NCBI GenBank assembly: GCA_010365215.1
Contig: JAAFGT010000017.1
Span: 53,700-95,837 of the forward strand
Source of the DNA: Acidipila sp.
Lineage (GTDB): Bacteria > Acidobacteriota > Terriglobia > Acidiferrales > UBA7541
Length of the DNA stretch: 42,138 nt
Direction of reading: 5' to 3'
Shown here piece by piece: positions 1 through 42,138 of this stretch (positions within the stretch are counted from its first letter, which is position 1; every line of letters begins with the position of its first letter). Both the position numbers and the translations under genes were made by a program. Below the pieces are notes generated by a model. It was not told the origin of the DNA. It worked only from the letters and a program-made list of their open reading frames with translations, and searched no databases.

Positions 1-664
1 GGCTGACGAAGAGCACGGTTCGTCCGCCGCGAGTCACTTCTTCCATTTTGCCCAGACACTTTTTCTGGAATTCAAGGTCGCCGACTGCCAGCACTTCATC
101 CACCAGCAGGACTTCCGGCTCCAGATGCGCAGCCACGGCAAATGCCAGGCGCATCTGCATACCCGAGCTGTAGTGCTTCAGCGGTGTATCGAGGAAAGTC
201 TCCACGCCGGAAAACGCTGCGATCTCGTCGAATTTTTTAACGATCTCGGCTTTCTTCATGCCCAAAATGGCCCCGCTCAAAAATACGTTTTCGCGGCCGG
301 TCAACTCGGGATGGAAGCCTGTGCCCACTTCCAGCAGGCTGCCCACGCGGCCGCGGATGCGGGCGCGTCCCTCGGAGGGTTGAGTAATACGCGCGAGGAT
401 TTTCAGCAGAGTGGATTTTCCGGCGCCGTTGCGCCCAATCACCCCGATGGTTTCTCCTTCGCGTACTTCGAACGAAACATCGCGCACCGCCCACACGTGC
501 GAGTTTCCATTTCCGCTTCGACCGGTGTTCGAAGCCCCTCGAAATGCCCGAAACGGCGCAGTGAATGCCCGGGCCAGAACATCCCGCAGGGCAACATAGC
601 GCTCGCGCTCGCCCAGGCGGTAGCGCTTGCCGAGATTCTCGACTGCAATGGCTTGCGCGCTCAT
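1..664 (-). CDS. ABC transporter ATP-binding protein, polysaccharide export (partial, C-terminus cut)
   Basis: ATPase partner of the ABC-2 permease encoded just upstream; it should power export of a lipid-linked polysaccharide across the inner membrane. Reading the minus strand from ATG at 664, the protein starts MSAQAIAVENLGKRYRLGE. It has a Walker A GRNGAGKST, an HPELTGRENV segment typical of Wzt/TagH-type ATPases, a signature-like HYSSGMQMRLAFAVA, and a Walker B LLVDEVLAVGD. About 221 codons are visible and the frame runs open through base 1, so the D-loop/H-loop region is only partly present and any C-terminal carbohydrate-binding domain would lie outside. The start lies 3 bases after the permease stop, so the pair is translationally linked. 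The family is clear; the exported glycan is not. Confidence 0.92.
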   Translation of the reverse strand, partial: MSAQAIAVENLGKRYRLGERERYVALRDVLARAFTAPFRAFRGASNTGRSGNGNSHVWAVRDVSFEVREGETIGVIGRNGAGKSTLLKILARITQPSEGRARIRGRVGSLLEVGTGFHPELTGRENVFLSGAILGMKKAEIVKKFDEIAAFSGVETFLDTPLKHYSSGMQMRLAFAVAAHLEPEVLLVDEVLAVGDLEFQKKCLGKMEEVTRGGRTVLFVS

Positions 665-667
665 TAT

Positions 668-1582
668 TTAAACCACATCGGCAATGGTGCCTTCGACTCG
701 CCGGAAAAATGCCAGTCCACCCAGAAGTATCACCACCACCGCTGCGGTGGAAACCCCCAGCAGCACGGCGTCGGGGCGGCCCTGGCCAGTAAAGCTCCAG
801 CGAAATCCGTCAATCACGCCGGCCATGGGATTCAGCCCGTAAAGCCAGCGCCAGCGAGCGGGCACAAGGCTGGATGGATAGGCTACCGGAGAAGCGAACA
901 TCCAGAACTGAATTAGAAACGGCATCACGTAGCGTACGTCGCGATAGAGCGCATTGAGCGCACTGAGCCACAAGCCCGCGGCAAAAGCCGTGGTTACCGC
1001 CAGCAGCAGGAAGAAGGGGACCGCAAGTATCGCGAACCCTGGAGCCAGCCGATAGTAAACGATCATGCCAATCAGAAGTAAAAATGCGATGGCAAAATCC
1101 AGCAGCCCGGAGATCACCGAAGCCAGCGGCAGCAGGATGCGCGGAAAATAGATTTTCGTAATCATGCGCTGGTGTTCCACCAGACTGCCGGTCGAGCCGG
1201 CTAGTGCATTTGCGAAATACGTCCAGGGCAGCAGCGCGCAGTAGAAAAAGATGGGGTAAGGAATTCCGCCGGAGGGAATGTGCGCGAGGCGCCCAAAAAA
1301 CAGGCTGAATACCGCCATGGTCATGACAGGCTGCAATACGGCCCACCCGGCGCCAATGACGGTCTGCTTGTAACGAACCTTAATTTCCCGCCACACGAAA
1401 AAATACAGAAGCTCTCGATATTCAACCAGTTCCCGCAAATCCCAGGCCAACCAGGTACGCGCGGGCTGGATCAGCGTCAGCTCCGTGGCGTGCGGATGGG
1501 ACGGCAAGGACGGGGCGGATTCGCGCATCGTGGACGTGACGACAACGGGTGCTTCATTCGCGATTTTTGTTTCTGGCGTCAT
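668..1582 (-). CDS. ABC-2 type polysaccharide export permease
   Basis: Inner-membrane permease of a polysaccharide ABC exporter (Wzm/TagG/RfbD family), 304 residues, the usual 260-300 plus a longer polar N-terminus. The family hallmark WREIKVRYKQTVIGAGWAVL is at about residues 84-103, just before the first membrane helix. Several hydrophobic segments follow (for example VMTMAVFSLFFG, LLPLASVISGLLDFAIAFLLLIGMI, FAILAVPFFLLLAVTTAF), then a C-terminal helix VVVILLGGLAFFRRVEG. The ATG start overlaps the stop of the NusG-like gene by four bases (ATGA). It is followed after 3 bases by its ATPase. Co-occurrence with a Wza/Wzc/Wzy-type set in one operon is notable. Confidence 0.92.
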   Translation of the reverse strand: MTPETKIANEAPVVVTSTMRESAPSLPSHPHATELTLIQPARTWLAWDLRELVEYRELLYFFVWREIKVRYKQTVIGAGWAVLQPVMTMAVFSLFFGRLAHIPSGGIPYPIFFYCALLPWTYFANALAGSTGSLVEHQRMITKIYFPRILLPLASVISGLLDFAIAFLLLIGMIVYYRLAPGFAILAVPFFLLLAVTTAFAAGLWLSALNALYRDVRYVMPFLIQFWMFASPVAYPSSLVPARWRWLYGLNPMAGVIDGFRWSFTGQGRPDAVLLGVSTAAVVVILLGGLAFFRRVEGTIADVV

Positions 1583-2178
1583 GATGCGAGCGTCGATTTT
1601 CGCGCAGCGGTTGCGCCGACTCGGGAAAGGGGCACTACTTCATAGCCGGAGAGTTCCACAGCGACAGCCTGGCGAATCAGCTCGATCGAAATCACCAGGC
1701 GATCCTGTTTCTTGACGCGCACCAGGATTCCCTCGAGGCCGGCCATCGCCCCGCTGATCACCTTCACGCGCTCGCCCACTTGCAGGTAGCGGTGGCGATG
1801 CACCAACTGGCGCATCTCGAGCAGGCGCCGCAGAGTCTCAATCTGTTGGCCTGGCACCGGGGCGTCTTCCTGGCCAAAACCCACGATCCGAACCACGCCT
1901 GTGGTTCGCAGGATGGATGTCCGCACCGTGGATTCGCAATCGTATTGCGCAAACACATAGCCGCGGAAAAGCGGCATCTCAACTTTTTTGTAACGGTCTT
2001 GCCAGCGATGCACTTCCACTTGCAAGGGCAGGAATGTCGGGATATTTTTCTGGGCGAGTTGTTCGGCTACCAGCTTTTCGTGGCGCGAGCGCGTGTAGAT
2101 TGCATACCACGGCCAAAGGGCGGTGCCTGACGCAACCTGGTCGACCTGTTGTGCGCCTAAAATTGTTTGTGCAGACAA
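1579..2178 (-). CDS. NusG-family specialised transcription antiterminator
   Basis: A NusG paralogue of 199 residues. The NGN domain is at about residues 22-125 (WYAIYTRSRHEKLVAEQL, then MPLFRGYVFAQY), followed by a KOW domain (VGERVKVISGAMAGLEG, about 137-153). Paralogues of this type (RfaH, LoaP, UpxY) sit inside long polysaccharide or secondary-metabolite operons and help RNA polymerase read through pauses and terminators. The position inside this operon suggests the same job; this is inferred. The reading frame starts with TTG at 2178, preceded by a purine-rich GAGAGAGCGGAG. An alternative in-frame start further in would shorten only the non-conserved N-terminus. The general housekeeping NusG is normally next to secE/rplK, which are absent here. 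Confidence 0.88.
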   Translation of the reverse strand: MSAQTILGAQQVDQVASGTALWPWYAIYTRSRHEKLVAEQLAQKNIPTFLPLQVEVHRWQDRYKKVEMPLFRGYVFAQYDCESTVRTSILRTTGVVRIVGFGQEDAPVPGQQIETLRRLLEMRQLVHRHRYLQVGERVKVISGAMAGLEGILVRVKKQDRLVISIELIRQAVAVELSGYEVVPLSRVGATAARKSTLAS

Positions 2179-2235
2179 AGCTCCGCTCTCTCACTTACAG
2201 CCAAGAAAAGCTGTAAGTATCAGATTACAAAATCT

Positions 2236-3540
2236 TTAGTCCTCATGCCAACTGCGGCTCGTAAGCACCGCTGCCAGCACGGCAAAATTTGCGGCATTGG
2301 CTGGAATATGAAAATTAAAATCCAGCCACCCATGGGCCATAATTCCCGCGCAACCGCTCGCCATCCCGGCCAAGATTGATCCGGTTGAAGTGGCGGAGTT
2401 GTGCATCAGGTTTCCCGCCGCCGCTTTTCCGCCTGCCACCAGGACCCATATTCCCAACGCCGCGCCCACCAATCCGGTTTCCGCTAGGAACTGCAGAAAA
2501 TCGTTATGCGCGTGGGTCCAGATTTTGTCGGTGGCAAAAGTTCGCACGGAGGGGAACATTGTGGCGAAGGATTCGAGCCCACCGCCGAGAATCCAGTGCT
2601 GGCGAAAGAGCGTGAGGGTATCGTGCCAGGCGGTCAGGCGATGCGTTGCGGCGTCTTCTTGAATGATCTGGTTGGGCTTCAGGATTCCCTTGTAGCGTTC
2701 GAGCGCCTCTCCCTGATCAAGCACTAATATCAACCCGCCGACCAGGATCATCGCAACCACCAATCCCAATACGGCGCGGCGGCCGCGGCGTTGCGCGGTA
2801 ATTAACAAAGTGAAGACCACTATCGCAACCGCAATGGAAAGTGTGCCCCCACGCGAGCCGGACAGCACAACCGCGCCGCCCATGATGAGCGCCATCGCGC
2901 CCCAGAACCATCGCCTGAAGAGCGAATTGTGCGGCAGGAGGGCCATGCCCAGGGCGAGCGGGCACCACAACTCCATCAGCCCTGCGAAGTGGTTTCGATT
3001 GACGTAGGGTCCAAATATTCGCCCGCCGTTATCGAGTTCCCATATCCAGTAAAGCTTTGCGGAAGCGCTCAGATATTGCGCAACGCCCAGTAAGGCTATG
3101 GCGCAGCCGGCCATAGCCAGCGATCCTGCCAACCCGCGCAGCCGTTCGGGGGTATCAAAGGCTGAAACTGCTACGGCGCTCAGAGCCGCATACCCCACCC
3201 ATCGCAACCACTCCAGTTCAGCGTCTATGGGTGCGGCCGAAAATTTGAACACCCAGTGCACTGCCGTGAATGCGAGCAGCAGCGCAACCGGCACGGCAAG
3301 CGGGTGATCGAAAAAAGGCAGGCGGCCGGCATGAATTCTTTCAACAAGCCAAGCCATCAGCAGCAGCCACGAAACCGCAACGAGTAAAAGGCTGGCAATG
3401 GTGGAAGTGGCGCCAAAACCCAAGGGCGCGGCAACCAGGATCACGCCTGCGCCGGTGGCCACCATCACCGACGTAGTGCTTCGCGTGGTTGCCCTATCCT
3501 CCACGCGAAGCATTCCAGCGTCGCTTACCAGGACGCTCAT
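2236..3540 (-). CDS. O-antigen ligase / Wzy-type polymerase family membrane protein
   Basis: Multispanning inner-membrane protein of the Wzy_C (O-antigen ligase) family, 434 residues from ATG at 3540. About ten or more hydrophobic segments can be seen. The periplasmic loop carries LTLFRQHWILGGGLESF and the THAHNDFLQFLAETGLVG segment, with the His-Asn motif characteristic of the family. A conserved SGSRGG precedes the loop. It probably polymerises repeat units or transfers the finished glycan to an acceptor; sequence alone does not separate the two. A longer frame begins 14 codons upstream, but the ATG at 3540 overlaps the preceding TPR gene's TGA in an ATGA arrangement and is preferred. Confidence 0.88.
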   Translation of the reverse strand: MSVLVSDAGMLRVEDRATTRSTTSVMVATGAGVILVAAPLGFGATSTIASLLLVAVSWLLLMAWLVERIHAGRLPFFDHPLAVPVALLLAFTAVHWVFKFSAAPIDAELEWLRWVGYAALSAVAVSAFDTPERLRGLAGSLAMAGCAIALLGVAQYLSASAKLYWIWELDNGGRIFGPYVNRNHFAGLMELWCPLALGMALLPHNSLFRRWFWGAMALIMGGAVVLSGSRGGTLSIAVAIVVFTLLITAQRRGRRAVLGLVVAMILVGGLILVLDQGEALERYKGILKPNQIIQEDAATHRLTAWHDTLTLFRQHWILGGGLESFATMFPSVRTFATDKIWTHAHNDFLQFLAETGLVGAALGIWVLVAGGKAAAGNLMHNSATSTGSILAGMASGCAGIMAHGWLDFNFHIPANAANFAVLAAVLTSRSWHED

Positions 3541-4883
3541 CGCGCGGCTCCCGGAGCACTGGACTGGCCCAATGAGGTCCACTCCAGCGCGGCCATGCAG
3601 ACCTGCCCGCTGGCGGCAGCCTCGCCTGAGCCCACACCCGGGCGCACCAATGAGAGCTGCACCATTCGCGTCTCGCTTCCGGTCCGGAGGCGTAAGGCCA
3701 CTTCACGCCAGCCGCCCGTGCCCATCACCGGCGAGGTGGTAGAAACTTGACCCGCCCGGGGCAGCGCTTCCGCTACTTGTAGATAAGCCCCACCGGGCGA
3801 AGACAGGCGGTTGGTTCGCAAGTATCCGTGCAAGGTGTAAAACGTATTCGGCTCCACGGGAATGGCGTGGGCTATGTGGGCGAAGCCAGCTCGCGCCTTA
3901 TCCGAAAACTCCACACACAAAGACTGCAGGCCCGGCATTGGCCCCTGGCCTTCCAGCCACACCGAAGCATCGGGTTGCGGCACGATCCGCCAGTCGAAAC
4001 CATAATTCAAGAATGGATGATGAAAGTCTCCGTTGTAGAGCGGCTGGCGGGCGGTAGTCACATCGCCGGCGATCCACCCACGCGTGATGGAATCTGCCCA
4101 GACGCGCTGAGCCAGGGATACATCGCCGGCTTCCAGCGCGCCGTCCAGTAACGCCTTGAGGTAATAGGTGATTGGCGCTTCATTGAGAGCGAGAATGCGC
4201 GTCCACAGCACTCCAGCCGCGTCCATGTGATTTTGTTTAGTAATAATTTCGATGGCGTCGGAGAACGAACGCAGCGTGGCCGGAAGCACGTCTCTTACTA
4301 GAGCGGGCACTGGCACTACGGGCGCAAGCTGCGAAAGCACGCGACCCGTATATTCGGAAGCCTTGGCGAGGAGTTCGCGGCCGTCGCGCAGGGCGCGATC
4401 GGTCTGCTGCGTGCGCAGCGCGAAGTTCATGTCCTGCCAGAGAACGTTAGGAGTGTTGGATTCGATGCGCCTGGCGCTCTGAAGTGCTTGATCGGCGCCG
4501 GAGAGATCTCCCTGTTGCTCGCGAGCGACGGCTAGATCCACCCAGTACGCGCCCGAATAGGGATTGAGTTGCGTGGCCTTTTGCAGCACGGCTAGCGCCC
4601 GATTACTGTTGTCATCGTCCGAGAACAAGAACAGGAGCCCGAGGCGGTTGTATAATTCGGGCTTGTCCGGTTGAAGCGCGATAGCCCGTTGCAAGCTGGA
4701 GGGCGATCCAGCCGCTTCCAATCGATCCACTCGAAAATATCTCCACAACGGAAAAGCCAATGCGGCAGTCGCGACCGTCGCGGCAACGATCACCACAGTC
4801 TTGCGGAGGCCGGTGTTGAGGAGTAGCAGCATGGTTTCGCGTGGGTACCCGCACAGGTAAAGAAATCGCGAGTGACATTTCAC
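3537..4883 (-). CDS. TPR-repeat protein with C-terminal carbohydrate-binding-like domain
   Basis: 448 residues. The N-terminus has a single membrane segment (TVVIVAATVATAALAFPLW, about 30-48). TPR-like helices follow at about 60-180 (PDKPELYNRLGLLFLFSDD, NRALAVLQKATQLNPYSGAYWVDLAVAREQQGD). The C-terminal third (about 290-435) begins with LYNGDFHHPFLNYGFDWR and looks like a jelly-roll sugar-binding domain, by resemblance only. It is probably an anchored periplasmic scaffold for glycan assembly. GTG at 4883 is chosen because GGAG lies 7 bases upstream of it. The ATG at 4832 (MLLLLNTG) has no such site but would put the membrane segment nearer the N-terminus. It sits 17 bases after the kinase gene and overlaps the ligase gene. 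Confidence 0.75.
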   Translation of the reverse strand: MKCHSRFLYLCGYPRETMLLLLNTGLRKTVVIVAATVATAALAFPLWRYFRVDRLEAAGSPSSLQRAIALQPDKPELYNRLGLLFLFSDDDNSNRALAVLQKATQLNPYSGAYWVDLAVAREQQGDLSGADQALQSARRIESNTPNVLWQDMNFALRTQQTDRALRDGRELLAKASEYTGRVLSQLAPVVPVPALVRDVLPATLRSFSDAIEIITKQNHMDAAGVLWTRILALNEAPITYYLKALLDGALEAGDVSLAQRVWADSITRGWIAGDVTTARQPLYNGDFHHPFLNYGFDWRIVPQPDASVWLEGQGPMPGLQSLCVEFSDKARAGFAHIAHAIPVEPNTFYTLHGYLRTNRLSSPGGAYLQVAEALPRAGQVSTTSPVMGTGGWREVALRLRTGSETRMVQLSLVRPGVGSGEAAASGQVCMAALEWTSLGQSSAPGAAR

Positions 4884-4900
4884 TCGTAGACTCCGGCCAG

Positions 4901-7267
4901 CTAGCCCTCCATTTTCAGGTCTTTCTGCTGTTCTTCGGGCTCTTGCTCTTCGGGGATGGAGCCGTAGGTATTGCCTTCGAGCATGTGACGGTAGTAATCC
5001 CCGTAGTAATTCGTGTAGTAGTACTTGTAATCGATGGAGCGAATATCAACGTTGTTCAGAACCACGCCGAGAATGTGAGCGTTCACGCTGGTCATCAACT
5101 TCGTGGTGTGCTTGAGGGTTTCGCGTGTGGTCACCGCGCCGTGCACCACCAGCATCACGCCGTCGGCGTGCTCAGCAAGAATCATGCTGTCGGCCACGGT
5201 AATCGCCGGCGGCGAGTCCATGACGATAAAATCAAATTGCCGTCTCAATTCGACGAACATTCCTTCAATCGTCTCGCTGGAGAGAAGTTCAGCCGGATTG
5301 GGCGGCGTGGGTCCTGAAGTGATCACAAACAGATTTGGAATCTGCGCCACGGGGCGCGCCAATTGGTCTAACGGGCTGTTCCCCGCCAGATAGGAGCTGA
5401 GACCGAAATCGTTGGTCAGACCGAAAGCGCGGTGCACTCGAGGCCGGCGCAGGTCGGTATCGATTAAGACCACGCGATCGCCTCGCTGCGCCAAGGTGAT
5501 GGCAAGATTCAGCGCGGTGGTCGTTTTGCCCTCGCGCGGCTGACCGCTCGAAACCAGAATTGTTTGCGGGGGTTGCTTGGCCGTGGAGAGCAGAATCGCG
5601 GTGCGCAGAGCCCGGTAAGCTTCCGAAACCACAGACTGAGGCTGAGCGATTGTGGCCAGCTCTGAAGCTTGCTGCGGCATCGAGCGCAGGCCCGGCAAAG
5701 CACGGCGCGGTGCCCCCCCATTTATGCTCGATACGGCTGGAATAATTCCCAAAACGGGCAGGTTTACGAGGCGCTCCACGTCTTCCGGCACCTTCACGGA
5801 GTTATCAAGGTATTCGTTGAATATCGCCATCACCGCGCCCAAGACCAGCCCGACCATCAGGCCCATGAGAATATTGATCAGCTTCTTGGGGCGATCAGGA
5901 ACTTGGGGTTGCCGCGCCCGATCGACCACCAGGATGTTGTTGGAGCGCAACCCGGAGGAAATCCCTGCTTCCTTGAGCCTCTGCAGAAGACTTTCGTAGA
6001 GCTGCTGGTTGGTTTCGTACTCGCGTTTCAGCAAGCTGTATTCCACGAGGCGCGAATTCAGAATATTGGCTTCCGTCTTCTGCGCGTCCAGGGATTTACG
6101 CAGGAGTTGCTCCTTGCGGAGGGCCGCCTGGTATTCGCTCTCGATGCGGTTGGCCACTTGCAGCTTCTCATGCTCGAGCTGCGATTTAATTTCCGTGATC
6201 TGTTGTTCCAGCCGCTGCACGCGCGGATGGTTGGGACCCAGAGTGGATCGAGCGTCGGCATTCTCGCCCTTCAACATGGAGAGCCGGCGGTCCAGATCCT
6301 GAATCAGCAGACTCTGCGCGACTGCGGGGATATCATCCAGCCGGCGCGAAGCCACCAGTTGCGATTGCGATTCCTTGGCAATTCTTTCGGCTTCGGCCTC
6401 GGTAACCTCGTGATTGAGCTCGCCTAATTTGGTGATGGTTACGTTCTGGCCCTCATTCAAGGCGAAAATCTGGTTGTCGCGCTCGTATTTGACCAGCGCT
6501 TCGTGCGACTGCTCCATCTTGGTCTTCATTTCCCGCAACTGGCCGGACATCCACTCGGTCGCTTGCATGGTGGACTCAGACTTCTTTCGAAAATTGTTTT
6601 CCACGTAAAGGTCGGCCAACGTGTTGGCCATGTCCGCGGCCAGTTTAGGGTCGGTACTCTCGATGTGTACGTCTACCAGGCGGCTGCCGCGGACAGCTTC
6701 CACGCGCAGCCTGCTCTTGAAGGCATCAATCAGGTTGGCCTCTTCCGCCGCCGTGAACGGAACACCGCTCGCCGCAGCGGTCTTACGCAACGCGAACTCA
6801 GGCTGTTCATAAAGTCGCAACGCGCGCACGGTTTGCATAGCCAGGTCGTTACTCTCCAGGATGCGCACCTGGGTCTGAAGAAAATCATCGCTGGTGGGCA
6901 TTTGCATGAACAACTCACGCAGGTTGGCCATATCAGGAATTTCCCCGCTGATTTCCAGGCGCGCGGACGCCTGATAGACGGGCTGGGTACGGAAGCTCAC
7001 CAAGGCGACCACCGCTACGGTCAGAGCGACGACCCCAAAAATCAACAAGCGGTGCTTGTGAAGGACGCGCAGATAGTCGCGTATGGGTAGCGCGAGCGCC
7101 ATCTGATCGGCCAGAGCTGGCGCCGGATGCGCACGCGCGGTTTCCGCCAGAATCGTCAGAGGCTCCCTGCGCCTGGCGAGGATTCTGAGCTCAGAATCGT
7201 GATCGCGCCCGCGCGAGCCGCCCGAACCGTTCGCGCCCCCCGAGCCGTTGGATCCCTTTTCATCCAT
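4901..7267 (-). CDS. Wzc-like polysaccharide co-polymerase with tyrosine autokinase domain
   Basis: 788-residue inner-membrane protein that controls polysaccharide chain length and couples polymerisation to the outer-membrane exporter. Residues 1-65 are a Gly/Ser-rich linker. A Wzz domain begins with LPIRDYLRVLHKHRLLIFGVV and the first membrane helix, followed by a long periplasmic coiled coil (about 210-430), and a second helix (INILMGLMVGLVLGAVMAIF). The cytoplasmic BY-kinase has Walker A SSGQPREGKTTT, Walker A' VVLIDTDLRRPR and Walker B FIVMDSPPA. The C-terminal tyrosine cluster at about 747-759 (YKYYYTNYYGDYY) is the usual autophosphorylation site. The two halves are one chain, as in Wzc and unlike CapA/CapB. 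It follows the Wza-like gene by about 95 bases. Confidence 0.95.
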   Translation of the reverse strand: MDEKGSNGSGGANGSGGSRGRDHDSELRILARRREPLTILAETARAHPAPALADQMALALPIRDYLRVLHKHRLLIFGVVALTVAVVALVSFRTQPVYQASARLEISGEIPDMANLRELFMQMPTSDDFLQTQVRILESNDLAMQTVRALRLYEQPEFALRKTAAASGVPFTAAEEANLIDAFKSRLRVEAVRGSRLVDVHIESTDPKLAADMANTLADLYVENNFRKKSESTMQATEWMSGQLREMKTKMEQSHEALVKYERDNQIFALNEGQNVTITKLGELNHEVTEAEAERIAKESQSQLVASRRLDDIPAVAQSLLIQDLDRRLSMLKGENADARSTLGPNHPRVQRLEQQITEIKSQLEHEKLQVANRIESEYQAALRKEQLLRKSLDAQKTEANILNSRLVEYSLLKREYETNQQLYESLLQRLKEAGISSGLRSNNILVVDRARQPQVPDRPKKLINILMGLMVGLVLGAVMAIFNEYLDNSVKVPEDVERLVNLPVLGIIPAVSSINGGAPRRALPGLRSMPQQASELATIAQPQSVVSEAYRALRTAILLSTAKQPPQTILVSSGQPREGKTTTALNLAITLAQRGDRVVLIDTDLRRPRVHRAFGLTNDFGLSSYLAGNSPLDQLARPVAQIPNLFVITSGPTPPNPAELLSSETIEGMFVELRRQFDFIVMDSPPAITVADSMILAEHADGVMLVVHGAVTTRETLKHTTKLMTSVNAHILGVVLNNVDIRSIDYKYYYTNYYGDYYRHMLEGNTYGSIPEEQEPEEQQKDLKMEG

Positions 7268-7362
7268 GCCGCGAAAAACCCCTTTTGGGGCCCTGTTGCT
7301 GGGCTCTGTCTGCTTCCCGATGTTCTGTTTCCCGATCGCTTGCAGGCTGAATACAACGCCGC

Positions 7363-8421
7363 TTATGGCCGGCGTAACAAAACCATTCCGGTCGCCACCT
7401 GAAGCGCTGCCTCGAGCCCACGGGAGAATGCGCGCTTTGCAGTGCTATCCGGAACGTACAACACGTCGTTGGCCTGCACTACTACGTCGTCTTGTTTGTG
7501 CTCAAGAATCATTTTGATATTTACGGGGATCTGGTCGACGCCACTACCCGCAATCTGTTTCCGGATCAGCACGGCGTTGCCGGGCTTCGCGGTGCGCTTC
7601 AAATCTTCCGCCAACGCCAGCACATTGAGGATGGTGGTCTGCTGCGTGTCGCTGCGCAGCAAGTAGCGGCCGGGGTGGTTTACGGCGCCAAGCACATAAA
7701 CTGCGCCGGCAGGCTGAACATTGATGGTGTCGCCGGCGTGAATCTCCAGATTTGCATCCGACTTTCCCTCGCGGAGCTCCTGGACTACTACGGTTATCAA
7801 TTGCATTTCGCCGCCAGTGTCCTCGCGCAACACGTTGACCTGCGTTCCCACGTCCTCGGTGAATCCGCCCGCCATGCTCAACAGCCGCAGCAGGCGCACG
7901 TTTCCGTTCACCTGAAAGACGCCAGGATTTTTCACTGCGCCAGTGATGGTTACGGGTCTGCTGAGCAACTCCTTAACCGCCACGGTAACGTTGGGGTGAT
8001 TGATAATCCCGGCTTCTTCATATTTCTGCTTCAGTAGGTCCTCGGCCTGGCTCAGGGTCAAACCTCTTACGCGAACGCGCTCCGCGAGCAAAGGCAGTCC
8101 GATTGTGCCGTCAGCGGCAACTCGAACTTCCCGCGAGAGCTCGGGCGATTCCAGGATCGAAATTGTCAGCAAATCCTGAGGCCCCACAACGTAATCTCCC
8201 AGGACATCGGTCGGCGCCCGGTGGGTTATGGCGCTTGGGGCGGGGGGTACCGGCAACATCGGTTCTGGTGCGGGTTTCTGTTGTGCGCAGGCGGAGGAGG
8301 AGACGAGCAGAGCGGCCATCAGCAGAGCGGGGACGAGAAGCGTCCACCCGCTAACCTGTGCGAGGAGGCGCAACGCCACGGGCAAGGCCAAAACCCTGCG
8401 TAGATTCCTGAATTCGAACAA
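7363..8421 (-). CDS. Wza-like outer-membrane polysaccharide export protein (SLBB domains)
   Basis: 352 residues, first gene of the minus-strand polysaccharide operon. The N-terminus has a hydrophobic export signal ending in VSSSACAQQ; Cys45 could be lipidated as in Wza, though the box is weak. A poly-export domain (about 75-150; DYVVGPQDLLTISIL) is followed by two SLBB-type beta-grasp units (ITGAVKNPGVFQVNGNVRLL; VYVLGAVNHPGRYLL). It should form the outer-membrane channel or its periplasmic vestibule working with the Wzc-like kinase. The start is TTG at 8421, chosen because a strong promoter ends about 34 bases upstream and a GAGGGG ribosome site lies immediately before it. An ATG at residue 35 would remove part of the signal. 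Confidence 0.9.
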   Translation of the reverse strand: MFEFRNLRRVLALPVALRLLAQVSGWTLLVPALLMAALLVSSSACAQQKPAPEPMLPVPPAPSAITHRAPTDVLGDYVVGPQDLLTISILESPELSREVRVAADGTIGLPLLAERVRVRGLTLSQAEDLLKQKYEEAGIINHPNVTVAVKELLSRPVTITGAVKNPGVFQVNGNVRLLRLLSMAGGFTEDVGTQVNVLREDTGGEMQLITVVVQELREGKSDANLEIHAGDTINVQPAGAVYVLGAVNHPGRYLLRSDTQQTTILNVLALAEDLKRTAKPGNAVLIRKQIAGSGVDQIPVNIKMILEHKQDDVVVQANDVLYVPDSTAKRAFSRGLEAALQVATGMVLLRRP

Positions 8422-8454
8422 ATCCCCTCAATTTCCCCTAGTCCCTATCAAACG

Positions 8455-8484
8455 AGTGTAGAGACTTGGGTTAATCGTTGTCAA
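8455..8484 (-). promoter_or_regulatory. Sigma-70-type promoter of the polysaccharide operon
   Basis: Read on the minus strand: TTGACA (8484-8479), 18-base spacer, TACACT (8460-8455). This matches the -35 consensus perfectly and the -10 in 4 of 6 bases (5 of 6 if the frequent C variant is allowed). The expected transcript start is near 8448, giving a leader of about 27 bases to the TTG start of the Wza-like gene. Confidence 0.7.
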
Positions 8485-8732
8485 GACCGAAACAGTATTC
8501 CACGCAGTTCCGATGCGAGACTATCCCGAAAGACACTCATTTTAAGATGGTTATGTTCCATTTCGGGTCATCTTCGTCGATTCCGCAATTTTTCTGCTCT
8601 CAAAACATCCTCCCGCAGTCGCAAATCCCGGCACCCGGAGGGTCGGGGACCAAGATTTACCTCCGAGTCTCCGCCAATCCGTGGCAAGGACTTGGTTGGT
8701 AGAATTCAGTCCACGTGAGTTCTTTGAACCCG
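8485..8732. other. Divergent intergenic spacer with no recognised gene
   Basis: Central part of the 371-base region between the Wza-like gene and rplU. Promoters for both directions sit at its two ends. I see no plausible coding frame, no RNA fold I can name, and no clear repeat in the middle 250 bases. It could hold operators or upstream promoter elements; nothing specific supports this. Confidence 0.5.
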
Positions 8733-8762
8733 TTGACGGAATCGCCCTCCGGCCGTTATACT
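8733..8762 (+). promoter_or_regulatory. Sigma-70-type promoter of rplU-rpmA
   Basis: TTGACG (8733-8738), 18-base spacer, TATACT (8757-8762): five of six bases match in each hexamer. The predicted transcript start is near 8769, 24 bases before the rplU ATG. This also shows that the longer in-frame rplU reading frame starting at 8715 is not real, because the promoter lies inside it. Confidence 0.75.
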
Positions 8763-8792
8763 TGGCGTTTGTCTATGGGTTCTGGAGGGCGT

Positions 8793-9104
8793 ATGTACGC
8801 GGTCATCCGCAGTGGCGGAAAGCAGTACCGGGTGGCGCCGGGTGAAACCATCCGAGTGGAAACACTTCCCGGCAAGATTGGGGACGTGGTCAGCTTCGGC
8901 GAAGTGTTGGGCGTGCGCACGGACGACAAGCAGATGCTCAGCGGTACCGGCGCCTCTGGGGCGAAGGTCACGGGACGGATCGTGGCCCAAGGGCGCGGAC
9001 CGAAGGTGCGCGTAATGAAGTTCAAGAAGACCAACCAATACAAGATTTTTACGGGTCATCGCCAGAATTTCACCGCGGTTGAGATCGGCGAGATTCAACT
9101 TTAA
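8793..9104 (+). CDS. rplU: 50S ribosomal protein L21
   Basis: 103 residues, the standard bacterial length. It starts MYAVIRSGGKQYRVAPGE and carries the family segments GAKVTGRIVAQGRG and VMKFKKTNQYKIFTGHRQNF. L21 binds 23S rRNA in the large subunit. The start at 8793 is set by the family N-terminus, by GGAGGG at 8784-8789, and by a promoter directly upstream. It is followed by rpmA after 76 bases, the near-universal L21-L27 pairing, and then by obg. Confidence 0.98.
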   Translation: MYAVIRSGGKQYRVAPGETIRVETLPGKIGDVVSFGEVLGVRTDDKQMLSGTGASGAKVTGRIVAQGRGPKVRVMKFKKTNQYKIFTGHRQNFTAVEIGEIQL

Positions 9105-9180
9105 GCGGTGCAGGTTCAGGTACCCAGCGTTACGAATAAAAACGTTGCCGGGCGCTTTCTGCCGGTGAAGGGAAGAATTC

Positions 9181-9459
9181 ATGGCACATAAGAAGGGCGG
9201 CGGTTCATCTACAAACGGGCGCGATTCCCATGGCCAGAGGCTGGGCATCAAGCGCTTCGGAGGGCAGTTGGTCTCCGGCGGTACGATCCTGGTGCGCCAG
9301 CGCGGGACGCGTTACAAGCCTGGCCGGAACGTAGGCCTGGGCAAAGACGACACGCTATTCGCCAAAGTTTCCGGCGTCGTCAAGTTTGAAGACAAGGGCC
9401 GCATGGGCAAGTTCGTCGGCGTATATCCTGCTGCGGCGGAAGCGCCCGCCACCGTCTAG
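9181..9459 (+). CDS. rpmA: 50S ribosomal protein L27
   Basis: 92 residues. The N-terminus [20 protein letters not shown] is the classical L27 tail that reaches the peptidyl-transferase centre, so no Firmicutes-type cleavable extension is present. The family core [20 protein letters not shown] and [20 protein letters not shown] follows. The last dozen residues ([10 protein letters not shown]) are an ordinary variable tail. It lies downstream of rplU and should share its promoter. A GAAGGGAAG ribosome site precedes the ATG. Confidence 0.98.
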
Positions 9460-9567
9460 GCTCACGCTGATTTTCCCAGCCTTCGAGCGATGGGGCGTTT
9501 AGTTTTTCAGCGCTTTGTTTTTTCTCTCCGCATTGTCGTATCCTTAGAGACGTACTGCAGACCATCC

Positions 9568-10692
9568 GTGTTTGTCGACGAAGCTCGCATTTACGTAAAA
9601 GCCGGCGATGGCGGCAAAGGCTGCGTCGCATTCCGCCGGGAGAAGTTCGTGCCCAAGGGCGGCCCCTCCGGCGGCGATGGCGGCGACGGCGGCAGTATCC
9701 TTCTGGTTTCCACTCCCAACGAAAATACGCTGTTGCGCTACCGCTTTAACCGCGAATTTCGCGGCGACCGCGGCCGTCACGGCGAAGGCTCCAACTGCCA
9801 TGGCCGTTCCGGGGAAGATTCGGTGCTTGAAGTCCCGGTGGGCACCCAGGTCTACGATGAACAGTCGGGCGAGTTGCTGCATGATTTCTCCGCCGGCGGC
9901 CAGCGTTTTATCGCCGCGCACGGGGGCCACGGCGGGCGCGGCAACGCGCGATTCGCCAAATCCTGGCACCAGGCGCCGCGCGAATTCGAGGAGGGCGTGG
10001 CTGGAGAAGAGCGCCATCTGCGCCTGGAGCTGAAGCTTCTAGCCGACGTTGGTCTGGTGGGCTTTCCGAATGCCGGCAAGTCCACGCTGATTTCGCGCAT
10101 CTCCGCCGCGCGGCCAAAGATCGCCGATTATCCTTTCACGACGTTGGAGCCATACCTCGGAGTGGTTTCCGTCGATGGCGACCGGAAAGGCACGCGGCGA
10201 ACGTTTGTCGTCGCCGATCTTCCTGGACTGATCGAAGGCGCCCACGAAGGTGTGGGGCTGGGCATTCGCTTTCTCCGCCACATCGAGCGCACGCGCCTGC
10301 TGGCGCAGCTGGTGGATATCAGCGATTCCGCGGAGCGCGACCCGGTTGAGGATTTCGAAATCATTCGCGAAGAGTTGCGCGCCTCCAACGAATCACTGGC
10401 CGCGAAACCTTTCCTGGTGGTAGCCACCAAGCTGGATGCCGCAATCGATCGGTTGAACTTCGATCAATTGCGCGAATACTGCCGGGAGAAAAGTTACCCC
10501 TTCTTTGCCATTTCCGCCTCGACGGGTGAAGGCATTCCGCAACTCGTGCGCGGGATGGCGGACGCCGTCGCAAAACTCGCGCCAGCCGCCACGGAGCGGG
10601 CGGACGAAGCGGGCGGTGACGACGCCATTCCTGATGCGGTTCGCCATGTCGACCCGCCCGGGGCCGGAAGCGCCCGCGTGGAGGAAGTTTGA
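9568..10692 (+). CDS. obg: GTPase Obg (ribosome assembly)
   Basis: 374 residues from GTG at 9568, where the family N-terminus [21 protein letters not shown] begins; a longer in-frame extension to 9490 is not conserved. The Gly-rich Obg fold occupies about 1-158, followed by the GTPase domain: G1 GFPNAGKST, switch [16 protein letters not shown]3 [11 protein letters not shown]4 ATKLD and G5 SAS. The C-terminus after about 335 is short and polar and does not look like the OCT domain of Bacillus Obg. It acts in 50S maturation and stringent-response control. Its TGA overlaps the TTG of nadD. Confidence 0.96.
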
Positions 10693-11405
10693 CGCCGCGA
10701 GCGCGCGCCACGGCCATCCGGCCACCGCGCTCCCTCGCTCTTTTCGGCGGCTCGTTTGATCCCATTCATTCGGGGCATATTGCTGTGGCCCGCGCGGCCC
10801 GCCGCCGTTTTCATGTCGACGAGATTCATTTTATTCCCGCGGGCCTGCCGCCGCACAAGCGCGATCGCGAGCTGGCCCCCTATGCGCATCGTTATGCCAT
10901 GGTTGCGCTGGCTTGCGCCGGCATTCGGGAATTTATTGCCTCGCCGCTCGAGGCGGGCAAGGACTCTTCCGGCCGCGAGACGTTTTATTCCATCGACGTG
11001 GTGCGCCGCTACCGCGAGCGTTCGCCTGCCGGACAGTGCCTTTGGTTTATGATCGGCGCCGACGCATTTCTGGATATCGGCGCGTGGAGGGAGCCCGAAG
11101 CGCTGCTGGGGTCTTGCGATTTTATTGTGGCCAGCCGCCCGGGGATCGATTCTTCCATGATCCGGCGCGCGGTTCCCCCGCAGCTTCTGGACTCCGCAGG
11201 GTCCCGCTCCCGCGCGGCTGCCAGGCGTCCCTTGTCTCAAAAAAGCATCGCGCTGCAAAGCACTACGCTCCACATTCTCGACAGCGTCGCCTCACCGGTA
11301 TCATCGACGGAGATCCGCCGCCGTGTAGCCGCTGGACTTTCGATCCGCGGGCTGGTGCCAGCCGTGGTGGAGGATTACATTTGGAAATCCGCACTCTACC
11401 GTTGA
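10689..11405 (+). CDS. nadD: Nicotinate-nucleotide adenylyltransferase
   Basis: 238 residues. Transfers AMP from ATP to nicotinate mononucleotide in NAD synthesis. The ATP-binding motif [20 protein letters not shown] is near residues 18-37, and the C-terminal [20 protein letters not shown] matches the ISSTxIR motif. The TTG start overlaps the obg stop (TTGA); the first 15 residues are not conserved. Slightly longer than typical (about 200-215) because of the N-terminal extension and an insert near residues 155-185. Its 3' end overlaps the RsfS start by 25 bases. The obg-nadD-rsfS order is common in bacteria. Confidence 0.95.
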
Positions 11406-11782
11406 CGCTGAAATCGCTGCGTGCCGAACTCCGCTGGGCCGTTGAAGCGGCGCAGGGCAAGAAAGCCGCGGGCGTGACCGTACTCAACCTGGCCGGCCTG
11501 GGCGCATTTACCGACGCTTTTCTGCTGTGCACCGGATTCAGCTCGCGCCAGGTGCAGGCCATTGCCGAGGAGATCGAGCAGGAGCTATCGCGCCATGGTT
11601 GTGAGCCGCGCCACCGCGAGGGCTATAACGCCGGGGAATGGGTGCTGCTCGACTACGGTTTTTTCGTAGTGCACGTCTTCGCGGAGCGCGCGCGGCTGTA
11701 TTACGACCTGGAGCGTTTATGGCGCTCCGCTCCGCGCATTTCTCTTCCCGATTTTGACAGCGCCGGAGCCGCCGGCGCATGA
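11381..11782 (+). CDS. rsfS: Ribosome silencing factor RsfS
   Basis: 133 residues. RsfS binds L14 and blocks subunit joining when nutrients run low. Family features: VLNLAGLGAFTDAFLLCTGFSSRQVQAIAEEI, then GYNAGEWVLLDYGFFVVHVF and YYDLERLW. The start is TTG at 11381, chosen because GGAGG at 11369-11373 sits 7 bases upstream inside nadD. The next in-frame candidate, 11402, has no ribosome site. The gene overlaps nadD by 25 bases, and its stop overlaps the next ATG (ATGA), so the three genes look translationally coupled. Confidence 0.94.
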   Translation: MEIRTLPLTLKSLRAELRWAVEAAQGKKAAGVTVLNLAGLGAFTDAFLLCTGFSSRQVQAIAEEIEQELSRHGCEPRHREGYNAGEWVLLDYGFFVVHVFAERARLYYDLERLWRSAPRISLPDFDSAGAAGA

Positions 11783-12720
11783 GCATGGCGCGCGTCGAGT
11801 GGGTAGCTGTTGATCCCGCGTCGCGCCACGTCCTCGAACTCGCGGCCAAGGTGGCCGATTCCGCCAGCACCATCCTGATCACCGGGGAAAGCGGCACAGG
11901 CAAAGATCTGTTGGCGCGCCACATTCACGAGCTGGGTGTGCGCCGCGATGCCCCGTTCATGAAAATCGACTGCGCCAGCCTGCCGCCCGAGCTGGTGGAA
12001 TCCGAGCTGTTCGGCCACGAGCGCGGCGCTTTCACCGGCGCGGTGGAACGTAAGCTGGGGCGGTTTGAGCTGGGCCGCGGCGGCACGATCGTTCTCGATG
12101 AAGTGGCCGCGCTGGCCACCGCGGTGCAAGCCAAGCTGCTGCGCGTACTTGAAGAAAAAACCTTTGAACGGCTGGGCGGCACGGAGACACTGCGAATCGA
12201 TGGCCGGCTTCTGGCCCTCACCAACACGGACATCGAACAGGCCGTGGCCGAGGGGCGCTTCCGCGAGGATCTTTATTTCCGTTTGAATGTGGTGACCCTG
12301 ATCGTTCCCCCCTTGCGCGAGCGTCGCGGCGATATTCCCGCGCTCTCCGCACATTTTCTGAAACGGCTGAGCTCGGTGCATGGCCGCCCCGATGCCCACT
12401 TGGGCGCGTCCGCGTGCAGCCTGCTTGAAAGCTACAACTGGCCCGGAAATGTGCGGGAGCTGAAGAACGTAATCGAACGAGCGCTTACTTTCGCGAAACA
12501 AGACGCTCTGGGGCCCGAAGATCTTCCCGACGCGGTGCGCGCTGCCAGCGGGGGCACGCACCGTCTGGGACAGCGCCTGCGCTCTCTTGCCGACTTGGAG
12601 CGCGAGACCATCGCTGCCACGCTCGAGGCTACTCACTGCAAGATCGGACGCGCCGCGGAAATCTTAGGTATCAGCCGCAAGACGCTGCTTGAAAAACGAA
12701 AGAAGTACGGACTGATGTAA
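11779..12720 (+). CDS. Sigma-54-dependent AAA+ activator lacking a sensor domain
   Basis: 313 residues. Bacterial enhancer-binding protein core: Walker A GESGTGKDLL (about 37-46), the sigma-54 contact loop ERGAFTGA (about 79-86), Walker B GGTIVLDEVA (about 101-110), FREDLYFRLNVV, and PPLRERRGDIPALSAHFL. The C-terminus carries a Fis-type helix-turn-helix (KIGRAAEILGISRKTLLEKRKKYGLM). There is no receiver, GAF or PAS domain before the AAA+ module, so it must be controlled by expression level or by a partner. It overlaps rsfS by four bases and lies in a translation and ribosome operon, an odd place for such a regulator. The target promoters are unknown. Confidence 0.9.
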   Translation: MSMARVEWVAVDPASRHVLELAAKVADSASTILITGESGTGKDLLARHIHELGVRRDAPFMKIDCASLPPELVESELFGHERGAFTGAVERKLGRFELGRGGTIVLDEVAALATAVQAKLLRVLEEKTFERLGGTETLRIDGRLLALTNTDIEQAVAEGRFREDLYFRLNVVTLIVPPLRERRGDIPALSAHFLKRLSSVHGRPDAHLGASACSLLESYNWPGNVRELKNVIERALTFAKQDALGPEDLPDAVRAASGGTHRLGQRLRSLADLERETIAATLEATHCKIGRAAEILGISRKTLLEKRKKYGLM

Positions 12721-12805
12721 TGGCGCTCTGTTTTCGTCGTGCGGCGAGCAGGGCCCGGCGTCAAGAATGCTTCCCTCTAAATTTTTCTGTTTCGCCCGGC
12801 TGTGA

Positions 12806-13237
12806 ATGAAAATTCGCCTGGTCATGTTGGGGAAAACCAAGCGCCCGGAACTCCGCGCGCTGTTCGCAGACTATGTGGGACGCATCGAACGCGCCTGCGA
12901 GATTACTGTGAGCGATTTGCGAGAACCCACCGAGGCGGCACTGGCGCGCTTGAAGATCGATACCGCCGCCCACATTGTTTTGCTGGACGCGGGCGGACGC
13001 GAGCACACCTCGCAGGAATTTGCGCGCTGGCTGGGCGCGCTGCGCGATCGCGGCGCGCGGGAACTGGTTTTCTTATGCGGCAACGACATAGGTTTTCCCG
13101 CAGCGTTTCGTAAACACGCGAAAGAGGCCATCTCGCTCTCGAAGCTGACCATGCCTCACGAGCTGGCCCGCGTGGTCCTGGCCGAGCAAATCTACCGGGC
13201 TCTGGCTATTCTTTCCGGCCACCCTTACGCCAAGTAG
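12806..13237 (+). CDS. rlmH: 23S rRNA pseudouridine-1915 N3-methyltransferase
   Basis: 143 residues, SPOUT-fold methyltransferase that methylates pseudouridine 1915 in helix 69 of 23S rRNA using S-adenosylmethionine. Family features: MKIRLVMLGKTKRPEL at the N-terminus, IVLLDAGGREHTSQEFA, the knot segment LVFLCGNDIGFP and SLSKLTMPHELARVVLAEQIYRA. The C-terminus reads GHPYAK, where most family members have PYHK or PYHR; the His is Ala here. It sits 85 bases after the AAA+ activator and probably belongs to the same transcript as the rsfS genes. Confidence 0.94.
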   Translation: MKIRLVMLGKTKRPELRALFADYVGRIERACEITVSDLREPTEAALARLKIDTAAHIVLLDAGGREHTSQEFARWLGALRDRGARELVFLCGNDIGFPAAFRKHAKEAISLSKLTMPHELARVVLAEQIYRALAILSGHPYAK

Positions 13238-13267
13238 CTGGAACCGGGCGGATGTATGAGTCCAGTC

Positions 13268-13295
13268 TTGACCTTTCGCGCCGTTCCCCTATCCT
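13268..13295 (+). promoter_or_regulatory. Possible promoter upstream of cobO
   Basis: TTGACC (13268-13273), 16-base spacer, TATCCT (13290-13295) in the 121-base gap between rlmH and cobO. Five of six bases match the -35, four of six the -10. It would give a leader of about 55 bases. Confidence 0.4.
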
Positions 13296-13358
13296 GAGTG
13301 AGGCGCTCGTCGTTCAGCTCATCGATTTAGTGTGCGTGTGCATCTCTGATGCGAAAAT

Positions 13359-13895
13359 ATGCCTGAAGGAAAAGGACTGCTCATCGTTTACACCGGCCCG
13401 GGCAAGGGCAAGACCACCTGTGCCCTGGGCACCGCCTTCCGCGCCGTCGGGCAAGGGCTGCGTGTGCTGATGGTGCAGTTCATCAAGGGTTCCTGGCACT
13501 ACGGCGAACTCGACGCTGCCAAGATGCTCGGCGACGACAAATTCGAAATTCGTCCCATGGGTCGCGGGTTTGTAAAGGTCGGAGGGGCGGAAACCGATCC
13601 CGAAGATCTTCGCCTGTGCGAGCAGGCCTGGGAATTTGGGCGCGAGCAGATTTACAGCGGGAAGTACGAGCTGGTGGTACTCGACGAGATCAACTACGTG
13701 ATCAGCTACAAAATGCTCGACCCCGAGAAAGTGGCCGACGCGCTGGGAAAGCGTCCCGAGCACGTGCACGTGATTTGCACGGGACGCAACGCGCATCCGA
13801 AACTCGTTGAGCTGGCCGACCTGGTGACGGAGATGAAAGAGGTCAAACATCCTTACACCAGGGGAATTCTGGCGCAGCGCGGAATCGATTACTGA
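13359..13895 (+). CDS. cobO: Corrinoid adenosyltransferase (CobA/CobO type)
   Basis: 178 residues. ATP:cob(I)alamin adenosyltransferase that installs the upper adenosyl ligand of coenzyme B12. The P-loop GPGKGKTT is at residues 13-20. Other family segments are VLMVQFIKGSWHYGELDA, YELVVLDEINYVISYKML, VHVICTGRNAHPKLVELADLVTEM and the C-terminal VKHPYTRGILAQRGIDY. No other cobalamin gene is present in the window, so the gene may serve corrinoid salvage; that is inference. It has its own possible promoter and is followed by a terminator-like hairpin. Confidence 0.95.
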   Translation: MPEGKGLLIVYTGPGKGKTTCALGTAFRAVGQGLRVLMVQFIKGSWHYGELDAAKMLGDDKFEIRPMGRGFVKVGGAETDPEDLRLCEQAWEFGREQIYSGKYELVVLDEINYVISYKMLDPEKVADALGKRPEHVHVICTGRNAHPKLVELADLVTEMKEVKHPYTRGILAQRGIDY

Positions 13896-13921
13896 TCGAG
13901 CGGCACGCTCGAGCCCTTTTT
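13896..13921 (+). terminator. Rho-independent terminator candidate after cobO
   Basis: Seven-base-pair hairpin TCGAGCG-GCA-CGCTCGA beginning at the cobO stop, then GCCC and a run of five T. The T-run is short and separated by four bases, so its strength is uncertain. Confidence 0.5.
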
Positions 13922-13964
13922 GATTGCATTGCCAAAGCAATTGTTTTAGAGCTTCCTTAACCCC

Positions 13965-14816
13965 ATGGCCTGGTTTAAGCGCGATAAAGACTCGATTCAA
14001 GATCCGGTGCCGCCGGAAGAGCGGCGCGTGCGCACCGAAGGGATGTGGGAGAAGTGCGCCTCCTGCCGCAAGATCATTTGGAAGAAAGATCTGGATGCTA
14101 ACTGGCAGGTGTGTCCGAAGTGCGACCACCACTTCAAGCTGAGTGCGGTGCGCCGCCTGGAATTGCTTCTGGATGACGGCATCTGGAACGAACACGACGC
14201 CAACCTTTCCTCCACCGACCCGCTCGAGTTTACCGACACGCGCGCCTACAAGCAGCGGCTAATCGATGCGCACAAAAAGCTTGGCATGCGCGACGCCATC
14301 ATCACCGCGGAAGGCCGCATCGAGGGACGCCCGGCAATCGTTTGTGCCATGGAGTTTGGCTTCATCGGCGGCTCGATGGGCGCGGTGGTGGGAGAAAAAG
14401 TCACGCGAGCCATCGAGCTGGCTACTTCCAAGCGCGAGCCGCTGGTGATCGTTTCCTGCTCGGGCGGCGCGCGGATGATGGAGGGCACCACCAGCCTGAT
14501 GCAGCTTGCCAAGGTTTCCGGCGCACTCTCGCGGCTGGATGACGCGCGCCTGCCCTATATTTCCGTGCTCACCGACCCCACCACCGGGGGAGTTACCGCC
14601 AGCTATGCCATGCTGGGCGACCTCAATATCGCCGAGCCCGGCGCGCTGATCGGCTTTGCCGGGCCGCGGGTCATCGAGCAGACCATTCGCCAGAAGCTGC
14701 CTGCAGGATTCCAACGCTCCGAGTTTCTTCTGCAGCACGGTTTTCTCGATGCCATCGTCCCTCGCAAGGAACTGAAGGCCTATCTCGCGAACGCCTTGAA
14801 TTTTTTCCTGAGCTGA
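13965..14816 (+). CDS. accD: Acetyl-CoA carboxylase carboxyltransferase subunit beta
   Basis: 283 residues. Beta half of the carboxyltransferase that transfers CO2 from biotin to acetyl-CoA, the first step of fatty acid synthesis. The N-terminal zinc ribbon has Cys31, Cys34, Cys50 and Cys53. The crotonase-like core contains EFGFIGGSMGAVVGEKVTRA, VIVSCSGGARMMEGTTSLMQ, LTDPTTGGVTASYAMLGD and GFAGPRVIEQTIRQKLP. The alpha subunit gene is not in the window. It is followed after one base by folC, a very common accD-folC pairing. Confidence 0.97.
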   Translation: MAWFKRDKDSIQDPVPPEERRVRTEGMWEKCASCRKIIWKKDLDANWQVCPKCDHHFKLSAVRRLELLLDDGIWNEHDANLSSTDPLEFTDTRAYKQRLIDAHKKLGMRDAIITAEGRIEGRPAIVCAMEFGFIGGSMGAVVGEKVTRAIELATSKREPLVIVSCSGGARMMEGTTSLMQLAKVSGALSRLDDARLPYISVLTDPTTGGVTASYAMLGDLNIAEPGALIGFAGPRVIEQTIRQKLPAGFQRSEFLLQHGFLDAIVPRKELKAYLANALNFFLS

Positions 14817-14817
14817 C

Positions 14818-16203
14818 ATGACCTACGACGAGGCAGTGAGAATCCTGCTTTCGCTGGGGCGCGAACTGGCCGCGCCGCGGCAGGCGCGCGTACAGAAGTT
14901 TGATTTGCAGAACATCACGCTGCTGGCCAGGCGCCTGGGCAGCCCGCATCGCGCTTCCCCCTGCGCGCACATTGCGGGCACGAATGGCAAGGGTTCGACA
15001 GCCGCATTTCTGGAATCGATCCTGCGCGCCGCGGGATTCAAAACCGGGCTCTACACCTCGCCGCATCTGGTGCGTATCAACGAGCGCATTCGCGTCAATG
15101 GAGAGGAAATTTCTGACGAGGATTTCGCCGCCGCATTTACGCGCGTGCATGATCTGATCGAGGAGCTGCTGGCTTCAGGGGCGCTCGCCGCGCATCCCAC
15201 TTTCTTTGAATGCGTCACGGCAATGGCGTTTGAGCATTTCGCTCGCTTGCACGTGGAATTCGCGGTGTATGAAGTGGGCCTGGGAGGCCGCCTCGATTCC
15301 ACAAACATCATTGAGCCTGTCTTGACCATCATCACGCCCATCGATTTCGACCACGAGGATTATCTGGGTCACTCGCTGGAACTTATCGCGGGGGAAAAGG
15401 CGGGAATCATTAAGCCCGGCGCGCTGGTGGTCGGCGCCGCCCAACCCACCGAAGTTGCGGCGGTGATCCGCAAAATCGCGAAAGAGAAAAACGCGAGGCT
15501 CGTGCTGATTGCGCGCGATTACCGCTCCGAGATTCTTGTCGCCAGTCCCGGCAACTCTCGCGCAGTATTCACCAAACTCGGAAGCGACTGGCGGCTGGAA
15601 GTCGAGTTGCCGCTCGCCGGACGCTTCCAGGTGCAAAATGCCCTGACCGCAGCGGTGGCCGCGCGCCTACTGGGTGAGCTGGGCTTCCGCATGAGCGATG
15701 CAGCCATCGCTCGCGGCATTGCCGGAACGCGCTGGCCCGGCCGGCTCCAGCAGGTTTCCGAGCGCACCTCCGTTTTTATCGATGGCACGCATAATCCCGC
15801 AGGCGCGCGCGAGCTCGTTGCTTTCTGGCGCGAGCAATTTTCTGGCCGCCGCATTTATCTAGTGTATGGAGCCATGCGCGACAAGGCGGTGGATGAAATT
15901 GCCGGGTTGCTCTTTCCCGAGGTGGAGGCGGTTATCGCCACCGCGCCTCGCCAATCGCGCGCGATTTCCGCGGAAGTGCTGGCGGAAATGACCGGCCATC
16001 ACGCGCGCCAAATAGACGTGGTGCCCATTGCAGAAGTGGCATTGGAGCGCGCCATGGAGCTGGCCGGCGCCGACGATGTAGTCTTCGCCACTGGCTCGCT
16101 CTACCTGGCCGGCGATCTGTTGCGCTATTGGCCCACGCGCGGCGTCAAGCTGGCGGGGGCGGTCCCCGCGCCCGCTGCTGCGGCGGTCCGGCGGGACTCG
16201 TAA
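14818..16203 (+). CDS. folC: Folylpolyglutamate synthase / dihydrofolate synthase
   Basis: 461 residues, Mur-ligase fold. Adds glutamate to dihydropteroate or to folates. The P-loop AGTNGKGSTAAF is at about residues 53-64. Other hallmarks are SPHLVRINERIRVNGEEIS, FECVTAMAFEHFA, EVGLGGRLDSTNII, the PIDFDHEDYLGHSLELIAGEKAGIIK stretch and the C-terminal IDGTHNPAGARELVAFW. The last 25 residues are an Ala/Pro-rich tail of no clear role. The ATG at 14818 lies one base past the accD stop, and plsC starts two bases after its own stop, so the three genes form a tight unit. Confidence 0.96.
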   Translation: MTYDEAVRILLSLGRELAAPRQARVQKFDLQNITLLARRLGSPHRASPCAHIAGTNGKGSTAAFLESILRAAGFKTGLYTSPHLVRINERIRVNGEEISDEDFAAAFTRVHDLIEELLASGALAAHPTFFECVTAMAFEHFARLHVEFAVYEVGLGGRLDSTNIIEPVLTIITPIDFDHEDYLGHSLELIAGEKAGIIKPGALVVGAAQPTEVAAVIRKIAKEKNARLVLIARDYRSEILVASPGNSRAVFTKLGSDWRLEVELPLAGRFQVQNALTAAVAARLLGELGFRMSDAAIARGIAGTRWPGRLQQVSERTSVFIDGTHNPAGARELVAFWREQFSGRRIYLVYGAMRDKAVDEIAGLLFPEVEAVIATAPRQSRAISAEVLAEMTGHHARQIDVVPIAEVALERAMELAGADDVVFATGSLYLAGDLLRYWPTRGVKLAGAVPAPAAAAVRRDS

Positions 16204-16205
16204 GC

Positions 16206-16958
16206 ATGAGAGCAGTAATCGACGCGCTCGGTTATCTGCGCTCGCTTGCTGTCACTGTCCCGCTCATCTATCTGCTTACGATTTTCTGGGGCACGCTTTC
16301 GCTGCTGTGCTCGCTGGCCAATTCTTCAGGCATCGCGCAACACACCTGCGCCAGATTGTGGGCACGCTGCCTGCTGGCGGTTTGCGGCGTAAGGCTGAGC
16401 GTTCGTGGCGCGGAACATCTGGAGGCGGGACGAACTTATATTTTTGCCGCCAATCATCAAAGTTATCTGGATATTCCCGTGATCTTCGCACTGATGCCCG
16501 CAAACTTCCGCATCATGGCCAAGGGATCACTGTTTCACATTCCATTTATCGGCTGGCACCTGCGGCGCTCGGGTCACATGCCGGTCGCCAGGGGAAACCC
16601 GCGGCGGGCAGCGCGCAGCCTGCTGGAAGCGGCCAGCCACGTACGCCGCGGAACTCCGGTATTTATTTTTCCGGAGGGTGGGCGGTCGCCGGACGGGCGC
16701 TTCCGGGAATTCAAGCCGGGAACATTTTTATTAGCCATTAAATCTGGTGCGGCGGTGGTGCCGGTTACGATCAATGGGACACGCGCGGTGTTGCCCATGC
16801 GCTCCTGGCACGTGCGGCCGGGGCGAGTGGAGTTGATACTGCACGCGCCCATTGAAACCGCCGGGTTGAAGAGCGATGCGGCACACTCGCTTGCGGAGAG
16901 CGTTCGGGCGGTTATCGCGGCCGATTTTGATGAATCGTCCACGCTCGCGACGCGCTAG
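16206..16958 (+). CDS. plsC: 1-acyl-sn-glycerol-3-phosphate acyltransferase
   Basis: 250 residues. Membrane-bound acyltransferase that makes phosphatidate from lysophosphatidate. A membrane segment lies at about residues 14-38 (AVTVPLIYLLTIFWGTLSLLCSL). The catalytic H-x4-D is His84-Asp89 (NHQSYLD), and the glycerophosphate site FPEGGR is at 155-160; the usual Thr of FPEGTR is Gly here. ATG at 16206 is preferred over the longer frame because it directly follows the folC stop. The accD-folC-plsC order links fatty acid start-up with phospholipid synthesis. Confidence 0.93.
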   Translation: MRAVIDALGYLRSLAVTVPLIYLLTIFWGTLSLLCSLANSSGIAQHTCARLWARCLLAVCGVRLSVRGAEHLEAGRTYIFAANHQSYLDIPVIFALMPANFRIMAKGSLFHIPFIGWHLRRSGHMPVARGNPRRAARSLLEAASHVRRGTPVFIFPEGGRSPDGRFREFKPGTFLLAIKSGAAVVPVTINGTRAVLPMRSWHVRPGRVELILHAPIETAGLKSDAAHSLAESVRAVIAADFDESSTLATR

Positions 16959-17000
16959 TTGGGTTTGCCCTGGCGGCTGGCGCTCGCGCCTCCGACGAGC

Positions 17001-17018
17001 GGCACGGCATGCCGTGCC
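17001..17018. repeat. Perfect 18-base palindrome
   Basis: GGCACGGCATGCCGTGCC is its own reverse complement and lies between plsC and the DinB gene. It could form a nine-base-pair stem (less a loop). There is no T-run after it. It resembles small intergenic interspersed palindromes; no second copy was found in this window. Confidence 0.5.
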
Positions 17019-17096
17019 CCTACACGGCCGGCGCGCCAATTTGGCGGTTGTCGAGAAGCTGCCCGCTGCGAGACAATTTGGTTCTCGGAGGCCATC

Positions 17097-17687
17097 ATGA
17101 GCGACCTGCAATATCCCGTCGGAAAATTTCAGTGGGCTGGGTCCACCACAGCCGAAAATCGCCGCCGCGCCATCGCCGCCATAGCCGCGACGCCGGCCCA
17201 GCTTCGCGCCGCAGTCGCGGGACTTTCAGCGAAGCAGTTGGATACCCCTTATCGTCCCGATGGCTGGACGATTCGCCAGGTGGTGCACCACGTTCCGGAA
17301 AGCCACATGAACGCCTACATCCGGTTCAAACTCGCGCTCACCGAAGACCAGCCGACGATCAAGCCCTACGAGCAGCAGCACTGGGCGAATTTGCCCGACG
17401 TGGAAGGCACGCCCATCGAAACTTCGCTCGCGTTGCTGGAATCGTTGCACGATCGCTGGGTGGTGCTGCTGCGCGCGCTTTCGCCAGAAGACTTCGCCCG
17501 CACTTTCAGACATCCCGAGATGGGGGAGCAGTCGTTGGATCGAACGTTGGCGTTATACGCCTGGCACGGAGCGCACCACGTAGCGCACGTCACCTCGCTG
17601 CGTGAGCGCAGCGGATGGACGGGGCGAAAGCGAAAAGCGAAGTCGAAAGCTGCAAGCCGAAAATCAAAAAGTAAAAAAAAGAAATAG
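17097..17687 (+). CDS. DinB/YfiT-family putative metal-dependent enzyme
   Basis: 196 residues. Four-helix bundle protein of the DinB superfamily, closest to the YfiT branch: it begins with LQYPVGKFQW, followed by DGWTIRQVVHHVPESHMNAYIRFKLA and ALYAWHGAHHVAHVTSLR. His64/65, His157, His160/161 and His164 are the likely metal ligands. Family members include thiol transferases such as BstA, so a role in electrophile detoxification is possible, but the substrate is unknown. GGAGG at 17087-17091 sets the ATG at 17097 and rejects a longer frame. The C-terminus is a Lys/Ser/Arg-rich tail (about residues 174-196). Confidence 0.88.
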   Translation: MSDLQYPVGKFQWAGSTTAENRRRAIAAIAATPAQLRAAVAGLSAKQLDTPYRPDGWTIRQVVHHVPESHMNAYIRFKLALTEDQPTIKPYEQQHWANLPDVEGTPIETSLALLESLHDRWVVLLRALSPEDFARTFRHPEMGEQSLDRTLALYAWHGAHHVAHVTSLRERSGWTGRKRKAKSKAASRKSKSKKKK

Positions 17688-17764
17688 GGACTGGCGCACC
17701 GCGCATTGCCGCAACCCGCGAGCGATGCTAGGATGGCGGACTTTACGAGGGGAAAATTTACGAG

Positions 17765-18271
17765 ATGACGAATACGCAGAAGCCGCTGGTCGGTATCCTA
17801 ATGGGCTCCAAGTCCGACTGGGAGACTATGGCGCATACGGCTAGCACGCTCGAGGGCTTGGGTGTGCCACACGAGGTGCGCGTATTGAGCGCCCATCGCA
17901 CGCCCGATCAGACCATGGAATACGCCGCTACCGCGGAGCAGCGCGGCCTGGAAGTGATCATCGCCGCCGCGGGCGGCGCGGCGCATCTGGCAGGCGTAGT
18001 CGCAGCGAAGACTTCACTCCCTGTGCTCGGCGTGCCCATGGAGTCGAAGGCACTCAAGGGACTTGATTCGCTGCTATCGATGGTGCAAATGCCGGCAGGA
18101 GTTCCTGTAGGGACTCTGGCCATTGGCAAACCAGGAGCTATCAATGCGGCGCTTTTTGCGGCGGCCATCCTGGGCTTGAAACATCCTGAAATTCGCGCGG
18201 CCTGGCTGCGCTACCGCGAAGCGCAATCGCGCGCGGTTCTCAGCCATCCCGACCCCCGCGAAGGCGGATGA
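17765..18271 (+). CDS. purE: N5-carboxyaminoimidazole ribonucleotide mutase
   Basis: 168 residues, class I PurE of de novo purine synthesis. It converts N5-CAIR to CAIR. Hallmarks are [14 protein letters not shown] (about 9-22), [14 protein letters not shown] with the catalytic His44, [25 protein letters not shown], and the C-terminal [17 protein letters not shown]. purK is not adjacent within the window, so the partner enzyme must be elsewhere. The gene is followed 18 bases later by the amidotransferase-like gene. Confidence 0.97.
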
Positions 18272-18289
18272 GTACTCACTCCTCAATCC

Positions 18290-19147
18290 ATGGTGACCGA
18301 CAAACATGACAAGCTGCGCACCGGGCCGCGCACCGGGCTGCGCACCGGGCCGCGCATCGGCGTGCCATTTCGCACCACCGCCGAAGAAGACGCCGGCGAA
18401 GCAAAGCTAAGCAAAATCGTGAATTACTACCGTGCCGTCGAACAGGCCGGCGGCGAGGCCGTGCCTGTTTCTTTGCGGCTTGGCACCAGCGAGCGGCAGA
18501 GCCTGCTGAAAACACTCGACGGTTTCGTGTTGCCGGGGAGCCCTGCTGACGTTGACCCATCGCGCTACGGAGCTTCGCGGCATCCCGCCGCGGCTCAACC
18601 CGACAAGCTGCGCGAGGAAACCGACTACGCTTTGCTCGACCACGCGTTTGCGGCGGAAAAGCCGGTGCTGGCCATCTGCTACGGCACGCAACTCCTGAAC
18701 GTCTGCCTGGGCGGCTCGCTCTATCAGGATATTGCCAGCGAACTATCCACGCCAATCCAGCACAGTAAAGATGGCCTGCCGGCAGGCGCTGAAGATCCGC
18801 TTCATCCGGCTGCCATAAAACTTGGCGGAGAACTTGCGCAGCTCGCGGCGGCGTGCGGCTTGCAGAACTCCGGCGGCAGCTTCGCGGTTCAGGTGAATAC
18901 TTCTCACCACCAGTCGATCCGTAATCTGGGTAGAGGGCTGCGGATCGCTGCGGTAGCTCCGGATGGGGTGATCGAAGCGGTGGAACACGAGCCGCACAAG
19001 CACTGGGTGACCGGAGTGCAGTGGCATCCGGAGCGCATGCCCGGCGATGCGCTGGCGGCAGCGCTATTTCGCGCGCTGATTCAGGCCACGCGCGCAGCGG
19101 CGGTGCGGCCGCAGCTCGGAAATGACACGATGCTGACACGACGCTGA
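18290..19147 (+). CDS. Class I glutamine amidotransferase-like hydrolase (PuuD family)
   Basis: 285 residues. Peptidase C26/gamma-glutamyl hydrolase family, related to PuuD (gamma-Glu-GABA hydrolase). The catalytic triad is visible as Cys130 (PVLAICYGTQLLNVCLGG) and His246/Glu248 (VQWHPERM). Conserved FVLPGSPADVDP and NTSHHQSI are also present. The usual CRG at the nucleophile elbow is CYG. Before the fold starts at RIGVPFRTT the protein has an expanded repeat, RTGP-RTGL-RTGP, encoded by three 12-base direct repeats. The gene follows purE by 18 bases, but a purine link is not implied; the substrate is unknown. Confidence 0.87.
   Translation: MVTDKHDKLRTGPRTGLRTGPRIGVPFRTTAEEDAGEAKLSKIVNYYRAVEQAGGEAVPVSLRLGTSERQSLLKTLDGFVLPGSPADVDPSRYGASRHPAAAQPDKLREETDYALLDHAFAAEKPVLAICYGTQLLNVCLGGSLYQDIASELSTPIQHSKDGLPAGAEDPLHPAAIKLGGELAQLAAACGLQNSGGSFAVQVNTSHHQSIRNLGRGLRIAAVAPDGVIEAVEHEPHKHWVTGVQWHPERMPGDALAAALFRALIQATRAAAVRPQLGNDTMLTRR
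18317..18352 (+). repeat. Three tandem 12-base repeats in the amidotransferase-like gene
   Basis: CGCACCGGGCCG, CGCACCGGGCTG, CGCACCGGGCCG in direct succession, then a diverged fourth (CGCATCGGCGTG). They encode Arg-Thr-Gly-Pro/Leu units at residues 10-21 and sit in frame. Confidence 0.85.
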
Positions 19148-19184
19148 CGTAAGCCATAAGTTTTCTAATTTCAAGGGGGAACCA

Positions 19185-19949
19185 ATGATTTCGCTGGCAG
19201 GCAAAGCTGCGCTCATAACCGGAGGCTCGCGTGGCATCGGCGCGGCTGCCGTAAAAATGTTCGCCGAGGCGGGTGCCGACGTGGTCTTCAATTACCACAA
19301 GCGCAAAGACTCCGCGCGTGAAGTGGAAGAAGACGCGCGGCGCCATGGCACGCGCGTCGAATCATTTCGCGCCAACCTTTCCGAGATGGCTCCGGCTAAA
19401 AAGCTGGTGGACTTTGCCCGCGAGCGGCTGGGGCGCCTGGACATTCTGGTAGCCAATGCCGGCGTTTGGAATCTGGAGGACTTACCCATTGGAAAAATGA
19501 GCGAGCGCGAGTGGGACGATATGATGGCCACGAACGCCAAGAGCGTCTATAGCGTCATTCACTTTGCGGCTCCGCATATGATCGCGCAGCGTTCCGGCCG
19601 CATCATAGCTATCAGCTCCACCGCGGGCCAGCGCGGCGAAGCGTTCCACTCGCATTACGGCGCTTCGAAAGGGGCCATCATCAGTCTGGTGAAAGGACTT
19701 TCCACCGAGCTCGCTCCGCACAATATTCTTGTCAACTGTGTCGCGCCGGGCTGGGTGGATACGGACATGTCCAAGCCGGTGCTGGAAACCAAGGCCGGGG
19801 CAAAGGAAATTCTGAACACCATTCCGCTGCGCCGTCCGGGATCGGCGGCGGATATTGCCGGATCAATTTTGTTTCTGGCCTCGGACCTGGCCTCGTGGAT
19901 CACCGGGGAAGTTATCAACGTCAATGGAGGCGCGGTATTGTGCGGTTAA
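19185..19949 (+). CDS. Short-chain dehydrogenase/reductase (FabG-like)
   Basis: 254 residues. Classical SDR with NAD(P)-binding GGSRGIG (residues 13-19), NAG motif (91-93) and catalytic Ser near 144, Tyr158 and Lys162 (YGASK). The Arg/Lys-rich HKRKDS after beta-2 favours NADP(H). It resembles 3-oxoacyl-ACP reductases, but standing apart from other fab genes leaves the substrate open. AAGGGGG lies upstream of the ATG. The stop overlaps the next gene's start region. Confidence 0.9.
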   Translation: MISLAGKAALITGGSRGIGAAAVKMFAEAGADVVFNYHKRKDSAREVEEDARRHGTRVESFRANLSEMAPAKKLVDFARERLGRLDILVANAGVWNLEDLPIGKMSEREWDDMMATNAKSVYSVIHFAAPHMIAQRSGRIIAISSTAGQRGEAFHSHYGASKGAIISLVKGLSTELAPHNILVNCVAPGWVDTDMSKPVLETKAGAKEILNTIPLRRPGSAADIAGSILFLASDLASWITGEVINVNGGAVLCG

Positions 19950-20809
19950 TCAAGAATCTTCCGAACTTTGCTTTAGGGCTGCTGGCGGGTATTTGCGCAC
20001 CACTGGCGCAGGCGCAATCGCCGGACAATCTTTTGCCCGAACAGAGCGCGGCCAAAGCGAAGCAGCTGATTCAACAATCCATTCAAGCGCTCGGTGGCCC
20101 CGCGTATCTGGGCGTAAAAGATTTTACGTGCACCGGGCGGATGTCTTCGTTCGAGCATAGCGGCGCGGTAATTGGCACGGTCCAGTTTTCCAGTTCCGTA
20201 AAATTGCCCGACAAAGATCGCACCGAATATTCCTACAAGACTTATGTCCCCATCATCGTGGGCGATCTTTCCAGGAAACACAGCACCATGGACATACACA
20301 ATGGAAATGCCGGCTGGGTTCTCAACGGCGGAGGAGTGCAAGAAATTCCCGTCGAGGACGTAGCTCGCTATCAGGAGCAGCGCAACAAGAGCATTAATGT
20401 CCTCTTGCGCGAGCGGCTGAACGATCCAAATTTCAGGTTTCATTGGGCCGGGCGGGAGAACCTGGATTTGCGGAGTGTGCAGTGGGTGGAAATCGCCGAC
20501 GCCGAGCACCACACCATCCGCGTGGCCTTTGATGAGCAGACGCATTTTCCCAGCCGGTTTGTCTACCAGACGCTTGATCCGGCAACGCGCGAGCGCAACG
20601 AAGAGATCGAATACCTCGCCAACTTCCACACCATTGAAGGTGTGGCCATGCCCTTCCAGCGGACTCGCGAGCGCAACGGACTGAAGTATTACCAGGTGTT
20701 TTACGATACCTGCAAATTCAACACGGGACTTTCGGATGCGCTGTTCACGCGGGAAGCGCTCGAGGAACGCTTCGCTCAAGGCAACAAGGGCAAGAAAAAA
20801 AACAAGTAG
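19940..20809 (+). CDS. Secreted LolA/outer-membrane lipoprotein-sorting-like protein
   Basis: 289 residues. The N-terminus MRLIKNLPNFALGLLAGICAPLAQAQS looks like a signal peptide with cleavage after AQA. The mature protein (about residues 40-260) has alternating beta segments such as FTCTGRMSSFEHSGAVIGTVQFS and HTIRVAFDEQTHFPSRFVYQ, in the style of LolA-fold proteins common in Acidobacteriota. The C-terminus is a short Lys-rich tail (GNKGKKKNK). The start GTG at 19940 overlaps the SDR gene and has GGAGG 9 bases upstream (19926-19930). The specific role is unknown; the fold assignment is by resemblance. Confidence 0.65.
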   Translation: MRLIKNLPNFALGLLAGICAPLAQAQSPDNLLPEQSAAKAKQLIQQSIQALGGPAYLGVKDFTCTGRMSSFEHSGAVIGTVQFSSSVKLPDKDRTEYSYKTYVPIIVGDLSRKHSTMDIHNGNAGWVLNGGGVQEIPVEDVARYQEQRNKSINVLLRERLNDPNFRFHWAGRENLDLRSVQWVEIADAEHHTIRVAFDEQTHFPSRFVYQTLDPATRERNEEIEYLANFHTIEGVAMPFQRTRERNGLKYYQVFYDTCKFNTGLSDALFTREALEERFAQGNKGKKKNK

Positions 20810-20839
20810 CCGCTGGACTGCCGGGATAGCCTGCGCTTT

Positions 20840-21805
20840 TTATTCGGAATTGATGATCTTACGATCCAGTCCTTGGAGAATCTTGCGCATCAAATGGTAG
20901 CAGGCCGGCGATTCGAAGTAAGCGCTGTGAACCTCCATGCCCCCGATTGCTGGCGCGATTAGTCCCGAGCAATCGATATCCCACACGTTGTCCGGCACCG
21001 GGCAGGTAGTGTCCAGCCCGCTGCGGCCCAGACGCCTCTTGCCGAAATGTTTCAGGCCGGCAGACATGCCCAGGACGGAATCGCGGCCGGAGTAGAGCGC
21101 GGTCACGCGATAGGTAAGGTTGGCGATGCCTTCGCCGTCGCCGTGGCTTACCGCTTCGCCAAGCCGGAAAAGGTCGTTGTCCACGTCTGCCGCGACCATA
21201 AGAAGTTGGTCGACCAGGCTGACCAGTAAGGGCTGATTCTTGCGTGTCCAGACCACATTCATTGCATTTTCGACCAGAAAGTTGCCCATGCTGTGGGCGA
21301 TAACGGATGTCATCGCGCGGCAGCGTGGAGCGGGATCCTTCGACTTCGCGGTGAGTTTCTGCATGGCCGACAACCAGTCGTATAGCTCGCCGAGGACGAT
21401 AGAAAAATCCTCTGCGGATTTGCGGGCTTCCGAGCGGTCGGGTAAATACCCGAAAGCCGTGCCCTCCGAAGGCCAGGAAAAAAGCAGGCACTCCCCCATG
21501 GAGGCGGCGCCTGTGTAAAGATTCTGGACAACAGCCCCATAGCGGCGGCAGGCGCCGCTCCAGGATTCATTAAATCCGTGGACAAAAAATGTAACGTGCT
21601 TCTGTTTTTCAGGGGGCACTTGAAGAGGGTCAGGAAAAGTCGCCGCGGCGGCCACAAGCAAAGTTCGAAAAGACCCGGCATCGACACCCTTCCAGCTTTT
21701 GAAGTCGTCGACGGGACCACTGTTATTGGTCCAGAATGACAGTTCTGCGAATTCGTCCCCGAAACTTGCTGCCTGAATGTTGCGGTTTGTAATCATCCAA
21801 TACAT
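20840..21805 (-). CDS. DUF900-type alpha/beta hydrolase
   Basis: 321 residues. It has VTFFVHGFNESW (oxyanion strand) at about 71-82 and a nucleophile elbow VIAHSMGNF with Ser172; a likely acid and His follow (ADVDNDLF; HSAYFES). This matches the DUF900 family of predicted serine hydrolases. No signal peptide is seen, so it is probably cytoplasmic. It stands alone on the minus strand between plus-strand genes. AAGGA precedes the ATG by 5 bases. Substrate unknown. Confidence 0.8.
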   Translation of the reverse strand: MYWMITNRNIQAASFGDEFAELSFWTNNSGPVDDFKSWKGVDAGSFRTLLVAAAATFPDPLQVPPEKQKHVTFFVHGFNESWSGACRRYGAVVQNLYTGAASMGECLLFSWPSEGTAFGYLPDRSEARKSAEDFSIVLGELYDWLSAMQKLTAKSKDPAPRCRAMTSVIAHSMGNFLVENAMNVVWTRKNQPLLVSLVDQLLMVAADVDNDLFRLGEAVSHGDGEGIANLTYRVTALYSGRDSVLGMSAGLKHFGKRRLGRSGLDTTCPVPDNVWDIDCSGLIAPAIGGMEVHSAYFESPACYHLMRKILQGLDRKIINSE

Positions 21806-21868
21806 ATCGATCCTTCGTTTTTGACCGAGCTCGCGATGGAAAGGAGTCCCGCTTGAATAACTAATTTT

Positions 21869-21874
21869 ATTATA
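21869..21874 (-). promoter_or_regulatory. Possible -10 element of the DUF900 hydrolase gene
   Basis: Perfect TATAAT on the minus strand in a locally AT-rich patch, about 64 bases before the ATG at 21805. No good -35 is seen at the right distance, so the call is tentative. Confidence 0.35.
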
Positions 21875-21944
21875 CCTAGAACTGTATCAAAAATCGAGGA
21901 GGTCTTGCAGAAACCCGAAATCGCAGCAAGTTCCTGGAGCAATT

Positions 21945-21974
21945 TTGTCGCGGACGCTTGCGACGGGGTATAAT
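21945..21974 (+). promoter_or_regulatory. Promoter immediately upstream of hslV
   Basis: TTGTCG (21945-21950), 18-base spacer, TATAAT (21969-21974). The -10 ends only six bases before the hslV ATG, so transcription should begin at or next to the start codon. Confidence 0.5.
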
Positions 21975-21980
21975 CCCTGG

Positions 21981-22532
21981 ATGCCTGTTCAGGGAAAAAG
22001 ATCGCTGATCCGCAGCACTACGGTGTTGTGCGTGCGCCGGGATGGAAAAGTGGTGATGGCCGGTGACGGCCAGGTAACGCTGGGCGAAAGCGTGATTAAG
22101 CAGACCGCAAAGAAAGTGCGCCGCATGTTCGACGACAAGGTGCTGGCGGGATTTGCAGGCGGTACCGCGGATGCTTTCTCGCTGTTTACGCGATTCGAAG
22201 GCAAGCTCCAGGAACATCACGGCAATCTGGCGCGGGCCGCGGTGGAGCTGGCCAAGGACTGGCGCACAGACCGCTTGTTGCGCCATCTGCAGGCGATGCT
22301 GATCGTGGCCGATGCCAACGCTTCGTTTCTACTTTCCGGTACGGGCGACATTATCGAGCCCGACGACGGTCTTTGCGCGATTGGTTCGGGCGGCCCTTAC
22401 GCGCTGACCGCTGCGCGGGCTCTGGCGCAGCACACCAAACTTTCCGCGAGAGAGATTGCCCAGGAATCCATGCGCCTGGCGAGCGAGATCTGTATTTTCA
22501 CCAACAGCAATTTTTCTCTGGAAGAGCTATGA
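21981..22532 (+). CDS. hslV: ATP-dependent protease proteolytic subunit HslV
   Basis: 183 residues. Threonine protease that forms a dodecamer and works with HslU. Key segments are [45 protein letters not shown] and [16 protein letters not shown]. The catalytic Thr should be Thr13, so 12 residues ([12 protein letters not shown]) must be removed, more than in E. coli, where only Met is lost. No ribosome site precedes the ATG, and a TATAAT ends six bases before it, hinting at a leaderless message. Its stop overlaps the hslU start (ATGA). Confidence 0.96.
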
Positions 22533-23962
22533 CCGGCAAGAACGATAAAGACCGCGTGATCTATCTGCCGGGCGAGGTGGCGCCGCTCGAAGCCGAGGTC
22601 ATCCCCTCGTTCGACGAGCTGACGCCGCGCGAAATCGTCGTCGAGCTCGATAAGTACATCATCGGACAGAATCCCGCCAAGCGCGCCGTAGCCATCGCAC
22701 TGCGCAATCGCGTGCGCAGGCAAAAGCTTGCTCCCGAAGTGGCTGAAGAAATTCTGCCGAAAAATATTCTGATGATCGGGCCCACCGGCGTGGGGAAGAC
22801 GGAAATTGCGCGCCGGCTGGCGCGGCTGGCGGGCTGCCCCTTCGTGAAGGTGGAAGCTTCCAAGTACACCGAAGTCGGTTATGTGGGCCGCGACGTGGAA
22901 TCCATGGTGCGCGACCTGGTGGAAAACGCCATCGACATGATCCGCGAGGAAAAACTGGACGAAGTGGCCGAACGCGCCGAGCAGGCTGCTGAAGAGCGCC
23001 TGCTCGATCTTCTTCTGCCACCCTCGGGGCCGCCTCCCGTTCCCGCCGACGCAGATACCGAGACGCTGCGGCAGGAGCAGATCAACCGCACCCGGGAAAA
23101 GCTGCGCGCGCAGTTCCGCGACGGAAAGATCGATCATCGCATCGTGGAAGTAGAAGTGCGCGAGCGTTCCACGCCGGCCTTCGAAATTGTTTCCAGCCAG
23201 GGCATGGAAGAGATGGACATCAACGTCCGCGACGTTCTCTCCAACATGTTCGGGCAAGGCAAGAAAAAACGAAAGATGAGCGTGGCCGACGCCTATGAAT
23301 ACCTGATCCAGGAAGAAGAGAATAAGCTGATCGACATGGACCAGGTGACGCGCATGGCGGTGGAGCGCGCCGAGCAGATGGGCATTATCTTCCTCGACGA
23401 AATCGATAAAATCGCCGGGCGCGAGAGCGGGCACGGCCCCGACGTATCGCGCGAAGGCGTGCAGCGCGACATTCTGCCCATCGTGGAAGGCACCACCGTC
23501 AATTCTCGCTATGGCATGATCCGCACGGACCACATCCTGTTCATCGCCGCCGGCGCGTTCCACGTCTCCAAGCCTTCGGACCTGATTCCTGAATTGCAGG
23601 GTCGCTTTCCCATTCGTGTGGAGCTCACCTCGCTTTCCGAGCAGGATTTTGTGCGCATCCTGACCGAGCCGAAAAACGCGCTGCTCAAGCAATACACTGC
23701 GCTGCTGGAGACGGAGAGCGTGAAGCTCAGCTTCAGCGACGAAGCCATCGCCGCGATCGCCCGCTTTGCCGCGCAGGTGAATGCGCAGACGGAAAATATC
23801 GGCGCCCGCCGGCTGCATACGATTCTCGAGAAAGTACTCGATGAGATCTCCTTCGAGGCTCCCGAGCTCAAGAAAAAGCAGGTGAAGATCGAAAGCGCCT
23901 ACGTCGAAAAGCAGCTCGCGGAAATCGTCAAGAACCAGGACCTGAGCCGTTATATCCTCTAA
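22529..23962 (+). CDS. hslU: ATP-dependent protease ATPase subunit HslU
   Basis: 477 residues. AAA+ unfoldase that feeds substrates to HslV. It begins near [22 protein letters not shown]. Walker A is GPTGVGKTE, followed by [22 protein letters not shown], the variable I-domain (about 150-270, with acidic and Arg-rich stretches), Walker [13 protein letters not shown], and the sensor region [15 protein letters not shown]. The C-terminal tail ends DLSRYIL, the typical HslU end that docks into HslV. It starts four bases inside hslV, the standard operon. Confidence 0.97.
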
Positions 23963-24066
23963 GCGTTTGGTTGAACCAAGCTTCAGCGGACGTCGAAATT
24001 CTCGTTGTGTGCGGATAGGTGCGTACAGAAATTCTCCGCGCGCTGCCAGCGAAGTGAAATCAGCGA

Positions 24067-25251
24067 ATGGAAATTAGAGACTGGCCGGCCACGAAAAGCT
24101 GCGCGATCAGGAAACCGTTCCGGTGCTTTTTGGATTTCGGCTCGGCGCTTTGCAGTTTTGTTTTCCTCGGCGCGCTGCTGGCTGCGTGCGGCGTGCAGGG
24201 CGACCCGCAGCCGCCGCGCCCGCAGATTCCCGCCGCCATCACCGACGTGGCCGTCCGCCAGGCTGGCAATGGCGCGGTGCTCACCTTCACGCCGCCGCGC
24301 GCCACGCTCGAGGGTGAGAAGCTGGAGAAATTTCCAGACTTGGAGATCTTCCGCGGTTATACGTCGCCGGACGCAAAGCTGCCGCCGTCCGTATCCGCAC
24401 TGCGGCTCATCTATACCGTTCCTTCCGCCGTCGTGGATACCTACCTTCTGCAAGACCGCGTCGAATTTACCGATGCGCTGAAGCCCGACGAAGTCGCGGC
24501 GCACACCGGCCAGCGCTTGGTTTACCTGGTCCGTACGCGTGTCTCGAAAAAGCAGGCTTCGCCCGACTCCAATGTCGCCGGTGTGGTTTTGTATCCCGCA
24601 CCAGAAGCGGTACGCGATCTGCATTTCGACATCGTTGAATCCGGCGTGTCGCTGGCCTGGACGCAACCTTTACTCGCCAGCGGCGGCCAGCCGCTAGGTT
24701 CCCTCGGCGGCTACCGCATCTATCGCGCCGAGCTGGAGACGCTGCCGGCGAGTTCCAAGGAAACCAGACCGAAGTTGCCTCCTGCGCTGGTGGGAGTGGC
24801 TCCCTCGCCCTCCTATCTCGACGAGCGGATCGAATGGGGCCGCACTTATGCCTACACTGTGCGCAGCGTCGCGCAATACCCCACTGACTCAGTGGAATCG
24901 GCGGACTCGAATCCCGTGCAAGTGACGCCGCGGGATATTTTCCCTCCTGGGCCTCCGCGCGATCTCGTGGCCGTGTATGTAGCGAGCTCGGGCGAAACTC
25001 CGGCGAATGTGGAACTCTCGTGGGCCATCAGCACGGAGCCTGACCTCGCCGGTTACAACGTCTACCGTAACGGCCAGGGCACGGCGCAGGCGCGCCTCAA
25101 CCGCGAACTATTGCTGACCCCAACTTTTCGTGATATTAGCGTGATTGCAGGCGGGCAGTACACCTACGCAGTTACTGCGGTGGACCGCACGGGTAATGAA
25201 AGCCGTCCCTCGACGGCGGTGGCGGCAGTAATTCCTAAACCTGGCGAGTGA
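24067..25251 (+). CDS. Lipoprotein with fibronectin type III-like repeats
   Basis: 394 residues. The signal ends with the lipobox GALLAACGVQGDP; Cys41 would be lipidated. Three beta-sandwich units resembling FN3 domains follow: about 55-150, about 165-285 (VSLAWTQPLL, YAYTVRSVAQYP) and about 295-390 (VELSWAISTEPDLAGYNVYR, YTYAVTAVDRTGNES). Probably an envelope protein facing the periplasm or surface, with a binding role. It lies about 100 bases after hslU and overlaps or abuts a membrane-protein gene. No function can be named. Confidence 0.8.
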   Translation: MEIRDWPATKSCAIRKPFRCFLDFGSALCSFVFLGALLAACGVQGDPQPPRPQIPAAITDVAVRQAGNGAVLTFTPPRATLEGEKLEKFPDLEIFRGYTSPDAKLPPSVSALRLIYTVPSAVVDTYLLQDRVEFTDALKPDEVAAHTGQRLVYLVRTRVSKKQASPDSNVAGVVLYPAPEAVRDLHFDIVESGVSLAWTQPLLASGGQPLGSLGGYRIYRAELETLPASSKETRPKLPPALVGVAPSPSYLDERIEWGRTYAYTVRSVAQYPTDSVESADSNPVQVTPRDIFPPGPPRDLVAVYVASSGETPANVELSWAISTEPDLAGYNVYRNGQGTAQARLNRELLLTPTFRDISVIAGGQYTYAVTAVDRTGNESRPSTAVAAVIPKPGE

Positions 25252-25298
25252 GGTTGGTGCCAGGGAATGGTCGAGCGTTTCTTGACCGGGCACAAGCG

Positions 25299-25775
25299 AT
25301 GAAATCCCTGAATCTTCCCGGAGCCGGATGGGTCGACGGGCTGAAGAGTCTCCGTTTTCGCATTGGTGTGCTCACCGGCGTCTACCTTATTGCCATCATG
25401 ACCGGGTCCTTGCTGGCGGCCACACGCGTGCCCGCCCTGGAGATTATTGCCGACCTTCGCAATCTGGTCTGCTATGTGGCCTTCGGACTGGTGATGCTCC
25501 TGCCCGTGCTCACGTTTATTCGCAAGCCCTGGCACCTGTTTACGTCGGGATTTATCGGATGGGCCATGTTTTCGATCGCCTACGCGGGTGCCGGACAGGT
25601 TTTCATTTCGCTCTACACGCGCCTGCGCCCGCCGTTCAACGTGTTTATGCTCGGCGCGACGTTTTATGGACTGGTGGCGGTAGCGTTCTGGTTTGTTCAA
25701 TTGATCGTCGCGATGCGTTATCATCTCTCCGCGCACCATACGCAGCACTCGGGTCGCGCCTACCCTAAAACATAA
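25299..25775 (+). CDS. Four-helix integral membrane protein, unknown function
   Basis: 158 residues from ATG at 25299 (MKSLNLPGAGWVDGLK). Four hydrophobic helices are visible (for example IGVLTGVYLIAIMTGSLLAA, LVCYVAFGLVMLLPVLTFI, GFIGWAMFSIAYAGAGQVFISL, VFMLGATFYGLVAVAFWFVQLIVAM), and the tail is His-rich (HLSAHHTQHSG). An in-frame GTG at 25248 overlapping the lipoprotein stop would add 17 polar residues; neither start has a strong ribosome site. Its stop overlaps the next ATG (TAATG). I do not recognise the family. Confidence 0.7.
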   Translation: MKSLNLPGAGWVDGLKSLRFRIGVLTGVYLIAIMTGSLLAATRVPALEIIADLRNLVCYVAFGLVMLLPVLTFIRKPWHLFTSGFIGWAMFSIAYAGAGQVFISLYTRLRPPFNVFMLGATFYGLVAVAFWFVQLIVAMRYHLSAHHTQHSGRAYPKT

Positions 25776-26590
25776 TGAAACTTTGCCGCGTGCAGCCGTT
25801 CGCCCTCGGGCATCCCGAGCTCGGGCATTCCAGCTCCGTCCGTGTCGAAATTCCTTCGCATGCCGCGGAAATCGAAGGCGAAGTGGCCTACGAAATTGCC
25901 GGGCTGTTCGACGGAAACCGCAAGCGCACTGGTCGTTCCTGGCCGCTTAAAGCGGTGAGATTCCTGCCGCCTGTTAATCCGGGCAAAATCGTGGGCGTGG
26001 GGCGCAACTACCGGGACCACGCTGCGGAGCTCAATAACCCTATACCGGTCGAGCCACTTATCTTCTTGAAGCCTCCATCGTCGGTCATCGGGCCGGAAGA
26101 GCCCATCCTTCTGCCGGCAATTTCGAAGCGCGTGGACCATGAAGGCGAACTTGCCGTGATCATCGGCCGCACCTGCTCGCAGCTTTCCGATCGAGATGCG
26201 GTTGAGCCGTACGTGCTTGGTTATACGTGCCTCAACGATGTCACTGCGCGGGATCTTCAGAAAGCCGATGTGCAGTTCACGCGCGGAAAGAGTTTCGACA
26301 CCTTCTGCCCGATGGGACCGGTGATCGAGACCACGCTCGACCTTGCCGACACGCGAGTCGAGACCTATGTGAACGGCGCTCGCCGTCAGTCCGGCGCGCT
26401 CACCGAGATGATCTTTCCGGTTGATGTTATAATTCGCTGGATTTCGCGGGTGATGACGCTCCTGCCTGGCGACGTGATCGCCACGGGGACCCCGGCAGGG
26501 GTCGGGCCGCTGGTGCCTGGCGATCTTGTGGAAATCGTGGTCAGCGGCGTGGGGACTCTGCGAAATTCCGTAGCCGCGCGCGAAGCGTGA
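25775..26590 (+). CDS. Fumarylacetoacetate hydrolase-family enzyme
   Basis: 271 residues. FAH superfamily (acylpyruvate or fumarylacetoacetate hydrolases, hydratases or decarboxylases). Family features: [28 protein letters not shown], metal ligands Glu123/Glu125 ([11 protein letters not shown]) and Asp155 ([13 protein letters not shown]), [13 protein letters not shown], and [17 protein letters not shown]. The metal is normally Mg or Mn. Substrate cannot be told from sequence; neighbours (transaldolase, membrane proteins) do not form a known catabolic set. The start overlaps the previous stop. Confidence 0.9.
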
Positions 26591-26604
26591 GCAGGGAGAC
26601 GCTC

Positions 26605-27294
26605 ATGAAATTTTTTCTCGACACTGCCAACCTGGATGAAATCCGTTCCGCTGCGGAATTCGGCGTAATCGACGGCGTTACCACGAACCCGACTCTGGTG
26701 GCTAAAGAAGGCCGCCCCTTCCGCGAGCTCATTCTGGCCATCTGCGATATTCTCCCGCGAGGGGTGATCAACGCCGAAGTCGTCTCCACCGATACGGCGG
26801 GCATGCTGCGCGAGGGCCGCGAGCTGGCGAGCTGGCACCCCAACATCGCCGTAAAAATTCCCATGACCAGCGACGGCGTGCGGGCGCTCTATGTGCTGGC
26901 TGGAGAAGGCATCCGCGTCAATGTGACGTTGTGCTTTTCTGCTGCGCAGGCATTGCTCGTGGCCAAGGCCGGAGCGTACATCGTCAGTCCGTTTATCGGA
27001 CGCCTCGACGACATTGGCCAGGACGGTCTAGTGCTGCTGCGCGAAATTCTGGAGATTTACCGCGTCAATAATTTTCCCGTTCTCGCGGCCAGCTTGCGAC
27101 ATCCCATTCACGTGATTGAAGCGGCAAAAATGGGCGCGCACATTGGCACGCTGCCGTCCAAAGTGTTCGAGCAGCTTTTTAAGCATCCGCTGACCGACCG
27201 CGGACTGGAAACGTTCGTGAAGGATTGGGAGAAGGCGCGCGGCGTGCTCGGTGAAATTATCGAGCCGGCCACCACGCCAAAACGGGGCAGGTGA
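26605..27294 (+). CDS. tal: Transaldolase (small, FSA/TalC type)
   Basis: 229 residues. Small transaldolase-family (beta/alpha)8 enzyme: [29 protein letters not shown], catalytic Lys84 in [11 protein letters not shown], and [14 protein letters not shown] (here [20 protein letters not shown]). These catalyse dihydroxyacetone transfer in the pentose phosphate pathway, or act as fructose-6-phosphate aldolases. GGGAG at 26594-26598 supports ATG 26605 over an upstream GTG. The next gene's GTG overlaps its TGA. Confidence 0.93.
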
Positions 27295-27776
27295 GACACT
27301 TCGGAATCGGTTGGCAGTTATGGGTGGCCGCGGGACTCTTCGGTGCTCTGGCCGCCGCTCTGTGGTGGTGGCGCCGGCGCCCGGGCGACCCGTTGGAGAT
27401 CGAGCGCAGGCGTCGCGAGCACCTCAGCCGCGTGGGGCGCATTGTCGAAGGCGAAATTCTGGAAATTAATGAAGTTCCCGCTTCTGATTTACCCATCGAC
27501 CCGGCTGGCAAGCCCTCTGTGGACAGTTCTCCGATTGCTCCTGGCCATACTGCCGGCCACGAGGCAGTGCAGACTCCCAACGGCCCGCGTTCATTGGTTC
27601 TCTATACCTATTCGATCTCGGGAGTGACCTACGAAGCCGGGCAGGACATTACCGGCTTCGAGCAGCGAGCGTGCCTAAGCCGGGTCATTTCCGGCCAGCC
27701 TGCCAGTGTGAAATACGACCCCGCCAATCCTGGCAATTCCATGCTTATCGCCGAAGATTGGTCAGGGATCGACTGA
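27291..27776 (+). CDS. Single-pass membrane protein, DUF3592-like
   Basis: 161 residues. One N-terminal membrane helix ([18 protein letters not shown], about 10-27) is followed by an Arg-rich stretch ([18 protein letters not shown]). A mostly beta soluble domain follows, with [21 protein letters not shown] and [15 protein letters not shown]; the last segment is the VxYdPxnP motif seen in DUF3592 proteins. Function unknown. GTG start overlapping the transaldolase stop (GTGA); no clear ribosome site, so coupling is likely. Confidence 0.65.
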
Positions 27777-27801
27777 ATTAATTATAAGTTCCTGGAGTTC
27801 G

Positions 27802-28047
27802 ATGAAACGTTTTTTCACCGTCGCGTTTGTCATGGTGGTCGGGGTCATTCTCAGCCTGGCTTCTGTGCTCGTTCTTCTCGCAGCCACGCTAAACGTCGAG
27901 CTGATGGAAAATGCGCAATTGCGTCTGCTGGCGGAGTTGGCCACGCTGCTACTTGGAGTTTTTCTCCTGGTCGCGAGTGTGTTTTTGTATGTTCGCCTGA
28001 CCGTGGTTGTGTTTGGCGGCAAACCGCAGGCGCCGCCCAAAACTTAG
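27802..28047 (+). CDS. Small two-helix membrane protein
   Basis: 81 residues with two hydrophobic helices (about 5-29, AFVMVVGVILSLASVLVLLAATL; about 43-67, ELATLLLGVFLLVASVFLYVRLTVV) and a short polar tail. GGAG lies upstream of the ATG. It follows the DUF3592-like gene by 25 bases and may form a unit with it. No family recognised; reality is supported by codon phase, ribosome site and coherent hydrophobicity. Confidence 0.6.
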   Translation: MKRFFTVAFVMVVGVILSLASVLVLLAATLNVELMENAQLRLLAELATLLLGVFLLVASVFLYVRLTVVVFGGKPQAPPKT

Positions 28048-28089
28048 CGTGACAAGAATCCGCCAGGCCCCGTGGTCTTGCTCAGCAAC

Positions 28090-28108
28090 GCCGCCTGTGG
28101 CACGCTTC
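28090..28108. repeat. Intergenic hairpin CTGTGG/CCACAG
   Basis: CTGTGG-CACGCTT-CCACAG in the 164-base gap between the small membrane protein and the citrate synthase-family gene. Six-base-pair stem with seven-base loop and no T-run, so not an obvious terminator. The rest of the gap shows nothing recognisable. Confidence 0.35.
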
Positions 28109-28211
28109 CACAGCTATGCAGCATGAGAACTGTATTTGTAACCGCACCGTCGATGGATGGCAGATGCGGCAGGCGCTTGAGCCCGGTGCCCGGACGAAGG
28201 GGTAATCATTG

Positions 28212-29354
28212 ATGACCACCACTCCCAGTGGCGCCTCCGTCGGCCTTGATCAAGTGGTCGCTGCCCGAACCCGGTTGAGTCATGTGTACGGGCAGGCCGG
28301 CCAACTAGTAATTGCCGGGTATGCGCTGGAGGAGCTGGCCGGACGAGCCAGCTTCGAAGAAGTCGCGCACCTGTTGTGGAAGGGCGCCCTACCCGATCGC
28401 ACGGAGCTGGGCGCGCTATCCGCGCAGATGGCGAAAGTGCGCGGCCTCCCGGCTGTCACGCTGGACGTGGTGCGCGCGGCGTCCAAGGCGCCGCCGATTG
28501 ACGCGCTGCGCATGGCCTGCGCTACGCTGTCGCTCGACCTCGCCGATCCCAACGACATCTCCCGCGAAGCAGACTTTGCCAGCGCCAGAATGATCACCGC
28601 GCGCCTGCCCACCATCGCGGCTGCGCACGCGCGAATTTCCGCGGGCAAGGAACCTCTCGCGCCGCGCGCCGATCTTCCGCACGCCGCAAATTTTCTTTAT
28701 ATGGTGCACGGGCGCGAGCCGGACCCGATCGCCGCGAAGGCTCTCGACACCTATTGGGTCACGGTGATGGACCACGGAATGAATGCGTCCACTTTTGCCG
28801 CCCGGGTAATTGCCAGCACGCGCTCTGACATGGTGAGCGCGGTTACCGGAGCCATTGGCGCGCTAAAAGGGCCACTCCACGGCGGTGCTCCCGGGCCTGT
28901 ATTGGATATGCTTATGGAAATTGGCAGCGCGGATAAGGCCGAGCCGTGGCTGCGCAACGAGCTTGCGCAGGGACGCCGCATCATGGGTTTCGGCCATCGC
29001 ATCTACAAGGTGCGCGATCCTCGCGCCGAAGTACTCAGCCGGGTTGCTCTGGAAATGCAGGGCGCGCAGCTGGAGAACAGGCATCTGTTCGATCTCGCGC
29101 GCGAAGTGGAAAAGACCGCACTGCGCATACTCGAGGAGCACAAGCCCGGCCGCAATCTGAAGACCAACGTCGAATTTTATACGGCGCTGGTGCTTCAGTC
29201 GCTCGGGCTGCAGCCGCAGTCGTTCGTCGCGCTCTTTGCCTGCGGGCGTGTGGCCGGATGGGCCGCCCACGTGATCGAGCAGCGTGCCGAGGACCATCTG
29301 ATTCGCCCGCAGTCGGAATACATCGGGCCGAAGGGATTGAAACTTGAACGTTAG
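28212..29354 (+). CDS. Citrate synthase / 2-methylcitrate synthase family
   Basis: 380 residues. Condenses acetyl-CoA (or propionyl-CoA) with oxaloacetate. Family features: YGQAGQLVIAGYALEELA, LKGPLHGGAPG with His223, IMGFGHRIYKVRDPRA with His262, and NVEFYTALVLQSLG. The third triad residue, normally Asp in NVDFY, is Glu321 here, as in a divergent citrate synthase subfamily. The neighbour is an acyl-CoA carboxylase beta chain, which might favour propionate metabolism; prpB and prpD are not present. ATG 28212 has GAAGGGG 9 bases upstream; a TTG directly before it is an alternative. Confidence 0.88.
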   Translation: MTTTPSGASVGLDQVVAARTRLSHVYGQAGQLVIAGYALEELAGRASFEEVAHLLWKGALPDRTELGALSAQMAKVRGLPAVTLDVVRAASKAPPIDALRMACATLSLDLADPNDISREADFASARMITARLPTIAAAHARISAGKEPLAPRADLPHAANFLYMVHGREPDPIAAKALDTYWVTVMDHGMNASTFAARVIASTRSDMVSAVTGAIGALKGPLHGGAPGPVLDMLMEIGSADKAEPWLRNELAQGRRIMGFGHRIYKVRDPRAEVLSRVALEMQGAQLENRHLFDLAREVEKTALRILEEHKPGRNLKTNVEFYTALVLQSLGLQPQSFVALFACGRVAGWAAHVIEQRAEDHLIRPQSEYIGPKGLKLER

Positions 29355-29443
29355 CTCACCGGCATTTCCCATTACCGGAGATATTCGAGTGAACCAGGTC
29401 AAGCGATAATGCCCATCGCGTAAGCTTGCAATCCGCTTTACTG

Positions 29444-31000
29444 ATGAACCGCGAACAAAAACTTGAGGAGCTCAAACGCCGCGACGCGCTGGCCGAGGCC
29501 GGCGGTGGCGCGGAACGCCGCGAGCGGCAGCACAAAGAGGGCAAGCTGTCGGCGCGGGAACGCATCGAACTGCTGCTGGATGAGGGTACCTTCGAGGAAC
29601 TCGACAAATACGTCACGCACCACTGCACCGATTTCGGGATGGCGGAGCAGCGCATTCCCGGAGACGGCTTCCTGACCGGCTATGGCCGCATCGCCGGGCG
29701 CCTGGCTTACGTTTTCGCGCAGGACTTCACGGTTTTTGGCGGCTCGCTCTCTGAAGCCAACGCCATGAAAATCTGCAAGATCATGGACCTGGCTATGCGC
29801 AATGGCGCGCCGGTGATCGGGCTGAACGATTCAGGCGGGGCGCGCATTCAGGAAGGCGTGATGTCGCTGGCAGGATACGCGGAAATTTTTCTGCGCAACA
29901 CGCTGGCCAGCGGCGTGATACCTCAAATCAGTGCCGTGCTGGGCCCCTGCGCCGGCGGCGCGGTCTACTCCCCAGCAATCACCGACTTTATTTTTATGAC
30001 CCGCGGCACTGCTTACATGTTTGTCACCGGGCCCGAAGTCATTAAAACAGTCACGCACGAGGACGTCACTAAGGAAGAGTTGGGCGGCGCCATGACCCAC
30101 AACGCCACCAGCGGCGTCGCGCATTTTGTTGCCGGCAATGATGGCGATTGCCTGGCAATGATTCGCGAGCTGTTCAGTTATCTGCCCTCCAATAATCTTG
30201 AGGAGCCGCCACGCCGTGCGACCTCCGACCCCTGGGACCGTGCCGATGCCGCGCTGGGCCTGCTCGTTCCCGCCGATCCCATGATTCCCTACGACATCAA
30301 AGACGCCATACATGCCGTCGTGGATGACGGCGATTTCTTCGAGGTCCACGAGCATTTCGCCAGGAATATGGTGGTGGGCTTCGCACGTCTCGATAGCCGC
30401 TCTGTGGGAATCGTTGCCAATCAGCCGGCGGTTCTGGCCGGGTGCCTGGATATAAATGCTTCGGTGAAAGGCGCGCGGTTTGTGCGCTTCTGCGACGCCT
30501 TCAACATTCCTCTCATCACGTTCGTGGACGTTCCCGGTTTTCTTCCCGGCACGCAGCAGGAGTTTGGAGGCATTATCCGGCACGGAGCCAAGCTGCTGTA
30601 CGCGTACGCCGAGGCGACCGTGCCCAAGCTCACCGTGATCACGCGCAAAGCCTACGGCGGGGCGTATTGCGTGATGTCATCGAAACATATCCGCACCGAT
30701 GTGAATTTTGCCTGGCCCACGGCGGAGATTGCCGTGATGGGACCCGAGGGCGCAGTCAACGTCGTCTACAAACGAGAGCTGGATAAAACGCCGGGGGAAG
30801 AACGCGAATTCCTGCGCAAGGCAAAAGTCAAAGAGTTTCGCGAGCGCTTCGCCAACCCTTATATCGCCGCGGAGCGCGGGTATATCGACGCTGTCATTGA
30901 GCCACGACTGACGCGGCCGAAACTTATTACCGCGCTGCGCAGTCTCGAAAATAAGCGCGATATCAACCCAAAAAAGAAGCACGGCAACATTCCGCTGTAA
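29444..31000 (+). CDS. Acyl-CoA carboxylase carboxyltransferase (PccB-like)
   Basis: 518 residues, normal for beta subunits of propionyl-/methylcrotonyl-CoA carboxylases. It starts [22 protein letters not shown]. Family features: [105 protein letters not shown], and the C-terminal [20 protein letters not shown]. It needs a biotin carboxylase/biotin carrier subunit, which is not in the window. Acyl specificity is likely propionyl-CoA but not proven. An upstream in-frame TTG (29426) would add six residues. Confidence 0.94.
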
Positions 31001-31054
31001 AAAAGAAGGGCCGCGCAGCAGCCCGCCGGGAATTTTAGACCGCGCGCTTATGAA

Positions 31055-31423
31055 TCAGGGTTTTTGATTAGCCGGGGCGGGGGTGGAAGTTTGGCCCTCG
31101 GCGACTCCGCCGGAAAACAGTTGGTCGGTCTTGACCATCCAGACCCCGCCTTCTCGAGCTAGAGTATATTTTCGTTTTGATTCGGCTTTGCTCTGTTTGA
31201 CGGTAATCTGGACAATAATCTCGGCGCGGTCGCGGTCGGTATTAAATTCTTCGTTCTCCACAGTCACGGCGCTGAGATCCACGTGTGCCGCGAGGTACTT
31301 ATCCAAAGCCGCTTGAATCGCTTCGTGGTCGCGCTTGTCCTGGCGGAGATTATCAATGAGCTCGCAGCCAGACATCGCTACGCCCGCGAGAGCAAGCAAC
31401 AGGATTCCCACTTTCCGACGCAT
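31055..31423 (-). CDS. Small lipoprotein, unknown function
   Basis: 122 residues. Signal MRRKVGILLLALAGVAMSGC with a clear lipobox (AMSGC, Cys20). The mature part has a helix (DHEAIQAALDKYLAAHVD) and beta strands (EIIVQITVKQSKAESKRKYTLAREGGVWMVK), an NTF2-like or cystatin-like arrangement. The C-terminus is a Pro/Ala/Thr-rich tail. Transcribed away from the lasso cluster from the shared 155-base spacer. No family can be named. Confidence 0.75.
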   Translation of the reverse strand: MRRKVGILLLALAGVAMSGCELIDNLRQDKRDHEAIQAALDKYLAAHVDLSAVTVENEEFNTDRDRAEIIVQITVKQSKAESKRKYTLAREGGVWMVKTDQLFSGGVAEGQTSTPAPANQKP

Positions 31424-31522
31424 TTTGTAAGGTTAGCACCCTTCTGACCGAGATGCAGCGCATAATCACTTTAGAATCTTAGGCTTTGAGTTACGGCCCA
31501 CTGGCGTTCAGTAAGCGTTAAA

Positions 31523-31551
31523 TTGCAATCGCCAGTTGGTTCTGCTATAAG
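31523..31551 (+). promoter_or_regulatory. Extended -10 promoter of the lasso peptide operon
   Basis: TTGCAA (31523-31528), 17-base spacer ending TGC, TATAAG (31546-31551): an extended -10 (TGnTATAA) with a fair -35 and ideal spacing. The transcript should start near 31558. It lies in the 155-base spacer shared with the minus-strand lipoprotein. Confidence 0.6.
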
Positions 31552-31578
31552 CGCAGGAGTGGTTTTTTCGCTCCGCAG

Positions 31579-32928
31579 TTGGCGGCGATTCTCGTGGACA
31601 CGAGTTTGATTCCGGACACGCTCCATTCTTCCGCCGCTACTTATTCACACAACAGCCTCGGTGTGCAGCCCCGCGCCGCCGCAGATCAACTTAAAATTTT
31701 ACTGAGCCCGGAAGAAGATCTCCTCGTTTCAATGGTTACCGGGCGCTATGATCCCGCTGTGTTTCGTAAAGCCGACTGGCCTGCGCTCACCGTTGCGGCA
31801 GCGCGCCTGGGAATGTTGGGCCACCTGGCAAGGCGGGCGGAAGAGTTTAGCCTTGCAGGCGTGCCGGGCAGCAGCCTCGCGGCCTGCGTGGAAGCGTGGC
31901 GCGGTCAGACTGCATTTAATTTGCTGTTGGCGCACACCGAGAAAGACTGGCTTGGAGTTCTGGCCGCGCGCGGCATTACTGCAATTCCACTGAAAGGCGT
32001 GTCGCTCTCGCGAATTCTATATCGGAGCCCGGCCGTCCGCTCCACCACCGACGTCGATCTGCTCGTACCCGCGGCGCAAATGAGCACGGCAGCGGAGATT
32101 TTCGAAGAGCGCGGGTACAGGTCGGCGCTGCCGCGCGCTTTACTGTCACGCCGAGCATTCCTCTCTCACACGGACGAGCACACTGCTGAAACCGTATACG
32201 TTGCCGAGCGGGGTGGAATTCCCGTGCAGGTCGAGTTGCACTGGAAAATTCTGCCGCTGCAGGAAAAGACCATCTGGAATTCGCTTGTTGAATACGACGC
32301 GGAGGGCGGTGCGGTCCGTGGGCTTTCCCAGGCGCCCTACTTGCTCTATCTGTGCGCACACCTGGCTGGACACGGCTGGCGCTCGCTGCACTGGCTGGCA
32401 GACATTGCTGCCTTTCTGGAAAAGTTCTCGGGCCGCATGGACGCCGCGGAATTTCTGGGCCATTGCGATCGTGCGAGGTTTCGCCATCGCGTGGGAGTTA
32501 CATTTGCTCTGCTCGAAGCATACTTTGGAATGCAGTGGCAACCCGCCAAGTCACTCGTTACCGTTCGCGCCCGCCGCGCAGCGGAGGGTTTCTTACGCCG
32601 GCCTCTCGAACCCGCCAGCACGCCCGGCGTCCTGGAAGTCCACCGCGAGCGTCTGCGCCAATTGGACGGCGGAAAAGACCGATTGCGTTATCTGTCGCGG
32701 CTCGCACGGCCCACTCGCGAAGAGTGGGCGCGGGAAGATGGCTCGTTGCGAACAACCGCCGCAGCGTGGGCGATACGCGCGCGACGCCTTTTGAATCTGG
32801 CCAACGGCGAGAACAAGCCAGAGAAAATTGTGGAATCAGATTTCAGTTCTTCTGCGAACCGGCACCCACAGGATCCCGCGGAGCGCCAAGCGCAGCGGCC
32901 GCTGGAACGTCCGCGAGGGACAATCTAG
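31579..32928 (+). CDS. Nucleotidyltransferase-family protein of the lasso cluster (NTP_transf_5 type)
   Basis: 449 residues. Residues about 130-190 hold the family core: ARGITAIPLKGVSLSRILY, then RSTTDVDLLVPAAQM with the paired acidic metal-binding residues of nucleotidyltransferases (DVD). A helical C-terminal half follows, with LLYLCAHLAGHGWRSLHWLADI. Homologues recur in lasso peptide clusters that also have an HPr-like kinase; in pseudomycoidin the equivalent protein was linked to sugar addition on the phosphorylated peptide. Here a tailoring role is inferred. TTG at 31579 is the first start after the promoter, with no well-spaced ribosome site, so the true N-terminus may be somewhat further in. 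Its TAG overlaps the next GTG. Confidence 0.8.
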   Translation: MAAILVDTSLIPDTLHSSAATYSHNSLGVQPRAAADQLKILLSPEEDLLVSMVTGRYDPAVFRKADWPALTVAAARLGMLGHLARRAEEFSLAGVPGSSLAACVEAWRGQTAFNLLLAHTEKDWLGVLAARGITAIPLKGVSLSRILYRSPAVRSTTDVDLLVPAAQMSTAAEIFEERGYRSALPRALLSRRAFLSHTDEHTAETVYVAERGGIPVQVELHWKILPLQEKTIWNSLVEYDAEGGAVRGLSQAPYLLYLCAHLAGHGWRSLHWLADIAAFLEKFSGRMDAAEFLGHCDRARFRHRVGVTFALLEAYFGMQWQPAKSLVTVRARRAAEGFLRRPLEPASTPGVLEVHRERLRQLDGGKDRLRYLSRLARPTREEWAREDGSLRTTAAAWAIRARRLLNLANGENKPEKIVESDFSSSANRHPQDPAERQAQRPLERPRGTI

Positions 32929-33248
32929 TGCCCGGTGAAACAGCGCTGCGCGTGAGTCCCGATGTGGTGGCGCAGGATTTGGGCGATGGCCTGGTGCTTT
33001 TGAATTTGCGCACCGGCATCTACTGGGGCCTCAACAGCACCGGTGCGGCCATCTGGCGGGGCATCGAAAATCAGGATGGAGTCGAAAAAATCTGCCGGCA
33101 GCTCCGTGCTGAATTCGACGGTTCCGAAGAAGAATTTGCCTCTGCCGTCCACGCACTGCTTTCCGAACTGGCCGCACATGAACTTATCGTAGAGAAAGCT
33201 GCGTCCGCTGCGAAAATCACCGGCAAAAAGACCCGAAAGGCGAAATGA
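32928..33248 (+). CDS. PqqD-like RiPP recognition element (lasso B1 protein)
   Basis: 106 residues from GTG at 32928. PqqD family: LRVSPDVVAQDLGDGLVLLNLRTGIYWGLNSTGAAIW is the winged-helix core that binds the leader peptide and presents the precursor to the peptidase. Helices follow at about 55-85 (EKICRQLRAEFDGSEEEFASAVHALLSELAAHELI), then a Lys-rich tail. The reading frame is open far upstream, but that part is antiphase to the nucleotidyltransferase gene; the GTG sharing one base with its TAG, with GAGGGA 7 bases before, is the likely start. Its TGA overlaps the B2 ATG (ATGA). Position and size fit a discrete, unfused B1. Confidence 0.9.
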   Translation: MPGETALRVSPDVVAQDLGDGLVLLNLRTGIYWGLNSTGAAIWRGIENQDGVEKICRQLRAEFDGSEEEFASAVHALLSELAAHELIVEKAASAAKITGKKTRKAK

Positions 33249-33658
33249 CCCGCGTTCTTGAGCACGCGCGCAAGTTAACTTGGCGCGAGTTCACAGGCAT
33301 CAGCGAAGCCGCCATGGTTCTGTGCCGCGTTGCATTCGGGCTGCGCCAAAGTAATTTTGCGGAACTTGTGAGGCGGCTGCATCTGGATGAAAAAATGCCG
33401 GCCGCGGGGGCGGAGCTTGTGGAGCAAGAAGCGCGCCGCGTGCGCCGGGCCCACCGACTGGTGCCGTTGGAGACAAACTGCCTGCTGGATTCGGTCGCCA
33501 CTGCCGTCTTGGTTCACCGCCGTGGGTACTCGATAGCTCTAGTAATTGGCGTGCAAAGGGATGGCGCTTCGCTGCACGCGCACGCCTGGCTTGGAGAACC
33601 TTCTCCTCAAGATGCCAGGAATTTTCGGCCCCTTCTTCGTGTCCCCAGCGAAGAATAG
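33245..33658 (+). CDS. Lasso peptide leader peptidase (B2, transglutaminase-like)
   Basis: 137 residues. Stand-alone cysteine peptidase domain of the lasso B2 family (C-terminal half of McjB). The catalytic Cys79 is in LVPLETNCLLDSVATAVLVHRRGY, His113 in LHAHAWLGEP, and Asp123 nearby is the probable third residue; spacing resembles the McjB triad (34 and 10 residues here). It should cut the precursor after the -1 residue, exposing Gly1. It overlaps B1 by four bases and is followed 83 bases later by the cyclase. No RRE is fused, consistent with the separate B1. Confidence 0.9.
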   Translation: MTRVLEHARKLTWREFTGISEAAMVLCRVAFGLRQSNFAELVRRLHLDEKMPAAGAELVEQEARRVRRAHRLVPLETNCLLDSVATAVLVHRRGYSIALVIGVQRDGASLHAHAWLGEPSPQDARNFRPLLRVPSEE

Positions 33659-33741
33659 GTTCACAGCCGTAAGTTTTTTGCGAGCTTCGCCAGTGGTTTC
33701 ATGGGCATTGTTTGGCGCGTCTCCCGGAGGAAACCCGGTAC

Positions 33742-35655
33742 ATGGGCGGTCTAGCGGGCATTGTTGTGAGCGGCGGCGAGTTCGCGCCACCGATGAATCT
33801 TCTGCCGCAGTTCGAGCAAATGATGGCCTCGCTCGCCCACCGCGGCGGCACCGACCCGGACGCCACGTGGCACGGCCCCGGTGGTTTGCTTGGCGCGCTC
33901 ACCCTTTCTCGCGCAACCCCCGAACGCCCGCTCCTGGAAGATCCTGAGAGCGGACTCATCCTCGCCTGGCACGGTCGCCTTGATAATCGCCTAGAACTGC
34001 TCACCGAGCTCGTTGAACCCGGCGAGCAGCCGGGCGATGCTGCTATTGTCCTCCGCGCCTTCAAACGATGGAACGAAAACTGCGTTTCAAAACTGATTGG
34101 CGATTTCGCATTTGCCCTCTGGGACCCGCGCACCCGCGCACTATTCGCCGCGCGTGATGCGCTGGGGTTGAAACCTTTCTTCTACAGCAGCGGGCCCGGC
34201 AGTTTTTATTTTTTCAGCGAAGTGCAGGCGCTGGCTCGGCTCCCGGGCGTCTCGGCCGAAGTGAATGACGAAACGGTCGGCGAATTCCTCCTTGGCTGGA
34301 CAGACTTTCCGCGCATTGAGCGCACGTTCTACCGACAGATCGAGCGTCTTCCACCGGCCCACTGGCTGCGCTGGAGCGCCGGGCGGCTTGAAATCGAGCG
34401 CTACTGGCGTGTCGACCCGGCGCGCCGCCTGCGCTTTCCGCGTCGCGAGGATTACGTCCAGGAATTTGGACGACTGTTCACTCAAGCGGTGGCTTGCCGC
34501 CTACCCTCCACAATGAAAGTTGGAGTTTTTCTCAGCGCGGGGCTTGATTCTGGAGCCGTTTGTTCCATCGCAGCCAAGGTGCGACCTGGCGGCGCGGGGC
34601 TGCGCGCGTATTCAATTTCATTGGAAGGCACGGCGGCGCTAACGAAGGCAACCGGGGACGAGAGCGTGTACGCTGCGCGCGTGGCGCAGGAGCTGGGCAT
34701 CGCCTGCGACCGTGTGCCGCTTTCGCGCTCGGCGGATCTGGGCGAACTTTCTTCGCGGCTTTCGCGACACGCTTCACCGTTTTTCGAGGAAGGCTGGGCG
34801 CACGAAGAAAATCTTCTGCGTCGCGTAGCGAAAGATGGCCTCGAGGTAGTGCTCACCGGTGACGGCGGCGACGAATTATTTAACGACCCTGGCGCTTACG
34901 TAGCCGACCTGGTGCGCAGCCTGCGATGGGCGAAGCTTGCCGTCGAGATCGGCGCGCGCGCGCGTTATTATCAGCGCACGCCGCTTGATGCGCTGCGCAG
35001 GGCGCTGCCCGGCGTGGTTCCCACCTGGGGGATCCGCGCATGGCGATCGTGGAAGCCACGCGCACTGCCATCGTGGATTGACCCGTGCTTTGCGGACCGC
35101 ATCGGCCTCAGCGAGCAGCTCCGCGAGGTGCGGTCGAAACTTCCTTTCAGTTCTCTCAGCGCCGACGCCGACCACCACGCCCTCACCCGCGGCCGCATGA
35201 CCCTGATGCACGAACAAAGAGAATGGGCAGCGGCGCAGCACGGCATTGAGTACCGTTTTCCTTTCTATGACCGGCGCCTGATCGAATTTCTTCTGGCCAT
35301 CCCGTACGAGTTGAAATCCGAAGGCGGACAGCCCAAAAGCCTGCTGCGAAAACTCCCGGGAATTTCGCCATTGGTCTTGGCGGCAAACCGCGAAAAGGTG
35401 GATTACGGAGGCCGGGCGGAAAGTATTCTTCGAGAACAGCTCGGCGAGGCGCTCGGCCATCTGTTCCAAAATCCCCCACCGGCCGCCCAAATGTACGTCC
35501 GGACGGCTCAGGCGCAAACCCTTTGCCAAGAGTTCCTTGCGGGCGCCGATAATCAGGAAAAGCCGGTTTGGATACTCGCCTGTTTTTTTCTCTGGATTCA
35601 ACACGCCGTATTGGGTATAAATAAAGATGGTCAAGGGGAAGGAGTAACGCGTTGA
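33742..35655 (+). CDS. Lasso cyclase, asparagine synthetase-like (C protein)
   Basis: 637 residues. The ATP-pyrophosphatase domain should adenylate the ring carboxylate and close the macrolactam. Its PP-loop SAGLDSG is at residues 265-271, and VLTGDGGDELF follows near 370. The N-terminal Ntn glutaminase-like domain starts MGGLAGIV, where glutamine-dependent AsnB has MCGI; the nucleophile Cys is replaced by Gly, consistent with an amine donor that is the peptide itself. ATG 33742 is chosen for this N-terminus and for GGAGGA at 33726-33731; an in-frame TTG at 33712 is rejected. At its 3' end AAGGAG at 35639-35644 serves the precursor, whose TTG overlaps the TGA by two bases. Confidence 0.92.
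   Translation: MGGLAGIVVSGGEFAPPMNLLPQFEQMMASLAHRGGTDPDATWHGPGGLLGALTLSRATPERPLLEDPESGLILAWHGRLDNRLELLTELVEPGEQPGDAAIVLRAFKRWNENCVSKLIGDFAFALWDPRTRALFAARDALGLKPFFYSSGPGSFYFFSEVQALARLPGVSAEVNDETVGEFLLGWTDFPRIERTFYRQIERLPPAHWLRWSAGRLEIERYWRVDPARRLRFPRREDYVQEFGRLFTQAVACRLPSTMKVGVFLSAGLDSGAVCSIAAKVRPGGAGLRAYSISLEGTAALTKATGDESVYAARVAQELGIACDRVPLSRSADLGELSSRLSRHASPFFEEGWAHEENLLRRVAKDGLEVVLTGDGGDELFNDPGAYVADLVRSLRWAKLAVEIGARARYYQRTPLDALRRALPGVVPTWGIRAWRSWKPRALPSWIDPCFADRIGLSEQLREVRSKLPFSSLSADADHHALTRGRMTLMHEQREWAAAQHGIEYRFPFYDRRLIEFLLAIPYELKSEGGQPKSLLRKLPGISPLVLAANREKVDYGGRAESILREQLGEALGHLFQNPPPAAQMYVRTAQAQTLCQEFLAGADNQEKPVWILACFFLWIQHAVLGINKDGQGEGVTR
35639..35644 (+). promoter_or_regulatory. Ribosome binding site of the lasso precursor
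   Basis: AAGGAG with a 7-base spacer (TAACGCG) to TTG at 35652. It lies inside the last codons of the cyclase and decides the precursor start, since no ATG is present in frame. Confidence 0.8.
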
Positions 35656-35804
35656 AAAAAGGATCCATTAATCAGACTCCGGAAGAGAAGAGGAAGCCCG
35701 CCTTCTTGCCTCCCCGCCTCGAGCGCTTTGGAACGCTTCGCGAACTAACGCGCGGCAGCGTAGGCTTCAGGCACGACTCCGCGTTTCGCCGCTCTAAGCC
35801 ATAA
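35652..35804 (+). CDS. Lasso peptide precursor (A protein)
   Basis: 50 residues, TTG start overlapping the cyclase TGA. Leader of 34 residues: F18-L-P-P21-R-L23-E-R-F-G27 fits the lasso leader motif Y-x-x-P-x-L-x-x-x-G, with Phe in the Tyr position. Thr33 stands at -2 to the predicted cut, as required by B2 enzymes. The predicted core is GSVGFRHDSAFRRSKP: Gly1 supplies the amine and Asp8, its only acidic residue, the carboxylate, giving an 8-residue ring. The tail SAFRRSKP contains Phe11, Arg12 and Arg13 as possible plugs. The gene lies directly after B1, B2 and C and before a kinase. The cut after Arg34 and the ring are predictions; the fit to all four rules makes the assignment strong. Confidence 0.9.
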   Translation: MKKGSINQTPEEKRKPAFLPPRLERFGTLRELTRGSVGFRHDSAFRRSKP

Positions 35805-35923
35805 GCTTCTATCGCGCCTGGCACGTAGATCCCGGGTCGTTAATATCTTCGAATCCGCCGCCCCGAGCGGTTCCATTTTTTGCAACTGGATTCCTGAGAC
35901 TCGGTCCGGTATAACAGCGGCGT

Positions 35924-36898
35924 GTGAAGAAAAACAAGCCCAGAAATATCCTGCTTCCCACCGTCCTGCGCCTCGCTGGCGAACGCCTTCACATTCGGTA
36001 TTCCCGCGTCGCGCCTCCCGCTCTACCCAAGCGCGCTACCCTGCTGCGGCGCACGAATGATCGCGCCGGACGGCTCGCATCGCGCTACTGGCAGACCTCA
36101 AGCAAAGGACAATATCGGCTCGATTGGCTCGACGCCGGAGTTTTCGATCTGGATGCCAAACGCGGGAAGGTGACTTGCGTTCTTTACCCCGATATCTCGC
36201 CAGGTGCCGTTGAAGAAGTTCTGCGCGGGCCGGTCTGCGCCTTTTTTCTACTGGAGCGCGGCTTCGAGCCGCTCCACGCGAGCGCGGTGGCGCTTGACGG
36301 ACGCTGTCTTGCTTTCGCGGGTGCTCCCGGCGCGGGAAAATCTTCACTCGTGGCCTGGTTGTCGCGCAATGGCGCGCAATTCCTGTGCGATGACATTCTC
36401 CCATTGCGCCAGAAAGGTGGAATGGTGTGGGGACATCCCGGGCTGCCGCAACTGCGTTTGGAGCCCCCTGCAGCGCAAAAACTCGGGTGGCGAGGACACC
36501 AGGAAGCGCGAAGTCCCTCTTCGCAGCTCAGGGAAAAATCGACGTTTCCAGTAACTCCGCCCCGCGAACCGAACCGCGTGGCACGCATCTATCTGTTGGA
36601 GAGAATTCCTCCGCAGAAGGGACGCCAACGAAGCAAAAAATCAGCAAGCGGTAATGCCCAAGCTCATCGTGTCCAAGCTCATCGTGTCCAAATTCAGCGT
36701 GTGAGACCGCGTCAGGCTTTTCGTGCGCTGCTCAAATCCACGCGCAACGATTCGCTCGATACGCCCGCGCGCTTGCGCCGGCAAATGAGCCTCTTCGCGC
36801 ACATTGCCCGGACCGTGCCGGTGTGCCGGCTGCGATATCCCCGCGACTACGGCGCGCTTCCGGCAGTCTTGGCGCAGATTCAGCAGGATCTGAAATAA
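35924..36898 (+). CDS. HPr kinase-like protein of the lasso cluster (putative lasso peptide kinase)
   Basis: 324 residues. Similar to the C-terminal half of HPr kinase: HASAVALDGRCLAFAG then Walker A GAPGAGKSS at 133-141, followed by FLCDDILPL and HPGLPQLRL. Homologues in lasso clusters (ThcoK, PadeK) phosphorylate a serine of the precursor, in paeninodin the C-terminal Ser. Here the substrate would be this precursor, but the core ends RRSKP, so Ser14 (or Ser2/Ser9) must be considered. Residues 246-260 are an in-frame tandem repeat (QAHRV-QAHRV-QIQRV). GTG at 35924 has no ribosome site; TATAAC at 35910-35915 lies just before it. It is 119 bases after the precursor. Confidence 0.82.
   Translation: MKKNKPRNILLPTVLRLAGERLHIRYSRVAPPALPKRATLLRRTNDRAGRLASRYWQTSSKGQYRLDWLDAGVFDLDAKRGKVTCVLYPDISPGAVEEVLRGPVCAFFLLERGFEPLHASAVALDGRCLAFAGAPGAGKSSLVAWLSRNGAQFLCDDILPLRQKGGMVWGHPGLPQLRLEPPAAQKLGWRGHQEARSPSSQLREKSTFPVTPPREPNRVARIYLLERIPPQKGRQRSKKSASGNAQAHRVQAHRVQIQRVRPRQAFRALLKSTRNDSLDTPARLRRQMSLFAHIARTVPVCRLRYPRDYGALPAVLAQIQQDLK
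36659..36703 (+). repeat. Tandem 15-base repeat in the lasso kinase gene
   Basis: Two exact copies of CAAGCTCATCGTGTC followed by a diverged third (CAAATTCAGCGTGTG). In frame, they encode QAHRV, QAHRV, QIQRV at residues 246-260. Confidence 0.9.
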
Positions 36899-36914
36899 CC
36901 GGGCAAAGCTGCCG

Positions 36915-37664
36915 TTACTTGCCGAGTCGCTTAGCCCAATGAGCAAGCTGCTGAATGGAATCCGGGTGAGTACGATCGAGCTCCAGCGGGGTCAGCGAGA
37001 CGCTGCCTGCAAATACCGCAGCGTAGTCCGTGTCCGGACCGACGTCGTCGATCTGCTTCTGCTCGCTGAGCCATACGAACTTGCGGCCCTCCGGGTCCGT
37101 GCCGTCTTTCAGCACGTTTCGCGTTACTTTGGCGGACTGTCGCGCGAGCCGCACCCCGCCGTTCCAGGCGTTGGGAACATTGACGTTCAGCATCACGCCT
37201 TTCGGCAGCGGCTCTTCCAGCGCCAGGCGCGCCAACTCCCGCGCAAATTTCGCCGCGCCTGAAAAATCCGGCTGCTTGCTCTTGCCTGCCAGAGAAATGG
37301 CGCAGGCGGGAATTCCATTGATGCATCCCTCCATCGCTGCCGCGACGGTTCCCGAATAGTAGACGTTTTCCCCCATGTTGCCGCCGTTGTTGATACCCGA
37401 CAGGACCAGGTCCGGCCGCTCTGGAAGCAATTTATTCAATGCCAAGATCACCGCATCGGTCGGCGTACCTTCCACGGCCCACTCGCGCTCGGCGACGCTT
37501 TCGTAAAAAACGGGCTCAAGCAGCGTCAGCGACTGCGCCGCGGCGCTGCGCTCGCGGTCCGGCGCCACCACGTAGACGGTGGCCAGTCCGGCGAGCGCTT
37601 CCACGAGGGCCCTTAGGCCGGGAGCGGCAATTCCATCGTCGTTAGAGACAAGAATAGTAGGCAT
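36915..37664 (-). CDS. surE: 5'/3'-nucleotidase SurE
   Basis: 249 residues. Metal-dependent phosphatase acting on nucleoside monophosphates, linked to stationary-phase survival. The N-terminus ILVSNDDGIAAPGLRAL carries the two metal-binding Asp residues, and SGINNGGNMGENVYYSGTVAAAMEG carries further ligands. Other family segments are VVAPDRERSAAAQSLTL and GVMLNVNVPNAW. It is convergent with the lasso kinase gene, with only 16 bases between stops. Confidence 0.96.
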   Translation of the reverse strand: MPTILVSNDDGIAAPGLRALVEALAGLATVYVVAPDRERSAAAQSLTLLEPVFYESVAEREWAVEGTPTDAVILALNKLLPERPDLVLSGINNGGNMGENVYYSGTVAAAMEGCINGIPACAISLAGKSKQPDFSGAAKFARELARLALEEPLPKGVMLNVNVPNAWNGGVRLARQSAKVTRNVLKDGTDPEGRKFVWLSEQKQIDDVGPDTDYAAVFAGSVSLTPLELDRTHPDSIQQLAHWAKRLGK

Positions 37665-37769
37665 GTTGAACCAGGGAATCCAAATTCAGGAGGGGCTCGT
37701 AATCGCGACGTCACGCCGCCATGGTTGTTGCAGTTTCTCGCGTCTGGACCAACCGCCGCCTCGCAAAAG

Positions 37770-37846
37770 TGGTCGGGACGACTGGATTTGAACCAGCGAC
37801 CTCACGCACCCCAAGCGTGCGCGCTACCAGGCTGCGCTACGTCCCG
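37770..37846 (-). tRNA. tRNA-Pro (anticodon GGG), CCA encoded
   Basis: Minus strand. Acceptor CGGGACG/CGTCCCG (7 bp), D-arm GCGC/GCGC, anticodon stem CACGC/GCGTG with loop TTGGGGT, so anticodon GGG. The T-arm is GCTGG-TTCAAAT-CCAGT, the discriminator is A, and CCA is encoded at 37772-37770. Total length 77. It decodes CCC/CCU. Confidence 0.95.
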
Positions 37847-37859
37847 ACCGAGGTTTCAG

Positions 37860-37887
37860 CGTATCACTGGCCTGTAAGAAGGGTCAA
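37860..37887 (-). promoter_or_regulatory. Possible tRNA-Pro promoter
   Basis: Minus strand TTGACC (37887-37882), 16-base spacer, GATACG (37865-37860). The -35 is good, the -10 weak. It lies mostly inside the 3' end of the MerR gene and about 14 bases before the tRNA. Confidence 0.4.
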
Positions 37888-38355
37888 GATTGCCGCAAGT
37901 TCCATGCGCAGTTCGCGTAGAACGTGGCGTTCGGCCGGTGGAGGCTCAGCTTCCAAAAGGGTTGCGCGCTTTGCGCCGCTGGTACCCTGGTCTCTCGTGG
38001 ACTTGTGGGCCTCGTGGAATTGCCCGGCGCCATTACCCGATTCGCTGACTCTGTGACCGTTGTCGACTGCGGGAAATGCGGTCGCGGCGTTCCCGTGGTC
38101 TGCCAAATGACGGCGCGCACCGGCAATTGTAAATCCTTCGTCGTAGAGCAGCCGCTTGATCGCGCGAACCATTTCAATATCTTCGCTGCGGTAGAGGCGA
38201 TGGCCCTTCGGCGTCTTAACGGGCTGGAGCATGGGAAATTCCGTCTCCCAATAACGCAACACAAACGCCTTAGTCTGGGTGAGACGGCTGACTTCCCCGA
38301 TGCGGTAGAGGTCCCGTGGCGTTGATTCGGAAGTCTCTGGAGCGTGCTCAAGCAT
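37864..38355 (-). CDS. MerR-family transcriptional regulator
   Basis: 163 residues. Winged helix at about 15-85: LYRIGEVSRLTQTKAFVLRYWETEFPML and KGHRLYRSEDIEMVRAIKRLLYDEGFTIAGARRHL. The remaining 75 residues are poorly conserved, with no Cys effector-binding motif, so it is not a metal-sensing MerR. It ends in a short helix (ERHVLRELRMELAAILTLLTGQ) that may dimerise. The ligand and target are unknown. It lies between der and tRNA-Pro on the same strand. Confidence 0.9.
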   Translation of the reverse strand: MLEHAPETSESTPRDLYRIGEVSRLTQTKAFVLRYWETEFPMLQPVKTPKGHRLYRSEDIEMVRAIKRLLYDEGFTIAGARRHLADHGNAATAFPAVDNGHRVSESGNGAGQFHEAHKSTRDQGTSGAKRATLLEAEPPPAERHVLRELRMELAAILTLLTGQ

Positions 38356-38438
38356 CCTGCTTTCTATCCTACGCAGCTTTCCTTCCGTGTCAACCCGGGC
38401 CGTAAACGGCTGATAGGACAGAGATTGTGAAACCGATG

Positions 38439-39797
38439 CTAACTGTTTTTCTGCCGCTGCAGAAAGCGGATGGGCGATCCGGTGAAGTCGAAAGTTTCAC
38501 GAAGGCGGTTTTCCAAGAAACGCTCGAAGCTGAAATGCAGCGGCTTCTTCTGGTTTGTGAAAAGAATGAACGTGGGCGGCTGCGTGGAAGCCTGCGTAAT
38601 GTAGAAAATCTTGACCATGCGTGCCGTCGGCGACGATCCGCGCCCGATATCGGCTTCACGCAACCAACGGTTAAGCTCGCCCGTGGACACTCGCCTGCGC
38701 CGTGCTGTATTCACGGTGTCGATCAGTGAATAGAGGCGCACCACCTGTTGGCCGGACATGGCCGAGAGAAAAACCAGCGGCGCATAATTCAGAAATTTCA
38801 ACTTGTCGCGAATGAGCTTCTCATAATCCTGGCGCAAGCGTCCCGGCTCCACGCGTTTTTTGGCCTGCTTCTCCGCCGCGGCCAGCGCAAGGTCCCACTT
38901 GTTCAGCACGATAATTACCGAGCGGCCGGAAGCCCAGGCATCGTGAGCGATGGCGCCATCCTGGGAGGTGACGCCCATCTCGCCGTCCAGGAGCATTAAT
39001 GCGACGTCTGATTTCTCCAAGTGCTTGCGCGCCATAACCACGCTCAACTTCTCGGCCACCAGCTTGGTTTTCGCTTTCCTGCGGATTCCCGCGGTATCGA
39101 TGAAGCGATAGATCTTCCCATGGCGCTCGACAATAGTGTCCACGGCATCGCGGGTGGTTCCCGCTTCCGGCGAGACGATGGAACGCTCCGCGCCAACCAG
39201 GCGATTGAGCAGCGTCGATTTGCCGACGTTGGGCCGCCCGATGATGGCCACGTTGATGGCCGAGGCTGCGGATTGAACCGAACGCGTCTCCGGACCTTCG
39301 GGCAGATCTTTCGTCAGCTCGTCGAGCAGATCGTCAATTCCATAGCCGTGTTCGGAGGAAACGGGATACACGTTTTCGGTCATCTCGAAAAATGGAGCGG
39401 CCAGCGGCACATGTGCCGGGCCGTCCACTTTGTTCGCGGCAATGACGAAAGGCTTCCCCGTGCGATGCAGCAGTCGCGAGAGTTCTTCGTCGAGCGGCTG
39501 AATGCCGGCGCGAGCGTCCACCACCAGTACCAGGGTGGTCGCTCCGTCGATGGCCACGCGCGCCTGGCGAAAAATCTCGCGGGGGATAAGCGCGTTATCG
39601 TCGGGCACGATGCCGCCAGTATCCACCAGCTCAAAGGGCCGGCCATTCCAGTGGCCTACGCCGTTAATGCGGTCGCGGGTGATCCCCGGCTCGTCGGTGA
39701 CGATGGACCGGCGTGACTCCGTGATGCGATTGAAAAGGGTGGACTTACCCACGTTGGGGCGGCCGACAATCACGATGGATGGGAGTGGCTTGCTCAT
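38439..39797 (-). CDS. der: Ribosome-associated GTPase Der (EngA)
   Basis: 452 residues. Two consecutive GTPase domains, each with a GRPNVGKST P-loop (about 10-18 and near 187-195) and their own DTGGI/DTAGI switch and NKxD motifs (NKVD; NKWD). The C-terminal KH-like domain contains TGELNRWLREADIGRG and KIFYITQASTQPPTFILFTNQ. It acts in 50S assembly. ATG 39797 (MSKPLPSIVIVGRPNVG) is the family start; a longer frame to 39845 has no support. Confidence 0.97.
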   Translation of the reverse strand: MSKPLPSIVIVGRPNVGKSTLFNRITESRRSIVTDEPGITRDRINGVGHWNGRPFELVDTGGIVPDDNALIPREIFRQARVAIDGATTLVLVVDARAGIQPLDEELSRLLHRTGKPFVIAANKVDGPAHVPLAAPFFEMTENVYPVSSEHGYGIDDLLDELTKDLPEGPETRSVQSAASAINVAIIGRPNVGKSTLLNRLVGAERSIVSPEAGTTRDAVDTIVERHGKIYRFIDTAGIRRKAKTKLVAEKLSVVMARKHLEKSDVALMLLDGEMGVTSQDGAIAHDAWASGRSVIIVLNKWDLALAAAEKQAKKRVEPGRLRQDYEKLIRDKLKFLNYAPLVFLSAMSGQQVVRLYSLIDTVNTARRRRVSTGELNRWLREADIGRGSSPTARMVKIFYITQASTQPPTFILFTNQKKPLHFSFERFLENRLRETFDFTGSPIRFLQRQKNS

Positions 39798-40019
39798 AGA
39801 CTGGCGATGTTTGCCGAGGCGGTGCGGCCCAAGGCGAGCAACCACTGTATCGCAGTCGGGCAGAAGAGAGTAGCGCCGGCTTTTGGGCTTCTTTACTGAT
39901 TTTGCCGCAGGCGGGTCCTAAGGAATCCACCTTCCATCCTTATCGGCAGTTTTAAGTCGGCGCCGATCCTTGACTATTTTCAGCGTGGGTGAAAGATTTG
40001 CCGCCGCAGTGCGTAGCAT
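39798..40019. other. Divergent spacer between der and the sigma factor gene
   Basis: 222 bases with no plausible gene. A TTGACT at 39970-39975 faces the sigma factor gene but no convincing -10 follows at the right distance. It must hold promoters for both directions; I cannot place them securely. Confidence 0.4.
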
Positions 40020-40658
40020 ATGGTAGGGAAACCAGACCAGACGGGCGGACCGGGGACCCCGGAGAGTGCGAAGCAAATGCTCGATGCGGCGCTTCCGGAA
40101 ACTATCGCGCAGGCTCGGGCCGGGAATCCCGAAGCCTGGGGCGAACTTTATCAGCATTATGCGCCCGCTATTTTTCGCTTCTGCCGGCGCGTACTGCTCA
40201 CGCGCGAAGACGCAGAAGATGCCACCATGGACGTTTTTTTAAAAATTAAGGGCCGCCTCAATCAGTATGACTCGTCGCGGCCTTTCACCGCCTGGCTGTA
40301 CAAGGTGGCGACTAACCACTGCTGGGACCTGCTGCGGCGACGCCACATCCGCCAGGACCTGGAAACCGGCGACATAGATTTGCTGCCGCTCGAGCATCCC
40401 GATCCCGGCCAGCTCGACCTATTACTGAACGCGCAGAGCGGTGAGCGCGTGCGTGATGCGCTGCACCGCCTCCCCGCGCGGGCGCGGATGGTGCTTACGC
40501 TGCGTTATTACTCTGATTTCAGCTATGACGAGATCGCCGAGGCGCTTGGTCTGCGCCGGGCTTTCATTGGCGTGGTCTTGCTGCGCGCCCGGCATCAGTT
40601 GCGTGATCTGCTGGAAGAGAGCGCCAGCGCTAAATCAGCCGCAGGAGGCGGTTCATGA
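40020..40658 (+). CDS. ECF-type RNA polymerase sigma factor
   Basis: 212 residues. Sigma region 2 at about 35-100 (WGELYQHYAPAIFRFCRRVL, TREDAEDATMDVFLKIKGRL, FTAWLYKVATNHCWDLLRRR). Region 4 is at about 148-195 (LPARARMVLTLRYYSDFSYDEIAEALGL then LLRARHQLRDLL). Regions 1.2 and 3 are absent, as in ECF factors. The first 25 residues are a Gly/Pro-rich lead. The last codon overlaps the ATG of a zinc-finger membrane protein, the classic sigma/anti-sigma pairing. The signal sensed is unknown. Confidence 0.93.
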   Translation: MVGKPDQTGGPGTPESAKQMLDAALPETIAQARAGNPEAWGELYQHYAPAIFRFCRRVLLTREDAEDATMDVFLKIKGRLNQYDSSRPFTAWLYKVATNHCWDLLRRRHIRQDLETGDIDLLPLEHPDPGQLDLLLNAQSGERVRDALHRLPARARMVLTLRYYSDFSYDEIAEALGLRRAFIGVVLLRARHQLRDLLEESASAKSAAGGGS

Positions 40659-42138
40659 GCTCCCCAATCGACGGCCAATTCAATAGTCATGTGGATGAAA
40701 TGATCTGCTTGTCGTACGTCGACGGACAGCTCGAGGCGGAGCGCGCGCGGGAGTTGATGGACCATACCCGCGGCTGCGCGCAGTGCCGGCAGTTGCTCGC
40801 GGCGCTGCAGCGCGAAACGATATTGCTCCATGATTCCCTGGTGGAAGCTGAAGAACCTGTTCCGGCTCGCTTACTGGCGCCAACCCCGTCAGAAAACATT
40901 TCGTGGGGATGGATTGCCGCAACGGGAGTGGCGGCGGCCGGTCTCTATGGGCTGTGGGGCGCCGTATCACAACCCTGGCTCGACCAGTTCCGGCAGGTCG
41001 GCCTCGGTGAGGGGAACTTGCTCACGATGGTTTTTTTTGGCGGAGTTTTCTGGAAAGGATGGAGCGACATGCTAAAACTTATGGAAATATTTTCCCTCGT
41101 AATCATTGCGGTGCTGCTGATCCGTCTGCTACCGCGCAATCTGCGCCGCGTGGTGCCGTTTGCGCTCATTCTGGGAGGGCTGCTCCTCGCGGGCCTGGCC
41201 TCGCCGGAAACGGCGCGCGCTGCGGAATACCACAGGGTCGGCGGGGAAACCTACACGCTTCCGGAGGGCGCAGTGGTGCACAACGATCTTGTGGTCTCGG
41301 GACTGACTGCGCGGATTGACGGTACGGTGGAAGGGGATTTACTGGTCAGCGCGCGCACGGTTACCATCAGCGGTCACGTCACCGGCGACGTGATCGCCTG
41401 GGCTCAAGACGTGCGTATCAATGGAAAGGTAGATGGCAGCTGTGTTTGCGGTGCGCAGACTCTGCAGATCAACGGGCAGTTGGGCGGAAACGTGCGCGCG
41501 TTCGCGCAGGTTGTACTGGTCGAAGGTTCAGTTGGAAAAAACTTGATGGCATGGTCACAAGTCGCGGAAGTGTCGTCAAAGGGCCGAGTGGGAGGCAGCG
41601 TGATGGCGTTCGCGGGCAGTTTCCTGGCCGATGGCCGCATCGAGCACGACCTCGCCGTGCTATCCGAGAAGGAAGAGTTAAATGGATTCGTGGGTGGGAA
41701 TGCAAATCTAGCGAGCGGGCGCCTGACGTTGGGGCCACAGGCCGATATCCGCGGCAGCGCTTCCTATCGAGGGCAGTATCGGCCGGAAGTTTCGCCCCAG
41801 GCCAAGTTGGGCAGTCCACTCGCTGTAACTCTGGAGAACCGTTGGAACAAATACGCGCATCCTCGATATTACTGGTGGCACGTCCTGCGGCTGGCGGCGG
41901 CCTTCCTCTTTGGCCTGGTATTTTTGTTGCTCGCCCCGGAGTTCTTCTCGCGCGCGGTTCGGGCCGGCGACCGGATCGGCGCCGCACTCGGCTTCGGCGC
42001 TGTAGCGCTGATTGCCACGCCGGTTCTGGCAGTGATTGCGTGTATCACTTTGGTGGGAATCCCTGTGGGAATCGCCAGTTTGGTGCTTTACGTGGCGCTG
42101 CTTTACTCCTCGCAAATCTTTGTCGGAGCCTGGTTGGG
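40655..42138 (+). CDS. Zinc-finger anti-sigma fused to membrane and polymer-forming (bactofilin-like) domains (partial)
   Basis: Open frame from ATG at 40655 to the window end, 494 complete codons, no stop. Residues 17-60 form a zf-HC2 anti-sigma domain: ICLSYVDGQLEAERARELMDH with His37, Cys41 and Cys44 (HTRGCAQC). Several membrane helices follow (about 83-104 and 140-190). A beta-repeat region, about 200-345, reads HNDLVVSGLTARIDGTVEGDLLV and NGQLGGNVRAFAQVVLVEGSVG, in the style of bactofilin/polymer-forming proteins. At least two more helices end the visible part. The zinc finger should hold the sigma factor encoded just upstream; the beta region may lie in the periplasm and sense or scaffold the envelope. 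The ATG overlaps the sigma stop (ATGA). Confidence 0.85.
   Translation, partial: MSSPIDGQFNSHVDEMICLSYVDGQLEAERARELMDHTRGCAQCRQLLAALQRETILLHDSLVEAEEPVPARLLAPTPSENISWGWIAATGVAAAGLYGLWGAVSQPWLDQFRQVGLGEGNLLTMVFFGGVFWKGWSDMLKLMEIFSLVIIAVLLIRLLPRNLRRVVPFALILGGLLLAGLASPETARAAEYHRVGGETYTLPEGAVVHNDLVVSGLTARIDGTVEGDLLVSARTVTISGHVTGDVIAWAQDVRINGKVDGSCVCGAQTLQINGQLGGNVRAFAQVVLVEGSVGKNLMAWSQVAEVSSKGRVGGSVMAFAGSFLADGRIEHDLAVLSEKEELNGFVGGNANLASGRLTLGPQADIRGSASYRGQYRPEVSPQAKLGSPLAVTLENRWNKYAHPRYYWWHVLRLAAAFLFGLVFLLLAPEFFSRAVRAGDRIGAALGFGAVALIATPVLAVIACITLVGIPVGIASLVLYVALLYSSQIFVGAWL

What the first reader, a model, noticed from the sequence alone, without database searches (positions are those of the whole stretch)
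31523..36898. Complete-looking lasso peptide biosynthetic cluster in a probable acidobacterium
Six adjacent plus-strand genes match the lasso RiPP pathway: nucleotidyltransferase, B1 (PqqD/RRE), B2 (Cys79/His113 peptidase), C (ATP-dependent cyclase), A (precursor) and an HPr-like kinase. Four of the genes are joined by stop-start overlaps and a plausible promoter leads the row. The order NT-B1-B2-C-A-K is different from the A-first order of many known clusters, with the precursor gene near the 3' end. The product would be new.
Basis: partly seen in the sequence, partly recalled or inferred. Interest (0 to 1): 0.92.

Follow-up and report, generated by a model that had tools for sequence, protein, structure and literature searches.

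The report
Divergent lasso peptide gene cluster, acidobacterium
This is a real gene cluster for making a small knotted (lasso) peptide, probably phosphorylated near its tail end, in an acidobacterium; such clusters are common in its relatives, but this one is an isolated, divergent version with an oddly shortened leader-cutting enzyme.

Summary
The finding holds. Window 31579-36898 (+) encodes NT, B1, B2, C, A and K of a lasso peptide pathway. B2 and A pass lasso-specific NCBIfam cut-offs; B1, C and NT pass Pfam cut-offs; K has the exact motif of lasso precursor kinases. The precursor reads FxxPxL(-17..-12), T(-2), core GSVGFRHDSAFRRSKP: a G1-D8 ring with an 8-residue tail. That motif occurs once in the window against 0.05 expected. 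Lasso B2 genes are common here (66 of 89 family genomes) and A after C is the family norm; only NT-first is unusual for the family, though it occurs elsewhere. So this is a new member of a known kind. Three additions. (1) The cluster is deeply divergent (cyclase at most 33% identical to any found) and sits away from the family's usual lasso locus. (2) Its B2 lacks about 8 residues just after the catalytic His, present in every other B2 compared, so peptidase competence is uncertain. (3) 29 of 41 kinase-associated precursors in the family end in a basic-Thr/Ser motif (about 8 by chance); the window's R13-S14 fits, predicting Ser14 as phosphosite. No chemistry is shown.

The parts
31579..32928 (+). 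NT: NTP_transf_5 nucleotidyltransferase with KG-x13-R-x3-D-x-D motif; start codon not settled
   Evidence: PF14907 143.8 bits; alignment with NTs of acidobacterial lasso clusters, K139 G140 R154 D158 D160 invariant; motif
32928..33248 (+). B1: PqqD-like RiPP recognition element (RRE)
   Evidence: PF05402 62.5 bits; best NCBIfam matches are the lasso PqqD models, below their cut-offs
33245..33658 (+). B2: leader peptidase, Cys79/His113; about 8 aa shorter than all homologues just after HAW
   Evidence: NF033537 60.1 bits, cut-off 33; alignments; tails of all B2s; AlphaFold2 model pLDDT 89.5
33742..35655 (+). C: asparagine-synthetase-like lasso cyclase, 637 aa; no N-terminal Cys (MGGLAG); SAGLDS and GDGGDE motifs
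   Evidence: PF00733 155 bits; NF033535 343 bits; motifs; tree; ATG start with Shine-Dalgarno
35652..35804 (+). A: precursor, leader LKKGSINQTPEEKRKPAFLPPRLERFGTLRELTR, predicted core GSVGFRHDSAFRRSKP
   Evidence: NF033521 22 bits, cut-off 19; motif positions -17/-14/-12/-2/+1/+8 and chance estimate; Shine-Dalgarno AAGGAG before TTG
35924..36898 (+). K: HprK-like precursor kinase, H118, G133/G136/G138, K139 S140, D156 D157
   Evidence: TIGR04352 E 2e-7 (below cut-off); profile match to HPr kinase structures; exact motif spacing of BsfK (PMC10368454)

Best explanation
A lasso peptide biosynthetic cluster of the kinase-plus-nucleotidyltransferase type (like bsf of Bradymonas and psm of Bacillus pseudomycoides). 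B1 binds the leader at FxxPxL (-17 to -12). K, probably aided by B1, phosphorylates the linear precursor, most likely at Ser14 of the core (RRSKP). B2 cuts after R(-1), two residues after the scissile-site Thr(-2) begins. C activates Asp8 with ATP and closes the Gly1-Asp8 isopeptide ring around the tail, giving a 16-residue lasso peptide. NT would then modify the phosphoserine (a hexose was seen with PsmN). Shown here: gene identity, catalytic motifs, precursor anatomy. Inferred: every reaction, the phosphosite, the NT reaction, export and biological role.
For: Family matches. Precursor motif in exact canonical register, 0.05 expected by chance. Catalytic residues in B2, C, K and NT. The same gene families co-occur in about 15 same-family clusters and in Rubrobacter, Chloroflexota and cyanobacteria. 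C-terminal [RKH][ST] motif in 29 of 41 kinase-associated precursors of the family against 7.9 (sd 2.5) shuffled, and present in the window as R13-S14. Literature for K and N: PMC10368454, PMC9266682.
Against: B2 lacks about 8 residues (the strand after HAW) present in every other B2 compared. The second look at PDB matches lists classical transglutaminases for an ordinary B2 model but not for this one. C has SAGLDS instead of SGGLDS. No exporter or isopeptidase gene was found beside the row. BsfK acts on Ser3, not near the C-terminal end (PMC10368454), so the phosphosite could be Ser2 or Ser9. Soil-metagenome and Bradymonas clusters failed to give product in heterologous hosts. No close relative was found to test purifying selection.
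Confidence: 0.85

Rival explanations
1. A decaying lasso cluster: the row once made a lasso peptide, but the in-frame loss of about 8 codons in B2 has disabled the leader peptidase, so no mature product is made.
For: The segment is present in all other B2s compared. Orphan B1-B2 pairs without a cyclase are frequent in genus g6 of the family (e.g. L050, L052), so decay probably happens in this group. The AlphaFold2 model has a rearranged third strand.
Against: Every other gene is open over its whole length, GC by codon position is coding-like, coupling overlaps and Shine-Dalgarno sites are kept, the precursor is canonical, the deletion is in frame and the model is confident (pLDDT 89.5).
Confidence: 0.2
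2. A PqqD/HprK-related peptide-modification system that is not lasso-forming (like the HPr-rel-A or SynChlorMet cassettes), with C acting as another amidotransferase.
For: B1 and K also match HPr-rel-A and SynChlorMet models weakly. Related loci with B1-B2-K-NT and no C exist in the family (L098-L101).
Against: B2 and A pass lasso-specific cut-offs, the lasso cyclase model is the best NCBIfam match for C, and the precursor has the full lasso signature including Gly1 and Asp8.
Confidence: 0.05
3. A lasso cluster as in the best explanation, but the kinase acts on Ser2 or Ser9, or on nothing, rather than on Ser14, and NT is not part of peptide tailoring.
For: BsfK is specific for core residue 3 (PMC10368454). 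NT is placed first here, unlike in the same-family clusters that hold both genes.
Against: The C-terminal basic-Thr/Ser motif is strongly enriched in kinase-bearing clusters of the family. Paeninodin-type kinases act on the C-terminal Ser (PMC9266682).
Confidence: 0.4

Closest known systems
bsf cluster of Bradymonas sediminis FA350 (BsfA/B1/B2/C/D/K/N; PMC10368454)
   Same: Split B1/B2, C, HprK-like kinase and nucleotidyltransferase; leader motif spanning -17 to -12; Gly1-Asp8 ring
   Different: bsf has an ABC transporter (D) and Ile(-2), and its kinase acts on Ser3; the window has T(-2), no transporter beside it and a likely C-terminal phosphosite
Pseudomycoidin (psm) and paeninodin (pade) clusters (reviewed in PMC9266682)
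   Same: K phosphorylates the precursor at the C-terminal end; psm also has an NT that leads to hexose on the phosphate
   Different: There the acceptor is the C-terminal Ser itself; here the candidate Ser is third from the end; other phylum
Acidobacterial soil-metagenome lasso cluster BGC 44.1 (PMC9064862)
   Same: Acidobacterial best matches; listed gene order B1-B2-C-A with the precursor after C
   Different: BGC 44.1 has D1/D2 transporters, and no K or N is listed among its genes
Same-family clusters B1-B2-C-A-K-NT (e.g. L107, L116, L121)
   Same: All six gene families; A between C and K; many with a basic-Thr/Ser tail end
   Different: NT last instead of first, located on the other side of surE-merR-der where this could be seen, C only about 26-32% identical, core position 1 not Gly
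NT-B1-B2-C-A-K clusters of another family of the class (L234, L237)
   Same: Exact gene order
   Different: Unrelated cores (..SDGFTFNGVPISG) and a distant cyclase

Membership tests
Lasso peptide biosynthetic cluster | B1 RRE (PqqD-like) protein | tested here: met
   PF05402 62.5 bits, cut-off 23.4
Lasso peptide biosynthetic cluster | B2 transglutaminase-like leader peptidase with Cys and His | tested here: met
   NF033537 60.1 bits, cut-off 33; C79 and H113 invariant
Lasso peptide biosynthetic cluster | B2 complete through the strand that follows the catalytic His (third catalytic residue, Asp in McjB) | tested here: inconclusive
   About 8 residues missing relative to all other B2s compared; which residue serves as the acid could not be placed
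Lasso peptide biosynthetic cluster | C cyclase of the asparagine synthetase type | tested here: met
   PF00733 155 bits; NF033535 best match, though 343 bits is under its 525 cut-off; placed among lasso C proteins on a long branch
Lasso peptide biosynthetic cluster | Precursor with YxxPxL-type motif, T(-2), Gly1 and Asp/Glu at 7-9 | tested here: met
   FLPPRL at -17..-12, T-2, G1, D8; NF033521 22 bits, cut-off 19
Lasso peptide biosynthetic cluster | Threaded isopeptide product | not testable with these tools
   Needs expression or reconstitution with MS/NMR
Kinase-tailored lasso clusters (paeninodin/pseudomycoidin/bsf type) | HprK-like kinase with H-GxxGxGKS-DD motif beside A | tested here: met
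   H118-G133-G136-G138-K139-S140-D156-D157, same spacing as BsfK (PMC10368454)
Kinase-tailored lasso clusters (paeninodin/pseudomycoidin subtype) | C-terminal Ser as phosphoacceptor (paeninodin rule; not shared by bsf) | tested here: not met
   The core ends SKP; the last residue is Pro and Ser is third from the end
Kinase-tailored lasso clusters with N gene (psm/bsf type) | Nucleotidyltransferase gene | tested here: met
   PF14907 143.8 bits

The most novel reading that the evidence does not exclude
The cluster stands for a separate lasso lineage whose B2 works with a trimmed catalytic domain (a minimal leader peptidase that lacks the strand after the catalytic His) and whose kinase marks a Ser three residues from the tail end, so that a charged or sugar-capped phosphoserine sits behind the ring as a plug.
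Probability: 0.2. Interest if true: 0.5.

Novelty: new member of a known kind. Interest (0 to 1): 0.33.

Why it matters
It adds a predicted 16-residue lasso peptide, and a deeply divergent set of maturation enzymes, from Acidobacteriota; in the papers read, acidobacteria-like soil lasso clusters were cloned but gave no detected product. The comparison gives a testable phosphosite rule (basic residue plus Thr/Ser near the tail end) for a large group of uncharacterised kinase-bearing clusters, and points to a B2 that tests which parts of the leader peptidase are needed.

Tried and rejected
Frameshift as cause of the short B2: the other two frames after HAW give no homologous continuation. PDB sequence search with the B2 profile: nothing; Foldseek: no match under E 0.001; VIA-align second look: best Z 4.4, rmsd 2.7, 81 aligned, to a Streptococcus transglutaminase-like protein, too weak to build on. 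Relatives of the precursor in 399 genomes of the class: best E 9e-4 with a stop inside, taken as noise. First genome-contig scan with C alone found nothing; the alignment scan gave 80 loci. Plasmid search with C gave only distant asparagine-synthetase relatives. Promoter scan: nothing above chance. A 240-aa 'C-like' gene upstream of family clusters proved to be QueC in the case tested. The pseudomycoidin and paeninodin papers themselves are not held, so those facts rest on a review.

Full report
What is there. Pfam and NCBIfam identify NT (PF14907), B1 (PqqD), B2 (lasso_biosyn_B2, above its cut-off), C (Asn_synthase; lasso cyclase as best NCBIfam model, under its strict cut-off), A (lasso leader L3, above its cut-off) and a weakly matched HprK-like K. 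C starts at ATG 33742, not at the upstream TTG: the alignment begins there and a GGAGG site precedes it. A starts at TTG 35652 behind AAGGAG and overlaps the C stop by four bases. NT/B1 overlap by one base and B1/B2 by four; B2-C and A-K are separated by 83 and 119 nt. No promoter above chance was found at the head of the row.

Precursor. The leader carries F-17 xx P-14 x L-12 and T-2; the core begins G1 and has D8, so the canonical reading is an eight-residue ring with an eight-residue tail, GSVGFRHD-SAFRRSKP. The complete motif with a stop soon after occurs once in the six-frame translation of the window, against a mean of 0.05 in random windows of the same dinucleotide make-up. No convincing relative of this precursor was found in 399 genomes of the class.

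Enzymes. B2 has the invariant Cys79 and His113-Ala-Trp. C lacks an N-terminal nucleophile Cys (MGGLAG) and has SAGLDS and GDGGDE. K has H118, G133, G136, G138, K139, S140, D156 and D157, the same residues at the same spacing as BsfK (PMC10368454), and its family profile matches HPr kinase structures. NT has the KG..R..DxD motif shared by its relatives.

The B2 anomaly. In nearly every other B2 from the loci collected here the His-Ala-Trp (GHCW in L098-L101) is followed by a segment of the type xExxGxxV(L/I)xG or xExxGxxLND, or a same-length variant of it. In the window, HAWL is followed directly by GEPSPQDARNFRPLLRV, which aligns with the part after that segment (compare L242: HAWVELDERVVLGGSDSARNFQPL). 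About eight residues are missing, in frame; other frames give no continuation. AlphaFold2 still gives a confident model (pLDDT 89.5, pTM 0.82) with a strand at 127-133, whereas a full-length B2 from Rubrobacter taiwanensis has the usual hairpin strand at 128-131. In the weak structural second look, the full-length B2 lists many transglutaminases and the window's B2 does not. The segment lies where the third member of the Cys-His-Asp triad of McjB-like enzymes (PMC11420955, PMC7533575) would be expected, but that residue varies among the B2s here, so loss of function is possible and not shown.

Relatives. 66 of 89 genomes of the same family have a lasso B2 match, 41 of 50 among the better assemblies. 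In the family the usual kinase-bearing order is B1-B2-C-A-K(-NT): the precursor after C and before K is the rule, and only the NT-first position of the window is unusual. NT-B1-B2-C-A-K occurs in two genomes of another family of the class (L234, L237) and NT-first rows occur in Rubrobacter (L158), Dehalococcoidia (L201) and a cyanobacterium (L191). The cyclase tree puts the window on a long branch (1.58) with at most 33% identity to any other row and outside the main family clade; its exact place is unresolved. surE-merR-der is conserved in the family; where a family lasso cluster lies nearby it is beyond der, on the 5' side of surE, whereas the window's cluster is on the 3' side, and the nearest relative read (L252) has other genes there. 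Together this suggests an independent origin of the window's copy rather than simple descent of the family locus; that is an inference.

Organism. G036 contig 105 and G015 contig 29 (same family) agree in length and gene positions with JAKASX010000008.1 (Acidobacteria bacterium) and JAIQEW010000022.1 (Terriglobia bacterium), and G105 contig 239 with JASHRM010000101.1 (Candidatus Acidiferrales bacterium). So the window is acidobacterial.

Phosphosite. Of 41 predicted kinase-associated precursors from the family, 29 have [RKH][ST] within the last five residues, against 7.9 (sd 2.5, maximum 17 in 2000 shuffles) when tail residues are shuffled. The sequences are related, so the shuffle overstates independence, and two of the 41 (an extra hit each in L112 and L124) look spurious. 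The window's tail ...FRRSKP contains R13-S14 at the same place. Paeninodin-type kinases act on the C-terminal Ser and PsmN leads to hexosylation of phosphoserine (review PMC9266682), whereas BsfK acts on Ser3 (PMC10368454). Ser14 is therefore the best prediction, not a result.

Verdict. A genuine, divergent, probably phosphorylated lasso peptide cluster: a new member of a well-known kind. Its distinguishing features are the isolated enzymes and the trimmed B2, and the product, if made, is new.

Noticed in passing
L047-L131 precursors (e.g. L103:5912-6061, L064:10806-11045, L129:5763-5927): In the same-family clusters the leader ends with T at -2 in the canonical register, yet core position 1 is Thr, Ser, Ala, Lys, Gln, Asn, Arg, Val or Leu and not Gly in the real precursors, usually with Gly at position 3 and Asp at 8-10. 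Either these lasso peptides close through unusual first residues or B2 cuts about two residues further on (Gly1-Asp7).
   Followed up: partly
L098-L101 (e.g. L098:7345-10730): Rows of B1-B2-K-NT without any cyclase; B2 has GHCW instead of HAW. They may be a non-lasso peptide system related to HPr-rel-A.
   Followed up: partly
L049, L050, L052, L068, L069, L072, L074, L080, L086, L087: Orphan B1-B2 pairs without C, A or K in genus g6; in L050 queC lies just upstream, and similar PP-loop hits lie upstream of several complete clusters of the family. They may be remnants of decayed lasso clusters.
   Followed up: partly
L051, L053, L058, L078, L079, L081, L083: Clusters with two full-length cyclase-like C genes in tandem after one B2, no K beside them, and B2 ending in a conserved C-terminal Cys (..VLDRC).
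   Followed up: no
L065:11435-12108, L076:5699-6130, L096:5832-6098: Clusters without K whose small ORFs (MxYxKPEIAVLGDAxxxIxG...ELDD/E) look like a different precursor family with acidic C-termini; the three in L065 are tandem.
   Followed up: no
L162 (Methanobacteriaceae UBA587), L173 (Halosimplex salinum): Lasso-type B1, B2 and C genes with K nearby in archaeal contigs.
   Followed up: no
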